Assembly (NCBI GenBank): GCA_003963115.1
Contig: RXJQ01000011.1
Location: 124,001 to 188,000 of the forward strand
Direction: 5' to 3'
Source of the DNA: Burkholderiales bacterium
GTDB lineage: Bacteria; Pseudomonadota; Gammaproteobacteria; Burkholderiales; Burkholderiaceae_C
Length of the DNA stretch: 64,000 nucleotides
Shown here: one piece after another, positions 1 through 64,000 of the stretch
Position numbering within the stretch: the stretch's first letter is position 1
Layout of the letters: each line of letters begins with the position of its first letter
Notes under the pieces: model-generated
What the model was told of the DNA's origin: nothing
Databases searched by the model: none
What the model saw: only the letters and a program-made list of their open reading frames with translations
Made by a program: the position numbers and the translations under genes

Positions 1-774
1 GCTCAAAAGGTCTATCTGGTTGACCGCGACCGCAAGCGCGAATTACTGACCCACCTGATCAAAAGCAATGATTGGCATCAGGTGCTGGTTTTCACGCGCA
101 TGAAACACGGCGCCAATCGTTTGGTTGAATACCTGCTGAAACAAGACGTCACGGCCATGGCCATCCATGGCAATAAAAGCCAAAGCGCCCGCACCCGTGC
201 TTTGGCCGAGTTCAAATCGGGCGAATTGCAGGTACTCGTGGCGACAGATATTGCGGCACGCGGCATCGATATTGATCAATTGCCTCACGTGGTCAATTTC
301 GAGTTGCCCAATGTCCCCGAGGATTACGTGCACCGCATTGGCCGCACGGGGCGCGCAGGCGCCGAAGGCGAAGCGGTTTCCCTGGTGTGCGTGGACGAAA
401 ACGGCTTTCTTGCCGATATCGAAAAGCTCATCAAGCGCCGTATTCCCCAAGAAACCGTTCCAGGCTTCGAGCCCGATCCGCACGCCAGACCCGAGCCGAT
501 CCAGCTGGGTCGCCGGGTGCTGCACGGCGCGCCGGGCTCACGCGCCAACCAGATCAACCGCGGTGGCGGGCATGGCAGCGGGCATTCATCCGGGCATAAC
601 CAGGGGCGTGGTGGCGCGCAAGCGCACAACAACAGCGGGCCGCGCCACGGTGCGTCTTCCGGCTATAAATCTGAGCAGCCTCAGGATATGCGCGCACCCC
701 ATCGCTCCGAAGCGGCCAACAACCATGGCGGGAATGTGACCGCCTTGCCACCGCGTCGCGCTCGCAGGGGTTAA
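1..774 (+). CDS. rhlE: DEAD-box RNA helicase, RhlE type (C-terminal part, 5' end outside window)
   Basis: This is the C-terminal RecA-like half of an ATP-dependent RNA helicase, open in frame from base 1, so the start lies upstream of the window. Visible motifs are [14 protein letters not shown] (motif IV region), [20 protein letters not shown] (motif V) and [10 protein letters not shown] (motif VI with the arginine finger). After the core comes a low-complexity Gly/His/Asn/Arg-rich tail of roughly 90 residues, typical of RhlE proteins and likely to bind RNA. RhlE helicases act in ribosome assembly and RNA turnover. The RhlE assignment rests on the TRxKHGANRL sequence and the tail; another DEAD-box subfamily is less likely. 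Confidence 0.9.
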
Positions 775-807
775 CAACCTTATCGGCCGCGTCAGCGGCC
801 CTGAAAC

Positions 808-833
808 AAAAAGCCCGGCAAGCCGGGCTTTTT
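808..833. terminator. Bidirectional rho-independent terminator
   Basis: A perfect GCCCGGC/GCCGGGC stem with a two-base loop is flanked by five A on the left and five T on the right. It therefore has a U-tract on both strands. It sits between the end of the helicase gene on the plus strand and the end of the small exported-protein gene on the minus strand, and should end both transcripts. Confidence 0.9.
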
Positions 834-875
834 GTTTGCACACCAGCCAATCAAATTGGCCGGCGCATCATCGAA

Positions 876-1052
876 TTACTTCGAAGCAGCTTCAGAAGCG
901 GCAGCAGCCTTCTTGGCAGCCTTGTGGTGCTTCTTGACCTTCTTGGCGGGAGCGGACGCGGCTTCAGCAGCGGGGGCGGTAGCAGCGGCTTCAGCGGCGA
1001 AAGCGCCAACAGCAAACATCGAGGCGATCAGAGCGGCGATCAGCTTTTTCAT
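876..1052 (-). CDS. Small exported Ala/Lys-rich protein of unknown function
   Basis: The 58-residue product starts MKKLIAALIASMFAVGAFA, a clear Sec signal peptide with probable cleavage after AFA. The mature part is only about 38 residues of Ala, Lys, Glu, Pro and two His, with a KKVKKHHKAAKK core. The frame stays open further upstream, but a GGAG sequence eight bases before this ATG and the signal peptide fix the start. It is monocistronic and ends at a bidirectional terminator. Short Ala/Lys-rich secreted peptides of this kind are common in Burkholderiales. I know no function; a nucleic-acid- or envelope-binding cationic peptide is only a guess. Confidence 0.75.
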   Translation of the reverse strand: MKKLIAALIASMFAVGAFAAEAAATAPAAEAASAPAKKVKKHHKAAKKAAAASEAASK

Positions 1053-1167
1053 GAGGTAACTCCAAAGGGTATGTGGTTGGTTTTCAGACCAGGTCACTGC
1101 CAAGTCTGTCAGCCCACAACGTGCTGTCTCCAAGTCCGGTTGACACACCACACAAAAAAATTTGCAT

Positions 1168-2001
1168 TCATTCAAAAGTCCGTTCACGCAGCCATTTGGT
1201 GGCCACCCATTTCTCGCCCTCCTTCACCGGTGCACCACCATGCAGCGTCTTGGTGGAAGGGTGAGGTACGCCATAAGCGAAAAACACGGCCTGCCCTGCC
1301 ACCGCGTGAACGTCCACCCCAGCGTCCGGAAAAATGGTGGCGCCGCCAGATTCAGGTGTATTGAGGTACATCACCACCGTCCCCACGCGCTGGCCTCCGC
1401 GTTTCAAAATGGCCGTCGAGCCGGGTTGCGCAGGGTCGAAATAATCAAAATGCGGCTTGTATTCGGCACCCGGGGTATATCGCAGCACCTGGATACCTTC
1501 GCCGTTTTCAATCGGCCAGTTCAGCAAGGCCGCGATGCGCGCCTCGATCTTGCCGCACAACTCATTCTCGCCACGCACGAAAAACATACCCTGGCTTGTG
1601 CGGGCGTCATTGACTTCGCTGCCACCCGTGGCGTTGACCACCGTCTGGGAGCGCGCCATGCGGGGCTGTGCCAAGTCCATCAGGGCCTGGCACTCCTGCT
1701 GCGACAGCAGATCCCCGAACACCACCACGCGCGGGTTCTTCATCTGCACGAGGATCTTCACGTGCCTGTCATGGGCCCAGACCTCCGAGCCCCCACTGGC
1801 GGCCAACTCAGGTACGCTTTTGAGCCCCGTCTGCACCTGGGCCACCCGGGCAACCATGACCTCTTCCATGGCGGACAAGGCCACGTCCTCATCCCAGCCA
1901 CTGGCCCTCATGGCAGCCAGCACCACCTCGGCCGCGTGCCCCGCTTCGGCCTGCTCGATGATCCACTTGCGCAGCTCAGGTGTGATCAGTTGCTCGGACA
2001 T
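1168..2001 (-). CDS. 2OG-Fe(II) oxygenase, prolyl 4-hydroxylase-like
   Basis: The 277-residue protein has an N-terminal part of about 90 residues followed by a double-stranded beta-helix dioxygenase domain of the P4Hc type. The iron ligands can be seen as HFD in YKPHFDYF and the distal His in KTLHGGAPV. A 2-oxoglutarate-binding Lys is likely in KWVATKWLRE. Related bacterial proteins hydroxylate proline in target proteins such as EF-Tu or are uncharacterised, so the substrate here is unknown. The gene lies 17 bp downstream of yaaA on the same strand, and the two may be cotranscribed. Confidence 0.85.
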   Translation of the reverse strand: MSEQLITPELRKWIIEQAEAGHAAEVVLAAMRASGWDEDVALSAMEEVMVARVAQVQTGLKSVPELAASGGSEVWAHDRHVKILVQMKNPRVVVFGDLLSQQECQALMDLAQPRMARSQTVVNATGGSEVNDARTSQGMFFVRGENELCGKIEARIAALLNWPIENGEGIQVLRYTPGAEYKPHFDYFDPAQPGSTAILKRGGQRVGTVVMYLNTPESGGATIFPDAGVDVHAVAGQAVFFAYGVPHPSTKTLHGGAPVKEGEKWVATKWLRERTFE

Positions 2002-2018
2002 ATCCTTGCCTTGTCAAC

Positions 2019-2795
2019 TCAGTCAGGCAGCTTGCGCCTGAACACGAAACGATCCGCTTCAGACGCGGCCTCGTCGTAAGCATAGCTTTCGGCCTTGAAA
2101 TTCAGCAGATCGGCCGGCTTCTTCGCCTGCTTCAAGATCGCATGACGTGCCATCAGGCCACGTGCACGCTTGGCGTGGAAGCTGATGACTTTCCAGTCCC
2201 CGTTCTTCCAGTCTTCGAACACGCACTCGATCACCCTGGCCTTGAGCGCCTTGCGCTTGACCGATTTGAAGTACTCCTGCGACGCCAGGTTGATGATGAG
2301 GTCGTCCTTCTGCCTGGTCAGTTGCGCGTTGAGGTGATTCGCGAGGGTGTCGCCCCACCAAGCGTACAAATCCTTGCCGCGCGGGTTGGGCAGCTTGGTC
2401 CCCATTTCCAGCCGATAGGGCTGAATCCAGTCCAGCGGACGCAAGATGCCATAAAGCCCGCTGAGGATGGCAACGTGGTCTTGGGCCCAATCCAGATCGG
2501 CCTGCTTGAGGCTGGTGGCGTCCAGGCCCTCATAGACATCGCCATTGAACGCCAGCACGGCCTGCTTGCTGTTCTTGGCCGTGAACCTGGGGCGCCAGGC
2601 CGCGTAGCGCGCCACATTGAGCGTGGACAAGGCGTCGCTGAGGTCCATCAGCGAGGCGATCTGGGCTGGCGTGTAGGGCTTGAGCACCTCGATGAGTTCG
2701 GCCGACTCTTTGACGAATTGCGGCAGCGTGTGCTTGTCAGTCGTGGGGGCGGCCTCGTAATCCAGACTTTTGGCGGGGGACAGCAGAATCAGCAT
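2019..2795 (-). CDS. yaaA: Peroxide stress protein YaaA (UPF0246/DUF328)
   Basis: The 258-residue product begins [14 protein letters not shown], the family hallmark, and carries [23 protein letters not shown] and the NLASQEYF segment of YaaA. In E. coli YaaA lowers free iron and protects DNA and protein during hydrogen peroxide stress. The frame is open well upstream, but [10 protein letters not shown] is the conserved N-terminus and the upstream residues look like intergenic translation. The start lies 96 bp from the divergent gamma-carbonic anhydrase gene, so the promoter is probably in that gap. Confidence 0.93.
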
Positions 2796-2891
2796 GGTGC
2801 TCACGGGTTGGTGAGGTTTTATTTTCTCATCATTAAAATCCGAGCTTCTCCCACTGCTTTGCCGCGTCGCTCGCACGCGCGCCCCCTCACC

Positions 2892-3431
2892 ATGGCGATC
2901 TACCGCATCGAGGACAAGACACCCCAGGTCCACCCCACGGCCTATGTGGCCGAATCGGCCGACGTGATCGGCGACGTGACCTTGTCCGAAGGCTGCAGCG
3001 TGTGGTCGCACGTGACCCTGCGCGGCGACAACGAGCCCATCGTGATCGGCGAGCGCTCGAATGTGCAGGAGTCCTCGGTGCTGCACACCGACATCGGCTA
3101 CGGCCTGATCATCGGCCAGGATGTGACGGTGGGGCACCAGGCCATGCTGCACGGCTGCACCATCGGCGATGGCTCGCTCATCGGCATCCAGGCCGTGGTG
3201 CTCAATGGCGCGGTAATCGGCAAGAATTGCTTGGTCGCGGCAGGTGCCCTGGTGACCGAAGGCAAGGTGTTCGAGGACGGCATGCTGATCATGGGCTCAC
3301 CCGCCAAGGCCGTGCGCCCCTTGAGCGAAGGAGACTTGGCCCGCATGCACATCGGTACGGCCTTGTATGTGGCGAAATCGGCCCAATACAAGACAGATCT
3401 GGTGCGCGTTGACGTACCGGCCAAGGAATGA
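2892..3431 (+). CDS. Gamma carbonic anhydrase-like hexapeptide protein (YrdA family)
   Basis: The 179-residue protein is a left-handed beta-helix of hexapeptide repeats. It has the gamma-class features [10 protein letters not shown], an SSVLHTD histidine and [10 protein letters not shown], which together give three zinc-ligand histidines. The chosen ATG gives the usual N-terminus [20 protein letters not shown]; the frame is open upstream but that part has no family similarity. It lies 6 bp before hslO on the same strand, so the two probably form an operon. YrdA proteins bind metal, but carbonic anhydrase activity has often not been shown. Confidence 0.9.
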
Positions 3432-3437
3432 GCCCTC

Positions 3438-4421
3438 ATGAGTGAATTGCACAAGTTTCTGTTCGAAGGCCTGCCCGTGCGGGGCATGCTCGTGCGCCTG
3501 ACCGATGGCTGGCAGGAAGCACTGCGCCGCCGTGAATCGGCAGGAGCCTTCGATGCGCCCCTGCGCCGCCTGCTGGGCGAGATGAGCGCGGCCGGCGTGC
3601 TGATGCAGGCCAACATCAAGTTCAATGGCGCGGTGGTCATGCAGATCTTCGGTGATGGACCTGTGAAGCTGGCCGTGACCGAGGTGCAGCCTGATCTGAG
3701 CTTCCGCTCCACCGCCAAGGTGGTTGGTGAGTTGCCGGCAACGGACGGCGGTCGCCTGCCGCTGGAGATCATGGTCAATGTGCATGGCCAGGGCCGCTGC
3801 GCCATCACGCTGGACCCCAAGGAGCGCCTGCCCGGGCAGCAGCCTTATCAAGGTGTGGTGCCGCTCAATGGCGAAGACGGTGCTGCACTGCATGACCTGA
3901 GCGCGGTGCTGGAGCAGTACATGCGCAAGTCCGAACAGCTTGAAAGCAAGCTGATCCTCGCGGCCAATGATGATGTCGCGTGCGGCCTGCTGATCCAGCG
4001 CCTGCCCATCGAGGGCACGGGCAATCTCGAAGGTGGCGCGCCAGAGGTCGACCCGGTCGAGATGGCTGAGCACTACAACCGCATCGCCCACCTGGCCTCG
4101 ACACTGAAACAGGAAGAGTTGTTGACGCTGGATGCACCCACCATCCTGCGTCGTCTGTTCTGGGAAGAGGACGTGCGCTACTTCGAGCCCATGACGGGCC
4201 TTGATGGGCCGCGCTTTGCCTGCACCTGCTCACGCGAGCGCGTGGCCGATATGCTGCGCAGCCTGGGCCAGGAAGAGATCGATTCCATCGTGGCCGAGCA
4301 AGGCCAGGTCGAGATCGGCTGCGACTTCTGCGGCCAGCACTACCGCTTCGACCCGGTGGACACGGCCGAGCTGTTCACGGATGGGGCGGACACGCCGCCC
4401 AGCTCATCGCGGCTTCAGTGA
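3438..4421 (+). CDS. hslO: Redox-regulated chaperone Hsp33
   Basis: The 327-residue product matches Hsp33 along its length. It starts ELHKFLFEGLPVRGMLVRL and ends with the zinc-binding redox switch, CTC followed about 33 residues later by CDFC. These four cysteines hold zinc when reduced. On oxidation they form disulfides, and the protein unfolds into an active holdase that protects cytosolic proteins. It follows the gamma-carbonic anhydrase gene by 6 bp. Its 3' end overlaps the convergent truC gene by 47 bp. Confidence 0.95.
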   Translation: MSELHKFLFEGLPVRGMLVRLTDGWQEALRRRESAGAFDAPLRRLLGEMSAAGVLMQANIKFNGAVVMQIFGDGPVKLAVTEVQPDLSFRSTAKVVGELPATDGGRLPLEIMVNVHGQGRCAITLDPKERLPGQQPYQGVVPLNGEDGAALHDLSAVLEQYMRKSEQLESKLILAANDDVACGLLIQRLPIEGTGNLEGGAPEVDPVEMAEHYNRIAHLASTLKQEELLTLDAPTILRRLFWEEDVRYFEPMTGLDGPRFACTCSRERVADMLRSLGQEEIDSIVAEQGQVEIGCDFCGQHYRFDPVDTAELFTDGADTPPSSSRLQ

Positions 4422-5172
4422 ACTGCCAGGGCATGTCTGCCAGCAGATAGGCCCAATCTTGATTGAGACTGGCTTGCTGGTTCTGCACCCGCGTGAGCGG
4501 ATCGAAGGGGATCGGCGACATCAGGTTCAAGGGTTGCCCTGAAAAGGGCTGCACCAGTTGCAGTGACAAGGCATGCAGCCACAGGCGCTGCTGCCCCAGT
4601 TGCTGCGCCCACCAGCGGTTGTGCGCGCCTTTGCCATGCGTGGTATCGCCGATGATGGGATGAGCCACGTGCTTGAGGTGCCGCCGAATCTGGTGGCGAC
4701 GCCCGGTGTGCGGCACCGCTTCGACCAGGGCCACGCGCGTGCTGGGATAGCGGTCAACAGGGATGTCGAGCTGCAAGGTGCCCCGGCGGTAAAGCGTCGT
4801 GCGGGCAGGCTGGGCTGGCGCATCGGCGGGCGCGTCATCGGGCTTGAGCGCGTGATCGACTTCGCTCTGCGCCTCGGGCCAGCCGCGCACCATGGCGATG
4901 TAGCGCTTTTGCACCTGCTGCAACGCGAAAGCCTCGCACAGGGCACGGGCCGCATCCGCATGCAAGGCCATGAGCAGCACACCCGACGTGCCTTTGTCCA
5001 GGCGATGAACGGGAAAGACATGCCGCCCCAGTTGATCCCGCAAGGTCTGCATCACGAAGCGGGTTTCGTGCGCGTCCAGGCCTGTGCGGTGAACAAGCCA
5101 GCCGGCCGGTTTGTGCACGGCGACCAGGTCATCGTCCTGCCAGAGGATGCTCAATGGCTCGGTGCTGTCCAT
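4375..5172 (-). CDS. truC: tRNA pseudouridine synthase C-like (RluA family)
   Basis: The 265-residue enzyme belongs to the RluA family. The catalytic Asp lies in HRLDKGTSGVLLMA, and the substrate-binding PHTGRRHQIRRHL motif is present. Length and absence of an S4 domain fit TruC, which makes pseudouridine 65 in tRNA. The start MDSTEPLSILWQDDDLVAVHKPAG matches the family N-terminus; the longer open frame upstream overlaps the next gene and was rejected. Other RluA members (RluE or an unassigned paralogue) are possible but less likely. Confidence 0.85.
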   Translation of the reverse strand: MDSTEPLSILWQDDDLVAVHKPAGWLVHRTGLDAHETRFVMQTLRDQLGRHVFPVHRLDKGTSGVLLMALHADAARALCEAFALQQVQKRYIAMVRGWPEAQSEVDHALKPDDAPADAPAQPARTTLYRRGTLQLDIPVDRYPSTRVALVEAVPHTGRRHQIRRHLKHVAHPIIGDTTHGKGAHNRWWAQQLGQQRLWLHALSLQLVQPFSGQPLNLMSPIPFDPLTRVQNQQASLNQDWAYLLADMPWQFTEAAMSWAACPPHP

Positions 5173-5191
5173 GGGCCTTGCTCGATGCCGG

Positions 5192-5839
5192 TCAACGCTG
5201 GCGGGTAAGCCAATGCTGCTCGCATTCGCCATCGTCGCAGTTGTCGCAGAACCAGCGCCAGCGAGACCCTGCTGTTGTGGCGCGACGGGTCTGCCGAGCG
5301 GGCTCGTCCAGCCAAAGGTCGATGATGGACAAGGCATGCTCCACACGGGCGATACCGTGCCCGGCCACCACGGCATAAGGCTGCCCGGCTTCCTGCAGGG
5401 CTTGGCGGATCAATGTGTCTGTGTGCGCCTGTGAGTCGGCCGGAGCATCGGCAGCTCGCCCGTTCGTTGTGGCGGGCTTCGTCCAGGCCAGGTCCAGCGA
5501 CATCAGCAAGGTGGTGCCGACCTGTGCGTGGTCGCGCAAGGCCTGTTCACGCAGTGGCGGCGCGTCGGTCTCAAGTGACAGCATCAGGGGTGTCGTGTCG
5601 GCCAGCACCAGCTGGTGTGCGGCCCTGGCCTCGGCGATCAGCCTCGTTTGCTCGGCGGCCATGGCGCGCCGCTCAGCAAGACACTGCGATGCGCTGGATG
5701 GCTCGATCACCTCACGCCAGGTTTGCGGGACCATCACCGCGTCCATGTCCCGCGCCGTGAGGATGCGCGTCAGCTCACGTGCGAGCGTGGTCTTGCCCGT
5801 ACCAGCGGCACCCAGCACGGCAATGAGGTGGCCAGACAT
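5192..5839 (-). CDS. Small P-loop ATPase/kinase-like protein with C-terminal Cys cluster
   Basis: The 215-residue protein starts with a P-loop at residues 10-17 (GAAGTGKT). It resembles small AAA/NadR-type nucleotide kinases that act on a nucleoside or cofactor. A short C-terminal segment, CDNCDDGECEQHW, has three cysteines and a histidine and could bind a metal. The gene lies between ftsB and truC on the same strand, 19 bp before truC. The context does not reveal its substrate, and I do not recognise a named family. Confidence 0.7.
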   Translation of the reverse strand: MSGHLIAVLGAAGTGKTTLARELTRILTARDMDAVMVPQTWREVIEPSSASQCLAERRAMAAEQTRLIAEARAAHQLVLADTTPLMLSLETDAPPLREQALRDHAQVGTTLLMSLDLAWTKPATTNGRAADAPADSQAHTDTLIRQALQEAGQPYAVVAGHGIARVEHALSIIDLWLDEPARQTRRATTAGSRWRWFCDNCDDGECEQHWLTRQR

Positions 5840-5866
5840 ACCAACGCTCGAGAACGGACAAAGCGC

Positions 5867-6184
5867 TCAGGGTGTGGGCGCAGAGGCCGACTGCGCCGGC
5901 ATGACTTGCGGCAGCTTGGTGGTCAACTGAACGTAGATCTCGTCGGGCTTGACCATGCCCAGCTCGGTGCGGGCCTTTTCTTCGACCATCTCCAGGCCTT
6001 CTTGCAGGTCACGCACTTCGGCGGAGAGCTGCTCGTTGCGGGCCTGGGCCTCCGCGTTGGCGCGCTGCTGCGTCTGCACCTGGGCCCGCAGCGCCATCAC
6101 GCGGGGGACGCCACCCTTGCCGAACCAGAGTTCGGCCTGAACCACGGCCAACAGCGCCAGGAGGATGATGGTGGCAAAACGCAT
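5867..6184 (-). CDS. ftsB: Cell division protein FtsB
   Basis: The roughly 105-residue bitopic membrane protein has one N-terminal transmembrane helix (MRFATIILLALLAVVQAELW). A periplasmic coiled coil follows with LRAQVQTQQRANAEAQARNE and ends ARTELGMVKPDEIYVQ, the typical FtsB signature. It forms the FtsQLB complex that activates septal peptidoglycan synthesis. Its place directly after enolase is conserved in proteobacteria. A GTG start 15 bp upstream is also open; neither start has a strong ribosome site, so the N-terminus is uncertain by five residues. Confidence 0.92.
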   Translation of the reverse strand: MRFATIILLALLAVVQAELWFGKGGVPRVMALRAQVQTQQRANAEAQARNEQLSAEVRDLQEGLEMVEEKARTELGMVKPDEIYVQLTTKLPQVMPAQSASAPTP

Positions 6185-6229
6185 GCGCGCATTATCCACG
6201 AGAGCTTGGTCAAACCCGTGGTGGCTGCA

Positions 6230-8450
<2,221 letters not shown>

Positions 8451-8484
8451 GGTGTGGTCCTCAGTACCGGTGCAATGCCTGTGA

Positions 8485-11086
<2,602 letters not shown>

Positions 11087-11090
<4 letters not shown>

Positions 11091-12322
11091 GCACGCCACC
11101 CCAGGCCAACAGCCAGGCTCAGCGGATCGCGCTGCTGACGGGCCTGTACACCGCGCAGGGGCTGCCGTTTGGCTTCTTTTCCCTGGCGCTGCCGGTGTTG
11201 ATGCGCGAAGCCCACTGGTCGCTCAAGGCAATCGGCTTTTTGCAGTTCCTGGCCCTGCCCTGGGGTATCAAGTTTCTCTGGGCGCCGGTACTGGATCACC
11301 GGGGATCCCGCCGTGGCTGGCTGATGTTCTTTCAGTGCGCAGCCTGCCTCATGGCACTCGCCTTGTCATTCCTCGACCTGCAAGCTGAAAGCATCATCCT
11401 TTTCGTTGCGGTCTTCTTGTTCAACCTGCTCGCGGCCTCGCAAGACATCATCACGGACGGGCTGGCCGTGCGCCTGCTGGGCGCGCAAGAGCGTGGGCTG
11501 GCCAACGCCATCCAGGTCGGCGCCTATCGGCTGGGCATGATCCTCGGTGGCGGCCTGCTGCTGTGGCTGTTCGCGCACACGGGCTGGCACACGATGTTCA
11601 TCTGCATGGCCGTGATGCTGGGGCTGACCATCCTGCCTGTGCTGACCTTCAAGGAACCACCCAGGCACACCGAACGCAGCAAAAGACCCAGTGGCACGGC
11701 GTTGGTCATCGGCTGGCTGCACCGAGCGCTCGCCCCCGGCATGCTGACGTTCTTTGGCCTGATCTTCTGCTACCGCTTCGGCGACCAGATCCTCAACTCG
11801 CTGCTGCCGCCCTTCCTGCTCGACCATGGCGTGAGCAAGAGCACGATTGCCGTGATGAAGGGGGCCGTAGGGTCTGGCACCAGCCTGCTGGGCGCGAGCA
11901 TCGGCGGCTGGTTGACTTACAAGCTGGGGCGTCGCCAGGCCATGCTGGCTGCGGGCCTGGCGCAGGCCGCTGGTTTTGGCTTGTATGTGGCCGTGGCCTA
12001 TGGCCTCGGTGGCGAGCCCCTGCTGTGGACGGCCACCGTGCTCGAAGGCATTGTGGGCACCATGGCCACGGTGGCGCTGTTCACCTTGATGATGGACGCC
12101 AGCGACCCCGAGCATGCGGGCACCGACTACACCTTGCTGGCCAGCGTGGTGGTGGCCGTCAGCAGCCTGGGCGGCTTGGCCGGTGGCTTTCTGGGAGACT
12201 TGCTGGGTTATGGCCCGACATTCCTGCTCGCCACGTCACTGGCCGTGGCCGGCACCTTGTTCGTCGTGTGGTGGCTGGACCGGCACCCCACGAACGAGCG
12301 TGTGGCCGAGGCCTGGCGCTGA
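11087..12322 (+). CDS. MFS transporter, AmpG-like
   Basis: The 411-residue protein has about twelve hydrophobic segments. It resembles the AmpG/acetyl-CoA-transporter branch of the major facilitator superfamily: the N-terminus runs LTGLYTAQGLPFGFFSLALP, with the intracellular ASQDIITDGLAVRLL motif. AmpG imports anhydro-muropeptides for peptidoglycan recycling, which would suit an envelope role next to PlsC. The substrate is inferred from the family only. Confidence 0.75.
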
Positions 12323-12346
12323 AGCGCCACGCCAGTTGCCCCAAGC

Positions 12347-13174
12347 TCAGGCGTCAGGTGCCGAGATCTTGCTCAAGGGGTTCATGGCCTGAGCCTGTGA
12401 CGCCGCGCTGTTGCTCGCCAGATCAGGCTGATCGCCATGCCATGTCGGCTCGGGGATGGAGTCGAACACCTGGCGCAGGCGCTGCCCCCAGGTCGTGCGG
12501 ATCATGCGGAAGTAGCTGTTGGTCTCATCGATGTTGATGAGCTTGTCCACTTTCAACGAATCGGCTTCATAGACCAGCAGGTCCAGCGGCAACCCGACAG
12601 ACAGATTGGACTTCAGCGTCGAATCCATCGAGATCAAGGCGCACTTGGCGGCCTCTTGCAAGGGCGTCTGCGGCGTCACCACGCGGTCGATCACCGGCTT
12701 GCCGTATTTGGACTCGCCGATCTGGAAGTAGCACACGCCATCAATGCCCGCCTCGACGAAGTTGCCCGCCGCATAGACGTTGAACAGGCGCATGGTCTCA
12801 CCCTTGATCTGCCCACCGACGATCAGGCTGCAGTTGAAATCGATGCCATGCTTCTTGAGCGACTCGGCATCGCGCGCATGCACCTTGCGCACGGCGCTGC
12901 CCACGATGCGGGCCACGTCGAACAGGCTTTTGGCCGTCCAGATGGTGCAGGGCTCGCCATCCGAGCCTTCGATGGTCTCGTTGCCCAGCAATTGTTTGAC
13001 CGCCTGCGTGATGGCCAGGTTGCCGGCTGTCAACACCACCAGCACGCGCTCGCCCGCCTTCTCGTAGACGCTCATCTTGCGGAAGGTGCTGATCTGGTCC
13101 ATGCCCGCGTTGGTGCGAGAGTCGGACAGGAACACAAGCCCGGCATTGAGCCGCATGGCCACGCAGTAAGTCAT
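12347..13174 (-). CDS. Proteasome-type protease, Anbu family
   Basis: The 275-residue protein starts [27 protein letters not shown], the hallmark of Anbu, the bacterial beta-proteasome/HslV homologue. The predicted nucleophile is Thr2 after removal of Met; SDSRTNAG and a Lys in FRKM complete the Ntn-hydrolase pattern. Anbu forms lock-washer rings, and its biological substrate is unknown. Elsewhere anbu usually sits with ATP-grasp, alpha-E and transglutaminase genes; here it instead overlaps mutS by 4 bp (ATGA), so it should be cotranslated with mutS. Confidence 0.88.
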
Positions 13175-15921
13175 GATGAGATCACCGTCTTGAGTTTGTA
13201 GAGCGCGTCCAGCGCTTCGCGAGGTGTCAGGGTATCCGGGTCGATGCTGGCAAGCAAGCTCAGTGTCTGGGCTTCTGCTGGCGTCAGGGCGTCGCCCTGA
13301 GCATCAGCAAGGAGCGCGCCACCCTTGGCCACGGCGTTTGCCGCCAGCTCGTCCAGGTCCACGCCGCCCGGCACTCCAACCTGCGCGAACAGATCGATCT
13401 GGTCGTCTGCATGGCGCTGCTGTGCTTCCAGGGATTCGAGCGTGGCACGCGCCTGGCGGATCAGCGAATGCGGCATGCCGGCCAGGCGCGCGACCTGCAC
13501 ACCATAGCTGCGGCTGGCCGGTCCGTGCTGCAACTCATGCAGGAAGACGATGTCGTCGCCCGACTCGGCCACGCCCACGTGCACGTTCAGTGCGCGCGGG
13601 TGCTTTTCTGGCAACGCCGTCAGCTCGAAGTAGTGGGTCGCGAACAGCGTGAAGGACTTGTTCTTGTCGTGCAGGTGGCTGGCGATGGCGCCGGCCAGAG
13701 CCAGGCCGTCGAAGGTCGATGTGCCACGCCCGATCTCGTCCATCAGCACGAGGGACTGCTCGGTGGCCGTGTGCACGATGGCAGCGGCCTCGGTCATCTC
13801 CATCATAAAGGTGGACTGGGCATTGGCCAGGTCGTCGGCCGCGCCGATGCGGGTGTGGATGGCGTCGATGGGGCCGAGTCGGCAGGATGCCGCCGGCACG
13901 TAAGAGCCCATGGCCGCCAGCAGCACGATCAGCGCCACCTGGCGCATGAAGGTCGATTTACCGCCCATGTTCGGACCGGTCAAGATCATCATGCGGCGGT
14001 TGGCATCGAAGCGGCAATCATTGGGGATGAAGGCCGCGCCGCTGGTCTCCATCAGGCGGGCCTCCACAACAGGGTGGCGGCCCTTTTCGATCTCGATGCA
14101 GGGATGAGGGCTGAAGTCGGGCCGCGTCCAGCCCAGGGTGGCCGCACGCTCGGCGAGGGCCGCCAGCGCGTCCAACGTGGACAGTGCCCGCGCCAACGCG
14201 CCCATCACCGCGATGTGCGATTGCAGGAAGTCGATGAGCTGATCGAACAGGTGCTTCTCGCGGGCCAGGGCGCGGTCCTGCGCCGACAGGGCCTTGTCTT
14301 CAAAGGCCTTCAGTTCGGGCGTGATGAAGCGCTCGGCGTTTTTCAGGGTCTGGCGGCGCTGGTAATCGAGCGGCACCTTGTCGGCCTGGCTCTGCGTGAC
14401 CTCGATGTAGAAGCCGTGGACCTTGTTGAACTGCACGCGCAGGTTGGCAATGCCGGTGCGCGTCCGCTCGCGGGCTTCCAGATCGAGCAGGAAGGCATCG
14501 CAGTTATCCGAGATGGCGCGCAACTCGTCCAGATCAGGATCGAAGCCCGTGGCGATCACACCGCCATCGCGCAGCAGCACGGCGGGCGTCTCCATCAGCA
14601 TGGCTTGCAGGCGCTGGGCGATGGCCGCATCAGGCTGCAGCGCCGTGTGCAATTGGGCAAGCAAGGGCGTGGCATCGGGCACGCGCTCACGCAGTTGCGG
14701 CAGGTTCAAGAGCGTGTCGCGCAGGCCGGCCAGTTCACGGGGGCGCACCTGGCGCAGCGCCACGCGGGCGGTGATGCGCTCGACATCGCTCATCTGGCGC
14801 AGGGCCTCGCGCAGGCTCTCATGGCCTTGCGCCATGCTGGGTGGGGCCAGCAGGCAGGCGATGGCATCGTGGCGGGCGCGGGCGGTGGCGCGGTCACGCA
14901 GCGGCTGCGTCAGCCACTGACGCAGGGCGCGGCTGCCCATGCCCGTGCGACAGGTGTCGATCAGCGAGAGCAGCGTGGGCGCATCTTCGCCGCGCAAGGT
15001 TTGCGTCAGCTCCAGGTTGCGCAGCGTGGCTGGCGGCAGGTCCAGCAATTCGCTGGTGCGGGGCACGTCTAGCGAGGCCACGTGCGACAGCGCCCTGCCC
15101 TGCGTGTGCTCGGCAAAGCTCAGCAGCGCGGCGGCGGCGGCGTGGGCCAGGCTCATGTCTTGCGCCCCATAGGCTTGCAGACTGCTGACCTGCAATTGCT
15201 CGCACAGCTTGCGCAGGCCCAGGCCGGCGTCGAACTGCCAGGTCGGGCGGCTGGTCATGGCCAAGCTCTTGCCGCCTTGCGTCAGCAGCGGCTGCAAGGT
15301 GGGCGGCGTGCGCTCGCGGTCGTAGAGGATCTCTGCGGGCTGCAGGCGGGCCAGCCAGCCGGCCAGGTCGCGCTCGGCGCACTCCGTCAAGCCCAGCTTG
15401 CCGCTGGACAGGCCCAGCCAGGCCAGGGCACAAGGCACGGCATGCTCGGCATGGCGCCCACGCTTGTCCATCACGACGGCCAGCAGCAAGGCGTCAGCCC
15501 GCTCGTTGAGCAACTCGGTGTCGGTCAGCGTACCGGGCGTGACCACGCGCACCACCTTGCGCTCCATCGGGCCCTTGGTGGCACCGGGCTCACCCATCTG
15601 CTCGGCGATCGCCACCGACTCGCCAAGTTTGATCAGCTTGGCCAGGTAGGTCTCGACCGCATGCACGGGCACACCGGCCATCACAACGGGCTCACCAGCC
15701 GACTGGCCGCGCACTGTCAAGGTGATGTCGATCAGGCGGTTGGCCTTGCGGGCGTCGTCGTAGAAAAGCTCGTAGAAGTCCCCCATGCGGTAGAACACGA
15801 GGGTCTCGGGGTGCTCCTGCTTGATGCGCAGATACTGCGCCATCATGGGCGTGTGTGCAGCGAAATCGTCCGAGGCCCCAGGCTGGCCAATCCCTTGTTT
15901 GTCAGGCTTCCCCATCGACAT
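13171..15921 (-). CDS. mutS: DNA mismatch repair protein MutS
   Basis: The 916-residue mismatch sensor ATPase has the mismatch-reading F-x-E in [15 protein letters not shown] near residue 45 and the connector and clamp domains. The C-terminal ABC-type ATPase has [13 protein letters not shown] as Walker A and [19 protein letters not shown] as Walker B with signature. A short tail contains [13 protein letters not shown]. The second ATG, giving MGKPDKQ, is equally possible as the start. No mutL is in the window. Confidence 0.97.
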
Positions 15922-16022
15922 CCATCCACTAGCTGATCATGCGCCGCCTGTTGCTCACGCGGCCCAGAGGCGAAACGCGCACCATAGCATTGAAGCCGGC
16001 ATCGAAGACACCAGACACGCGA

Positions 16023-17015
16023 TCAGAACGGTGCGTCGTCCTTGCCCGCCTGAGACTCGGCCGCCTTGGCCGCAGCGGTGATGCGCACACGCTTGGGCTT
16101 GGCTTCAGCCGCAGCCGCTTGAGCCTGCGCTTCGGCGGCCTTCAGGGACTGCATCAGTTCCTCGTCTTGCTCAGACTCACCGTCAGCGGCTGCGGCATCC
16201 CGATCGGCAATCACGCGGCTGTAGGGTGCCAGCGTCTTGACGAGCTGGCCGTAGATGCGGGGCGTGCCCGCCACGATCTCGCGCTGATAAAGGAAATCGG
16301 GCTCGCCGGTGAAGTTGCCGACCAAGCCACCGGCCTCGGTGATCATCAGCGAGCCAGCGGCCACGTCCCAGGGGCTCAGGCCCGTCTCGAAAAAGCCATC
16401 GTAGAAGCCGGCCGCGACGTAGCACAGGTCCAGCGCCGCAGCGCCGGGGCGACGCACGCCCGCGCACTGCACCATCACCTCTTCGAACATCTTGAGGTAG
16501 CGCTGGAAGTTGTCGCCCTTGCGGAAGGGAAAGCCCGTGCCGATGAGCGATTCGAGCATGCGCGTGCGCTTGGAGACACGGATGCGGCGGTCATTCATGT
16601 AGGCGCCCTTGCCCTTGGACGCGAAGAACAGGTCATTGCGGCTGGGGTCGTACACCACGGCCTGCTGCACCTGGCCACGGAAGGCCAAGGCGATGGACAC
16701 TGCGTACACGGGGAAGCCGTGGATGAAATTGGTGGTGCCGTCCAGGGGATCGATGATCCAGACGTAGTCGCTGTGCTTGGCGCCGTGTTCGCGCCCCGAC
16801 TCTTCGGCCAGGATGCCGTGGCCCGGGTAGGCCTCCAGGATCGTGGAGATGATCGCGTCTTCGGCCGCCTTGTCCACCTCGGTCACGAAGTCGTTGTGCG
16901 ACTTGGCGGTCACTGTCAGACGCTCGATGTCGAGCGAAGCCCGGTTGATGATCGCCCCGGCTGCGCGTGCAGCTTTGATGGCGATGTTGAGCATGGGATG
17001 CAGGGCTTGAGACAT
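16023..17015 (-). CDS. suhB: Inositol-1-monophosphatase SuhB with C-terminal extension
   Basis: The 330-residue protein matches SuhB over its first 265 residues. The start [22 protein letters not shown], the metal-binding [12 protein letters not shown] and [17 protein letters not shown] are all present. SuhB hydrolyses inositol phosphate and acts in rRNA transcription antitermination. The last 60 or so residues are an Ala/Glu/Lys-rich tail with [15 protein letters not shown], absent from E. coli SuhB. The frame is open far upstream, but homology begins at MSQALHPM. It is divergent from trmJ. Confidence 0.93.
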
Positions 17016-17157
17016 GGTTGACCTTGAAAACCGAAAACCGCCGCGATGTGCACGGAGCAACTGGACAACTGGGCAGGCAAAGACTTGACCAGCCAGGCAC
17101 ACGTCGAGGCAGGGGAAAGGGGCGCAGCGATGAACAAAGAACGAGCGAGAATCGCGC

Positions 17158-17186
17158 ATTCTAGCCAAGGCTTGGGATTTTTGCAC
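17158..17186 (-). promoter_or_regulatory. Candidate sigma-70 promoter for suhB
   Basis: On the minus strand a good -10 box, TAGAAT (17158-17163), is preceded at about 17 bp by a weak -35 box (GTGCAA). The predicted transcript would have a leader of roughly 135 bases before suhB. The assignment rests on the -10 hexamer. Confidence 0.4.
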
Positions 17187-17268
17187 CCCCTGCCTCGGAG
17201 ATCGCGCAACAAGACCCATCAAAATCAAGGGCTTACTGCGCACTCGTACCACCGTTTCTCAAGTAGTC

Positions 17269-18036
17269 ATGACGACCACCCCTCAGGCTGACGCCACCGC
17301 CGCTGCATCCAGCGAGCGCGACCCGACCCGCTTCATCCTGATCGGCACCAGCCATCCGGGCAATGTGGGCGCCACGGCGCGCGCCATGAAGGTCATGGGC
17401 TTTTCCGACCTGGTGCTGGTGCGCCCCCGGTTTGACAATGTCCTGATCCAGGAAGAGACCGTGGCCATGGCCAGCGGCGCGGCCGACATCCTCGTGCGCG
17501 CCCGCATCGTGGACACCCTGGCCGAGGCGCTGGATGGCGTCACCTATGCCATCGGCACGGCCATGACCCCGCGCGATTTCGGCCCACCCACCATCACGCC
17601 ACGCGAAGGTCTGACGCGCCTGGCCACGGGCCCGACCGCGCACCGCGTGGGCTTCGTTTTCGGCAGCGAACGCCATGGCATGGCCAACGAAGAAGTCTAC
17701 TGTTGCCATGCGGTGATCAGCATCCCCACGTCGCCTGCTTACGGCTCGCTCAACCTGTCGCAAGCCGTGCAGGTGCTGGCCTACGAATGGCGCCAGGCCC
17801 TGGGCGGCTTCGACGTTGAAGCCCGCACGCCCGATGCCGAACTGGCGGGCGCACAAGCCATTCAAGGGGCGCTCGACCACTGGGAGCAGGCCCTGGTCAA
17901 ACTCGGCTTTCTGGACCCGGCCGCCCCCAAGAAGCTGATGCCGCGCCTGAACCAGTTGCTCAACCGTGCCGAACTGCGGCAAGAGGAAATTCACATCCTG
18001 CGCGGCATGGCCAAGGCCATCCTGGACAAGTGTTGA
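17269..18036 (+). CDS. trmJ: tRNA (cytidine/uridine-2'-O-)-methyltransferase TrmJ
   Basis: The 255-residue SpoU-family (SPOUT) methyltransferase has the knot motifs NVGATARAMKVMGFSDLVLV, GSERHGMANEE and IPTSPAYGSLNLSQAVQVL. TrmJ methylates the ribose of nucleotide 32 in tRNA. The C-terminal helical part, which forms the dimer contact in this family, is present. The gene is divergent from suhB and lies 122 bp before cysE on the same strand. Confidence 0.93.
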   Translation: MTTTPQADATAAASSERDPTRFILIGTSHPGNVGATARAMKVMGFSDLVLVRPRFDNVLIQEETVAMASGAADILVRARIVDTLAEALDGVTYAIGTAMTPRDFGPPTITPREGLTRLATGPTAHRVGFVFGSERHGMANEEVYCCHAVISIPTSPAYGSLNLSQAVQVLAYEWRQALGGFDVEARTPDAELAGAQAIQGALDHWEQALVKLGFLDPAAPKKLMPRLNQLLNRAELRQEEIHILRGMAKAILDKC

Positions 18037-18158
18037 CCCTGATAGGGCCGCATTGGCCACCGCCCTACCACGGTCTCTTCACGCCTCACACCAGTACGGG
18101 GTATTGGGCCGCCCGGTAAACTCAGCCACCCATATTCGAAAAACGCATCAGCACATTC

Positions 18159-18959
18159 ATGCTCTTTGCCCGACTGCGAGAAGACATCGCCTGCATCCTG
18201 GAACGCGATCCTGCGGCCCGCACCGCCTGGGAAGTGCTGACCTGCTATCCCGGTCTGCACGCCCTGGCCATGCACCGCGTCGCGCACTGGTGCTGGATGC
18301 ATGGCCTCAAGTGGCTGGGACGCTGGCTCTCGCACTGGGGCCGTTTTTTCACGGGCATCGAGATCCACCCAGGCGCCAAGGTCGGCCGCCGCGTGTTCAT
18401 CGACCACGGCATGGGCGTGGTGGTGGGCGAAACCGCCGAGATCGGCGATGAATGCACCATCTACCAGGGCGTCACGCTGGGCGGCACTTCGCTGAGCAAG
18501 GGCGCCAAACGCCACCCCACGCTGGGCCGTGGCGTGATCGTGGGCGCCAATGCGCAGGTGCTGGGCGGCTTCACCGTGGGCGATGGCGCGCGCGTGGGCT
18601 CCAATGCCGTGGTCACCAAGCCTGTGCCACCCGGTGCGACGGCCGTGGGCAACCCCGCGCGCATCATCATCGCCAAGGCCACCGTGCTGGATGAAAGGCA
18701 GGCCGAACGCGAAGCCGTTGCAGCCCGCATGGGCTTCTCGGCCTATGGCGTGACCGAAGGCGACGACCCGCTGTCGCAGGCCCTGCGCGGCTTGATCGAC
18801 CACTCGGCCGGCCACGAGCACCAGATCACGCTGTTGTGGGCTGCCATCCGCAAGCTGGCCAACGAGGCGCAGACCGAAGATGCGCGCTGCTGCATGCCAA
18901 CCGACGCGCAAACCACCGAGCACTTCGACGCCGACGAACTCAACCGGCTCGTCAAATGA
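18159..18959 (+). CDS. cysE: Serine O-acetyltransferase
   Basis: The 266-residue enzyme makes O-acetylserine for cysteine synthesis. The N-terminal helical part is followed by hexapeptide repeats with [20 protein letters not shown] and [20 protein letters not shown]. Active-site His residues lie in IDHGMG and KRHPTLG. The C-terminal tail is longer than in minimal CysE and lacks a clear terminal Ile, so the usual inhibition contact with CysK may differ. Confidence 0.93.
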
Positions 18960-18986
18960 GTTCTGGCTGCATGCCTTGAAGCTGGA

Positions 18987-20072
18987 TCACAGCGAGGACT
19001 TCGCCATGATCCTTTCGCAGCGCTGCCCCAGGTAGTTCGCAAAGGGCCCGAAGGTCGCGAACACCGGGTTGCGCGCGTTGCCTTCCTTGAAGCGCTTGTA
19101 GATCTGCTGCACGATGCCCGCCAGGCGGAACAGGCCATAGACCTCGTAGAAATCGAAGTTCGCCACGCTCCAGCCGGTGCGCTGCGCGTAGTAGTCGATC
19201 ACCTCGCAGCGCGTCAGCATGCCGGGCGCATTGGTCGGCTGGCGACGCGAACCCAGCATGAAGGGGTCGTCATCGGCCTGCACCCAGTAGGCCAGCGAAC
19301 TGCCCAGGTCCATCAATGGGTCGCCCATCGTGGCCATTTCCCAGTCCAGCACGCCGATCACCTTCATCGGGTCTTGTAGATCGAGCACCACGTTGTCGAA
19401 GCGGAAGTCGTTGTGGATGAGGCAGATCGCCACCTCCTGCTTGGGCTGCTTGGCGGCCAGCCAACTCATCACCGATTCGAAGTCGGACACATCGTCGGTA
19501 CGGGCTGCCCGAAAGCGCTTGCTCCAGCCTTCGATCTGGCGCGCGACATAGCCTTCGCCCTTGCCCAAGGTATCCAGGCCCGCCGCTTTCGCGTCAAGCT
19601 TGTGCAGGTCAATGAGCTTGTCGAGCACGTTCAGGCACAGCCGGCGCGTCTTGGCCGCATCCAGACCCAGCTCAGCAGGCAGATCCTGACGAGGGATCAC
19701 GCCCACCAGCCGCTCCATCACGTAAAAGGGCGCACCGATCACCTCGGTGTCTTCGCAGATCGCATAGACATGCGGCACAGCCGGGTACACGGGCTTGAGC
19801 GTCTGCATGATGCGGGCCTCGCGCACCACATCGTGCGCGGACTTGGCAATATGGCCAAAGGGCGGGCGCCGCAGGATGAGGTCACGACTGCCATAGCTCA
19901 GCAGGTAGGTCAGGTTGGACGCACCGCCGGGGAACTGTTTGAGTTGGGGCTCGCCTTCCAAGGCCAGACCTGCAGCACGCAGATAGGCGCTCACACGCGC
20001 CAGGTCCACTTCTTCACCTGCGCGCACCTTGCCTGCTGCGTCAATCAATCCTTCACTCCTTGGCTCGCTCAT
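18987..20072 (-). CDS. Aminoglycoside phosphotransferase-like kinase (ACAD10-kinase type)
   Basis: The 361-residue protein has a protein-kinase-like APH fold. The catalytic loop is HNDFRFDNVVLD and the metal-binding segment is VLDWEMATMGDPLMDLG. It lies 33 bp downstream of an acyl-CoA dehydrogenase gene. In animals ACAD10 and ACAD11 fuse this kinase to a dehydrogenase and use the pair to break down 4-hydroxy fatty acids by phosphorylation. The same role is plausible here. It is unlikely to be an antibiotic-resistance kinase. Confidence 0.85.
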   Translation of the reverse strand: MSEPRSEGLIDAAGKVRAGEEVDLARVSAYLRAAGLALEGEPQLKQFPGGASNLTYLLSYGSRDLILRRPPFGHIAKSAHDVVREARIMQTLKPVYPAVPHVYAICEDTEVIGAPFYVMERLVGVIPRQDLPAELGLDAAKTRRLCLNVLDKLIDLHKLDAKAAGLDTLGKGEGYVARQIEGWSKRFRAARTDDVSDFESVMSWLAAKQPKQEVAICLIHNDFRFDNVVLDLQDPMKVIGVLDWEMATMGDPLMDLGSSLAYWVQADDDPFMLGSRRQPTNAPGMLTRCEVIDYYAQRTGWSVANFDFYEVYGLFRLAGIVQQIYKRFKEGNARNPVFATFGPFANYLGQRCERIMAKSSL

Positions 20073-20105
20073 CTCTGTCGTCTCCTTCTTTTGAATCGAC
20101 TTGGC

Positions 20106-21335
20106 TCAGGCCTCACCGCGCGCCTGGCGCTGGCGAGCCAGCTCGAACTTGGCCACCACCTTGCGGTGCACCTCGTCGGGCCCATCGGCCAGGCGCACCG
20201 TGCGCACGTAGGCCGCCAGCGTGCTCAGCGGCGTATCCAGCGTGACCCCCAGTGCGCCGTGCATCTGGATGGCCGCGTCCAGCACCACCTGCGCCATATT
20301 AGGCGCAACCACCTTGATCTGCGAGATCTCGCTCATCGCGGCCTTCACGCCGACCGTGTCCATCATCCACGCGGCCTTGAGCGTCAGCAAACGCGCCTGC
20401 TCGATGGCCATGCGCGCATTGGCGATCACATCCACATTGCCACCCAGCTGGTTGAGCGGCTTGCCGAAGGCCACGCGCTTGTCACCGCGCTCGCACATCA
20501 TGGCCAGCGCGCGCTCGGCGCCACCGATGGCCCGCATGCAGTGGTGGATGCGGCCTGGGCCCAGGCGCCCCTGTGCGATCTCGAAGCCACGCCCCAAGCC
20601 GGCGATGACGTTTTCTTTGGGCACGCGCACATTGTCAAAAGTGACCTCGCCATGGCCGAAGGGCTCGTCGTAGACACCGAAAGAAGGCAGCATGCGCTGG
20701 ATCTTCACGCCCGGCGTGTCCAGCGGCACCAGGATCATGGAGTGGCGCTGGTGGCGGTCGGCATCCGGATTGGTCAGCCCCATGAAGATGAGGATCTTGC
20801 AGTTGGGATGCCCGATGCCCGAGCTGAACCATTTGCGGCCATTGATGAGGATGTCCTCGCCATCGGGCACGGCGGTCGCCTGCATATTGGTGGCGTCCGA
20901 CGAGGCCACCGCCGGCTCGGTCATGCAAAAGGCCGAGCGGATCTCGCCTGCCAGCAAGGGCGTGAGCCAGCGGTCCTGCTGCGCGGGCGAGCCGTACATG
21001 TGCAGCACTTCCATGTTGCCGGTGTCAGGCGCGTTGCAGTTGAACACCTCGGCGGCCATGGTGTTGTAGCCCATGAGCTCGGCCAGCGCGGCGTATTCCA
21101 CCACCTTCAGGCCTGCACCGTGATGCGGATCGGGCAGGAACAGGTTCCACAGGCCCGCCGCCTTGGCCTTGGCCTTGAGGTCCTCCATCAAGGCGGGTTG
21201 ACGCCATTGGCGCCAGTCGGCCGAACCGGTCATCTGCGCGTGATAAGCCTCTTCGGCGGGGATCACGTGGTCGCGCATGAAGGTCTTGACGCGGTCGATG
21301 TATGCCTGGGCGCGGGGTGAGTGGCCAAAATCCAT
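20106..21335 (-). CDS. Acyl-CoA dehydrogenase family protein (ACAD10/11-like)
   Basis: The 409-residue flavoprotein starts MDFGHSPRAQAYIDRVKTFM after an AGGAG ribosome site. It carries TEPAVASSDATNMQA and INGRKWFSSGIGHPNCK in the FAD/substrate region and ends with the family signature VRLADGPDEVHRKVVAKFEL. It oxidises an acyl-CoA to the enoyl-CoA. Pairing with the phosphotransferase downstream suggests hydroxylated fatty acids as substrate. A LysR gene diverges 100 bp upstream and probably controls it. Confidence 0.9.
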   Translation of the reverse strand: MDFGHSPRAQAYIDRVKTFMRDHVIPAEEAYHAQMTGSADWRQWRQPALMEDLKAKAKAAGLWNLFLPDPHHGAGLKVVEYAALAELMGYNTMAAEVFNCNAPDTGNMEVLHMYGSPAQQDRWLTPLLAGEIRSAFCMTEPAVASSDATNMQATAVPDGEDILINGRKWFSSGIGHPNCKILIFMGLTNPDADRHQRHSMILVPLDTPGVKIQRMLPSFGVYDEPFGHGEVTFDNVRVPKENVIAGLGRGFEIAQGRLGPGRIHHCMRAIGGAERALAMMCERGDKRVAFGKPLNQLGGNVDVIANARMAIEQARLLTLKAAWMMDTVGVKAAMSEISQIKVVAPNMAQVVLDAAIQMHGALGVTLDTPLSTLAAYVRTVRLADGPDEVHRKVVAKFELARQRQARGEA

Positions 21336-21395
21336 GTGGCGCTCCTTCAGCGGGTGTGTGGTCTGGTGCGCGCCAGTGTAGAAATCAGGCCAAAA

Positions 21396-21431
21396 TGAAT
21401 CAAATGAATTATGTGAATCCTCATTCATTCA
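21396..21431. promoter_or_regulatory. Candidate LysR operator with 9-bp spaced TGAAT repeats
   Basis: In the divergent region three direct TGAAT units start at 21396, 21405 and 21414. Inverted ATTCA units start at 21423 and 21427. The step from 21396 to 21423 is exactly 9 bp each time. TGAATCCTCATTCA (21414-21427) is a perfect inverted repeat. It ends just before the LysR start codon, which suits autoregulation and control of the dehydrogenase gene. Binding is inferred. Confidence 0.5.
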
Positions 21432-21435
21432 CAAT

Positions 21436-22371
21436 ATGAATCTCAGCAAAATCGACCTGAACCTGTTCCTGGTGTTCGACGCCATCGTGCAGACGGGCTC
21501 GCTCACCGCCGCCGCGCGCGAGCTGCACCTGAGCCAGCCGGCGGTCAGCCACGCCCTGGCCCGCCTGCGCGACAGCCTGGGCGACCCGCTGTTCACCCGC
21601 CAGGGCAAGCGCATGGTGCCCACCGCCTATGCCCGAGGCCTGACCGGCACCGTGCGCCAGGCGCTGCACACCTTGCAGACCGGCCTGCAGGGCCCATCGC
21701 AAGGCTTTGATGCCAGCGGCTCGGACCGCGTGTTCAGCATCGGCATGCGCGACATCCTCGAATCACTCACGCTGCCCGGCCTGATGGCCCACATCCGCCA
21801 GCATGCGCCAGGCATCAGCGTCAACAGCATCCAGATCGAACGTCACGACATCGCTGACGCCTTGCGCCAAGGCCGGGTGGACGCCGCCGTGGACATCGCG
21901 CTTCCCGTGTCGGCCGACGTCAACCATGTGCGGCTGCTGCTGGACAAGCTGGTCGTGGTGGCCAGGGCGGATCACCCCGTCATCGGCCAGGGCCCGCTAC
22001 GCCTGGACGCGTATCTGGACGCGTCCCACGTGCTGGTATCCGCACGGCGCCAGGGCCTGGGCCTGGAGGACTACGAACTCAGCCGCCAGGGCCTGCGCCG
22101 CCAGATCGGCCTGCGTTGCCGTCACTACTTCGCCGGCTGCCGCGTGGTGAGTCAGACCGACATGCTGCTGACCATGCCCGAGCAGTACGCCCGGGTGGCC
22201 AACCAGCATTTCGACAACCAGTTGCACCCCTTCCCGCTGTCTGCCGCCCAGCTCGACGCCCACCTGTACTGGAACGCCGCGCTGGACAGCGACCCCACCA
22301 ATCTGTGGTTCCGCCAGCGGGTGATGGAGGCGGTCAGGCTTGAATTGGCCGCCGCGCGGACTTCGGCCTGA
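21436..22371 (+). CDS. LysR-family transcriptional regulator
   Basis: The 311-residue protein has the N-terminal winged helix-turn-helix IDLNLFLVFDAIVQTGSLTA followed by LHLSQPAVSHALARLRDSL and PLFTRQGKRMVPT. The C-terminal part is the periplasmic-binding-like effector domain. It is divergent from the acyl-CoA dehydrogenase/kinase pair, so it is probably their regulator, with an acyl-derived effector as a guess. Its 3' end overlaps mogA by 38 bp. Confidence 0.92.
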   Translation: MNLSKIDLNLFLVFDAIVQTGSLTAAARELHLSQPAVSHALARLRDSLGDPLFTRQGKRMVPTAYARGLTGTVRQALHTLQTGLQGPSQGFDASGSDRVFSIGMRDILESLTLPGLMAHIRQHAPGISVNSIQIERHDIADALRQGRVDAAVDIALPVSADVNHVRLLLDKLVVVARADHPVIGQGPLRLDAYLDASHVLVSARRQGLGLEDYELSRQGLRRQIGLRCRHYFAGCRVVSQTDMLLTMPEQYARVANQHFDNQLHPFPLSAAQLDAHLYWNAALDSDPTNLWFRQRVMEAVRLELAAARTSA

Positions 22372-22942
22372 AGGCGTCGCACACGGCGGGGTCCGTGTCG
22401 ATATAGGGCCCACCGATGAGGTCGATGCAATACGGCACAGCCGCGAAGATGCCCGGCACGATGGACTTGCCTTCCGTATCTCGCAGGCCTTCGAGCGTTT
22501 CGGCGATCGACTTGGGCTGCCCCGGCAGGTTGAGGATGAGCGCCTGCTTGCGGATCACCGCCGTCTGCCGCGACAGGATGGCCGTGGGCACGAAGCGTAG
22601 GCTGATCTGGCGCATCTGCTCGCCAAAGCCGGGCATTTCCTTGTCGGCCACGTCCAGCGTGGCTTCGGGCGTCACGTCACGCGGCGCGGGCCCCGTGCCG
22701 CCAGTGGTCAGCACCAGATGGCAGCCTTCGACATCCACCAGGTCACGCAGGGTCTGGGCGATCAGGGCGCGCTCGTCGGCGATGAGCCGTGGCACCCAGC
22801 TCACCGGGTTGCGCACGGCACGACCCAGCCAATCCTGCAAGGCGGGCAGGCCTTTGTCCTCGTAGACACCGATGCTGGCGCGGTCGCTGATGGAAACCAC
22901 GCCGATGCGCACGGCGTCCAGCGTCACGGCAGTGTCAGACAT
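22334..22942 (-). CDS. mogA: Molybdopterin adenylyltransferase
   Basis: The protein of about 202 residues is of the MoaB/Mog family. It has IGVVSISDRAS, LVLTTGGTGPAPRDVTPEAT and the C-terminal FAAVPYCIDLIGGPYI. MogA activates molybdopterin by adenylylation before molybdate insertion. The molybdenum cofactor is needed by NasA, encoded 23 kb away. The start MSDTAVTLDAVRIGVV fits the family; an ATG 42 bp upstream would run into darP. It lies directly after darP on the same strand. Confidence 0.92.
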   Translation of the reverse strand: MSDTAVTLDAVRIGVVSISDRASIGVYEDKGLPALQDWLGRAVRNPVSWVPRLIADERALIAQTLRDLVDVEGCHLVLTTGGTGPAPRDVTPEATLDVADKEMPGFGEQMRQISLRFVPTAILSRQTAVIRKQALILNLPGQPKSIAETLEGLRDTEGKSIVPGIFAAVPYCIDLIGGPYIDTDPAVCDAFRPKSARRPIQA

Positions 22943-22958
22943 GTCGTCCCCCGCCCCC

Positions 22959-23570
22959 TCAGTCTTCGCTGTCGGCGTCATCATCGGCGTGGTTGCGTGT
23001 GACCGGCACGGCAGCCTGGCTCTCCATCACCTGCTTGATGTACTGGAACAGCTCCCGATAGGCCCGGCCGCTGCGCTTTTCCGGCTCGGCCGCAGCGTCC
23101 TTGCGCGCATTGCGGATCAGCGTGCGCAACTGCTGCAGGTCGGTCTCGGGGTAGGTATCGGCCCAGCGGGTGACGACGTCCTTGTCGTCCTCGGCCAACA
23201 GTTCGGCACGCCAGCGCTCGGCCTGGTGCAGCGCCAGGGCGTTGCGCGCATGGCCCAGCTGGAAGGCCGCGACCGCCTCGCGGTACGGCGCCGGGTCGAC
23301 CTCGCGCATCACCTTGCCGATGAATTGCAGCTGGCGACGGCGCCCCTCGAAAGACTTGGTCTTCTTGTAGGTCTGCAGCGCGTCGCTCAGGCGATCGGGC
23401 ATGTTCAGATCCTTGAGGTAGCTGTCGGGCAGCTCCAGCATCTGCTTGCCCAGGGTCTGCAAGTCATGGCTTTCGCGCTTGAGCATGCTTTTGCTGGGGC
23501 GTCGATAGCCGTTTTCATCGACGTCGTCTGGGTCGAAACCCTCGTCTTGATCAATATGGTTCGGATTCAT
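22959..23570 (-). CDS. darP: Ribosome biogenesis factor DarP (DUF615, YjgA)
   Basis: The 203-residue acidic, helical protein has the family features RRPSKSMLKRESHDLQTLGK, LPDSYLKDLNMPDRLSDAL and RRRQLQFIGKVMRE. YjgA/DarP associates with late 50S ribosomal precursors. The frame is open for 18 more codons upstream, but MNPNHIDQDEG is the likely start. It is divergent from pmbA with only 42 bp between starts, the same neighbour pair seen in many proteobacteria. Confidence 0.93.
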   Translation of the reverse strand: MNPNHIDQDEGFDPDDVDENGYRRPSKSMLKRESHDLQTLGKQMLELPDSYLKDLNMPDRLSDALQTYKKTKSFEGRRRQLQFIGKVMREVDPAPYREAVAAFQLGHARNALALHQAERWRAELLAEDDKDVVTRWADTYPETDLQQLRTLIRNARKDAAAEPEKRSGRAYRELFQYIKQVMESQAAVPVTRNHADDDADSED

Positions 23571-23612
23571 GTCCTCGCTATGATACGGGGGCACTCTCAA
23601 AGCAACCAGAAC

Positions 23613-25058
23613 ATGGCCGCCCAAAAATCAAAGTTCGCCTCGAAGACGTCATCCTCCAAGTCCACGTCCAAGCCTGCATCACGCAAACCAGACGCCGACA
23701 AAGACAGCGGCTTTGCCTACAGCCGAGCGCAGTTCCAGCAACTCATCGAAGACAGCCTGAGCCTGGCCAGGAAGCTGGGCGCCACCGATGCGGCCGCGGA
23801 GGTCTCCGAAGGTGCGGGCCTGTCGGTGTCCGTGCGCAAGGGCAAGCTGGAAAACGTCGAGCGCAACCGCGACAAGAGCATCGGCGTGTCGGTCTACATC
23901 GGCCAGCGCCGCGGCAACGCCAGCACCTCTGACTTCTCGCCCCAGGCGCTGGAGCAGACCGTGCGTGCCGCCTACGACATCGCCCGTTACACCGCCGAAG
24001 ACCCCGCAGCTGGCCTGCCCGATGCGGAAGACCTGGCCACCGGCCGCGCCGCCACGCGTGATCTGGACCTCTTCTACCCCTGGGCCATCGATGCCGAAGG
24101 TGCCGCCGAACTGGCGCGCCGCTGCGAAGAGGCGGCCCTGAGCGTCGACCCACGCATCACCAACTCCGAAGGTGGGGGCGTCTCGGCCCAGCAATCGCAC
24201 TTCTGGGCAGGCAACAGCCGGGGCTTCAGGGGCGGCTACGCCAGCTCGCGCCATTCACTGTCGGTCTCGCCCATCGCCGGCCGTGGCAACGACATGCAGC
24301 GCGACTTCTGGTACAGCTCCGAGCGCGACGCCCGCGACATGGCCAGGCCCGAGGCCGTGGGTCGCTACGCGGCCGAGCGTGCCCTGGCCCGGCTGAAGTC
24401 CCGCAAGATCGCCACCTGCGAGGTACCCGTGCTGTTCGAGAACACGCTGGCGGCCGGCCTGCTGGGCGCCTACGTGCAGGCCACCAGCGGCGGCGCGCTC
24501 TACCGCAAGGCCACCTTCCTGGTCGACTGCCTGGGCAAACCCATCTTCCCCAAGCACATCGGCATCACCGAAGACCCGCACATCCTCAAAGCCAAGGGCA
24601 GCGCCCCGTTTGACGACGAAGGCGTGTTGACCCGCAAGCGCAACGTGGTCAAGAACGGCGTGGTGCAGGGCTACTTCCTCTCCAGCTACTCCGCCCGCAA
24701 GCTGGGCATGCGCACAACCGGTCACGCAGGTGGCTCGCAGAACCTGGTGCTGCACAGCCGCTTGACCGACCCCAAGGACAACCTCAAGGCCATGCTCAAG
24801 AAGCTGGGACGCGGCCTGTTCGTCACCGAACTGATGGGCCAGGGCGTGAACTACGTGACCGGCGACTACTCTCGTGGTGCGGCCGGCTACTGGGTCGAAA
24901 ACGGCGTGATCCAGTACCCCGTGCATGAAATCACCATCGCGGGCCACCTGGCCGAAATGTTCCAGCAGATCGTGGCCGTGGGCGCCGACGCCTACACCTA
25001 TGGCAGCAAGACCATCGGCTCGGTGCTGATCGAGAAGATGAAGGTGGCGGGTCACTGA
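23613..25058 (+). CDS. pmbA: Metalloprotease-associated protein PmbA/TldE
   Basis: The 481-residue protein matches TldE/PmbA: an N-terminal domain with ATDAAAEVSEGAGLSVSVRKG and ENVERNRDKSIGVSVYIGQR, and a C-terminal domain with GGSQNLVLHS, MGQGVNYVTGDYSRGAAGYWVENG and EITIAGHLAEMF. TldE partners TldD, which carries the zinc site; the heterodimer degrades unfolded peptides and matures modified peptides. TldE itself lacks HEXXH, as here. The first 35 residues are a Lys/Ser-rich extension. No tldD lies in the window. Confidence 0.95.
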   Translation: MAAQKSKFASKTSSSKSTSKPASRKPDADKDSGFAYSRAQFQQLIEDSLSLARKLGATDAAAEVSEGAGLSVSVRKGKLENVERNRDKSIGVSVYIGQRRGNASTSDFSPQALEQTVRAAYDIARYTAEDPAAGLPDAEDLATGRAATRDLDLFYPWAIDAEGAAELARRCEEAALSVDPRITNSEGGGVSAQQSHFWAGNSRGFRGGYASSRHSLSVSPIAGRGNDMQRDFWYSSERDARDMARPEAVGRYAAERALARLKSRKIATCEVPVLFENTLAAGLLGAYVQATSGGALYRKATFLVDCLGKPIFPKHIGITEDPHILKAKGSAPFDDEGVLTRKRNVVKNGVVQGYFLSSYSARKLGMRTTGHAGGSQNLVLHSRLTDPKDNLKAMLKKLGRGLFVTELMGQGVNYVTGDYSRGAAGYWVENGVIQYPVHEITIAGHLAEMFQQIVAVGADAYTYGSKTIGSVLIEKMKVAGH

Positions 25059-25116
25059 GGCTCGCTCGGTCCTAAAATCCCAGGCGTCCAAACCAGATAG
25101 ACGTCCAGGAGCCCCC

Positions 25117-26199
25117 ATGCAACGCCGTTCCTTCATCAACCAGGCTGGCATCGCCGGCGTGCTGGCTGCCGGTGCCGCCCCCGCCATCGTCCACGCGCAG
25201 ACCACCATCCGCTGGCGCCTGGCATCCAGCTTCCCCAAGTCGCTGGACACCATCTTTGGCGCGGCCGATGTCTTCGCCAAGAAGATCAGCGAAATGTCGG
25301 GCGGCAAGTTCCAGGTGTCAGTGCATGCGGGCGGCGAGCTGATGCCCCCGTTCGGCGTGGTCGACGGCGTGCAGAACGGCACCGTGGAAATGGCCCACAC
25401 CGCGCCGTACTACTTCGTGGGCAAGGACGAGACCTTCGCCATCGGCTGTGCCATTCCCTTTGGCCTCAACTCCCGCCAGATGACGGCCTGGATGTATGAA
25501 GGCAACGGCCTCAAGCTGATGCGCGAGTTCTACGCCAAGTACAACATCATCAGCTTCCCCGGCGGCAACACCGGTGCCCAGATGGGCGGCTGGTTCCGCA
25601 AGCCCATCAAGTCCGTCGACGACATGAAGGGCCTGAAGATGCGCATCGGAGGCTTTGCCGGTAAGGTCATCGAGCGCCTGGGCGCCGTCCCGCAGAACAT
25701 CCCCGGTGGCGAGATCTACCAGGCCCTGGAAAAAGGCACGATCGACGCCGCCGAGTGGGTCGGCCCCTACGACGACCAGAAACTGGGCTTCCACAAGGTG
25801 GCGCCCTACTACCACTTCCCTGGCTGGTGGGAAGGCGGCCCGCAGCTGGACTTCTTCATCAACCAGAAGGCCTACGACGGCCTGAGCGCCGAGTACAAGT
25901 CCATGGTGGAGGCGGCTGCCTCGCACGCCCACATCCTGATGCAGGCCCGCTACGACGCCCGCAACCCGCTCGCGCTCAAGCAACTGGTGGCCGCCAAGAC
26001 CGAGCTCGTGCAGTTCCCCAAGGCCGTGATGGACGCCTCGTTCAAGGCCTCGATGGACATCTACAACGAGCTCAACGAGAAGAACCCGAACTGGCGCAAG
26101 GTCTACACCGACTACGCCAAGTTCCGGGGCGACCAGAACCTCTGGTTCCGCTTCACCGAGGCCACCTTCGATCGCTATATGCAGGCGGCCAAGCTCTGA
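25117..26199 (+). CDS. TRAP transporter substrate-binding protein, TakP-like
   Basis: The 360-residue periplasmic protein starts MQRRSFINQAGIAGVLAAGAAPAIVHA, a twin-arginine-like export signal, then TTIRWRLASSFPKSLDTIF. It closely resembles TakP, the 2-oxo acid binding protein of Rhodobacter, in FPGGNTGAQMGGWFRKPI, MRIGGFAGKVIERLG and EWVGPYDDQKLGF. The likely ligand is therefore a 2-oxo acid, from family resemblance. A CAGGAG ribosome site precedes the ATG. The matching membrane subunits lie convergently at 26755-28829, an unusual split. Confidence 0.9.
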   Translation: MQRRSFINQAGIAGVLAAGAAPAIVHAQTTIRWRLASSFPKSLDTIFGAADVFAKKISEMSGGKFQVSVHAGGELMPPFGVVDGVQNGTVEMAHTAPYYFVGKDETFAIGCAIPFGLNSRQMTAWMYEGNGLKLMREFYAKYNIISFPGGNTGAQMGGWFRKPIKSVDDMKGLKMRIGGFAGKVIERLGAVPQNIPGGEIYQALEKGTIDAAEWVGPYDDQKLGFHKVAPYYHFPGWWEGGPQLDFFINQKAYDGLSAEYKSMVEAAASHAHILMQARYDARNPLALKQLVAAKTELVQFPKAVMDASFKASMDIYNELNEKNPNWRKVYTDYAKFRGDQNLWFRFTEATFDRYMQAAKL

Positions 26200-26218
26200 A
26201 TTCCGGGTAATCCATCAC

Positions 26219-26244
26219 AAAAAAGGGCCTCCAAGGCCCTTTTT
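26219..26244. terminator. Rho-independent terminator after takP-like gene
   Basis: A long perfect stem AAAAAGGGCCT/AGGCCCTTTTT with loop CCA starts 20 bp after the binding-protein stop codon. A and T runs flank it on both sides. It should end the plus-strand transcript. It isolates the binding-protein gene from the small open frame that follows. Confidence 0.9.
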
Positions 26245-26355
26245 ATCTATGGCGACTCCCTGGACAATGAAGCAGGCACGGGCCATGCTCAAGTACGCGC
26301 TTGGCCCGGTCGATTTACCGGGAACAGCCGATTCCCGTGTCAGGATGGTCGCCTC

Positions 26356-26706
26356 ATGAGTTTTGCCCCCTACCCCGCACGCAGCCCCGCCCCGCAGCGG
26401 CGCCATGGCATCCTGCCGATCAGAGCATTGACGGCCCAAGGCGACTGGGGTGAGCAGGCCCTGCAAAGAACCTGGCGCACCGTCAGCGTGATCTTTCTGG
26501 TACTGGGCCTGGGCAATGCCTTCGTGGCTCGCCTGCCGACGCTGTTGTTCGTCCTCGCTGGCGTCTGGGCGCATTTCAAAGGCAACCCCACGCAAGGCAG
26601 CAAGCTGGCAGCACACCCGGTGCTGGGCGCGCCCTGGCGCTGGTGGATGCAGCGTGGTCGCCATCACCTGCCCACGCAGGCCCCGGACACCACACCGCAG
26701 ATGTGA
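26356..26706 (+). CDS. Hypothetical small membrane protein
   Basis: The 116-codon frame has strong G/C preference at third codon positions, as in neighbouring genes. It encodes a basic N-terminus, one or two hydrophobic segments (VSVIFLVLGLGNAFVARLPTLLFVLAGVWAHF) and a basic C-terminus with PWRWWMQRGRHH. It lies between the terminator of the takP-like gene and the convergent TRAP permease genes. No family is recognised and the ribosome site is weak. Confidence 0.5.
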   Translation: MSFAPYPARSPAPQRRHGILPIRALTAQGDWGEQALQRTWRTVSVIFLVLGLGNAFVARLPTLLFVLAGVWAHFKGNPTQGSKLAAHPVLGAPWRWWMQRGRHHLPTQAPDTTPQM

Positions 26707-26754
26707 CGCAAGGCGGCACAAAGCAAGCCGCCTCCCATTCATGACAGACACCAC

Positions 26755-28302
26755 TCAGGGTGCGCTTGCCGCTCCCAGCGCGTTCTTGACGGCTTGAGTC
26801 GGATCATCGTCCGCACCCGCATCCGGCACCGGCACGGCCGAACTGGCCCCCGATGCCGCAGGGTCAGCGGCTGAAGCGCCTCCATCCGGCACAGCCGTGT
26901 CTTCGATCTTCATCTCGATCTTGACGTCGTCCACGTTGACCTTCTGCTCCTTGTCGAGCCAGTAGGTCACCGACTCGGGCCAGAAGATCACCACGGCCAC
27001 CAGCATCAGCTGCATCAGCACCCAGGGGATGGCACCCAGGTAGATGTCCTTGGAGTCGATGGGCCGCTCGATGGCCTTGTTCTTGAAGATCTGGTCGGCG
27101 ATGCCACGCAGGTAGAACAGCGCGAAACCGAACGGCGGGTGCATGAAGCTGGTCTGCATGTTCACGCAAAGCAGCACCCCGAACCACACGAGGTTGATGC
27201 CCAACTTGTCGGCCACCGGTGCCAGCAGCGGCACGATGATGAAGGCGATCTCGAAAAAGTCCAGGAAGAAGGCCAGGAAGAACACGAAGACGTTGACCAC
27301 GATGAGGAAGCCCACCGGGCCGCCCGGCAGGTTCGACAGCATGTGCTCGATCCACTTGTTGCCATCCACCCCCTGGAACACCAGCGAGAACACACTGGAG
27401 CCCAACAGGATGAAGATCACCATGGCCGTGACGCGCATGGTCGAGTCCATGGCCTGCCAGATCAGCGAGAAGGTCAGGCGGCGGTGCATGGCCGCCAATA
27501 CCATGCCCCCGACCGCACCCAGCGCGCCGGCCTCGGTGGGCGTGGCCAGGCCCATGAAGAGCGTGCCCAGCACCAGGAAGATCAGCACGATGGAAGGCAG
27601 CATGCCCCACATGACGCGCTTGATCAGGGCCCAGCCGCGCTCGGTGCGGGCGTCCTCAGGCAGAGGCGGCACCCACTGCGGCCTGAGGATGGCCACGCCC
27701 AAGGTGTAGAGCAGGAAGATTGCCGTCTGCAAAATGGACGGGCCGATGGCGCCACGGTACATGTCACCCACGGAGCGGCCCAACTGGTCGGCCAGCACCA
27801 CCAGCACCAATGAGGGCGGGATGAGCTGCGTGATGGTTCCCGAGGCGGCAATCACACCGGTGGCGTAGCGCATGCTGTAGCCATTGCGCATCATGACCGG
27901 CAGTGAGATCACGCCCATGGCGATCACGCTGGCGGCCACCGTGCCGGTGATGGCGCCCAGGATGGCCCCCACGATGATCACGGCAAAGCCCAGGCCACCC
28001 GGCTTGCTGCCGAACAGTTGCCCGGTACCCTCCAGCAGATCCTCGGCCAGCCCACATCGCTCCAGGATGGCGCCCATGAAGGTGAAAAATGGGATGGACA
28101 ACAGCAATTCGTTGGAGACGATGCCGAACAGTCGCAGCGGCAGGTTCGCCATGAAGGCCTGCGGGAAAAAGCCCTGCGACACCGCGAAGTAGCCAAAACC
28201 CAAGCCCAGGCCGCCTAGCGTGAAGGCCACCGGGAATCCGATGAGCATGGCCAGCACCAAGGCGCCGAACATCATCGGCGCCAGATGTTGCATCTCGATC
28301 AT
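26755..28302 (-). CDS. TRAP transporter large permease subunit (DctM/TakM type)
   Basis: The 515-residue inner-membrane protein has about twelve to fourteen hydrophobic helices. It carries typical DctM segments: LLLSIPFFTFMGAILERCG, GAITGTVAASVIAMG, GTITQLIPPSLVLVVLADQLG and PTEAGALGAVGG. It forms the sodium-driven channel unit of a TRAP transporter. A C-terminal cytosolic tail of about 70 residues, rich in Ala/Asp/Pro, is longer than usual. It overlaps the small subunit gene by 4 bp and should work with the TakP-like binding protein. Confidence 0.93.
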   Translation of the reverse strand: MIEMQHLAPMMFGALVLAMLIGFPVAFTLGGLGLGFGYFAVSQGFFPQAFMANLPLRLFGIVSNELLLSIPFFTFMGAILERCGLAEDLLEGTGQLFGSKPGGLGFAVIIVGAILGAITGTVAASVIAMGVISLPVMMRNGYSMRYATGVIAASGTITQLIPPSLVLVVLADQLGRSVGDMYRGAIGPSILQTAIFLLYTLGVAILRPQWVPPLPEDARTERGWALIKRVMWGMLPSIVLIFLVLGTLFMGLATPTEAGALGAVGGMVLAAMHRRLTFSLIWQAMDSTMRVTAMVIFILLGSSVFSLVFQGVDGNKWIEHMLSNLPGGPVGFLIVVNVFVFFLAFFLDFFEIAFIIVPLLAPVADKLGINLVWFGVLLCVNMQTSFMHPPFGFALFYLRGIADQIFKNKAIERPIDSKDIYLGAIPWVLMQLMLVAVVIFWPESVTYWLDKEQKVNVDDVKIEMKIEDTAVPDGGASAADPAASGASSAVPVPDAGADDDPTQAVKNALGAASAP

Positions 28303-28829
28303 TGCAACGGCCTCTCGTAATGCAGATCGAGATGCGAGGTGCCGCGCAGATAGCCGACGCGCTTGAACAGCTCCGCCAGGGCCTGCAGCCCCATCAGACC
28401 GAAGCCCAGGGGAATGGCCAGCTTGATCGGCCAGCGAATGAGCCCGCCGGCACTGGGCGAAGTCTCATGCTGGGCATAGGCCTCCGCCACGAAAGGCCAG
28501 GCCAGATAAGCCGTGATCGCGCACAGAGGCAGCAGCACCAGCGCGATGCCCAGCAGGTCGACCCAGGCCTTGGTGCGGGGTTTCAGCCCACCGTAGACCA
28601 CATCAACCCGCACATGCTCGTTGAGCTTGAGCAGGATGGGCGCACCGGCAAACACCGCGATGCCGAAGAGGTACCACTGCACCTCCAGCCAGGCGTTGGA
28701 GCCGATGTTGAAGGCATAGCGCAGGATGGCATTGCCCGCGCTGATCAGGCAGGCGGCCAGCAAGGCCCAGGACGCGAGCACGCCGAACCAGCGCGACACC
28801 GCATCCATCAAGCGGATGTAGCTCTGCAT
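28299..28829 (-). CDS. TRAP transporter small permease subunit (DctQ/TakQ type)
   Basis: The 176-residue protein has four hydrophobic helices and the DctQ features NAWLEVQWYLFGIAVFAGAPILLKLNEHVRVDVVY. It pairs with the large permease encoded directly downstream with a 4-bp overlap. The gene order on this strand is small subunit then large subunit, with the binding-protein gene on the opposite strand beyond them. Confidence 0.92.
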   Translation of the reverse strand: MQSYIRLMDAVSRWFGVLASWALLAACLISAGNAILRYAFNIGSNAWLEVQWYLFGIAVFAGAPILLKLNEHVRVDVVYGGLKPRTKAWVDLLGIALVLLPLCAITAYLAWPFVAEAYAQHETSPSAGGLIRWPIKLAIPLGFGLMGLQALAELFKRVGYLRGTSHLDLHYERPLQ

Positions 28830-28841
28830 GGCGACGCGCCC

Positions 28842-29192
28842 TTACTGGTCGAGGGCGATCGCTTGCATATAGAGCTTGGTGGAGCGGGCACCGCTGCGGC
28901 AGAACATCAGCAACGGGCGCGGCAGGGTCTTGAGCAGGGCCGCGCATTGCGCGATCTCCTCAGGAGACTGGTACCCGCCCTGCACTGGCAGATAGGCGTA
29001 TTGCAGGCCAGCAGCCTGGGCCGCCGCCTCGATCGAGGCGCTCGTGGGTTGGTCAGGACCGCCTTCCATGTCGGGGCGGTTGTTGATCACTGCCTTGAAA
29101 CCGGCTTCCGCCGCCGACGCCATGGTTTCGGGCGTCAGTTGAGGCGCGGCATAGACATCTTCAGCGATCGGCTGCAAGGAAACTTGGCTCAT
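28842..29192 (-). CDS. TIGR01244/DUF442 sulfur transferase-like phosphatase-fold protein
   Basis: The 116-residue protein has LAEDVYAAPQL-type N-terminal sequence, GFKAVINNRPDMEG and the P-loop CRSGARSTKLY, a CX5R active site as in dual-specificity phosphatases. The family (Blh/TIGR01244) occurs fused to or near sulfide-handling enzymes and is annotated as sulfur transferase. The substrate is unproved. An ATG 30 bp upstream was rejected since MSQVSLQPIAEDVY fits the family better. It lies 12 bp before the TRAP small subunit gene. Confidence 0.82.
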   Translation of the reverse strand: MSQVSLQPIAEDVYAAPQLTPETMASAAEAGFKAVINNRPDMEGGPDQPTSASIEAAAQAAGLQYAYLPVQGGYQSPEEIAQCAALLKTLPRPLLMFCRSGARSTKLYMQAIALDQ

Positions 29193-29254
29193 GAGATGAC
29201 CCTGTCGAGTGATTGGCCGCAAGTATGGCCGAGAAACGATTCCAAGCCCTTTGC

Positions 29255-29701
29255 TCAGCCTGCCAGCGCCGCCTTGACCGCTGAGGAGACTTGGCCCATG
29301 TCAGCCTGACCAGCCAGACGCTGCTTGACCACGCCCATGACCTTGCCCATGTCGCCAGGGCCCGAGGCACCCAGCTCGGCCACGATGGCCTTGACGGCAG
29401 CAGCGGTTTCCTCGGCACTCAGGCGCTGGGGCAGGTAGACCTCCAGCACGACGATCTCGGCCTTTTCCTTGTCGGCCAGATCCTGGCGGCCGCCTGCCTC
29501 GTATTGCTGCGCGGCATCTTTGCGCTGCTTGATCAGCTTGTCGACGATGGACACGACCATGGCGTCGTCCAGCTCCACGCGCTCGTCGACCTCTTTTTGC
29601 TTCATCGCGGCCAGCAGCATGCGGATGGCGCCCAGACGGTCGGCTTCCTTGGCGCGCATGGCGGCCTTCATGTCTTCGGTGATGCGTTCTTTGAGGCTCA
29701 T
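29255..29701 (-). CDS. yqeY: GatB/YqeY domain-containing protein
   Basis: The 148-residue protein starts MSLKERITEDMKAAMRAKEADRLGAIRMLLAA and has EVYLPQRLSAEE and the C-terminal GDMGKVMGVVKQRLAGQADMG. This domain is shared with the tail of GatB and thought to contact tRNA. The gene follows rpsU, the usual order in proteobacteria, with a hairpin between them. Confidence 0.92.
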   Translation of the reverse strand: MSLKERITEDMKAAMRAKEADRLGAIRMLLAAMKQKEVDERVELDDAMVVSIVDKLIKQRKDAAQQYEAGGRQDLADKEKAEIVVLEVYLPQRLSAEETAAAVKAIVAELGASGPGDMGKVMGVVKQRLAGQADMGQVSSAVKAALAG

Positions 29702-29760
29702 GGTGATCGTCTTTATCGAGGTGGGGCCTGAATCAGGCAAGGATCAGTTTCAAAAAGACA

Positions 29761-29792
29761 AAAGCCCGCATGGGCGTCCCCGCGCGGGCTTT
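29761..29792 (-). terminator. Terminator or attenuator between rpsU and yqeY
   Basis: The arms AAAGCCCGC and GCGGGCTTT form a 9-bp stem. On the minus strand it is followed by TTTTGTCTTTTTG. It lies 55 bp after the rpsU stop, so it may let rpsU be expressed more strongly than yqeY. Confidence 0.75.
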
Positions 29793-29847
29793 GGTATCGA
29801 CCCGTCCGCGACAGGCGCGATGCGACGGGGGAACGACAAGAAGCGGA

Positions 29848-30060
29848 TCAGTACAGCTTCTTGGGCAGCTGCATGCTGCGCACGCGCTTGTAGTGGCGCT
29901 TCACGGCGGCAGCCTTCTTGCGCTTGCGCTCGGCAGTGGGCTTCTCGTAGAACTCGCGGGCGCGCAGTTCGGTCAGCAGACCCAGCTTTTCGATGGTGCG
30001 CTTGAAGCGGCGCAGGGCCACGTCGAACGGCTCGTTTTCCTTGACACGGATGGTCGTCAT
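29848..30060 (-). CDS. rpsU: 30S ribosomal protein S21
   Basis: The 70-residue basic protein starts [29 protein letters not shown], with the family sequence [26 protein letters not shown]21 helps mRNA binding on the small subunit. The upstream in-frame ATG was rejected because S21 starts at this point. Its predicted promoter lies about 270 bp upstream, giving a long leader. Confidence 0.97.
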
Positions 30061-30427
30061 TACAGATTCGCTTTCAGATTGAATGCATTCACAAGGCTGC
30101 TTGATGGCCTCCGGCAGTTTGCTTCGAGTTTGCTGCACAAAACCCGCGCAGGGTTTGCTTCAAGGAGCCACCAGGGTCATGGGCCCGATCCCGCAAAGAC
30201 CACGTCCGGAATTTCGCGGATACGGTAACGGGCTGACCTGTCTTGGTGTGCACGGCGCTGCTCAAAACGCGCTGAAAACCAGAGGACTTCTTTGCAAAAC
30301 ATGCAAGCAAGCCTCACCAACAGAGCCCGCTATTCTACCCTGATTTCAATCCGATTTCCAGAGAAATGGCCAGTTCTGGCTGAAATTTCGGCTGCAAAAC
30401 CCCTTTATGGGCTGATTTTCGCGAGAT
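30061..30427. other. Non-coding gap between rpsU and folK
   Basis: This 367-bp stretch holds no convincing gene. On the minus strand it contains a good sigma-70-type promoter (30332-30360). It also holds a short hairpin with arms AAACCC/GGGTTT at 30140-30156. The rest would be the rpsU leader. Short open frames here lack the codon pattern of the neighbours. Confidence 0.6.
30332..30360 (-). promoter_or_regulatory. Candidate sigma-70 promoter for rpsU
   Basis: On the minus strand a TGGAAA -35 box (30355-30360) and a TAGAAT -10 box (30332-30337) are exactly 17 bp apart. Transcription would begin near 30325, leaving a leader of about 265 bases before rpsU. Confidence 0.6.
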
Positions 30428-31006
30428 TCAGCCAATCCGCCAGTCTGGCGCAGGCCCCAGGCGCTCAATGCCTTGCGACTTGGCCAGCGCAACTTGAGTC
30501 GCCAGATCAGGCAAGCGCAGGCCTGATTGCCGTCCATCGTCGCCGAAAAACGCCATCAGCTCCGCCAAAGGCGTCAGCACGAAGGCGCGCACCATCATGC
30601 GCGGATGGGGCAAGGTCAGCACAGGGTCAGCCAGAACAAGGCCGCCGTAGCTCAGCAGGTCCAGATCCAGCGTGCGGGGAGCGTTGCGGTAGGGACGCTC
30701 GCGATCGTGCGCCCATTCCAGTTGCTGCAAGGCACGCAGCAACTCATGTGGCCCCAGTGCGGACTGGATGGCCGCCACGGCGTTGAGGTAGTCGGGCCCA
30801 GGCGAGTCGACAGGGCGCGTGCGGTACAGCGAGGACACCGCCTCTACGCAGGTCGCCGCGCAGCCATTCAGCCCACGCAGCGCCGAGCGGAAGTGTGCCT
30901 GGACGTCCCCCAGGTTACCACCCAAGCCGACATAGGCGCGGTGACGCGGCACCGCGTCCCAGGCAACCGCCTGCGCGTCAACCTCCGATTCCCGTTGATC
31001 AATCAC
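30428..31006 (-). CDS. folK: 2-amino-4-hydroxy-6-hydroxymethyldihydropteridine diphosphokinase
   Basis: The 192-residue HPPK enzyme transfers pyrophosphate from ATP to the pterin in folate synthesis. It shows AYVGLGGNLGDVQAHF, VSSLYRTRPVDSPGPDYLNAV and NAPRTLDLDLLSYGG with the metal-binding Asp pair. I chose the GTG at 31006, giving MIDQRESEV; it overlaps the end of pcnB by 8 bp, which fits translational coupling. Starts further upstream lie inside pcnB. Confidence 0.92.
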   Translation of the reverse strand: MIDQRESEVDAQAVAWDAVPRHRAYVGLGGNLGDVQAHFRSALRGLNGCAATCVEAVSSLYRTRPVDSPGPDYLNAVAAIQSALGPHELLRALQQLEWAHDRERPYRNAPRTLDLDLLSYGGLVLADPVLTLPHPRMMVRAFVLTPLAELMAFFGDDGRQSGLRLPDLATQVALAKSQGIERLGPAPDWRIG

Positions 31007-32564
31007 TGTCGCCAGCAGCCACCGACACGCCAGCGCCTTCACCAGCCGGCTTGCGGCGGCGGCGACGGCGTTTCTTCGCCGGGGCTTCCCCAGCGACTGC
31101 ATCGCTGTCGCCCTTGCCCTCGCCGGAAGCCGAGCGGGCCTGGCGCTTGGCCAGGTCCTGCTGGCGGGCCACATCCATCAGCTCGCGGCGCTCGGGGTTG
31201 TCGGCCAGCGAGAAGGCTTCCCACCACTCGGCCAGCTCCTGGCTGGCTTCGCCCGCGGCGGCACGCAGACGCAGGAAGTCGAAGCCGGCGCGAAAGCGCG
31301 GCTGCTCGACCAGGGTCGTCGGGCCATTGCCCGAGCGGCGCTCGAAGCGGGGCTGCATGGTCCAGATCTCGCGCATGTCGGCGGCCAGCTTGCCGCGACC
31401 GGAGATGTCGCCGATGCGGGCGTCGAACACGGCATCGGTGGCAGACTGCAGTGCCGGGAACGGCGGCTCACCCTGAGCCTGATTGCGCTTCCAGTGGTCC
31501 AGCACGTCGTGCCACAGCAGGCAGGCCAGCAGGAAGCTGGGCGCCACGGGCTTGCCCTCGTTCACGCGCCGGTCGGTGTCGGCCAAAGCCAGCTGCACGA
31601 ACTGATCGCGGCCCGGATGTCGGCGTGCCTCATCGAACACGGCATCCAGAATCGGGAAGACGCCGCGCTCCAGGCCCTGCTTGCGCAGCTGCTCAAGTGA
31701 AGCCTGTGCGTGCCCGGTCTGCAGCAGCTTGATCATCTCGTCGAACAGGCGCGACTGTGGCACGTTCGACAGCAGCGCGGCCATCTCCTTCAAGGGATCA
31801 CGCGTCTTGGGCTCGATCTCGAAGCCCAGCTTGGCGGCAAAGCGCACCACGCGGACGATGCGCACCGGGTCCTCGCGGTAGCGGGTCTCGGGGTCGCCGA
31901 TCATGCGCAGCACGCGCTTCTTGGCGTCCTTGATGCCACCGTGGTAGTCGACCACGACGCCGGTGCGCGGGTCGTAGTACATGGCGTTGATGGTGAAGTC
32001 GCGCCGGGCGGCATCCTGGTCCTGCGGGCCCCAGACGTTGTCGCGCAGCACGCGGCCGCTGGCGTCCACCACGTGGGACTTGTCGGCCAGTTCCTTGCGC
32101 GAGGTCTTCTCGTTGCCGGCCACCTGCTCGGCGTCGCTCGCGTCCAGGTAGGCGCGGAAGGTCGAGACTTCGATCACCTCGTGCTCGCGGCCACGCCCGT
32201 ACACCACGTGCACGATGCGAAAGCGCCGGCCGATGATGAAGGCACGCCTAAACAGGCCCTTGACCTGCTCGGGCGTGGCATTGGTGGCCACGTCGAAATC
32301 CTTGGGGCGCAGGCCCAGCAGCAGGTCGCGCACGGCGCCGCCCACGATGTAGGCCTCGTGGCCGGCATCCTGCAAGGTCTCCACGACCTTGCGGGCGCGG
32401 TCGTCCACCAGGCTGGGGTCGATGCCGTGCTCGCTGGCGGGCACGTCCACGCGCTTGCCGGTCGGGATACGGGGTGCCTTGGCGGTGCGCCCGCCGCCAG
32501 CAGCGCTCGTGCGCTTCCTGGCCGGGGTCTTACCAAGGATCTTGTCAATCAGGCTCTTGATCAT
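30999..32564 (-). CDS. pcnB: Poly(A) polymerase I
   Basis: The 521-residue class II nucleotidyltransferase has YIVGGAVRDLLLGLRPKDFD with the catalytic Asp pair, ARRDFTINAMYYD and EDPVRIVRVVRFAAKLGF. The long basic tail contains KKRRRRRRKPAG. PcnB adds poly(A) to RNA 3' ends to promote decay; CCA-adding enzymes share the core, but the basic tail and LRPKDFDVATNATPEQVK favour PcnB. It overlaps the HAD gene by 4 bp upstream and folK downstream. Confidence 0.95.
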   Translation of the reverse strand: MIKSLIDKILGKTPARKRTSAAGGGRTAKAPRIPTGKRVDVPASEHGIDPSLVDDRARKVVETLQDAGHEAYIVGGAVRDLLLGLRPKDFDVATNATPEQVKGLFRRAFIIGRRFRIVHVVYGRGREHEVIEVSTFRAYLDASDAEQVAGNEKTSRKELADKSHVVDASGRVLRDNVWGPQDQDAARRDFTINAMYYDPRTGVVVDYHGGIKDAKKRVLRMIGDPETRYREDPVRIVRVVRFAAKLGFEIEPKTRDPLKEMAALLSNVPQSRLFDEMIKLLQTGHAQASLEQLRKQGLERGVFPILDAVFDEARRHPGRDQFVQLALADTDRRVNEGKPVAPSFLLACLLWHDVLDHWKRNQAQGEPPFPALQSATDAVFDARIGDISGRGKLAADMREIWTMQPRFERRSGNGPTTLVEQPRFRAGFDFLRLRAAAGEASQELAEWWEAFSLADNPERRELMDVARQQDLAKRQARSASGEGKGDSDAVAGEAPAKKRRRRRRKPAGEGAGVSVAAGDSD

Positions 32565-33229
32565 GCAAACAGTCGAAGAATGCGCCAGCCGCGTTCACGG
32601 GCCACGGTTTCCAGCGCGGGGCTGGGGTTGGTGGCCACCGGATCGTTGGCGCGCTCCAGCAGGGGCAGGTCGTTGGGGGAGTCGCTGTAGAAGCTGACAC
32701 GCTCGAAATCGCTCAGCTGCCGACCTTGGTCAGCCAGCCATTGTTCCACACGTGTGATTTTGCCCTCTCTGAACGACGGTATGCCGTCGATATCGCCAGT
32801 GACGCGTCCCAGATCGTCGCGCGCCAGCTTCACGGCCAGCAACTCGGGCACATCGAAGGCATCGGCGATGGGACGGGTCACGAACTCGTTCGTGGCCGTG
32901 ACGATGGCGATCAGGTCGCCCAGGGCACGGTGCTTTTCGACCAGCTCGACAGCCTGCGGTTTCATCGCGGGAAAGATCACGTCGTCCATGAAGGCCTGCT
33001 GGAGAGCCAGTTGCGCCCCCGCATCGAGCTGGCGCCAGATGCTGGTGGTGAACTGGATGTAGTCGCCCAGCACCAGGGTGCCGTCGCAATACTGCTGGTA
33101 GAAGCCATCGTTGCGGCGGCGGTACTCGACACCATCGGCCAGGCCCTGGCGGATGAGGAACTCGCCGAACTCGTGGTCGGAGTCCAGCGGCAGCAAGGTA
33201 TGGTCGAGGTCAAACAGGCACAGGTTCAT
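32561..33229 (-). CDS. HAD-superfamily IB hydrolase (SerB-like)
   Basis: The 222-residue protein has motif I NLCLFDLDHTLLP, a TATNEF motif II region and YSDSPNDLPLL as motif IV. The helical cap between residues 20 and 90 fits subfamily IB, which includes phosphoserine and other small-molecule phosphatases. The substrate is unknown. It is fixed in the hda-HAD-pcnB-folK cluster of Burkholderiales and overlaps hda upstream and pcnB downstream by 4 bp each. Confidence 0.85.
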   Translation of the reverse strand: MNLCLFDLDHTLLPLDSDHEFGEFLIRQGLADGVEYRRRNDGFYQQYCDGTLVLGDYIQFTTSIWRQLDAGAQLALQQAFMDDVIFPAMKPQAVELVEKHRALGDLIAIVTATNEFVTRPIADAFDVPELLAVKLARDDLGRVTGDIDGIPSFREGKITRVEQWLADQGRQLSDFERVSFYSDSPNDLPLLERANDPVATNPSPALETVARERGWRILRLFA

Positions 33230-34002
33230 GCGGTCTCCAGGGCCAGCATTTGTTTCAACAGAGGCACGGTGACCTCCCGGTGCTCGGCCAGTGCGAAGCG
33301 GTCCAGCCGGTCCAGCAGCCCCATCAGGAAGCCCAGGTCGCGGCTGTAGCGTGTCAGCAGGTAGTTGAGGACACCCTCGCCCAGGGCAATACCCCTGCGA
33401 GCGGCTTCGTGTTGCAAGGCAGCGCGCAGGCCGGCTTCATCCAGTCCGCTCAGCGCGAAGGTCTGGCCCCAGCCCAGGCGGGTGCGCAGGTCTTCTCGCA
33501 CGGGCAGGTCGACGGCAGGCATCGCGCCTGCAGCCAGCAACAGCAAGGGGCCACTGCCACGCGCTTCCATCTGGCCATTGGCCTGCGCCGCCAGTGAACT
33601 GGCCGATTCGATGAACAGTTTGAAAGCCAGGTGCTGGTGGTCCTCGCCCAGGCGTTCGCAATCGTCGATCACGGCCAGGGTGGGCATCATCGGATCCTGC
33701 GCATCCCACATCTGGCAGGTCTGGGCATTGAGCCAGATGGCACCGAAGCCTTGCGACAAGGCGCGCTCCACCATGGCCCGCAGCAAATGGGTCTTGCCCG
33801 CACCGGAAGGCCCCCAGATATAAGCCGGCGACACACTGCCATCGACATGCGGCCAGGCCTGCAACCAGGCCAGCAACGCCTCGTTGTGCCCGACCATGAA
33901 ATCGTCCAGGCCCTGCATCACGGCGGGCCCCAGATCCAGTGGCATCTGGCGCATGGGCAAGCGTTGTTCCGGGCGTTGCGCCACGGCTTCGGAGATCGTC
34001 AC
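33226..34002 (-). CDS. hda: DnaA regulatory inactivator Hda
   Basis: The 258-residue AAA+ protein carries the clamp-binding start MRQMPLDLG about 16 residues in, the Walker A-like IWGPSGAGKTHLLRA and sensor residues near RTRLGWGQTF. Hda binds the DNA sliding clamp and triggers hydrolysis of DnaA-bound ATP after initiation. The first codon is GTG at 34002; the ATG at 33954 would give the canonical short N-terminus and is the main alternative. Neither has a strong ribosome site. Confidence 0.92.
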   Translation of the reverse strand: MTISEAVAQRPEQRLPMRQMPLDLGPAVMQGLDDFMVGHNEALLAWLQAWPHVDGSVSPAYIWGPSGAGKTHLLRAMVERALSQGFGAIWLNAQTCQMWDAQDPMMPTLAVIDDCERLGEDHQHLAFKLFIESASSLAAQANGQMEARGSGPLLLLAAGAMPAVDLPVREDLRTRLGWGQTFALSGLDEAGLRAALQHEAARRGIALGEGVLNYLLTRYSRDLGFLMGLLDRLDRFALAEHREVTVPLLKQMLALETA

Positions 34003-34025
34003 GCCACCATCCTCACCGTTCCGTT

Positions 34026-35108
34026 CTATTGCGCCAAAAAGAAGCGGCTACCTTGGTAGGCGCGCACCAGGCGGCGCCCAAGCAGCGTCAGAAAGGCCGC
34101 CGAAGGCAGGGCCACGATCACGCCCCACAGGCCCATCCAGCGCCCGAACAGCATCAAGGCCAGGATCACACCCAGCGGGTGCAGGCCGATGCGCTCGCCC
34201 ACCAGGCGCGGCGTGAGGAAGAAGCCCTCGATCACCTGCCCCAGCCCGTACACCACCGCCACGGCCAGAATGGGTGACACCTCGCCCTGCCCGCCTACGC
34301 CAAATTGCAGCAAGCCCGCCAGCGTGGCCAGCACCAGGCCCACGCCATAGCCCAGGTAGGGAATGCAGATGGCCAGCCCCGTGAAGACGCCGATGGGCAA
34401 GGCCAGCTTGAAGCCAAACAGACTCAAGCCGACGCTGTAGTAAGCCGCCAGGACCAGCATCACCAGCACCTGACCACGCAGGTACTGGCCCATGAGTTCG
34501 TCGCACTCGACCATGACCTCGTGCGCCAACTGCCGCCAGCGCACGGGCAGCAGGCGTTGAAACTGGCCGGTGAGGCTGGCCCAGTCGAGCAGCCAGTAAA
34601 AAGCCAGCACGGGCACGAGCAGCGCCAGCCCAGCCAGGGTCATGATGCTGCTGCCACCGATCAGCAAGGAGGTCCACAGCGTGGCACTCCACTGCGAGAC
34701 ATGGCTTTGCAGCAGCTTGACCAGTTCGGCCTTGAGCGCATCGACCGTGGTGGGCAACCTCAGGCCCCACTGCGACAACCAGGGCGTCAACTTGCCCCAG
34801 ATCGCCACCAGCAGGTCGGGCAACTGTTCTCGCAAGGCCGGCCCCAGCTGAGACACGATGGGGATCAGCAGCACGAGCAGGGTCGCCACCACCAGCGCCA
34901 TCAGCACCAGACAGATCGCCACGGCAAGTGCGCGCGGCACGCCCCAAGCCACGAATTTGTCGACCGCCGGATGCAGGGCGTAAGCCAGCACCAGGCTGAC
35001 CACGAACGGTGCCAGAACGGTCGCATGCCACCACAGCACGCCGATCACGGCGAGCGCAGACAGCAGGATCCAGAACGGTTTGAGAGGGTTGGCAGGCTCG
35101 TTGGTCAT
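34026..35108 (-). CDS. AI-2E family transporter (PerM/YdgG type)
   Basis: The 360-residue inner-membrane protein has about eight hydrophobic helices. Family segments are FWILLSALAVIGVLWW, LAYALHPAVDKFVAWG and PILAVAVVYGLGQVIEGFFLTPRLVGERIGLHP. Members include the AI-2 exporter TqsA and Na/H antiporter-like proteins; the substrate here is unknown. It lies 23 bp upstream of hda, a conserved arrangement. Confidence 0.88.
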   Translation of the reverse strand: MTNEPANPLKPFWILLSALAVIGVLWWHATVLAPFVVSLVLAYALHPAVDKFVAWGVPRALAVAICLVLMALVVATLLVLLIPIVSQLGPALREQLPDLLVAIWGKLTPWLSQWGLRLPTTVDALKAELVKLLQSHVSQWSATLWTSLLIGGSSIMTLAGLALLVPVLAFYWLLDWASLTGQFQRLLPVRWRQLAHEVMVECDELMGQYLRGQVLVMLVLAAYYSVGLSLFGFKLALPIGVFTGLAICIPYLGYGVGLVLATLAGLLQFGVGGQGEVSPILAVAVVYGLGQVIEGFFLTPRLVGERIGLHPLGVILALMLFGRWMGLWGVIVALPSAAFLTLLGRRLVRAYQGSRFFLAQ

Positions 35109-35157
35109 GAGCGGGGCATTTTATCGGGCTCCCCGCCCCGCGCGCCGGCCAAAGGCG

Positions 35158-35901
35158 TCAATTCTTGCGGCCGTAGACTGCCACCCGCGCTGCGTCCAGG
35201 GCCTGCTCCAGCTTGGCCTGGTCGCGCTGGCTCTCTGGGCGCGCCTGGAAGTCGGCCAGGATGGCGGCTTCGCGACGCTTGTATTCTTTTTGCAAGGCTG
35301 AATCGCGTGCCTGCTGCTCGGCATCCGGCTGAGGCGTCGCCCCATTCAGGGCAGACTGTGCCTGCTCGATCTTCTGCCTGCGCAGCTCTTCATTGGGCTC
35401 CAGATCGGCCCACAAGGCGGCCTCCAGCATCTGGGCCTCGCCCATCGTGACCTCAGCCTGCTTGACGCGCTCGGGGATCTGCTCAAGCAGGCGCTGCGCC
35501 AGTTGATGGCGTTTGCCCGCATCCGGGCTGTCCTGCAGACTTTGCCACTGCTCGAAGCCCTTTTGGAAACGCAGGTACTTGACCACGCGTTCCAGCTCGC
35601 TGCGCGGGTTGGCCGTCTTGGACATGGCCTCCTTCAGCGCGGCCCAGTCTTCAGGCGTGAAATCGGCGGGGCGCCCGTCCTCCATGACCTGGGGCGGCAC
35701 GAGCAAGGCCGAATCCAGCTTCTGCGTGGCCTTGGCAACGGGCTTGGCCACAGGGGCCGGCTTGCTCACCGCAGGCTCATCGACCTGCACCATGCCATGG
35801 GTCTGCCACCACCAGGCCCCTACGCCGACACCCGCACCCAGCACCATGGCCAAAATCCATGTGCGCTGCCAGAGCTTGGTCTCTTGTTCGTAGGTGATCA
35901 T
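35158..35901 (-). CDS. Membrane-anchored protein, weakly lipase-chaperone-like, function unknown
   Basis: The 247-residue protein has a single N-terminal membrane anchor (WILAMVLGAGVGVGAWWW), a Pro/Lys/Ala-rich linker, and then a largely helical charged domain. ELERVVKYLRFQKGFEQWQSL and QLAQRLLEQIPERV resemble the helical repeats of lipase chaperones, but no lipase gene is nearby. The likely start is MITYEQETKLWQRTW at 35901; the upstream frame lacks a signal. The gene is divergent from plsY. Confidence 0.6.
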   Translation of the reverse strand: MITYEQETKLWQRTWILAMVLGAGVGVGAWWWQTHGMVQVDEPAVSKPAPVAKPVAKATQKLDSALLVPPQVMEDGRPADFTPEDWAALKEAMSKTANPRSELERVVKYLRFQKGFEQWQSLQDSPDAGKRHQLAQRLLEQIPERVKQAEVTMGEAQMLEAALWADLEPNEELRRQKIEQAQSALNGATPQPDAEQQARDSALQKEYKRREAAILADFQARPESQRDQAKLEQALDAARVAVYGRKN

Positions 35902-36103
35902 GGACAAATTTACCTGCCAGCAGTTAACAAGGCGCAAACAAGTTCCGGGGATTGTCCGCACAGGATAGCGCGCCACGGCATGGGACAAACCCAGGCGCCA
36001 AGGGTATGCGTGCTTTGAGCGCTACAGAGCGCCACTACACTGGCGGCCTGTTACGCATCCGCAACATGCGATCACCACGTTCGCAACGTTCCCCACGCCC
36101 CGC

Positions 36104-36739
36104 ATGAACCCGTCCAGCCTCGACCCTCGCCTGCTTGCCGCCATCGGTGCCCTGATCGGCTACCTGATCGGCTCCTTGTCGTTCGCCGTCATCGTCAGCC
36201 GCCTCTTTGGCCTGGCCGACCCTCGCAGCTACGGCTCGGGCAACCCCGGCGCCACCAATGTGCTGCGCTCGGGCAACAAGGCCGCCGCCATCCTCACACT
36301 GGTGTTCGATGCGCTCAAGGGCTACATCCCCATCGTGATCGCCCAGCACATGGGGCTGGACACCATCGCCATCACCGCCGTGGGCCTGGGCGCCTTCCTC
36401 GGCCACCTCTGGCCCGTCTTCTTCAAATTCGAAGGTGGCAAGGGCGTGGCCACGGCCGCCGGCGTGCTGCTGGGCTTTGCGCCTGGCCTGGGTGGCCTGG
36501 TCTTGCTGATCTGGTTGGCCATGGCCGTGGTGTTCCGCTACTCCTCGCTGGCCGCCCTGACCGCCTCGGTGGCCGCGCCCATCCTCCAGTTCGAAGGCTG
36601 GGGCTTCAGCGCCATGACCATCGGCGTGATCGTGATGAGCGCACTGCTGATCTGGCGCCATGAGGCCAATATCCGCAAGCTGCTGGCCGGGCAGGAAAGC
36701 AAGCTGGGCCAGAAGGCCGCGCCACCGGCCAGCCAGTGA
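36104..36739 (+). CDS. plsY: Acyl-phosphate:glycerol-3-phosphate acyltransferase
   Basis: The 211-residue polytopic membrane protein uses acyl-phosphate to acylate glycerol-3-phosphate, the first step of phospholipid synthesis. Motifs GSLSFAVIVSRLFGLADPRSYGSGNPGATN, GHLWPVFFKFEGGKGVAT and the intervening helices are all family features. It lies 32 bp before the glutaredoxin gene. A PlsC-family enzyme that could act next is encoded at 10350. Confidence 0.96.
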   Translation: MNPSSLDPRLLAAIGALIGYLIGSLSFAVIVSRLFGLADPRSYGSGNPGATNVLRSGNKAAAILTLVFDALKGYIPIVIAQHMGLDTIAITAVGLGAFLGHLWPVFFKFEGGKGVATAAGVLLGFAPGLGGLVLLIWLAMAVVFRYSSLAALTASVAAPILQFEGWGFSAMTIGVIVMSALLIWRHEANIRKLLAGQESKLGQKAAPPASQ

Positions 36740-36771
36740 GGTTGATCTCCTCGTTTCACCGAATAAAGCCC

Positions 36772-37179
36772 ATGAGCACCGGCATCGACACCCCACGCGG
36801 CTCGCTCAAGAGCCTGGCTGTGCTTGTTGTACTGGTGGTCGGCGGGCTGCAGGCCCTGTCGTGGTGGCAAGACGAACAAGCCGCCTCGCAGATCAAGGCC
36901 CGGCTCGGCGCGCAACGCGTCACGATGTACAGCACGGTCAGCTGCATCTATTGCGCCAAGGCGCGGTCCTGGCTGAAGGCCCACGACATCCCGTGGGACG
37001 AGTGCGATGTGGAGCAAGACCACAGTTGCCAAGCCACGTTCGAAGCCCACGGGGCGCCAGGTACGCCGCTGATGCGCATCGGCACGCAGTGGCATCTGGG
37101 CTTTGATCCCAAGTGGGTCGCCGAGACGCTGGCTGCGCCTCAGTCCAAACCCAAGGCCGAGACATCGCCGCGCCCCTGA
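36772..37179 (+). CDS. Membrane-anchored glutaredoxin-like protein
   Basis: The 135-residue protein has an N-terminal hydrophobic anchor (SLAVLVVLVVGGLQALSWW) and then a thioredoxin-fold domain. The active site CIYC lies in MYSTVSCIYCAKARSWL, and GTPLMRIG is the cis-Pro loop. It is probably periplasmic and may reduce or isomerise disulfides. Its final 40 bp overlap the convergent yciO gene. Confidence 0.82.
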   Translation: MSTGIDTPRGSLKSLAVLVVLVVGGLQALSWWQDEQAASQIKARLGAQRVTMYSTVSCIYCAKARSWLKAHDIPWDECDVEQDHSCQATFEAHGAPGTPLMRIGTQWHLGFDPKWVAETLAAPQSKPKAETSPRP

Positions 37180-37766
37180 CGGATCACCTCCGCCCCGCCT
37201 TGGCTGAGGTCGAGCACCGTCGTGGGGGCCATGTGGCAGGCGCCCGCATCCACCACCGCCTGGATGCGCTTTTGCAGCGCTTCGCGGATCTCGTAGGCAT
37301 CGTTGAGCGCCTCGGTCTGCCCCGGCAGGATCAGCGTCGTGGCCAGCAAGGGCTGCCCCATCAGCTCCAGCACCGCCTGGGTCACCTTGTGGTCCGGCAC
37401 GCGCAGGCCGATGGTGCGGCGCGAAGGATGCGACAACCTGCGCGGCACTTCTTTCGTGGCTTCGAGGATGAAGGTGTACGGACCGGGCGTCGCCAGCTTC
37501 AGCAACCTATACTGTCGGTTATCGACGCGGGCATAGTTCGCCAGCTCGGACAGATCCCGGCACAGCAGGCTCAGGTGATGGCGCTCATCGACGTCGCGGA
37601 TGCGGCGCAATTCATCGGCCGCGGCCTTGTCGTCCAGATGGCATACGAGCGCATAGCTTGAATCGGTCGGCAAGGCCACGACGCCGCCACGATGCAGGAT
37701 GTCGACCGCTTGCTTGAGCAGACGTGCTTGAGGATGTTCGGGGTGAACTTCGAAGAATTGGGCCAT
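37140..37766 (-). CDS. yciO: Sua5/YciO/YrdC-type protein YciO
   Basis: The 208-residue protein has the YrdC-like RNA-binding fold: GGVVALPTDSSYALVC, TPGPYTFILEATKEVPRR and RTIGLRVPDH. YrdC and Sua5 make threonylcarbamoyl-AMP for tRNA; YciO is the paralogue, with weaker activity reported. It lies next to the PHP-family phosphatase gene on the same strand, as yciV and yciO do in E. coli, which supports the YciO name. Confidence 0.85.
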   Translation of the reverse strand: MAQFFEVHPEHPQARLLKQAVDILHRGGVVALPTDSSYALVCHLDDKAAADELRRIRDVDERHHLSLLCRDLSELANYARVDNRQYRLLKLATPGPYTFILEATKEVPRRLSHPSRRTIGLRVPDHKVTQAVLELMGQPLLATTLILPGQTEALNDAYEIREALQKRIQAVVDAGACHMAPTTVLDLSQGGAEVIRQGRGDVSALGLD

Positions 37767-37827
37767 AGCCCGCTAGCCTAACGCGACAAGTTGTCAGATC
37801 GGCATCAACAGACCGATCACCTACGGC

Positions 37828-38685
37828 TCATGGCCGCAGCACGCGGGATTCGAGCGCTTCCCACACAGGCGTCACCCTGCCCGGCAGATTGGGCAGCGTC
37901 CCCAGGTCGGTGTGGCTCTCGGCCGGGTCATGAAAGTCGGATCCACGCGAAGCCAGCAGATCGAACTCGCAAGCCATGTCGGCGTATTTGTCGTACTCGG
38001 CCACGGTGTGGCTGCCGGTCACGACCTCCACCCCCAGGCCACCGTGCGCCTTGAAGTCCGAGAACAAGGCGTATTCCTCGTTGGGCGTGAAATCGTAGCG
38101 CCCTGGGTGAGCGATCACAGCCACGCCACCCGCCCCCACGATCCACTGCACGGCATCACGGAGATTGGCCCAGCGGTGCTCGACGAAACCCGGTTTGCCC
38201 TCGGTCAGGTAGCGCTTGAACACCTCGTGCGGGTCCGCACAGATGCCAATCTCGACCAGGTAGCGGGCAAAGTGGGTGCGCGAGATCAGATCGGGGTTGC
38301 CGACGTACTTCAAGGCGCCCTCGAACGCGTCCTTGATGCCGACACGCGCCAGATCGGCCGCCATGTCACGCGCACGGCGTTCACGGCCACCACGCGTGTC
38401 GGCCAGGCCCTGCACGATGGCCGGCTCATCCGGGTCGAAACCGAGCCCGACGATGTGCACCGTCTTGTTCGCAAAGCTCACGGAGATCTCGACCCCCGGC
38501 AGGTAGCCCATGCCCAAGGCCATGGCGGTATCCCGCGCACGGTGCTGGCCGCCGATCTCATCGTGGTCGGTCAGGGACCACAAGGCCACCCCATTGCGGC
38601 TGGCACGCTCGGCTACCGCTTCCGGTGACAAGGTCCCGTCCGACACGTTGGAATGGCAATGCAGATCGGCGTTCATCAAATGCAT
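37828..38685 (-). CDS. 3',5'-nucleoside bisphosphate phosphatase / RNase AM (PHP domain, YciV)
   Basis: The 285-residue protein has the PHP metal-site motifs DLHCHSNVSDG at the start, SLTDHDEIGG, the His in VIAHPGRYDF and GSDFHDP. YciV/RNase AM removes phosphates from pAp and trims 5' ends of ribosomal RNA. Three residues separate the first ATG from MNADLHCHS; either could be the start. It is 61 bp upstream of yciO. Confidence 0.9.
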   Translation of the reverse strand: MHLMNADLHCHSNVSDGTLSPEAVAERASRNGVALWSLTDHDEIGGQHRARDTAMALGMGYLPGVEISVSFANKTVHIVGLGFDPDEPAIVQGLADTRGGRERRARDMAADLARVGIKDAFEGALKYVGNPDLISRTHFARYLVEIGICADPHEVFKRYLTEGKPGFVEHRWANLRDAVQWIVGAGGVAVIAHPGRYDFTPNEEYALFSDFKAHGGLGVEVVTGSHTVAEYDKYADMACEFDLLASRGSDFHDPAESHTDLGTLPNLPGRVTPVWEALESRVLRP

Positions 38686-38732
38686 GGTCGAATGCTATCA
38701 AGCCTGCGGCAATCTGACCTGCGCCTTTGGCT

Positions 38733-39128
38733 TTAACCCCACCGAGGACCGGAGCGGTTCTGGGAGGCGCCCCAGGCCTGCAGGCAGGCCAGCGTCAGTT
38801 CACGGATCAGTTGCTCGTCGACAGGCTGGCGATAGCGGATCTTGATGTGGCGCATGCCCTTGCCGGCGCCGTCCAACTCCGGAAATTCCCCGACCAGGAG
38901 CACGCCATTGAACACCTGCAGGTGGGCATGCTGCTTGTGCAGGACGATGGCCATGACGTTGTCGCCATCGTTCATGAAGCACAGATTGCCCCATTTCACT
39001 TCGGGGCGAAGCTGGGGAGCGGCAGCCAGAATGGCCTTTTGCATGGCTTGAGCAGTGTCTCGCTGCTCAGGTCTGACACTGTCGTAGAACGCGTTGATCA
39101 ACGCGGGAGATTGGAGCGGTCGGCGCAT
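38733..39128 (-). CDS. DUF1801 domain-containing protein
   Basis: The 131-residue protein has LRPEVKWGNLCFMNDGDNVMAIVLHKQHAHLQVFNG, the pattern of the YdhG/DUF1801 fold. The biochemical role of the family is not established. No ribosome site is obvious before the ATG. The gene stands alone between an unexplained gap and the PHP phosphatase gene. Confidence 0.75.
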   Translation of the reverse strand: MRRPLQSPALINAFYDSVRPEQRDTAQAMQKAILAAAPQLRPEVKWGNLCFMNDGDNVMAIVLHKQHAHLQVFNGVLLVGEFPELDGAGKGMRHIKIRYRQPVDEQLIRELTLACLQAWGASQNRSGPRWG

Positions 39129-39423
39129 GGGGGTAGCTCAAAAAATAACAGGAACGACATCAATGCGCACTCGACACCCCCTCCCTGAAGCCCATTTGCT
39201 TCTGTGTGAATGCACAGCCCTTTTTCATGACCACCTTCTGCTTTTGTACTTCTTGCAGGGACGAAGTTCGGCAACTTGTCCATTTCAGTGGGATCACGTA
39301 CCGGGCGCACCGCCGTGAGGCGTTTGGTTTGCGCTCGATGTCTCTGCCCCGATTGTAACAGACCGTAATGATGAACCGTCCCACCAAAAAGGGTGATTTG
39401 ACACAGTTATCGGTCAATACGGC
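39129..39423. other. Unassigned gap between DUF1801 and dcd genes
   Basis: This 295-bp stretch seems less GC-rich than its surroundings and holds no convincing gene. On the minus strand TACAAT (39352-39357) is a possible -10 box. Short open frames below it have no recognised family and no codon bias. A small RNA or a decayed gene would fit. Confidence 0.4.
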
Positions 39424-39993
<570 letters not shown>

Positions 39994-40100
39994 GAATGCT
40001 CCTTGTGACAGGCGCCATTGTGCTTGATTGCGCATACACCCCCCTCCGGCAGCGCGTGCAGTCGGGGCCATGACACCCGAGGCCGACAGCACGACATCAA

Positions 40101-40122
40101 TGCACCAAAACAGGGTGGCACC
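40101..40122. promoter_or_regulatory. Candidate NtrC half-sites upstream of nitrate operon
   Basis: TGCACCAAAACAGGGTGGCA resembles the NtrC dyad GCACC-N5-GGTGC with slightly longer spacing. A second GCACC overlaps its end (40118-40122), 16 bp from the first. They lie just upstream of the predicted sigma-54 promoter. Activation by NtrC under nitrogen limitation is inferred. Confidence 0.4.
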
Positions 40123-40146
40123 AGATTGATGCAATCAGCCACGCAT

Positions 40147-40163
40147 TTGGCACGATTTTCGCC
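40147..40163 (+). promoter_or_regulatory. Candidate sigma-54 promoter of nitrate assimilation operon
   Basis: TTGGCACGATTTTCGCC matches the -24/-12 consensus: TTGGCACG is perfect, and GG (40149-40150) and GC (40161-40162) are exactly 10 bp apart. Only the T of TTGC is replaced, giving TCGC. It lies 65 bp before the transporter ATG. Confidence 0.65.
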
Positions 40164-40227
40164 TAACCCAAACTCATAAATTCCATAGCGCGCCCACGAC
40201 GGTGCGCAAATATCCGCTGAGGTTCAC

Positions 40228-41484
40228 ATGTCAGACTACAAAGCGTTCTTGAGGTCAGGGCATGTCCCGACCCTTCTCGCTTCATTCCTGTATTTCGACT
40301 TCACCTTCGCCATCTGGGTGCTCAATGGCGCGATGGCGCCGTTCATCAGCGAGACCTTCAATCTCACGCCCGTCCAGAAGGGCTTCATGATTTCGGTGCC
40401 CATCCTGGCGGGCGCGCTGATGCGCTTCCCGCTGGGCGTGCTGTCGCAGTACATCGGGCGCAAGAACGCCGCCATGACCGAGATGGCGCTGATCATCCTG
40501 GCATTGCTGTTCGGCAACTTCTTCGTGAACACGCACGACCGCGTGCTGGCCATGGGCGTGCTGTTGGGCATCGCGGGCGGCAGCTTCGGCATCGCCTTGT
40601 CGCTGGGCTCGGGCTGGTTCCCGCCCAAGTACAAGGGCCTGGCCATGGGCATTGCGGGGGCCGGAAACAGCGGCACGGTTCTGGCCGTGTTGTTTGCACC
40701 GCCCTTGGCCACCAAATTCGGCTGGCAAACCGTCTATGGGCTGGCCGCCGCGACCATGGTGCTGCCCATGATCGTGATGGCCGTGGCCGCCAAGGAGCCG
40801 CTCGACCGTGAACACCAAAGCTTTCGCGAACACATCTCCTGCCTCTTCGAGAAGGATGGCTGGGCCTTCAGCCTGATCTACGTGATCACGTTTGGCGGCT
40901 TCATCGGCCTGGCCAATTTCCTGCCCACCTACTTCTACGACCAGTTCAAGGTCACCAAGATCCAGGCCGGGCAACTCACGATGCTGGCCACGCTGATGGG
41001 TTCGGCCACGCGCGTGCTGGGTGGCTACATCTCGGACCGCTGGGGTGGCGTCAACACGCTGACGGGCGTGTTGTCTCTGGTGGTGGTGACACTGGTGATC
41101 TGCGGCACCATGGTCCAGCAACTGGCCTTGACCACCCTGCTCTTCATGCTGTGCTTTGCCGCGCTGGGTGCAGGCAATGGCGCGCTCTTCCAATTGGTGC
41201 CGCTGCGCTGGCCACTGACCACCGCCGTTGCCGGCTCCATGATCGGCGAACTGGGCGCGCTGGGCGGCGGCTTCATCCCCAACGCGATGGGCATCTCCAA
41301 GCAAAACTACGGCAGCTACTTCTATGGCTTCCTGGCCTTCGCCATGCTGGGCGTCGGCGTGCTGGTCATGATGCGGGTGATGCAGATCCGCTGGACACGC
41401 ACCTGGGCCGAAAAGGGCGGACGCGCACGTCTCGCTGTGGGCTCGCCGGCCTCTTACGGAGGACAAGCCCGCACCAGCGCCTGA
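40228..41484 (+). CDS. Nitrate/nitrite transporter, NarK/NasA type (MFS)
   Basis: The 418-residue major facilitator protein has twelve hydrophobic helices. It carries the nitrate signature GSGWFPPKYKGLAMGIAGAG in the fifth helix, and a second glycine-rich segment AALGAGNGALFQLVPLRWP. It imports nitrate (and perhaps exports nitrite) for the assimilatory reductases encoded downstream. It is the first gene of the operon behind a sigma-54-type promoter. Confidence 0.93.
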   Translation: MSDYKAFLRSGHVPTLLASFLYFDFTFAIWVLNGAMAPFISETFNLTPVQKGFMISVPILAGALMRFPLGVLSQYIGRKNAAMTEMALIILALLFGNFFVNTHDRVLAMGVLLGIAGGSFGIALSLGSGWFPPKYKGLAMGIAGAGNSGTVLAVLFAPPLATKFGWQTVYGLAAATMVLPMIVMAVAAKEPLDREHQSFREHISCLFEKDGWAFSLIYVITFGGFIGLANFLPTYFYDQFKVTKIQAGQLTMLATLMGSATRVLGGYISDRWGGVNTLTGVLSLVVVTLVICGTMVQQLALTTLLFMLCFAALGAGNGALFQLVPLRWPLTTAVAGSMIGELGALGGGFIPNAMGISKQNYGSYFYGFLAFAMLGVGVLVMMRVMQIRWTRTWAEKGGRARLAVGSPASYGGQARTSA

Positions 41485-41529
41485 CGCATCCACCCAGGTA
41501 TTCAGATTCGCATCCGCGGGCAGGGCTTG

Positions 41530-41544
41530 GCACCTGCTCGGTGC
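41530..41544. promoter_or_regulatory. Perfect GCACC-N5-GGTGC dyad in leader of nirB
   Basis: GCACCTGCTCGGTGC lies in the 124-bp gap between the transporter gene and nirB. It equals the NtrC dyad core. It could also form an RNA hairpin acting in processing or attenuation, as nas leaders do in enterobacteria. No -24/-12 promoter is seen after it. Confidence 0.45.
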
Positions 41545-41608
41545 GGCCCATTTATTGCTGAATGAAAACCATAACGATGTCGAGATTGCCGCTGCCGGAG
41601 CATGTCGC

Positions 41609-44041
41609 ATGAAGAAGATGAAGCTGGTGATGGTGGGCAATGGCATGGCCGGTGTCCGCACGCTCGAAGAGCTGTTGAAGGTCGCACCAGATCTGTACGA
41701 CATCACCGTCTTTGGTGCGGAGCCTCATCCCAACTACAACCGCATTCTGCTGTCACCTGTTCTGGCTGGCGAGCAGACAGTTGACGAGATCATCCTCAAC
41801 CCGCTGGACTGGTACAAGGACAACGGCATCAGGCTCCTTCTGAACAAGAAGGTGGTGAGTGTGGACCGCACGCGCCGCATTGTGGTGGCCGAAGACGGGA
41901 CCGAGGCCGAGTACGACCGCCTGCTGCTGGCTACAGGCTCCAACCCGTTCATCCTGCCGGTACCGGGCAAGGATCTCCAAGGTGTCATTGCCTACCGCGA
42001 CATCGCCGACACGAACTACATGATCGAGACGGCCCAGACCCACAAGCACGCGGTCGTGATCGGTGGCGGCCTGCTGGGTCTGGAGGCCGCCAACGGCCTG
42101 ATGCTGCGCGGCATGGACGTGACCGTGGTGCACATCGCGCCGTGGCTGATGGAGCGCCAGCTTGATGATGTGGCCGGCAGGCTGTTGCAGCGCTCGCTGG
42201 AGGAGCGCGGCCTGAAGTTCCTGATCGGTGCTCAGACACAGGAACTGCTTGGCGGCGCAGATGGTCGCGTCAAGTCTGTGAAGTTCAAAGACGGCACCGA
42301 GGTGCCCGCTGACCTGGTGGTGATGGCTGCCGGCATCCGCCCCAACACCGAGCTGGCCGAGAAGATCGGCATCCACTGCAACCGCGGCATCGTGGTGACC
42401 GACACGATGCAGACCGTGACCGACCCACGCGTGTACTCGGTGGGCGAATGCGCGGCGCACCGCGGCATTGCCTATGGCCTGGTCGCGCCGCTGTTCGAGC
42501 AGGGCAAGGTCTGCGCGAGCCACCTGGCCCTGTTCGGCATCGGCCGCTACACGGGTTCGCAGGTGTCCACCAAGCTGAAGGTCACCGGTATCGACCTGTT
42601 CTCGGCGGGCGACTTCATGGGTGGCGAAGGCACCGAAGAGATCGTACTGTCCGACCCATTCGGTGGTGTCTACAAGAAACTGGTGCTCAGGGGCAACAAG
42701 CTGGTCGGCGCGTGTCTGTACGGTGACACGGTCGATGGCAGCTACTATTTCAAGCTGATCCGCGAAGGGTCTTGCGTCAATGACAAGCGCGACAGGCTGA
42801 TGTTCGGCGAGTCCAACATCGGTGACGTGGGGCATGAGGGCCACAGCAAGGCAGCCGCCATGGCCGACACCGATGAGGTCTGCGGCTGCAATGGCGTGAA
42901 CAAGGGCACGGTCTGCAAGGCCATCAAGGACAAGGGCCTGTTCACGCTGGATGAGGTGCGCAAGCACACCAAGGCCAGTGCCTCATGCGGTTCCTGCACC
43001 GGCCTGGTCGAACAGCTGATCATGTTCACAGCTGGCGGCGACTACTCGGCCACGCCGAAGAAGAAGGCCATCTGCGGCTGCACCGATCTGAGCCACCAGG
43101 ATCTGCGCGAGGCCATTCGCGAAGAGAAGCTTTTGAGCATCGATGGCGTCTACAAGGCCAAAGGCTGGCGCACACCCAATGGCTGCGCCAGCTGCCGCCC
43201 TGCCATCAACTACTACCTGATCAGCACCTGGCCCAAGGAGGCGCAGGACGACCCGCAAAGCCGCCTGATCAACGAACGCAGCCACGCCAACATCCAGAAG
43301 GACGGCACCTACTCGGTGGTGCCACGCATGTGGGGTGGAGAGACCACGGCAGACGAGTTGCGCCGCATTGCCGATGTGGTCGACAAGTACCAGATACCGA
43401 CTGTCAAGGTGACGGGCGGCCAGCGCATCGACCTGCTGGGCGTGAAGAAGGAAGACCTCGTCAATGTCTGGAAGGACATCGGCATGCCCTGCGGACACGC
43501 CTACGCCAAGGCCTTGCGCACGGTCAAGACCTGCGTGGGCAGCGAGTGGTGCCGCTTCGGCACGCAAGACAGCACGCAGATGGGCAAGGATCTGGAGAAG
43601 GCCTTGTGGCGCATGTATGCCCCGCACAAGGTCAAGCTGGCCGTGTCGGGCTGCCCGCGCAACTGTGCCGAAGCCGGCATCAAGGACGTGGGGGTGATCG
43701 GCGTGGACTCGGGTTGGGAGCTCTATGTGGCTGGCAATGGCGGCATCAAGACCGAAGTGGCGCACTTCTTCGTCAAGGTCAAGACGGCCGAGGAAGTGCT
43801 GGAGTACTCGGGTGCCTTCTTACAGCTCTACCGCGAAGAAGGCTGGTACCTGGAGCGCACCTGCCACTACGTGAACCGCGTGGGCCTGGATCACGTCAAG
43901 TCCAAGGTCCTGGATGACCATGAATACCGCAAGGCGCTATGGGCCAAGCTGCAGTGCTCGCTGGAGGGCGAACCGGATCCCTGGTTCGAGTTCGACAAGG
44001 CCAAGGTCGACACCCGTCAATTCGAGCCGCTGTCCGTTTGA
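41609..44041 (+). CDS. nirB: NAD(P)H-dependent nitrite reductase large subunit
   Basis: The 810-residue enzyme reduces nitrite to ammonium in the cytosol. In order it shows the FAD domain (VMVGNGMAGVRTLEELL), the NAD domain (VVIGGGLLGLEAANGLML), and two BFD-like [2Fe-2S] domains near residues 425 and 489 (CGCNGVNKGTVCKAI; CGCTDLSHQDL). The ferredoxin-like half domain follows, with the siroheme/[4Fe-4S] ligands in TCVGSEWCRFG and SGCPRNCAEAG. GGAG eight bases upstream supports the start at MKKMKLVMVGNG rather than the longer frame. It works with NirD. Confidence 0.95.
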   Translation: MKKMKLVMVGNGMAGVRTLEELLKVAPDLYDITVFGAEPHPNYNRILLSPVLAGEQTVDEIILNPLDWYKDNGIRLLLNKKVVSVDRTRRIVVAEDGTEAEYDRLLLATGSNPFILPVPGKDLQGVIAYRDIADTNYMIETAQTHKHAVVIGGGLLGLEAANGLMLRGMDVTVVHIAPWLMERQLDDVAGRLLQRSLEERGLKFLIGAQTQELLGGADGRVKSVKFKDGTEVPADLVVMAAGIRPNTELAEKIGIHCNRGIVVTDTMQTVTDPRVYSVGECAAHRGIAYGLVAPLFEQGKVCASHLALFGIGRYTGSQVSTKLKVTGIDLFSAGDFMGGEGTEEIVLSDPFGGVYKKLVLRGNKLVGACLYGDTVDGSYYFKLIREGSCVNDKRDRLMFGESNIGDVGHEGHSKAAAMADTDEVCGCNGVNKGTVCKAIKDKGLFTLDEVRKHTKASASCGSCTGLVEQLIMFTAGGDYSATPKKKAICGCTDLSHQDLREAIREEKLLSIDGVYKAKGWRTPNGCASCRPAINYYLISTWPKEAQDDPQSRLINERSHANIQKDGTYSVVPRMWGGETTADELRRIADVVDKYQIPTVKVTGGQRIDLLGVKKEDLVNVWKDIGMPCGHAYAKALRTVKTCVGSEWCRFGTQDSTQMGKDLEKALWRMYAPHKVKLAVSGCPRNCAEAGIKDVGVIGVDSGWELYVAGNGGIKTEVAHFFVKVKTAEEVLEYSGAFLQLYREEGWYLERTCHYVNRVGLDHVKSKVLDDHEYRKALWAKLQCSLEGEPDPWFEFDKAKVDTRQFEPLSV

Positions 44042-44085
44042 TCCGCTGCCAACACCGTCCTCATTGTTTACCTGTTGGTGGATGT

Positions 44086-44892
44086 ATGCAGTTCCTGGAA
44101 CGTCGTCGTGATGCATTGAAACAAGGGCTGGCTTTGGCCGCCGGATCGCTTGCGTGGAAACCTGCCGCCGCGCAGATCGTGAGCCTGAACGAGGCCATCA
44201 ACAAGGCCGGGCGGCAACGCATGCTGTCGCAGCGCATGGCCAAGGCCTGGCTGGCGATCGGCCAGGGCGTGGATGTCAAGCAGGCAGAAAAGATCCTGTT
44301 TGACTCCATGGCCTGGTTCGACCGGCAGTTCGTGGAGCTCAAGGCTTATGCCCCCACGCCCGAGATCGAGGCCACTTACAAGGCGCTGGAGCCTGTGTGG
44401 AGCAGCTACAAGGCAGCCCTCGTTGGTGCACCGCCCGACCGCAGCGCAGCGCCCATTCTGCTGAGCCTGGATGCCAAGGTTTTGAAGCTGGCCCACCAGG
44501 GCACGGTCCAGCTGGAGCAGTACTCGGGCAAGGCCGTGGGCAAGCTGGTGAACATCGCGGGCCGGCAGCGCATGCTGTCGCAGCGCACGGCCAAGTTCTA
44601 CCTGAGCGAGTGCTGGGGAGCAGCTGTACCGGAGCAGATCAAGGAGCTCAATCAGGCTCGGCAGGAGTTCGCCCAGGCTTTGACGACCTTGTCCAGCGCG
44701 CCCCAGGCCACGCCCGCCATCAAGAGTGAGCTCGAACTGGCCAGGCAGCAGTGGATCTTCTTTGACAATGCCCTGGCGAAGATCGACGAGCGCAGTGGCG
44801 GTGAGCGCCATGCGGCCGAGGTGTTCACCAGCAGCGAAAACATCCTGCAAGTGATGGACAAGGTCACGGGCATGTACAGTAAGCTGACTTGA
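44086..44892 (+). CDS. Exported protein with two PilJ/NarX-type sensor (P-box-like) motifs
   Basis: The 268-residue protein begins with a signal containing three arginines (FLERRRDALKQGLALAAG), ending near PAAAQ. The mature part repeats one helical unit: INKAGRQRMLSQRMAKAW near residue 38 and NIAGRQRMLSQRTAKFY near residue 155. These resemble the nitrate-binding P-box of the NarX/NarQ kinases and the type IV pili methyl-accepting transducer N-terminal domain. No kinase or signalling domain is attached. Its place between nirB and nirD suggests periplasmic nitrate or nitrite binding, which is inference. Confidence 0.8.
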   Translation: MQFLERRRDALKQGLALAAGSLAWKPAAAQIVSLNEAINKAGRQRMLSQRMAKAWLAIGQGVDVKQAEKILFDSMAWFDRQFVELKAYAPTPEIEATYKALEPVWSSYKAALVGAPPDRSAAPILLSLDAKVLKLAHQGTVQLEQYSGKAVGKLVNIAGRQRMLSQRTAKFYLSECWGAAVPEQIKELNQARQEFAQALTTLSSAPQATPAIKSELELARQQWIFFDNALAKIDERSGGERHAAEVFTSSENILQVMDKVTGMYSKLT

Positions 44893-44945
44893 GCAGGCAC
44901 ACCCGCTGAGAGCAGCGTCAGGAAACCGAGAGTCCGATAGTCGCC

Positions 44946-45302
44946 ATGAGCCAATGGAAACCCATCTGCCAAGTTGAAGACATCGCCAAGCTGGGTGCGC
45001 GCCGTGTGTCTCGCGCCAATGGTGGTGACATCGCGGTGTTTCGTGCGCATGACGACCAGGTCTTCGCCTTGCTGGACCGCTGCCCGCACAAAGGCGGCCC
45101 GCTCTCACAAGGCATCGTCTTCGGCCACAGTGTGGCCTGCCCTCTGCACGGCTGGACGATCGGCCTAGACAAGGGCTGTGCCCAGGCCCCCGATGAAGGC
45201 TGTACCCCGACGTTCTCCGTCAAGGTTGAAAACGGCCAGGTCTACCTGGACGCCGACGAGTTGAACAAGCTGGCGCTCGACGCATCCAAGGCCGTGGAGT
45301 AA
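44946..45302 (+). CDS. nirD: Nitrite reductase small subunit, Rieske type
   Basis: The 118-residue protein has a Rieske-fold [2Fe-2S] site: CPHKGGPLSQGIV and CPLHGW supply two Cys and two His. It is the usual partner of NirB in assimilatory nitrite reduction. Its stop codon lies 3 bp before the GTG of the nitrate reductase gene, so expression of the two is tightly linked. Confidence 0.94.
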   Translation: MSQWKPICQVEDIAKLGARRVSRANGGDIAVFRAHDDQVFALLDRCPHKGGPLSQGIVFGHSVACPLHGWTIGLDKGCAQAPDEGCTPTFSVKVENGQVYLDADELNKLALDASKAVE

Positions 45303-45305
45303 GCC

Positions 45306-48161
45306 GTGAGCGCCAACGCGAGCGCCGCCACCGACACTCAGACCACACGCGCCACCTGCCCGTATTGCGGCACAGGTTGCGGCGTGTTGATCGAGTCCAG
45401 GCAAGGCCGCATCATCCAGGTTCAGGGCGACCCGCAGCACCCCGCCAACTTCGGCCGCTTGTGCACCAAGGGCAGCACCCTGCACCTGACCGCCACCGAC
45501 TCGGTTACCAGTCAGACCCGGCTGCTGGCGCCCATGCGCCGTGAACAACGCGGCAAAGAACCCACGCCTCTCAGCTGGGACAGCGCCCTGGAAGAAGCTG
45601 CCGACAAGTTCGCCGCCATCATCCGCGAACATGGCCCCGATGCCGTGGGTTTTTATGGCTCGGGCCAGTTGCTGACCGAGGACTACTACGTCCTCAACAA
45701 GCTGGTCAAAGGCATGATCGGCAGCAACAACGTCGACACCAACTCGCGGCTGTGCATGAGCAGTGCCGTGGCCGGCTACAAGGCCACGCTGGGCAGCGAC
45801 GCGCCGCCTGCCTGCTACGAGGACTTCCAGCACGCGCAAACCTTGTTCATCGTGGGTGCCAACACGGCTTACGCTCACCCCATCCTGTTTCGGCGCATCG
45901 AGGATGCCCGGCGCGCCAACCCGGCAATGAAGCTGATCGTGGCCGACCCGCGCCGAACCGAAACCGCCGACATGGCCGATCTCTTCCTGCCCATCCTGCC
46001 GGGCACGGATGTGGCCTTGTTCCACGGCATGCTGCATGTGCTGATCGTCGATGGCCTGATCGACATGGCCTATGTGAGCCGCCACACGCAGGGTTTCGAG
46101 GTCTTGCAGGCGCTGGTGCAGGACTTCACGCCAGAGGTCGTGGCCAGCACTTGCGGCATCCCCATGGACGACTTGATCCAGGCCGCCCGCTGGTTTGGGC
46201 AGCAGACACCGACGCTGTCCCTGTACTGCCAAGGCCTCAACCAGAGCAGCAGCGGCACCGACAAGAACGCTGCGCTGATCAACCTGCACCTGGCCACGGG
46301 CCAGATCGGCCAGCCCGGTGCAGGGCCCTTTTCGCTCACCGGGCAGCCCAATGCCATGGGTGGCCGCGAAGTGGGCGGCATGGCCAACCTGCTGAGCGCA
46401 CACCGCGATTTGGCCAACCCGCAGCACCGCGCCGAAGTGGCCGCTTTGTGGGGCGTGGACGATGTGCCAGCGCAGCCCGGCAAGACCGCCGTCGAGATGT
46501 TCGAGGCCGCAGCCAGGGGTGAGATCAAAGCCTTGTGGATTGCATGCACCAACCCGGCTCAATCGCTGCCGGATCAGGCCACCGTGCGCAAGGGCCTGGA
46601 AAAAGCCGAGTACGTGGTCCTGCAGGAAGCGTTTGCCACCACCGCCACCTGCGCCTTCGCCGACCTGCTGCTGCCCGCCACCACCTGGGGCGAGAAGGAC
46701 GGCACGGTCACCAACAGCGAACGCTGCATCAGCCGCGTGCAGGCGGCGGTCGAGGCATCTGGTCAGGCACGGCATGACTGGGCCATCTTCGCGGATTTTG
46801 GCCAGCGACTGGGGAAACGCCTGACGCAGCGTACCGCCCATTACCGTGCCGGCGTGCCAACGCTTTTCCCTTACGAGACACCGGAGTCCGTCTGGAATGA
46901 GCACCGTGAATCCACGCGCGGCCGCGATCTCGACATCACAGGCATGAGTTACGCCATCCTCGAAAGCCAAGGGCCGCAGCAGTGGCCCATGCCCGAAGGC
47001 GCATCGGTGGGCCAGACCAGGTTGTATGAAGATGGCCTTTTCCCCACGGAAGACGGCAAAGCGCGCTTCGTGGCCATGCGCTATGAACCCGTCGCCGAGC
47101 AGCGGGATCAGCGCTACCCTTTCAGCTTCAACACCGGCCGCCTGCGCGATCAATGGCATGGCATGAGCCGCACCGGCACCCTGGGGCGGCTCTTTGGCCA
47201 CGTGAGTGAGCCGGCCATAGAGCTCAACCCAGATGACATGGTCCGCATGCGCCTGCAGGCCGGCGACCTGGTGCAGGTGGCATCTCGCCGGGGGCAGATC
47301 ATCGCGCCGGCCCAACCCAGTGACACCATCGCGCCCATGCAAGCCTTCATGGCCATGCACTGGGGCGAGGAGTACCTCAGCGGCGTGGACAACAAGGGCC
47401 AGGCCATGAGTGGCGTCAATGCCCTGACGGTGCCGACCTTCTGTCCTAAGTCCAAGCAGCCCGAACTCAAGCACGCGGCGGTCAAGATCACGCCGGCCGA
47501 ACTGCCCTGGCGCCTGCTGGCCCTGGCCTGGCTGCCGGATAGCGAGGCCCTGGCGGTACGCGAAGCACTCAAGCCCTTCATGTCGGCCTTTGCGTTCACG
47601 AGTTGCGTCCCTTTCGGGCGTGAGCCTCATGACAAGGGCCAGGTGGGCGTGCTGTTCCGCGCGGCCGGCATCGAAGCGGCCAGCGCCGAAGTCATTGCAC
47701 GCATCGAGACCTTGATGGGGGTGGATGGCGCGGACGTGCTGCGGTACCAGGACAAGCACCGAGGCCAGCGCCGCGCCATGCGCATGGAACGAAGCCCGGA
47801 TGGACTGAGACTGGCGGCCTTCGTGCTGGCGGGCGATATCAGCGCCGAAGCCTGGATCCGACCCTTGCTGCAAGACGAGTTGCTGGCCGATGCCTACGGC
47901 CGCGCCTTGCTCTCGCCCGGGGCCACGCCCCCGGTGGCCGTGGTGTCCAAGGGCAAGCAGATCTGCACCTGCTTCAACGTCACCGAAACCGCCATCGTCG
48001 ATACGCTGGCCGCCTGCCAGGGCGACACCGATGCACGCCTGGCGCAGTTGCAGGGGCAATTGAAATGCGGCACCAACTGCGGCTCCTGCATCCCCGCGCT
48101 GCGGCAACTCATCAAGCTGCACCCCATCGGCGTGCACCCAGCGGCGACCTCGGCATCTTGA
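45306..48161 (+). CDS. nasA: Assimilatory nitrate reductase catalytic subunit
   Basis: The 951-residue molybdenum enzyme reduces nitrate to nitrite in the cytosol. Cys18, Cys21, Cys25 and Cys53 bind the N-terminal [4Fe-4S] cluster (CPYCGTGCGV...LCTKG). The bis-MGD domain includes FYGSGQLLTEDYYVLNKLVKG and NSRLCMSSAV. The last 70 residues add a BFD-like [2Fe-2S] domain (CTCFNV...CGTNCGSC), as in Klebsiella NasA. Translation starts at GTG with GGAG six bases before it, inside the end of nirD. Confidence 0.95.
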   Translation: MSANASAATDTQTTRATCPYCGTGCGVLIESRQGRIIQVQGDPQHPANFGRLCTKGSTLHLTATDSVTSQTRLLAPMRREQRGKEPTPLSWDSALEEAADKFAAIIREHGPDAVGFYGSGQLLTEDYYVLNKLVKGMIGSNNVDTNSRLCMSSAVAGYKATLGSDAPPACYEDFQHAQTLFIVGANTAYAHPILFRRIEDARRANPAMKLIVADPRRTETADMADLFLPILPGTDVALFHGMLHVLIVDGLIDMAYVSRHTQGFEVLQALVQDFTPEVVASTCGIPMDDLIQAARWFGQQTPTLSLYCQGLNQSSSGTDKNAALINLHLATGQIGQPGAGPFSLTGQPNAMGGREVGGMANLLSAHRDLANPQHRAEVAALWGVDDVPAQPGKTAVEMFEAAARGEIKALWIACTNPAQSLPDQATVRKGLEKAEYVVLQEAFATTATCAFADLLLPATTWGEKDGTVTNSERCISRVQAAVEASGQARHDWAIFADFGQRLGKRLTQRTAHYRAGVPTLFPYETPESVWNEHRESTRGRDLDITGMSYAILESQGPQQWPMPEGASVGQTRLYEDGLFPTEDGKARFVAMRYEPVAEQRDQRYPFSFNTGRLRDQWHGMSRTGTLGRLFGHVSEPAIELNPDDMVRMRLQAGDLVQVASRRGQIIAPAQPSDTIAPMQAFMAMHWGEEYLSGVDNKGQAMSGVNALTVPTFCPKSKQPELKHAAVKITPAELPWRLLALAWLPDSEALAVREALKPFMSAFAFTSCVPFGREPHDKGQVGVLFRAAGIEAASAEVIARIETLMGVDGADVLRYQDKHRGQRRAMRMERSPDGLRLAAFVLAGDISAEAWIRPLLQDELLADAYGRALLSPGATPPVAVVSKGKQICTCFNVTETAIVDTLAACQGDTDARLAQLQGQLKCGTNCGSCIPALRQLIKLHPIGVHPAATSAS

Positions 48162-48215
48162 TGCGCTGCCCACATCAGGCGGGATAATCGCCTGGCAAGA
48201 CGTGGACACATCATC

Positions 48216-49187
48216 ATGAGCATCGCGCCCTACATCAAGATCATTGGCAGAGGCAAGGACGGTGCCCGTTCCCTCGGCGTACCCGAGGCCCGCGACCTGT
48301 TCGAGCAGGTGCTGGACGCCAAGGTCAGCGACCTCGAAATCGGCGCCTTCTGCCTGGCCATGCGCATCAAGGGCGAATCGCTGGAAGAGCTGGAAGGCTT
48401 CGTGCAAGTCGCGCGGGCGCGCTGCCTGGACCTGAGCACCGCGGCCATTGCTGCGGCCAAGGGGATCGTGGTGCTGCCCTCCTACAACGGGGCACGCAAG
48501 CTGCCCAATCTGACGGCGCTGCTGGCGATCCACCTGGCTCGACAAGGCGTTGGCGTGCTGGTGCATGGCGCCTCGGTCGACCCGAGCCGGGTAACCACGG
48601 CCCAGGTCTTGGAGGCTTGCCAGTTGCCAGTCGTGCACAACGCCCATGAGTTGGCCCAGGCCTGGCAAGCCGGCCGCCCTGCTTTCATGGACATCGCCGA
48701 CCTGTGCCCGCCCTTGGCCAAACTGCTGGCCGTGCGCTGGACAGTGGGCCTGCGCAACCCCGGGCATACCGTGGCCAAGCTGATCGATCCCTTCGCGGCC
48801 ACGTCAGGCCATGGTGTGCGCAGCATCCGCGTGGTCAACCACACGCATCCCGAGTACGCCCACGCCTTGACGACCTACCTGCAACACACGCAAGCCAATG
48901 CCATGCTGATGCGTGGCACCGAGGGCGAGCCCGTTGCCGATGCACGCCGCCAGCCCAAGTGCGAGGTGTTCATTCAAGGCCAGCGCGACGCCGAACTGAG
49001 CCTCACGCCTCAGGAAGGCGTGTTGACCGCTCTGCCCGAACTGCCCACCAGCCACAGCGCCGAAGAAACAGCCAGGTACATCGCCGCAGTGATAAAGGGG
49101 CAACGGCCCTTGCCGCCAGCCATCGAGGCACAGGCGCAAGCCCTGATTCAGGCCTTGGCGCGCGTACCCAGCGCCTGCCCAAGCTGA
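48216..49187 (+). CDS. ybiB: YbiB/TrpD2-type DNA-binding protein
   Basis: The 323-residue protein has the fold of anthranilate phosphoribosyltransferase, with IKIIGRGKDGARSLGVPEARDLFEQVLDAK and GVGVLVHGAS. It lacks the usual PRPP-binding glycine motif of TrpD. E. coli YbiB binds nucleic acid and belongs to the LexA regulon. Here it closes the nitrate operon. Its 3' end overlaps the convergent DMT gene by 40 bp. Confidence 0.85.
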   Translation: MSIAPYIKIIGRGKDGARSLGVPEARDLFEQVLDAKVSDLEIGAFCLAMRIKGESLEELEGFVQVARARCLDLSTAAIAAAKGIVVLPSYNGARKLPNLTALLAIHLARQGVGVLVHGASVDPSRVTTAQVLEACQLPVVHNAHELAQAWQAGRPAFMDIADLCPPLAKLLAVRWTVGLRNPGHTVAKLIDPFAATSGHGVRSIRVVNHTHPEYAHALTTYLQHTQANAMLMRGTEGEPVADARRQPKCEVFIQGQRDAELSLTPQEGVLTALPELPTSHSAEETARYIAAVIKGQRPLPPAIEAQAQALIQALARVPSACPS

Positions 49188-50218
49188 GGCTTGTTCTTGT
49201 TCTTGTTCTCGGGCTCGGCCTGAGGTGCCGGCCTGCTCGCCCGCGCCAGGATCACGATCCCCGCGAGCACCGTGCCCGTGCCCACGATCAGGCGCCAGGT
49301 GACCGGCTCACCCAACCACCACGCCGCCATCCAGATCGTCGACAAGGGCCCGACCATTCCCGCTTGCGAAGCCATGGACGCGCCCACCAGTTGCACCCCC
49401 CGCATCACCAGCCACACAGGCAGCACGGTGCACAGGCTCGCGTTGACCGCCGACAGCGCCCAAGCCTGCCAGGGCAGATCGGCCACGTGCCCCTGCCCGC
49501 CATGGGTCAGCGTATGGACCGCCCACCATTGCAGCACAGCCATGCCACAGGCCGCACACGACGCCAAACCCACCAGGCGCATCGAGCCCATCTTCTGAAC
49601 GAGCTGGCCGCTGCCCATCAGGTACACCGCGTAAGACACCGCGCTCAGAAACACCAGCACACTGCCCAGCGTGATCGCCTGCCTGGCATCCAGATCACGC
49701 GAACCGGCAGCCAGCAACGCGGCGCTGTTCCAGTCATGCAGCCACACGATCACCACGCCGGCGTAAGACAGCAGCATCGCGAACAGCTGAGGCCAGCGCA
49801 CGCGGTGGCGCAGCCAGATGGCTGACAGCAGCAAGACGATGGTGGGGTTCAGATACAGGATCGCGCGCTCCAGGCTGGCGCTGATGTACTTCAAGCCCAT
49901 GAAGTCCAGCGTGCTGGCCAGGTAGTAGCCCGAAAAACCAAGCCCGACAATCTGCCAGCGCTGTGTACGGCTCAGCAGGGCGGCTTCGCCCAGCGCCTCT
50001 CGCTGCTGGCGCCCAGCCCACCAGGCCATCGCCAGGAACATCGGGAAGGCCATCACCATGCGCATGCCAACCACGGCAAACGGGTCGGCTCCCAGGCGGT
50101 ACATCAGCTTGGCCACGATGGCCTTGCCGGAAAACGCCACAGCCCCGGCCACAGCGAACAACAGACCGTGGTAACGATGCTTGTCTGGCGCGGGCGAGGA
50201 AAATGCTGATGTCGACAT
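49148..50218 (-). CDS. DMT-superfamily transporter (EamA family)
   Basis: The 356-residue inner-membrane protein has ten hydrophobic helices in two EamA halves. The start MSTSAFSSPAPDKHRYHGLLFAVAG precedes helix one; ALERAILYLNPTIVLLLSAIWL and GASMASQAGMVGPLSTIWMAAWW are typical. It likely exports a metabolite or amino acid; the substrate is unknown. An upstream in-frame ATG at 50263 is less likely. It is divergent from the DUF2314 gene. Confidence 0.85.
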   Translation of the reverse strand: MSTSAFSSPAPDKHRYHGLLFAVAGAVAFSGKAIVAKLMYRLGADPFAVVGMRMVMAFPMFLAMAWWAGRQQREALGEAALLSRTQRWQIVGLGFSGYYLASTLDFMGLKYISASLERAILYLNPTIVLLLSAIWLRHRVRWPQLFAMLLSYAGVVIVWLHDWNSAALLAAGSRDLDARQAITLGSVLVFLSAVSYAVYLMGSGQLVQKMGSMRLVGLASCAACGMAVLQWWAVHTLTHGGQGHVADLPWQAWALSAVNASLCTVLPVWLVMRGVQLVGASMASQAGMVGPLSTIWMAAWWLGEPVTWRLIVGTGTVLAGIVILARASRPAPQAEPENKNKNKPQLGQALGTRAKA

Positions 50219-50371
50219 GGGCAGCACCTTAGCCCACTTTGGTGCGTGACGCTTTCCCGCCACCCGATTCTCCCTGTGCGGGTCATCACGCTCTCAGGGG
50301 TTTCAACGAGTCCACCGTGCCCCAGGATGGGTAGACTTCCGGCCATCGCCGTTTCACCCTACCCGACACCC

Positions 50372-50929
50372 ATGACCCGTCCTGCCAGCCTGGTTCTCTT
50401 CTCCCTGTTTGCCGCCCTGTCACTGTCGCCTGCGATGGCCAATGACCAAGCAGCCTCCCAGCCTTCGATCAAGAAGGAGACCAAGAAAGAAGCCGCCAAG
50501 AAGGACGAGGTGGTGGAACTCAACCCGGACGACCCCGCCGTGAAGGCCGCCGTCAAGAAGGCGCAAGCCACCTTTGACGACTTCATCAAGACCGTGTCGC
50601 TCCAGCCCCCCAATCCCAACATCGGCAACATCGCCGTGCGTGTGGCGCTGCGTGAAGGCAAAAAGGTCGAGTACGTCTGGCTGACGCCCTTCACCATCTT
50701 GAAGAACGGCTACAAAGGCCGCATCAACGCCGTGCCCACCATCGTCAAGCGCTACCAGTTCACGCAGCAAGTGACCTTCAAGCGTGAAGACGTGGTCGAC
50801 TGGATGTACACCGAGGCCGACACCAAGGTCATGCGCGGCAACTTCACCACCTGCGCCCAACTGGCCACCGCCCCCGAGTCGGACGTCAAGGAGATGAAGC
50901 GTCTCTATGGACTGGACTGCTCGCGCTGA
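50372..50929 (+). CDS. DUF2314 (YegJ-like) exported protein
   Basis: The 185-residue protein has a Sec signal (SLVLFSLFAALSLSPAMA) and a Lys/Glu-rich linker. The YegJ/DUF2314 domain follows, with VRVALREGKKVEYVWLTPFTI and VTFKREDVVDWMYTEADTKVMRGNF. The domain function is unknown. The ATG at 50372 was chosen because it starts the signal peptide. The last 25 bp overlap the convergent oxidoreductase gene. Confidence 0.82.
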   Translation: MTRPASLVLFSLFAALSLSPAMANDQAASQPSIKKETKKEAAKKDEVVELNPDDPAVKAAVKKAQATFDDFIKTVSLQPPNPNIGNIAVRVALREGKKVEYVWLTPFTILKNGYKGRINAVPTIVKRYQFTQQVTFKREDVVDWMYTEADTKVMRGNFTTCAQLATAPESDVKEMKRLYGLDCSR

Positions 50930-53900
50930 AGCGTCGGCTGAAGCGTCGGCATCAACCTGGCCCACTCGCTCTGCACGGCCAGCACATTGGCATGCCGCAC
51001 CGGGCCATAGCCCTTGATCTTGTCGGCCAGCTCTGCCACCTTGCAGGCGGTGTCCAGGTTGTTGGCATTGAGCGATGAGAGCATCCGCTCCACCAGCGCC
51101 TGGTATTGCGCCAGCACGGCCCGGTCTTCCTTGCGGTCGCTGCTGTAGCCCATCGGATCCAGCCAGGTACCGCGCAGGCCGCGCATCAAGGCCAGACAGC
51201 GCATAGCCCATTGCCACCATGGCCCGAAGTCGTGCTTGCGCGGGCGGTCCATGGGGCCGGCCTTGCCCTTGAGCCAGGGCGGCGCCATATGCAAGACCAT
51301 TCGCCAGTTGCCCTCGAACTGTTCTGCCAACTGGGCCTTGAAGCTGCGGGATGTCAGCAGCCGCGCCACCTCGTACTCGTCCTTGTAGGCCATGAGCCGG
51401 AACAGCTGCCGCGCCACGGCCTCGGTCAAGCGGGTGCTGCTCAAGGTGGACTCGGCCTGCCGCACACGGCCGATGAAGGCGCGATAGCGTTCGGCATAGG
51501 CCTCGTTCTGATACTCGGCCAGATAGCTCATTCGGCGCTGCACCAGCGTGTCCAGATCTTCCTTGCCATAGCGCAAAGGGCGGTTGGCCCATTGGATGGG
51601 TTGTGCCGGCATGCTCATGCGGGCCACGAACACCGGGTCATGCGCGGCACGGCGCCCCCACTCGAAGGCTTGCAGATTGCGCTCGACCTGCACGGCATTG
51701 AGTTCGATCGCTCGCTTGAGCGAAGCCAGGTTCACAGGCACCCAGCCCATCTGCCAGGCATAGCCAAGCATCAAGGGGTTGGCGTAGATCGCATCACCCA
51801 GCAAGCGGTTGGCCAGCGCCACGGCATCAAGCCGCTTGATGGCCTGCACGCTGACTTCATGGGCCAGCACCTGGTCGCAATGGCCAGCCGGGAACTGCCA
51901 GCTCGCATCGTGCATCAAGGCGGCGGTGGGCGCATGGTGCGTGTTGAGGACCACGCGTGTGCGGCCATGGCGCATGGCGGCCACGGTGCTGGCATGCGCC
52001 GTCACGATCGGGTCGCAACCAATGACGAGGTCGGCCTCGGCCATGCCCACCTTGGTGGTGAAGATCAGCTCTTGCCTGTCGGCGATCTGGATGTGGCTCC
52101 AGGTGGCGCCGCCCTTCTGGGCCAGGCCAGCAGCCTCTTGCGCAACCGCGCCCTTGCCGTCCAGATGCGCGGCCATGCCCAGCAACTGCCCAATGGTGAT
52201 CACGCCCGTGCCGCCAATGCCGGCCACCACGATGCCGTAAGCATGGTCCGACGCGGGAAGCTCGGGCTCAGGCAGTGGTGGAAGCTTGCTGAGATCGGGC
52301 GCGCCTTCCTTGGGCTTGGGCGCCTTCAACTGCCCTCCTTCAACCGTGACCAGGCTTGGGCAGAAGCCTTTGATGCACGAGAAATCCTGGTTGCAGGAAC
52401 TCTGGTTGATGCGGCGCTTGCGGCCGAACTCGGTCTCCACCGGCTCCACGCTCAGGCAGTTTGACTGCACGGCGCAGTCGCCACAACCTTCACACACCAG
52501 CTCGTTGATGACCACGCGCTTGGACAGCGTCGGCATGGTGCCGCGCTTGCGGCGGCGACGCTTTTCGGTCGCACAGGTCTGCTCGTAGATGATGGCCGTG
52601 CAGCCTTCGGTCTCACGCAGCGTCTTTTGCACCTGATCCAGGTCATCGCGATGGAAGACTTCCACGCCTGGCGCCAGGCCATCCATGCTCAGGTACTTGT
52701 CGGGGTCGTCACTGACCACGGAGATACGCCTCACACCTTCCGCATGCAGCTCGCGTGTCATCGCCGGCACCGACAAAGTACCGTCAACGGGCTGGCCACC
52801 TGTCATGGCCACGGCATCGTTGAAAAGGATCTTGTAGGTGATGTTGACCTTGGCCGCGATCGCCTGGCGTACGGCCAGCAGGCCCGAGTGGAAGTAGGTG
52901 CCATCGCCCAGGTTGACGAACACATGCTTCTCGTCGGTGAACGGTGCCTGGCCAACCCAGGCCACGCCCTCGCCGCCCATCTGCGAGAAGGTGCTCGTGC
53001 TGCGGTCCATCCACATGGCCATGTAGTGACAACCGATGCCGGCCATGGCCCGTGATCCTTCGGGCACACGTGTGGAGGTGTTGTGCGGGCAACCGCTGCA
53101 GAACCACGGCGCGCGCTCCACGCTGACGCCTTGCTGTTCGAGCGCCTGCTCCTTGGCCTCGATCACGCGCAGGCGATCGGCCACACGCTGACGCAGGCTT
53201 GGGTCCATGTCGCGCAGCAGACCGAGCTTCTCGATGCGCTGCGCCACGGCCTTGGCGATGATGGCCGGGTTCAGATCGGCCTTGGCGCGCAGCAGCCAGC
53301 GCGAGGCCGGGTTGGGCATGGACCATTCGCCGCCCGTGAAATCGCCATCGGGCTCGCTGAACTTGCCCAGCACATTGGGCCGCACGTCCTCGCGCCAGTT
53401 GTACAGCTCTTCTTTGAGCTGGTATTCGATCATCTGGCGCTTTTCTTCGATGACCAGGATCTCTTGCAGGCCGGTGGCGAACTCACGGGTGATGCTGGCT
53501 TCGAGCGGCCACACCACAGCCACCTTGTGCACGCGCAGGCCGATACGGCGGCAGGTCTCGTCGTCCAACCCCAGGTCATGCAAGGCCTGGCGCAGGTCGT
53601 TGTAAGCCTTGCCGCTGGCAATGAGACCCAGCTTGGCATGCTCGCTGTCAAGCACGGTGCGGTTGAGCCGGTTGGCCCGCACATAGGCCAGGGCCGCATA
53701 CCATTTGTAGTCCATCAGCCGGGCTTCTTGCGCCAGCGGGCTGTCGGGCCAGCGGATGTGCACGCCACCTTCGGGCATCACGAAGTCTTCGGGCAGGACG
53801 ATCTGCACGCGGTCAGGGTCGACCCACACCGTGCTGGACGACTCGACCACCTCCTGGATGGTCTTGAGGCTCGTCCACAAGCCCGAGAAGCGGCTCATGG

Positions 53901-54495
53901 CAAAGGCGTGCAGCCCCAGGTCCAGGATCTCCTGAACCGTGCTGGGGAAGAACACCGGCAGGCCGCAGGCTTTGAAGATGTGGTCGCTCTGGTGGGCCAC
54001 CGACGAGCTCTTGGCCACGTGGTCGTCACCCGCCACGGCCACCACGCCACCATGCTGTGAGGTGCCCGCCATGTTGGCGTGCTTGAAGACATCGGAGCAA
54101 CGGTCAACCCCAGGCCCTTTGCCGTACCACATGCCGAAGACGCCATCGAAGCGATGCGGCCCGGGCGTCAAACCCAGTTGCTGCGTGCCCCAGACAGCCG
54201 TGGCGCCCAGCTCCTCGTTGACGCCGGGCTGAAAGACGATGTGGTGCTTTTGCAAGTGGGACTTGGCGTTCCACAATGCCAGGTCATAACCACCCAGCGG
54301 GGAGCCGCGATAGCCGCTGATGAAGCCGGCCGTGTTGAGGCCAACCATCGCGTCTCGCGTGTGTTGCAGGATGGGCAAGCGCACCAGCGCCTGGATCCCG
54401 CTCATGAAGGCCTGACCTCGGTCAAGCGCGTACTTGTCATCCAGCGACAGCGTCGCCAGGGCCTTGAGCACGTCTGCAGGCAGCGGAGCGTTCAT
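50905..54495 (-). CDS. Indolepyruvate ferredoxin oxidoreductase, fused alpha-beta-gamma form
   Basis: The 1196-residue enzyme joins what are separate subunits in archaea. The N-terminus binds the pyrimidine part of thiamine pyrophosphate. The central TPP domain has a CSGCPHNTSTRVPEGS site and GDGTYFHSG. A ferredoxin-like segment follows, with CEGCGDCAVQSNC and further cysteines. The C-terminal gamma-like domain begins GIVVAGIGGTGVITIGQLLG. It oxidatively decarboxylates aryl pyruvates from aromatic amino acids to acyl-CoA. An AGGAGG ribosome site precedes the ATG. It is monocistronic. Confidence 0.92.
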   Translation of the reverse strand: MNAPLPADVLKALATLSLDDKYALDRGQAFMSGIQALVRLPILQHTRDAMVGLNTAGFISGYRGSPLGGYDLALWNAKSHLQKHHIVFQPGVNEELGATAVWGTQQLGLTPGPHRFDGVFGMWYGKGPGVDRCSDVFKHANMAGTSQHGGVVAVAGDDHVAKSSSVAHQSDHIFKACGLPVFFPSTVQEILDLGLHAFAMSRFSGLWTSLKTIQEVVESSSTVWVDPDRVQIVLPEDFVMPEGGVHIRWPDSPLAQEARLMDYKWYAALAYVRANRLNRTVLDSEHAKLGLIASGKAYNDLRQALHDLGLDDETCRRIGLRVHKVAVVWPLEASITREFATGLQEILVIEEKRQMIEYQLKEELYNWREDVRPNVLGKFSEPDGDFTGGEWSMPNPASRWLLRAKADLNPAIIAKAVAQRIEKLGLLRDMDPSLRQRVADRLRVIEAKEQALEQQGVSVERAPWFCSGCPHNTSTRVPEGSRAMAGIGCHYMAMWMDRSTSTFSQMGGEGVAWVGQAPFTDEKHVFVNLGDGTYFHSGLLAVRQAIAAKVNITYKILFNDAVAMTGGQPVDGTLSVPAMTRELHAEGVRRISVVSDDPDKYLSMDGLAPGVEVFHRDDLDQVQKTLRETEGCTAIIYEQTCATEKRRRRKRGTMPTLSKRVVINELVCEGCGDCAVQSNCLSVEPVETEFGRKRRINQSSCNQDFSCIKGFCPSLVTVEGGQLKAPKPKEGAPDLSKLPPLPEPELPASDHAYGIVVAGIGGTGVITIGQLLGMAAHLDGKGAVAQEAAGLAQKGGATWSHIQIADRQELIFTTKVGMAEADLVIGCDPIVTAHASTVAAMRHGRTRVVLNTHHAPTAALMHDASWQFPAGHCDQVLAHEVSVQAIKRLDAVALANRLLGDAIYANPLMLGYAWQMGWVPVNLASLKRAIELNAVQVERNLQAFEWGRRAAHDPVFVARMSMPAQPIQWANRPLRYGKEDLDTLVQRRMSYLAEYQNEAYAERYRAFIGRVRQAESTLSSTRLTEAVARQLFRLMAYKDEYEVARLLTSRSFKAQLAEQFEGNWRMVLHMAPPWLKGKAGPMDRPRKHDFGPWWQWAMRCLALMRGLRGTWLDPMGYSSDRKEDRAVLAQYQALVERMLSSLNANNLDTACKVAELADKIKGYGPVRHANVLAVQSEWARLMPTLQPTLQREQSSP

Positions 54496-54775
54496 CACGA
54501 CCTCCTGAGGTCTGCTGCACCGCATCAAGCCTGATCACGATCGACAGGCTAGCCGCGCAGCAGGAAACCTGGTTAGGCTCAGTGTAGGTCTGTGTCTCAC
54601 CTTGTGGTGTATCGCTTTCACGGGGGAAAAACTGGCCATCTCCGCCCTTGCAAAGCCGTGAGGCGGACCTATTTCACATGAGCCCGTTCGACCTCACTCA
54701 AGTCAGGCTTGCTGCGCCGCAACGATAATCGCATCATTGGGCCAACAGCCCTTCTCCCCACAGGATTCACCCGCC

Positions 54776-55408
54776 ATGTACACCGGTATCGTCCAAGGAC
54801 TTGGACGCGTCGTCACCCTCACACCCACCATCAGCGGCCTGCACATCGTGTTGCGCATCCCCCGCCCCTTGCTGCGTGATCTGCAGATCGGTGCCAGTGT
54901 GTCGGTTGAGGGCGTGTGCCTGAGCGTGGTCACCATCGACGACGACCTGGTCTCCTTCGATGCGATCAACGCCACGCTGGAGCGCACGAACCTGGGCGAT
55001 CGTCTTGTGGGCGATGTGGTCAACGTCGAACGATCGGCCCGCCAGGGTGACGAGAACGGCGGCCACGCCATGTATGGGCACGTGTCGGACACCGCCCGCA
55101 TCAGCTCCATTCAGTTGGACGGCCCTCGCGCTCATGTGGAGCTGCACGTGTCGGCCCCATGGCGACGCTACCTCTTCCCGCGCGGTTTTCTGTCCATCAA
55201 CGGCTGCAGCCTTACCTTGGCCGAGGCCGACGCCGAGCGCGGCTACTGCCGAGTCAACCTGATCCCGGAAACCATCCGTGTCACCAGCTTCTTTCAGTAC
55301 AAGGTCGGTGACCGGCTCAACATCGAGGTCGAACAGCAGACCCAGGTGTTGGTGGATGTGATCGAGCGGGTTATTGAACGGCAGTACACCAAGCAGGCTG
55401 GCCTCTAG
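54776..55408 (+). CDS. ribE: Riboflavin synthase (alpha subunit) or close paralogue
   Basis: The 210-residue protein has two lumazine-binding barrels. It starts MYTGIVQGLGRVV with EGVCLSV and GGHAMYGHVSD in the first, and GFLSINGCSLTLAEAD and VNLIPETIRVTSF in the second. Riboflavin synthase dismutates two lumazines to riboflavin. Other rib genes are absent here, and the GHAMYGHV loop differs from the common GH(F/L)V(S)GHVD form. A second copy or lumazine-type protein is therefore possible. No FMN riboswitch is seen upstream. Confidence 0.82.
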   Translation: MYTGIVQGLGRVVTLTPTISGLHIVLRIPRPLLRDLQIGASVSVEGVCLSVVTIDDDLVSFDAINATLERTNLGDRLVGDVVNVERSARQGDENGGHAMYGHVSDTARISSIQLDGPRAHVELHVSAPWRRYLFPRGFLSINGCSLTLAEADAERGYCRVNLIPETIRVTSFFQYKVGDRLNIEVEQQTQVLVDVIERVIERQYTKQAGL

Positions 55409-55627
55409 GCCCGCACCTTACTCGCCCGGCCCACACTCAGCCATCCTCATACCCGAAGGTGAGGGGTAGACGCCCGCACCTCCCGCCCTCCTGATGGACG
55501 ATGCTTTTGTGCATGCGGCGAGTCATGTACGCGACGCACCGAATCACCCAGGTGACAAGCAGGGCGGATCGGCGGCTCTTGACTGAAGCTGGACGAATCA
55601 GGGATACCCCCACAGGTAAACAAGACG

Positions 55628-55651
55628 CGTTCTCAACTTCCAATGAGAACG
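55628..55651. promoter_or_regulatory. Inverted repeat 1 upstream of cytochrome-porin gene
   Basis: CGTTCTC and GAGAACG are perfect 7-bp arms around a 10-bp spacer. It could be an operator or the stem of a terminator, since a pyrimidine-rich CCCTCTTCTTT follows. It lies about 215 bp before the chosen start codon. Confidence 0.5.
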
Positions 55652-55679
55652 CCCTCTTCTTTACAGAAAATTACCAGCA

Positions 55680-55697
55680 TTGACGTTGCGACGTCAA
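55680..55697. promoter_or_regulatory. Inverted repeat 2 upstream of cytochrome-porin gene
   Basis: TTGACGTTGCGACGTCAA has perfect 7-bp arms (TTGACGT/ACGTCAA) and a 4-bp centre. The size and symmetry suit a dimeric repressor or activator site. Its first six bases could also serve as a -35 box. Confidence 0.5.
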
Positions 55698-55724
55698 AAA
55701 CAAATCATGTCGTCACAACAAAAT

Positions 55725-55743
55725 AATGTGCATCGCGCACATT
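55725..55743. promoter_or_regulatory. Inverted repeat 3 upstream of cytochrome-porin gene
   Basis: AATGTGC and GCACATT are perfect 7-bp arms around ATCGC. It overlaps a possible AATAAT -10 box and the first in-frame ATG (55726). It therefore looks more like an operator than coding sequence. Confidence 0.5.
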
Positions 55744-55866
55744 TGTGATCGCACCCCGAAAAGCACATGGACGGTGAACTGCATGGTTCAACGTCCAACG
55801 CGTCTAGGTGCTTGCATCACACACAACTTCCTTACTGATTCAACTCAAATTTCTTCTGAGGGTCTG

Positions 55867-57282
55867 ATGCTCGTTTACCCACGCGTCAAAGATATCGCCA
55901 AATTCATGATGTCGATCAAATTGCCTCTCGCCACAGGGATAGGCATCGTGCTGCTTGCATCAAATGCATCGGCGCTGCCGGCTTTCGCCAGGCAAACCGG
56001 GCAGAGTTGTGTTGCCTGCCACGTTGGCGGACAGTTTCCTGAATTGACACCATATGGCCGCCAATTCAAATTAACTGGGTATACATTGGGCCAACAAACC
56101 AACCCCTTGGCCATCATGGTGGTTGCAGACTATGCCAAGACGTCGAAGAACACCGATAGCGCTGGCACCACGGTTTCGCCCTTATCAGGCAAAGCCATCG
56201 TCGACTATGCCAGCCTATTTGCCGGCGGCAGAATCACCGACAACATCGGCGCATTTGCACAAATCACATACTCGTTTCACGACCAACAAAGCAGCTCTGG
56301 TGCGTGGACAGGCCACTTGGGGTCGGACAATACCGATATCCGCTTCGCTGATCATTTGGTAGAAAATGATCAAGATCTGATTTATGGATTTACCCTTCAC
56401 AACAACCCAAGCGTGCAAGACGTCTGGAACAGCGCGCCAGCTTGGTCATATCCTTATGTTGCTGCATCGGGAAATGCGGCAGCCACTGGCGCACCACCTT
56501 ATTTGACTGCACTCGAAGGCGGCTTTGCACAACAGGTGGCAGGCCTTGGCGCCTATGCGTACTGGAATCACACCGTGTATGCCGAGTTGACGGCCTATCG
56601 CTCAACAACAGGCCCGTTGTCAGCACTGGCCATTGGCAATGCCACTGGCGATAGTGCGCACCCAAAGACATTTGTCGAGGGCTACAACCCTTATGTGCGG
56701 CTTGCCTACACAAAGGATTGGGGCAGCAACAGCGTCATGGTCGGACTGACCAGCTTCAAGATCGGCAGCTACGTCAATGACAGCAACAATAATCAACCCC
56801 AATACTCACTGGGCACCATCAAGCAAACCGATACGGCCTTGGATGCGCAATATCAGTATTTGTCTGAGCCCTACACGGCAACAGCCCAAGTTCGATGGAT
56901 TCATGAGCGCATCAGCGACCCCAACAATCTGGCCTTGCAAGACCAAGTATCTGCGTCATTGAATTCGTTCCGCACCAAGGCTTCGCTCACATACAGATCT
57001 CAATTTGGCGCAAGTCTTTCATTTTTCAATGTCAGTGGCACCTCTGACTCCAGCTACAACCCAACCTCACCCTCGACCACCGCCGTGGCAAGCGCCACAA
57101 ACTCCCCCAACACGCGCGGCTGGACGCCTGAGGCATTTTGGTTGCCAGAGCCAAATATCCGTGTCGGCCTGCAATACACCGCCTTTACCAAATACCTTGG
57201 CGAAAGCACCAACTATGACGGCGCGGGCAGAAAAGCCTCCGACAACAACACCCTTTATCTCTATGGCTGGTACGCCTATTGA
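55867..57282 (+). CDS. Cyc2-like monoheme cytochrome c fused to outer-membrane porin
   Basis: The 471-residue protein starts after GAGGG six bases upstream. The signal peptide runs to ASNASA near residue 36. Directly after it comes ALPAFARQTGQSCVACH (residues 36-52) with one heme c site at Cys48, Cys51 and His52, then FPELTPYGRQFKLTGYTLG. From about residue 80 it is a beta-barrel of alternating polar and hydrophobic strands, ending in aromatic LYLYGWYAY as outer-membrane proteins do. This build and the FARQTG motif match Cyc2 iron oxidases from memory of the family; iron oxidation itself is inference. Codon use seems less GC-rich than in neighbours, and a c4 cytochrome gene follows by 24 bp. 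Confidence 0.8.
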   Translation: MLVYPRVKDIAKFMMSIKLPLATGIGIVLLASNASALPAFARQTGQSCVACHVGGQFPELTPYGRQFKLTGYTLGQQTNPLAIMVVADYAKTSKNTDSAGTTVSPLSGKAIVDYASLFAGGRITDNIGAFAQITYSFHDQQSSSGAWTGHLGSDNTDIRFADHLVENDQDLIYGFTLHNNPSVQDVWNSAPAWSYPYVAASGNAAATGAPPYLTALEGGFAQQVAGLGAYAYWNHTVYAELTAYRSTTGPLSALAIGNATGDSAHPKTFVEGYNPYVRLAYTKDWGSNSVMVGLTSFKIGSYVNDSNNNQPQYSLGTIKQTDTALDAQYQYLSEPYTATAQVRWIHERISDPNNLALQDQVSASLNSFRTKASLTYRSQFGASLSFFNVSGTSDSSYNPTSPSTTAVASATNSPNTRGWTPEAFWLPEPNIRVGLQYTAFTKYLGESTNYDGAGRKASDNNTLYLYGWYAY

Positions 57283-57306
57283 ATTCAGCCCTCAGGAATC
57301 CAAATC

Positions 57307-57984
57307 ATGATGACCAGCAAAACAAAAGTCTTGATCTCCAGCGCGTTGATGGCTGCTCTGGGTGCTTGCGCCCCACTGGACCGATCACGCAGCCTTGAAA
57401 ACCCTGATGTGTCGGGCAAGACGTTTACCCAGCAAGCCTGTGCGATGTGCCATCAAGCCGATGGCAATTCAACATCGCCCAATTTCCCAAAGCTCGCGGG
57501 GCAATCAAAGCAATACTTGATTGACCAGTTGACTGATTTGCGTGACCACAAACGCAAGAACGAAACCAGTGCGGCGTTCATGTGGGGCATGGCCAGGCTG
57601 TCAGAGTCCCAGATTGAACAGGTGGCCGATTTCTATTCGAAACAAACCATCACGGCCGAACCCTTGCTGGCCGACCCTGACACCTTGAACTACGGGAAAA
57701 AGCTTTTCCTCGAAGGCCAGGCCGACAAAGGTGTTCCTGCTTGCGCAACATGCCACGGTCGTGAGGGCGAGGGGCTCGGCCCCATTCCTCGCCTTGCTGG
57801 CCAGCACGCCAACTACATCATTCGGCAGTTGACGGTCTTCAAGACGACGGACGATCGCCCAAGAGGTGCGCCCATGAAGTATGTCGCGCACAGTCTCTCA
57901 GAGGATGACGTCAAGGCACTGGCATTGTTTTTACAGTCCAGCCCTGGAAAGACCTTGCAGGTAGGCACGGCATCCAAGCCATGA
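57307..57984 (+). CDS. Diheme cytochrome c4-type lipoprotein
   Basis: The 225-residue protein has a lipoprotein signal ending LGAC (Cys21) with Ala next, so the Lol rules favour the outer membrane. Two c-type domains follow: CAMCH at residues 45-49 and CATCH at 146-150, with methionines near 92-95 and 190 as likely axial ligands. This is the cytochrome c4 layout. It lies 24 bp after the cytochrome-porin gene and ends at a terminator. It probably passes electrons between the outer-membrane heme and periplasmic carriers. Confidence 0.9.
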   Translation: MMTSKTKVLISSALMAALGACAPLDRSRSLENPDVSGKTFTQQACAMCHQADGNSTSPNFPKLAGQSKQYLIDQLTDLRDHKRKNETSAAFMWGMARLSESQIEQVADFYSKQTITAEPLLADPDTLNYGKKLFLEGQADKGVPACATCHGREGEGLGPIPRLAGQHANYIIRQLTVFKTTDDRPRGAPMKYVAHSLSEDDVKALALFLQSSPGKTLQVGTASKP

Positions 57985-57987
57985 AGC

Positions 57988-58014
57988 AAGGCCAAGCAAC
58001 TTGGCTTGGCCTTT
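57988..58014. terminator. Rho-independent terminator after cytochrome c4 gene
   Basis: AAGGCCAAGC and GCTTGGCCTT form a perfect 10-bp stem with loop AACTTG, starting 3 bp after the c4 stop codon and followed by TTC. The T-run is short, so the stem does most of the work. Confidence 0.75.
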
Positions 58015-58045
58015 CACCTTGACTGTTGCTGTCGCCGCCTTACTC

Positions 58046-58068
58046 AGTGCGCTCAAGGTCAGCGCACT
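58046..58068. terminator. Stem-loop after the AdeT-like gene
   Basis: AGTGCGCT and AGCGCACT form a perfect 8-bp stem around a 7-bp loop, 8 bp beyond the stop codon of the minus-strand gene. No U-tract follows, so it may protect the 3' end or weakly terminate. Confidence 0.45.
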
Positions 58069-58076
58069 CAACGTCG

Positions 58077-59177
58077 TTACTTGACGTTGGCGGCGACTTT
58101 TTCAGGCCACTCGACCTCGGCAGAACTGGTGCACTCGGCATCATTGGGCTTCATGTCGCAGCGGATGCGCTTGAGCATCTTGAGTGCCCGCTTGTCGTAC
58201 AAGCCAGCTTCGGCGATGTCCACACGGCCATCGCGCAGCATCTGGATGTAGCGCTTGAGGTCGGCGGAAGGAATGTCCATCCAGACCTTGGCAGGCAGTT
58301 CGGCTTCAGCCTTGCGGATCATCGTCATCGTGGGCTCGAACTGGGTCAGCCAGTATTGACGGGCCTTGATGCCGGCGTTGGGCGGGAACTTGGTCTTGTT
58401 GATGATGATCTGGTAGGTCAGGAAGGTCACGGGCATGCGCGAGATGGCGCCCTTGGTGCCGATGCCCTTGTACAGCTCCAGCGGCTTGTAGGCCAATGCC
58501 GGCGCGAAGATCACGTCCACCAGGCCGTTGTTGAACTTGCTGGCGAAATTGGTGATGTCGGCAGGAATGGGCTGCGCACCGATGCGCGTGATGGCCATGT
58601 TCTGGACCTTGTCGACGTCAAACGCCGCGATGCGCTTGCCGGCTGCCGCCTCCACACTGTTGATCTTGCGGTCGTTCACGATGGGATAGGCCGCGCCCAT
58701 GGGCACGATGCCGGCCACCTCGTACTTGTCCTGCACCATCATCTTGGCGGCGGCAGGCGAGGAGAAGATCTCGATGGCCTTGTGCAGGATCTCGTAGCTG
58801 GCCTCCATGTCGATCTTGCCATCGCGCTCCATGGTGGTGGCGCCCAGTGCGTCGACCGTCGCGGCAGCGAGGTTGTAGGGCTTGCTGCGGAAGGAAGTCA
58901 CGGCCATGGCATCGCACTGGCCGCTGCGGAAGTCTTCGGCGGCCACACGCTCGTCGGTGTAGGCCTTGAGCTCGATGTCGATGCCCATGTTGAGCTTCTG
59001 CATGGCCAGGACGAAGTCCTTGGCAGCCGAGAAAGCCGGGCCATTGGTGCCCACGATGTCGAATACACAGGCCGTCTGGCCGGACCAGGCCGGGGCGGCG
59101 GCGAGCAGGCTGGCGGCGGTCAAAGCCAGCAGGCGGGAACAAGGCGAAAGGGAGCGAGCGCGCATCGAAAAGTCCAT
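58077..59177 (-). CDS. Putative solute-binding protein, AdeT/TRAP-like
   Basis: The roughly 362-residue exported protein (signal SRLLALTAASLLAAAPAWSG) resembles DctP-fold binding proteins annotated as AdeT1/2-like, with VFDIVGTNGPAFSAAKDFVLAMQKL and RSGQCDAMAVTSFRSKPYN. AdeT was once named as an efflux component; solute capture is more likely from the fold. No permease genes adjoin it. It begins 120 bp after the response-regulator gene on the same strand. The ATG giving MRARSL, 12 bp inside, may be the true start. Confidence 0.72.
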   Translation of the reverse strand: MDFSMRARSLSPCSRLLALTAASLLAAAPAWSGQTACVFDIVGTNGPAFSAAKDFVLAMQKLNMGIDIELKAYTDERVAAEDFRSGQCDAMAVTSFRSKPYNLAAATVDALGATTMERDGKIDMEASYEILHKAIEIFSSPAAAKMMVQDKYEVAGIVPMGAAYPIVNDRKINSVEAAAGKRIAAFDVDKVQNMAITRIGAQPIPADITNFASKFNNGLVDVIFAPALAYKPLELYKGIGTKGAISRMPVTFLTYQIIINKTKFPPNAGIKARQYWLTQFEPTMTMIRKAEAELPAKVWMDIPSADLKRYIQMLRDGRVDIAEAGLYDKRALKMLKRIRCDMKPNDAECTSSAEVEWPEKVAANVK

Positions 59178-59297
59178 ACGTCAAATCTGATTTGTCCAAT
59201 CTATCAAATGCAGATCACGCCACAGGCAAGGGTTTCACCTGTCGTACCCAACGCATTCGAGGGCCCCGTGTCATGCGCACATCCTTTTGTCGCTGCA

Positions 59298-59924
59298 TCA
59301 CCCTCCTGCCAGCCAACCAGCGAGTTCGGCGGCCGATTTGACGCCCAGTTTCGAGAACACGCGGGCGCGGTGCACTTCCACGGTGCGGACGGCAATGTGC
59401 AACTCGTCGGCGATGATCTTGTTGAGCTTGCCGGCGGCCACGCGGTGCATCACCTCCTGCTCCCGCTCACTGAGGCTGGCCAGCCGGGCCTGGCGCTCTT
59501 GCGCCTGGGCGTTCTGCGCGCGTGACGCGGCCTCCACGGCCAGGGCCTGCTCGATGCGGTCGACCAAGGTGTTGTCGCTGTAGGGCTTTTCCAGGAAATC
59601 GAAAGCGCCCTTCTTGAGCGCCTCGACCACCATGGGGATGTCGCCATGCCCGCTGAGGAACAGCACCGGGTTGCGCACGCCGTGGGCCAACAAGGCCTCG
59701 TGCAGCATCAGGCCGGACAGGGGCTCCATCCGCACATCCAGCACGAACACGCCGCGCACGGGCTGCACCGCCTTGGCCAGGAAGTCCAGCAAGGCCGGGC
59801 CGCTGTCGAAGGCGTGCACCACCAGACCGCGCGAGCCCAGCAGGAACACCAGGGCGTCCCGCACCACGGCCTCGTCGTCCACCAGGTAGACCACCCCCCT
59901 GTCGGTGACGGGTGTCGTGCTCAT
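59298..59924 (-). CDS. dctR: Response regulator, FixJ/DctR type
   Basis: The 208-residue regulator has a receiver domain: VYLVDDEAVVRDAL with the acidic pair, the phosphoacceptor Asp in VFVLDVRMEPLSG, and Lys in LEKPYSDN. A LuxR-type helix-turn-helix follows, with LSEREQEVMHRVAAGKLNKIIADEL and VEVHRARVF. It lies 10 bp after the sensor kinase gene. With the TRAP operon next to them it is probably the DctR that turns on dicarboxylate uptake. The frame is open upstream, but MSTTPVTDRGVV starts the receiver. Confidence 0.9.
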   Translation of the reverse strand: MSTTPVTDRGVVYLVDDEAVVRDALVFLLGSRGLVVHAFDSGPALLDFLAKAVQPVRGVFVLDVRMEPLSGLMLHEALLAHGVRNPVLFLSGHGDIPMVVEALKKGAFDFLEKPYSDNTLVDRIEQALAVEAASRAQNAQAQERQARLASLSEREQEVMHRVAAGKLNKIIADELHIAVRTVEVHRARVFSKLGVKSAAELAGWLAGG

Positions 59925-59934
59925 GTGACCTCCT

Positions 59935-61947
59935 TCATGTGAGCTCCTCTTGGCTGACGGGCAGGCTGAACGAGAACAGCGCGCCGCCTTCGGGCGCCTC
60001 ATCGGCGTCCAGCACACCATAGTGCAATTCAACGATGGAGCGGCAGATGGCCAGGCCCATGCCCATGCCATCTGACTTGGTGGAGAAAAACGGCGCAAAC
60101 AGGCGCTGGCTGCTTTGGCCTTTGAGACCAGGGCCGTTGTCGGTCACGGTCACGCGCACGAAGCCGCCCGCCTGCCCCGCGCCCACCACGATGCGCCGCT
60201 CGCCTGGCTGTGCAGACAAGGCATCGCACGCGTTGCGCACCAGGTTGACGACCACCTGCTCGATCAGGACCGGGTCGGCCACCACCTTGGGCAAGTGTGC
60301 GTCGCAGCGGATGTCCACGTGCACATGGTGGCGTGACAGGTCCCGCTTGAGCAGAGACACGCCTGACTCGATCACGCCCTGAATGGCGCAGGGTTCGCGC
60401 TGTGGCTCGCGCCGCGTGAGGAACTCTCGGATGCGCTTGACGATGCGCCCCGCATGCGAGGCCTGCTCGCCCATGCGCTGCATGGCCTTGATGATCTGCG
60501 GGTCGATGTCGGGCCGCTCACCCAGTGCGTTCAGCAAACCGGCGTTGTAGCTGGCAATGGCCGACAAGGGCTGGTTGAGTTCGTGTGCCAGGGTCGAGGC
60601 CACTTCGCCCAGCATGGTCAGGCGCGCATGGTGGGCCATGGTCTCCAGTTGCTTGCGCTCGCGCTCTTCCATGCGCTTGCGCTCGGTGATGTTGAGGATG
60701 GAGGCCATCCAGCCGATCTGCTGCCCTTTGGCGTCCACCAGCGGCGCCTCGAACACCATCACCTCCACCACGCTGCCGTCACGGTGCTGCCAACGCGACT
60801 CATAACCTTCGCGTGGTGCCTGCCCCGCCATATTGCGCAGGTGGCGGCTCATGCTTTGCTCCAGCTCCTGCGGCACCCAATACGGCATGGGCGGCATCAG
60901 GCCGATCAGCTCATCGGGCTGGTAACCCACCATGTCGGCCATGGTCTTGTTGACGTAGACCAGCCGGCCTTGCATGTCACGCGCGCGGATGCCCACCGCC
61001 AGCGAATCTTCCATCGCCGAGCGCCAGGCCGCTTCCGTCCGCCAGGCCTCCTCGGCACGCGACACGCTGTGCATCTGCTTGCGCAGCATGAAGCTGGCCA
61101 CGCCCAGCAGCATCACGAAGCCGCCCATCAAGGCCATGGGCATGGTGCGCCACCAAGGTGTGATGCGTTCGCGTGAACTCAGCTCCAGCCATGCATTGGG
61201 CATGGATGGTGTCATCGAGACCCTGTACCAGGCCTGGGTCGGCCGACGTGGCCCATCCACGGTCGACGCGATGACCTCGTCCGATTCATCCACCAGGCGG
61301 ATGTCGTACTTGCTGGCCAGCCACCAGGGCACTTTCTGGCGCAGCAAGGCCCCGGCCGAATAGCGCGCCACCAGCATGCCGCCTGGATGATCGTCCTTGC
61401 CAGACAAGGACACCGATAAATGCCCCGCCATGCTGGCCTCGTCGATGTTGCGGGTGACGTCGTGGGCCGGCACGGTGTCCTCGGGCACGTGGGCCATGAT
61501 GCGGCCATCGTCGCCCAGCCAGGTCACGCTGACCCAGAAGCGCCGAAGGCCGTCAAGCACCAGCGCATGTCTGGCAAAAACATCGGCGCTCAAGGACTTG
61601 GCTTCGATCTCGTTGGCCAGGGCGCGCAGCTTGGCGGTTTCATCATCCAGCCTGCTGGTGATCTGTGCTTCCAGCGACAGCGAATCCGAGATCAGGTCGG
61701 CGCGCTGCGCCTCACGGTCGGCCACCTCTTTGGCATGCAGCCAGACCATCACGCCGGCCACCAGCAGCACCGACAGCACCAGCGGCCAGGCCCACAAGGA
61801 GGGCATCAGCGCGATGCGCGAACCCAGCAATTGCAAGCGGGGCCGTGGCGGCACGGCCAGATCCGGCCGCGGTGGCACACGTATGCCTGTGTGAGGGTCT
61901 GGAGAGGCCCTGTTCGCTTGCGTCTGAGATGGCACCTGATTCGACAT
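59935..61947 (-). CDS. dctS: Sensor histidine kinase, DctS-like with PAS domain
   Basis: The 670-residue inner-membrane kinase has two transmembrane helices (LVLSVLLVAGVMVWL near residue 60; MALMGGFVMLLGVASFML near 285) bordering a periplasmic sensor region. A PAS domain follows (VGIRARDMQGRLVYVNKTMADMVGYQ), then the phosphoacceptor His in LAHELNQPLSAIASYNAG and the ATPase motifs NLVRNACDAL, DNGPGLKG and GMGMGLAICRSI. It likely senses extracellular C4-dicarboxylates. A GTG two codons upstream is an alternative start. Confidence 0.9.
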   Translation of the reverse strand: MSNQVPSQTQANRASPDPHTGIRVPPRPDLAVPPRPRLQLLGSRIALMPSLWAWPLVLSVLLVAGVMVWLHAKEVADREAQRADLISDSLSLEAQITSRLDDETAKLRALANEIEAKSLSADVFARHALVLDGLRRFWVSVTWLGDDGRIMAHVPEDTVPAHDVTRNIDEASMAGHLSVSLSGKDDHPGGMLVARYSAGALLRQKVPWWLASKYDIRLVDESDEVIASTVDGPRRPTQAWYRVSMTPSMPNAWLELSSRERITPWWRTMPMALMGGFVMLLGVASFMLRKQMHSVSRAEEAWRTEAAWRSAMEDSLAVGIRARDMQGRLVYVNKTMADMVGYQPDELIGLMPPMPYWVPQELEQSMSRHLRNMAGQAPREGYESRWQHRDGSVVEVMVFEAPLVDAKGQQIGWMASILNITERKRMEERERKQLETMAHHARLTMLGEVASTLAHELNQPLSAIASYNAGLLNALGERPDIDPQIIKAMQRMGEQASHAGRIVKRIREFLTRREPQREPCAIQGVIESGVSLLKRDLSRHHVHVDIRCDAHLPKVVADPVLIEQVVVNLVRNACDALSAQPGERRIVVGAGQAGGFVRVTVTDNGPGLKGQSSQRLFAPFFSTKSDGMGMGLAICRSIVELHYGVLDADEAPEGGALFSFSLPVSQEELT

Positions 61948-61992
61948 CAGCACAGTCTAGAACCAGTGTCGGCCGGGCAAACCCTGAGCAAA

Positions 61993-62018
61993 CCACAAAT
62001 GTGGAATCCCACAATTTG
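61993..62018. promoter_or_regulatory. Palindromic operator candidate between dctS and dctP
   Basis: TGTGGAATCCCACA (62000-62013) is a near-perfect palindrome inside CAAAT...ATTTG. An overlapping CCACA-AA-TGTGG dyad starts at 61993. Three TGTGG-type half-sites thus lie within 21 bp in the divergent gap, a natural place for DctR binding. Confidence 0.5.
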
Positions 62019-62076
62019 CCGGTCTGGCCGGAGAGGCGAACAATGCCCGTGTTCCACATCGTCCGGAGACACCACC

Positions 62077-63105
62077 ATGTTCAATCGAATCCCCGCCTCA
62101 CTGCTGCGCCGCAGCATGCTGACCCTGGCCGCTTCGATGGCCCTGCTGCCGGGCGCCTTTGCCCAGTCTCCCATCGTCATCAAGTTCAGCCACGTGGTGG
62201 CCGTAGACACGCCCAAGGGCAAGGCCGCCGAGTTCTTCGCCAAGCGCGCAGCCGAGCTTACCAAGGGCCGCGTCAAGGTCGAGGTCTACCCCAACAGCCA
62301 GCTCTACAAGGACAAGGAAGAACTCGAAGCCCTGCAATTGGGCTCGGTGCAGATGCTGGCGCCCTCGCTGTCCAAGTTCGCACCGCTGGGCGTCAAAGAG
62401 TTCGAGGTCTTCGATCTGCCCTTCATCTTCGATGACTACCCCTCGCTGCACAAGGTCACCAACGGCCCCATCGGCCAAAGCCTGCTCAAGAAGCTGGAGT
62501 CGCGCGGCATCACGGGCCTGGCCTATTGGGACAACGGCTTCAAGGTGATGTCGGCCAACCGACCCTTGAAGAACGTCGAGGACTACCGCGGCCTGAAGAT
62601 GCGCATCCAGTCCTCCAAGGTGCTGGACGCAGAGATGCGGGCCCTGGGCGCCCTGCCCCAGGTGCTGGCCTTCTCCGAGACCTACCAGGCCTTGCAGACC
62701 GGGGTGGTCGATGGCACCGAGAACCCGCCCTCCAACCTCTACACGCAGAAGATGCACGAGGTGCAGAAAAACGTGAGCGTGACCAACCACGGCTACCTGG
62801 GTTATGCCGTCGTGGTCAACAAGAAGTTCTGGGATGGCCTGCCCGCCGACATCCGCGCCGCGCTGACCAAGGCCATGGCCGAGTCCACCAAGGTGGCCAA
62901 CGACGTGGCCTTCCAGGACAACCAGGATGCGCTGGCCAAGGTCCAGGCCTCGGGCAAGACCACGGTCTACAAGCCTTCCATCGGCGAACGCTTCCTGCTC
63001 AAGAAGGCGCTGATGCCCGTGCACAAGCAGATGGCGTCGCGCATCGGCGAGGACATCATCCAGTCCATCTACAAGGAAACCAATTTCGACCCCAGCAAGA
63101 TGTGA
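62077..63105 (+). CDS. dctP: TRAP dicarboxylate transporter binding protein DctP
   Basis: The 342-residue periplasmic protein has a Sec signal (SMLTLAASMALLPGAFA) and then IVIKFSHVVAVDTPKGKAAEFFAKRA, VEVYPNSQLYKDKEELEALQLGSVQM and GLKMRIQSSKV with the conserved substrate Arg, and TGVVDGTENPPSNLY. These are DctP features for C4-dicarboxylates such as malate, succinate or fumarate. It is the first gene of a dctPQM operon, and dctQ follows by 15 bp. Confidence 0.94.
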   Translation: MFNRIPASLLRRSMLTLAASMALLPGAFAQSPIVIKFSHVVAVDTPKGKAAEFFAKRAAELTKGRVKVEVYPNSQLYKDKEELEALQLGSVQMLAPSLSKFAPLGVKEFEVFDLPFIFDDYPSLHKVTNGPIGQSLLKKLESRGITGLAYWDNGFKVMSANRPLKNVEDYRGLKMRIQSSKVLDAEMRALGALPQVLAFSETYQALQTGVVDGTENPPSNLYTQKMHEVQKNVSVTNHGYLGYAVVVNKKFWDGLPADIRAALTKAMAESTKVANDVAFQDNQDALAKVQASGKTTVYKPSIGERFLLKKALMPVHKQMASRIGEDIIQSIYKETNFDPSKM

Positions 63106-63120
63106 TCAAGGTGGCACGAC

Positions 63121-63720
63121 ATGAAATGGCTTGACCACCTGGAAGAGTGGCTGATCGCATCCTTCATGGGCGCGGCCACGCTGATCATCTTCGCGTCGGT
63201 GCTGCACCGCTATCTGGTCGGTTTCAACACGCCGATGCAGAACTGGCTGCTGACGCTGAACTTCGCCTGGGCTCAGGAGGCCACCATTTACCTCTTCGTG
63301 TGGATGGCCAAGTTCGGCGCGGCCTACGGCGTGCGCACCGGCATCCACGTCGGGGTGGATGTGCTCATCAACCAGCTCTCGCCACCCAAGCGCAAGGTCT
63401 TCGTGCTGTTCGGCTTGCTGGCCGGCGCCCTGTTCACCGGGACTGTCGCGACCATGGGCGCGCGCTTCGTGTGGGAGAACGGCGCGCACTACGCCTTCCA
63501 CCATGCCTTTCATCTGGACATGACCGACTTGATCGAAGGCCCCACCACACCTGATCTGGAGTGGCCGACCTGGGTGATCTACCTGGCGATCCCTTTGGGC
63601 TCCTCGCTGATGTGTTTCCGCTTCCTGCAAGTGGCCTGGAACTTCACCCGCACCGGTGAACTGCCGCACCACGACCATGGCCATGTCGATGGCCTGGACG
63701 ATGAGGAGGCACAAGCATGA
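63121..63720 (+). CDS. dctQ: TRAP transporter small permease DctQ
   Basis: The 199-residue protein has four hydrophobic helices and the family segments SFMGAATLIIFASVLHRYLV and WAQEATIYLFVWMAKFGAAYGVRTGIHVGVDVLI. The C-terminal tail is His/Asp-rich (HHDHGHVDGLDDEE). It bridges the binding protein and DctM. Its stop overlaps the dctM start by 4 bp (ATGA). Confidence 0.93.
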   Translation: MKWLDHLEEWLIASFMGAATLIIFASVLHRYLVGFNTPMQNWLLTLNFAWAQEATIYLFVWMAKFGAAYGVRTGIHVGVDVLINQLSPPKRKVFVLFGLLAGALFTGTVATMGARFVWENGAHYAFHHAFHLDMTDLIEGPTTPDLEWPTWVIYLAIPLGSSLMCFRFLQVAWNFTRTGELPHHDHGHVDGLDDEEAQA

Positions 63721-64000
63721 ACGGGCTTATCCTCTTCACCGTGCTGCTGGTGCTGATGCTCACGGGCATGCCCGTGTCCATCTCGCTGGGCCTCACGGTC
63801 TTGACCTTCATCTTCGGCTTCACGCAGGTACCGCTGGAATCGGTGGCGCTCAAGCTGTTCACCGGCATCGAGAAGTTCGAGATCATGGCGATCCCCTTCT
63901 TCATCCTGGCGGGCAACTTCCTCACGCACGGCGGCGTGGCGCGGCGCATGATCGCCTTCGCCACCAGCATGGTCGGGCATTGGCATGGCGGGCTGGCGCT
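63717..64000 (+). CDS. dctM: TRAP transporter large permease DctM (3' end outside window)
   Basis: About 94 codons are visible, starting MNGLILFTVLLVLMLTGMPVSISLGL, followed by FTGIEKFEIMAIPFFILAGNFLTHGGVARRMI and GHWHGGLA. These are the first helices of a DctM channel subunit. The ATG overlaps the end of dctQ, so translation is coupled. The gene continues beyond the window. Confidence 0.93.
   Translation, partial: MNGLILFTVLLVLMLTGMPVSISLGLTVLTFIFGFTQVPLESVALKLFTGIEKFEIMAIPFFILAGNFLTHGGVARRMIAFATSMVGHWHGGLA

Follow-up and report, generated by a model that had tools for sequence, protein, structure and literature searches.

The 64,000-nt window (the whole stretch of DNA that was analysed) contains a two-gene cassette that we read, with a probability of about 0.6, as a Cluster-2-type Cyc2 electron-input cassette, in which electrons, most likely from Fe(II), would pass through an outer-membrane barrel to a cytochrome c4. 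That the pair forms an electron conduit is highly probable, and Fe(II) is our best guess for the main donor. The two open reading frames lie exactly where an earlier note on this DNA had placed them (55867–57282 and 57307–57984). The features of the locus are:

54737..55408, + strand: left border, ribE-like gene, which we take from its sequence to be riboflavin synthase alpha (ribE); matches of 84–89% in genomes G002, G003, G005, and G008

55409..58076, no strand: AT-rich cassette, inserted or exchanged; GC 0.538, against 0.644 on the left and 0.635 on the right

55867..57282, + strand: cyc2-like gene, from open reading frame and motif, with a putatively secreted monoheme cytochrome domain joined to a predicted 16-strand β-barrel; alternative ATG start at 55906

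56008..56022, + strand: CVACH heme-binding motif of the Cyc2-like protein, with ALPAFARQTG before it and PEL after it

57307..57984, + strand: diheme cytochrome c4, predicted outer-membrane-anchored periplasmic electron acceptor, from sequence, PDB, and Pfam

57358..57369, + strand: lipobox LGAC of the c4 precursor, residue +2 Ala, from sequence

58077..59177, − strand: right border, convergent with the cassette, presumably a solute-binding-protein-like gene; matches of 78–91% in G002, G003, G005, and G008

Cyc2 is composed of an AXPXFAR[Q/K][T/Y] sequence, a CXXCH motif, and PXL, fused to a 16-strand barrel, and falls into three clusters with one verified iron oxidase in each (Keffer et al. 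2021, PMC8406198). The window protein carries the motif as ALPAFARQTGQSCVACHVGGQFPEL, with five residues, not four, between CXXCH and PEL. The translated open reading frame has 471 residues and a single CXXCH, in accordance with the size and heme content of Cyc2 (at least 365 residues, one heme motif). A hydrophobic N-terminus, a putative signal peptide, extends to ASNASA (leader end assigned by eye; helix at residues 7–30 in the structure model) and is followed by LPAFARQTGQSCVACHVGGQFPELTPYGRQFKLTGY; the C-terminus, WYAY, ends in a tyrosine. Residues C48, C51, and H52 are invariant in 107 of 107 Cluster-2-like rows (the window and a few duplicates counted). Residue M84 is kept in 102 of these rows but in only 2 of 12 Cluster-1-like rows; we therefore dropped it as a universal distal heme ligand and regard it as a candidate. 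At least 566 of the 596 stretches with the motif pattern, from named genomes, encode relatives. Together with the invariant heme residues and the correlation with the partner described below (r = 0.81), this argues that the Cyc2-like pattern is beyond chance.

Searches of Pfam (E up to 1) and PHROGs (E up to 0.001) give no family for the Cyc2-like protein, and in NCBIfam neither it nor the c4 protein exceeds a family cut-off. Sequence and profile searches found no Cyc2 among PDB sequences; therefore, there is no experimental template. AlphaFold2, given the window protein and 63 homologues (63 of 64 diverse rows used, the truncated L074 being left out), predicts a 16-strand barrel with a mean pLDDT of 85.4 and a pTM of 0.84. 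The heme segment, whose placement as a plug in the barrel the earlier note had named as a check, is of low confidence in this model (residues 31–39 and 41–58, pLDDT < 50). The top PDB matches in Foldseek are OmpF and chitoporin (E about 1e-9, a moderate query TM of 0.42–0.44, rmsd about 8), and the top 50, which also include OmpC, AlgE, and DcaP, range from E about 1e-9 to 1e-7, with query TM 0.39–0.44 and rmsd 7–10. OprO/OprP, reported as nearest to the Cyc2 of PV-1 (Keffer et al., PMC8406198), are absent from these 50. The model and the porin matches both point to the 16-strand outer-membrane barrel of Cyc2.

To place the protein among Cyc2 clusters, we computed two trees, a quick one with 124 rows and a careful one with 57 selected rows, and picked references by genomic context. 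The Cluster 2 reference (L150 in G701) is a Cyc2 whose gene shares its strand with cox/cta-like genes (read by eye) and a rusticyanin-like gene, the latter scoring 137 bits against a family cut-off of 146.7. The sole genome over the rusticyanin cut-off (G647) has no Cyc2 in the two stretches examined. The Cluster 1 and 3 references are Cyc2 copies of family f57, taken as Zetaproteobacteria from their motifs and near-universal Cyc2. The chromosomal Cyc2 of A. ferrooxidans is absent from the trees. Partial or repeat loci were left out (among them L017, L018, L020, L022–L024, L127, L133, and L135), as were L110, L111, L117, L119, L122, and L163, which have no Cyc2 motif by pattern, although all of these except L163 scored as relatives in another search.

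In the careful tree, the window Cyc2 falls into a 48-row clade (support 99/97) with L150 and a homologue from an A. ferrooxidans plasmid and is separated from the Zetaproteobacteria-like rows of Clusters 1 and 3, all as defined by the context-picked references. The corresponding clade in the quick tree has 107 rows and a support of 99. The careful tree leaves the branch order at the base of the 48-row clade unfixed and carries a warning that long branches meet between the rows of Clusters 1 and 3. Nested in the 48-row clade is a betaproteobacterial clade that holds the window (100/99; type A hereafter). A second set of sequences, type B, forms a separate clade (99/97). Forcing the window into one clade with type B is rejected (AU test, p 3.3e-39), on which ground we reject an origin of the window gene by in-place divergence from the type B Cyc2 of its genus. 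By tree, the window cassette would thus be a Cluster-2-type Cyc2, as judged against context-picked references of which one is under its cut-off. The earlier note had proposed a Cyc2-family cytochrome-porin with a β-barrel and had suggested a tree and a structure prediction as checks; motif, barrel model, porin matches, and the grouping with a Cyc2 beside a rusticyanin-like gene all agree with that proposal.

The second gene encodes a precursor with the N-terminus MMTSKTKVLISSALMAALGAC and two CXXCH motifs, CAMCH and CATCH. Over residues 36/43–211 it matches solved c4 cytochromes among PDB sequences (E 1e-31 to 4e-28), and it matches Pfam Cytochrom_C at 1.7e-20, being the only protein of the pair that Pfam recognises. 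It thus has the two c-type domains and the c4 homology of a c4/Cyc1 protein, and the adjacent diheme c4 with a lipobox claimed earlier is confirmed. In E. coli, lipoproteins with a +2 residue other than Asp are sorted to the outer membrane. The window c4 is therefore predicted to be lipid-anchored at the outer membrane. One of its PDB matches, 1h1o ("CYTOCHROME C-552", 4e-28), is Cyc41 of A. ferrooxidans (PMC10879576).

The partner is conserved in relatives. Type A comprises 77 loci, L003, L004, L006, L108, L147, and the window, i.e. 83 rows, of which 80 are distinct; the duplicates (L003 = L083, L006 = L080, L108 = L047) were taken out of partner counts but not of +2-residue counts. As most of these rows were drawn from the 80 top hits to the window, the partner figures hold for near relatives only. 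The trees and counts leave out three of these hits, L048 (AVPAFAAQTG), L096 (ATPVFSRQTS), and L078 (missed by the pattern). Downstream DNA of 500 nt or more is available for 77 distinct rows, the window included. In 74 of them a protein with CXXCH is encoded next, downstream of cyc2; in 73 it is diheme, and in 68 it matches a PROSITE-type lipobox pattern; c4 homology was checked for the window's partner alone. In the 71 lipobox rows (duplicates in), the +2 residue is Ser (25), Ala (16), His (11), Val (7), Thr (6), Gln (5), or Ile (1), and Asp in none, so that outer-membrane sorting is predicted by the E. coli rule. Of the six partner rows that lack a lipobox match, L026, L068, L069, and L095 have a near-lipobox by eye, and the partners in the basal type A rows L086 and L101 resemble ordinary secreted proteins. 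Three loci beyond type A (L005, L121, and L164) pair cyc2 with a diheme cytochrome that lacks a lipobox, and L007 is ambiguous. These rows suggest that cyc2 was paired with a diheme cytochrome before the lipid anchor arose.

Distances among type A cyc2 genes and among their partners are correlated (r = 0.81, 65 pairs, 0 of 2000 permutations), a value that includes shared species history. Partner conservation and this correlation speak against chance neighbours, a reading that we rejected. In type B (11 rows, mostly with only 1.5 kb of flank), cyc2 is followed by a monoheme cytochrome in seven (L008, L009, L011, L014, L015, L016, and L112) and by a tetraheme and a monoheme cytochrome in L010 and L113; L002 has no cytochrome there, and L013 has too little sequence.

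The earlier note had called the pairing with a lipid-anchored c4 unfamiliar. This does not hold for the pairing itself, which is published for Acidithiobacillus (PMC10654088, PMC2754497) and Ferrovum (PMC10879576); the less familiar part is the lipid anchor only. The rus operon of A. ferrooxidans begins with cyc2–cyc1, Cyc1 being a c4 (PMC10654088, PMC2754497), and as in that system a monoheme cytochrome-porin is followed by a diheme c4 in the window. By tree, the window Cyc2 falls into one broad cluster with a rus-operon-like Cyc2, as judged against the context-picked references. Cyc1 is likewise membrane-bound (PMC2754497), but by a predicted transmembrane helix (PMC4725956) where the window c4 has a lipobox. 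Unlike in the rus operon, no rusticyanin (TIGR03095) matches in the window's draft genome (G000) and no cup/cox genes are seen beside the pair, whose neighbours read as ribE and a solute-binding protein; membership in a rus operon was therefore rejected.

Betaproteobacterial Cluster 2 cyc2 genes are also published (PMC11412304, PMC12285272, PMC13390463). Ferrovum, with a Cyc2-like protein and the c4 CytC-18, has a betaproteobacterial Cluster 2 Cyc2 (PMC13390463), and in Ferrovum sp. PN-J47-F6 cyc2 is immediately followed by a c4 gene (PMC10879576), as here. Rusticyanin was likewise not found in the acidophile Ferrovum JA12, but two c-type cytochromes of that strain are predicted to be soluble, unlike the window c4 with its lipobox (PMC4725956). 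Sulfuriferula and the Leptothrix–Sphaerotilus group also have a Cluster 2 cyc2, and Cyc1 is present in Sulfuriferula and several Leptothrix; the accessible portions of these reports mention neither a lipid anchor nor gene order (PMC12285272, PMC11412304). MtoAB/PioAB and MtrCAB likewise carry electrons on hemes through an outer-membrane barrel, but with a separate decaheme cytochrome and a larger barrel, unlike the fused Cyc2. A conduit of the MtoA/PioA type was ruled out here, because a family search of the draft genome gave no DmsE/MtrA-type decaheme match. In literature on Cyc2 combined with lipid anchors, transfer, Comamonadaceae, Burkholderia, or heterotrophs, with subscription journals mostly outside its coverage, we found neither a lipid-anchored c4 as Cyc2 partner nor a swap of Cyc2 at one slot.

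We propose the following route. As an outer-membrane barrel of 16 strands, the Cyc2-like protein would accept electrons singly, on its small N-terminal heme domain, from a soluble donor outside the cell, for which Fe(II) is the most likely candidate. The c4 would be anchored through its lipid in the periplasmic leaflet of this membrane, under the barrel and in contact with it, where its two hemes would collect electrons and pass them to soluble cytochromes and on, downhill to a cbb3 oxidase or uphill to bc1. The route from an outside donor through a fused porin to a periplasmic carrier, as sketched in the earlier note, is thus plausible from family, barrel, and adjacent lipobox c4. The genome contains ccoN of the cbb3 oxidase over its cut-off; no oxidase or bc1 gene is seen adjoining the pair. 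A RuBisCO operon could consume the reducing power. The RuBisCO-large family has one match (3e-134) but also matches B. subtilis in the same search, so that the family name alone is no proof; the adjoining open reading frames read by eye as rbcS, cbbX, fbp, and prk. SoxB gives two weak matches, of 50 and 37 bits, both below its cut-off of 550. A facultatively lithotrophic host fits these genes, which fall short of proving it.

Fe(II) is favoured as donor since the biochemically tested Cyc2 of each cluster oxidizes it, that of A. ferrooxidans being the verified iron oxidase of Cluster 2 (PMC8406198). Sulfuriferula strains with a Cluster 2 cyc2 and cyc1 grew on Fe(II) (PMC12285272). A function is considered unassignable to Cluster 2 Cyc2 without supporting context (PMC10734462). 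A conduit of the same kind for another donor (Mn(II), reduced organics, a metal complex, or an electrode), perhaps as side income or detoxification in organotrophs, is possible but clearly less probable. Among the matches listed, the closest homologues (51–56% identity) are from Burkholderia, Paraburkholderia, Caballeronia, Pseudomonas fluorescens, and Polaromonas, genera of organotrophs that are not known as iron oxidizers. A Cyc2 homologue has been implicated with a cathode in Ca. Tenderia (PMC5371394), Keffer et al. allow for further Cyc2 functions (PMC8406198), and the Burkholderia versions lie in a different, conserved gene neighbourhood. Against such a donor stand the Fe(II) oxidation by tested Cyc2 of every cluster and the RuBisCO operon of the window's genome, which fits lithotrophy.

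The Burkholderia neighbourhood is found in 12 loci (L027 2–8312; by clustering also L028, L029, L031, L032, L034–L037, L040, L041, and L054), in which cyc2–c4 lies downstream of a conserved gene set. In L027, in which alone the neighbour families were tested, the set encodes a choice-of-anchor Q protein, a small secreted protein without a family, two LolA-like proteins, and a 567-residue monoheme cytochrome that matches Cytochrom_C only marginally. Several of these loci continue with a gene for a cytochrome c assembly protein. The set may define another electron donor. In Thiobacillus-like loci (L055 2888–7269, L056, L057, L062, and L065), a pyridine-nucleotide-disulphide oxidoreductase precedes cyc2–c4; its Pyr_redox_2 identity was tested in L055 alone, and a sigma-54-type regulator is also seen upstream by eye. 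The L055 enzyme, which we take to be reminiscent of sulfide:quinone reductase, hints at a sulfur link in these hosts.

The cassette occupies a chromosomal slot whose content differs within the genus. A GC content as low is found in 3 of 248 sliding windows of cyc2–c4 size, which possibly overlap the cassette itself, and nucleotide synteny with G003 ends at 55403 and resumes at 58099. A scan for promoters gives 2 sigma-70-like sites against 1.7 in shuffles, i.e. no excess, and there are 7 terminator-like sites against 3.3. A search of 24 same-genus genomes gives right-border orthologues, at 78–89%, in four (G002, G003, G005, and G008). G005 and G008 have an empty site, with the ribE and right-border matches ending 84 and 70 nt apart, and no Cyc2 match in either genome. 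In three same-genus genomes (G002, G003, and G027), a diverged Cyc2 (30–36% identical) fills the slot. That of G003 holds a type B Cyc2 (32–36% identical), a NapC/NirT tetraheme protein (PF03264, 3e-64), and a c550-like monoheme protein; the NapC/NirT family is often tied to reductive systems. In G002, ribE is followed by a type B Cyc2 and the contig end. In G027 (81% complete), one contig has ribE and the start of a type B-like Cyc2, and another has the remaining Cyc2, tetraheme, and monoheme genes adjoining the right-border gene. G020 and G031, of the same genus, have type A cassettes located elsewhere, with no match of the tested flanking genes within 19.5 kb. The window's own genome has a second Cyc2-like gene (contig C28 65310–66644; L166 9793–11148), which is the type B row L002, is 38% identical to the window Cyc2, and has no cytochrome gene directly downstream.

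Since the slot types belong to separate clades, a whole electron-input module looks to have been replaced. These sequences are most simply read as the exchange of one Cyc2 module for another at one fixed position, accompanied by losses, or alternatively as independent insertions. Mobile DNA that was acquired recently, is hardly used, and has no function in the host would also account for the low GC, the empty site in two relatives, and the patchy distribution (a match to the protein in 12 of 36 same-genus genomes, one a C-terminal fragment), but we consider it unlikely: both open reading frames are intact, the partner is conserved with matched divergence in relatives, and the other-type Cyc2 in the slot of three relatives suggests selection for function there.

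Nine plasmid records hold a relative. Those of Acidithiobacillus (L146 7890–9257, A. ferrooxidans plasmid CP084173, adjoining a transposase gene) and Acidiphilium (NC_009469, NC_015179) are 32–33% identical to the window protein, and that of a Paraburkholderia plasmid (L147) is 54% identical. Plasmids are a likely route of spread.

Electron export, from the lipid-anchored c4 outward to Fe(III) or another outside acceptor, could be entertained because flow direction is not legible from sequence and the G003 slot carries a NapC/NirT protein, but it is very improbable, given the high measured potentials of c4 (about 240–510 mV; table in PMC10879576), a single Cyc2 heme suited to soluble one-electron donors, and the lack of a DmsE/MtrA-type match in the window's genome; ImoA, a NapC/NirT member, serves iron oxidation (PMC13390463).

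The two-gene cassette thus looks like an outer-membrane wire of a kind known from iron oxidizers, probably drawing electrons from dissolved iron. Apparently new, within the literature covered, are a predicted lipid anchor on the c4 that usually accompanies a Cyc2 clade and the probable exchange of Cyc2 modules at one slot. We tentatively suggest, at somewhat less than even odds, that Cyc2 systems are exchangeable modules of a barrel and a dedicated periplasmic partner, moved or replaced as a unit. In one betaproteobacterial lineage, c4 would have turned into a lipoprotein held beneath the barrel, and the two would form a stable outer-membrane complex with no need of a diffusing rusticyanin, and one slot in the genus would hold the c4 module, a NapC/NirT-type plus monoheme module, or nothing. 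Cyc2 serves as a marker of iron oxidation, and two questions attach to it: by what path electrons exit from it, and whether the Cluster 2 homologues of common soil and water bacteria oxidize iron. The conserved, apparently lipid-tethered c4 offers a testable physical partner for Cyc2, and sister species with module A, module B, or none offer a natural comparison for Fe(II) oxidation.
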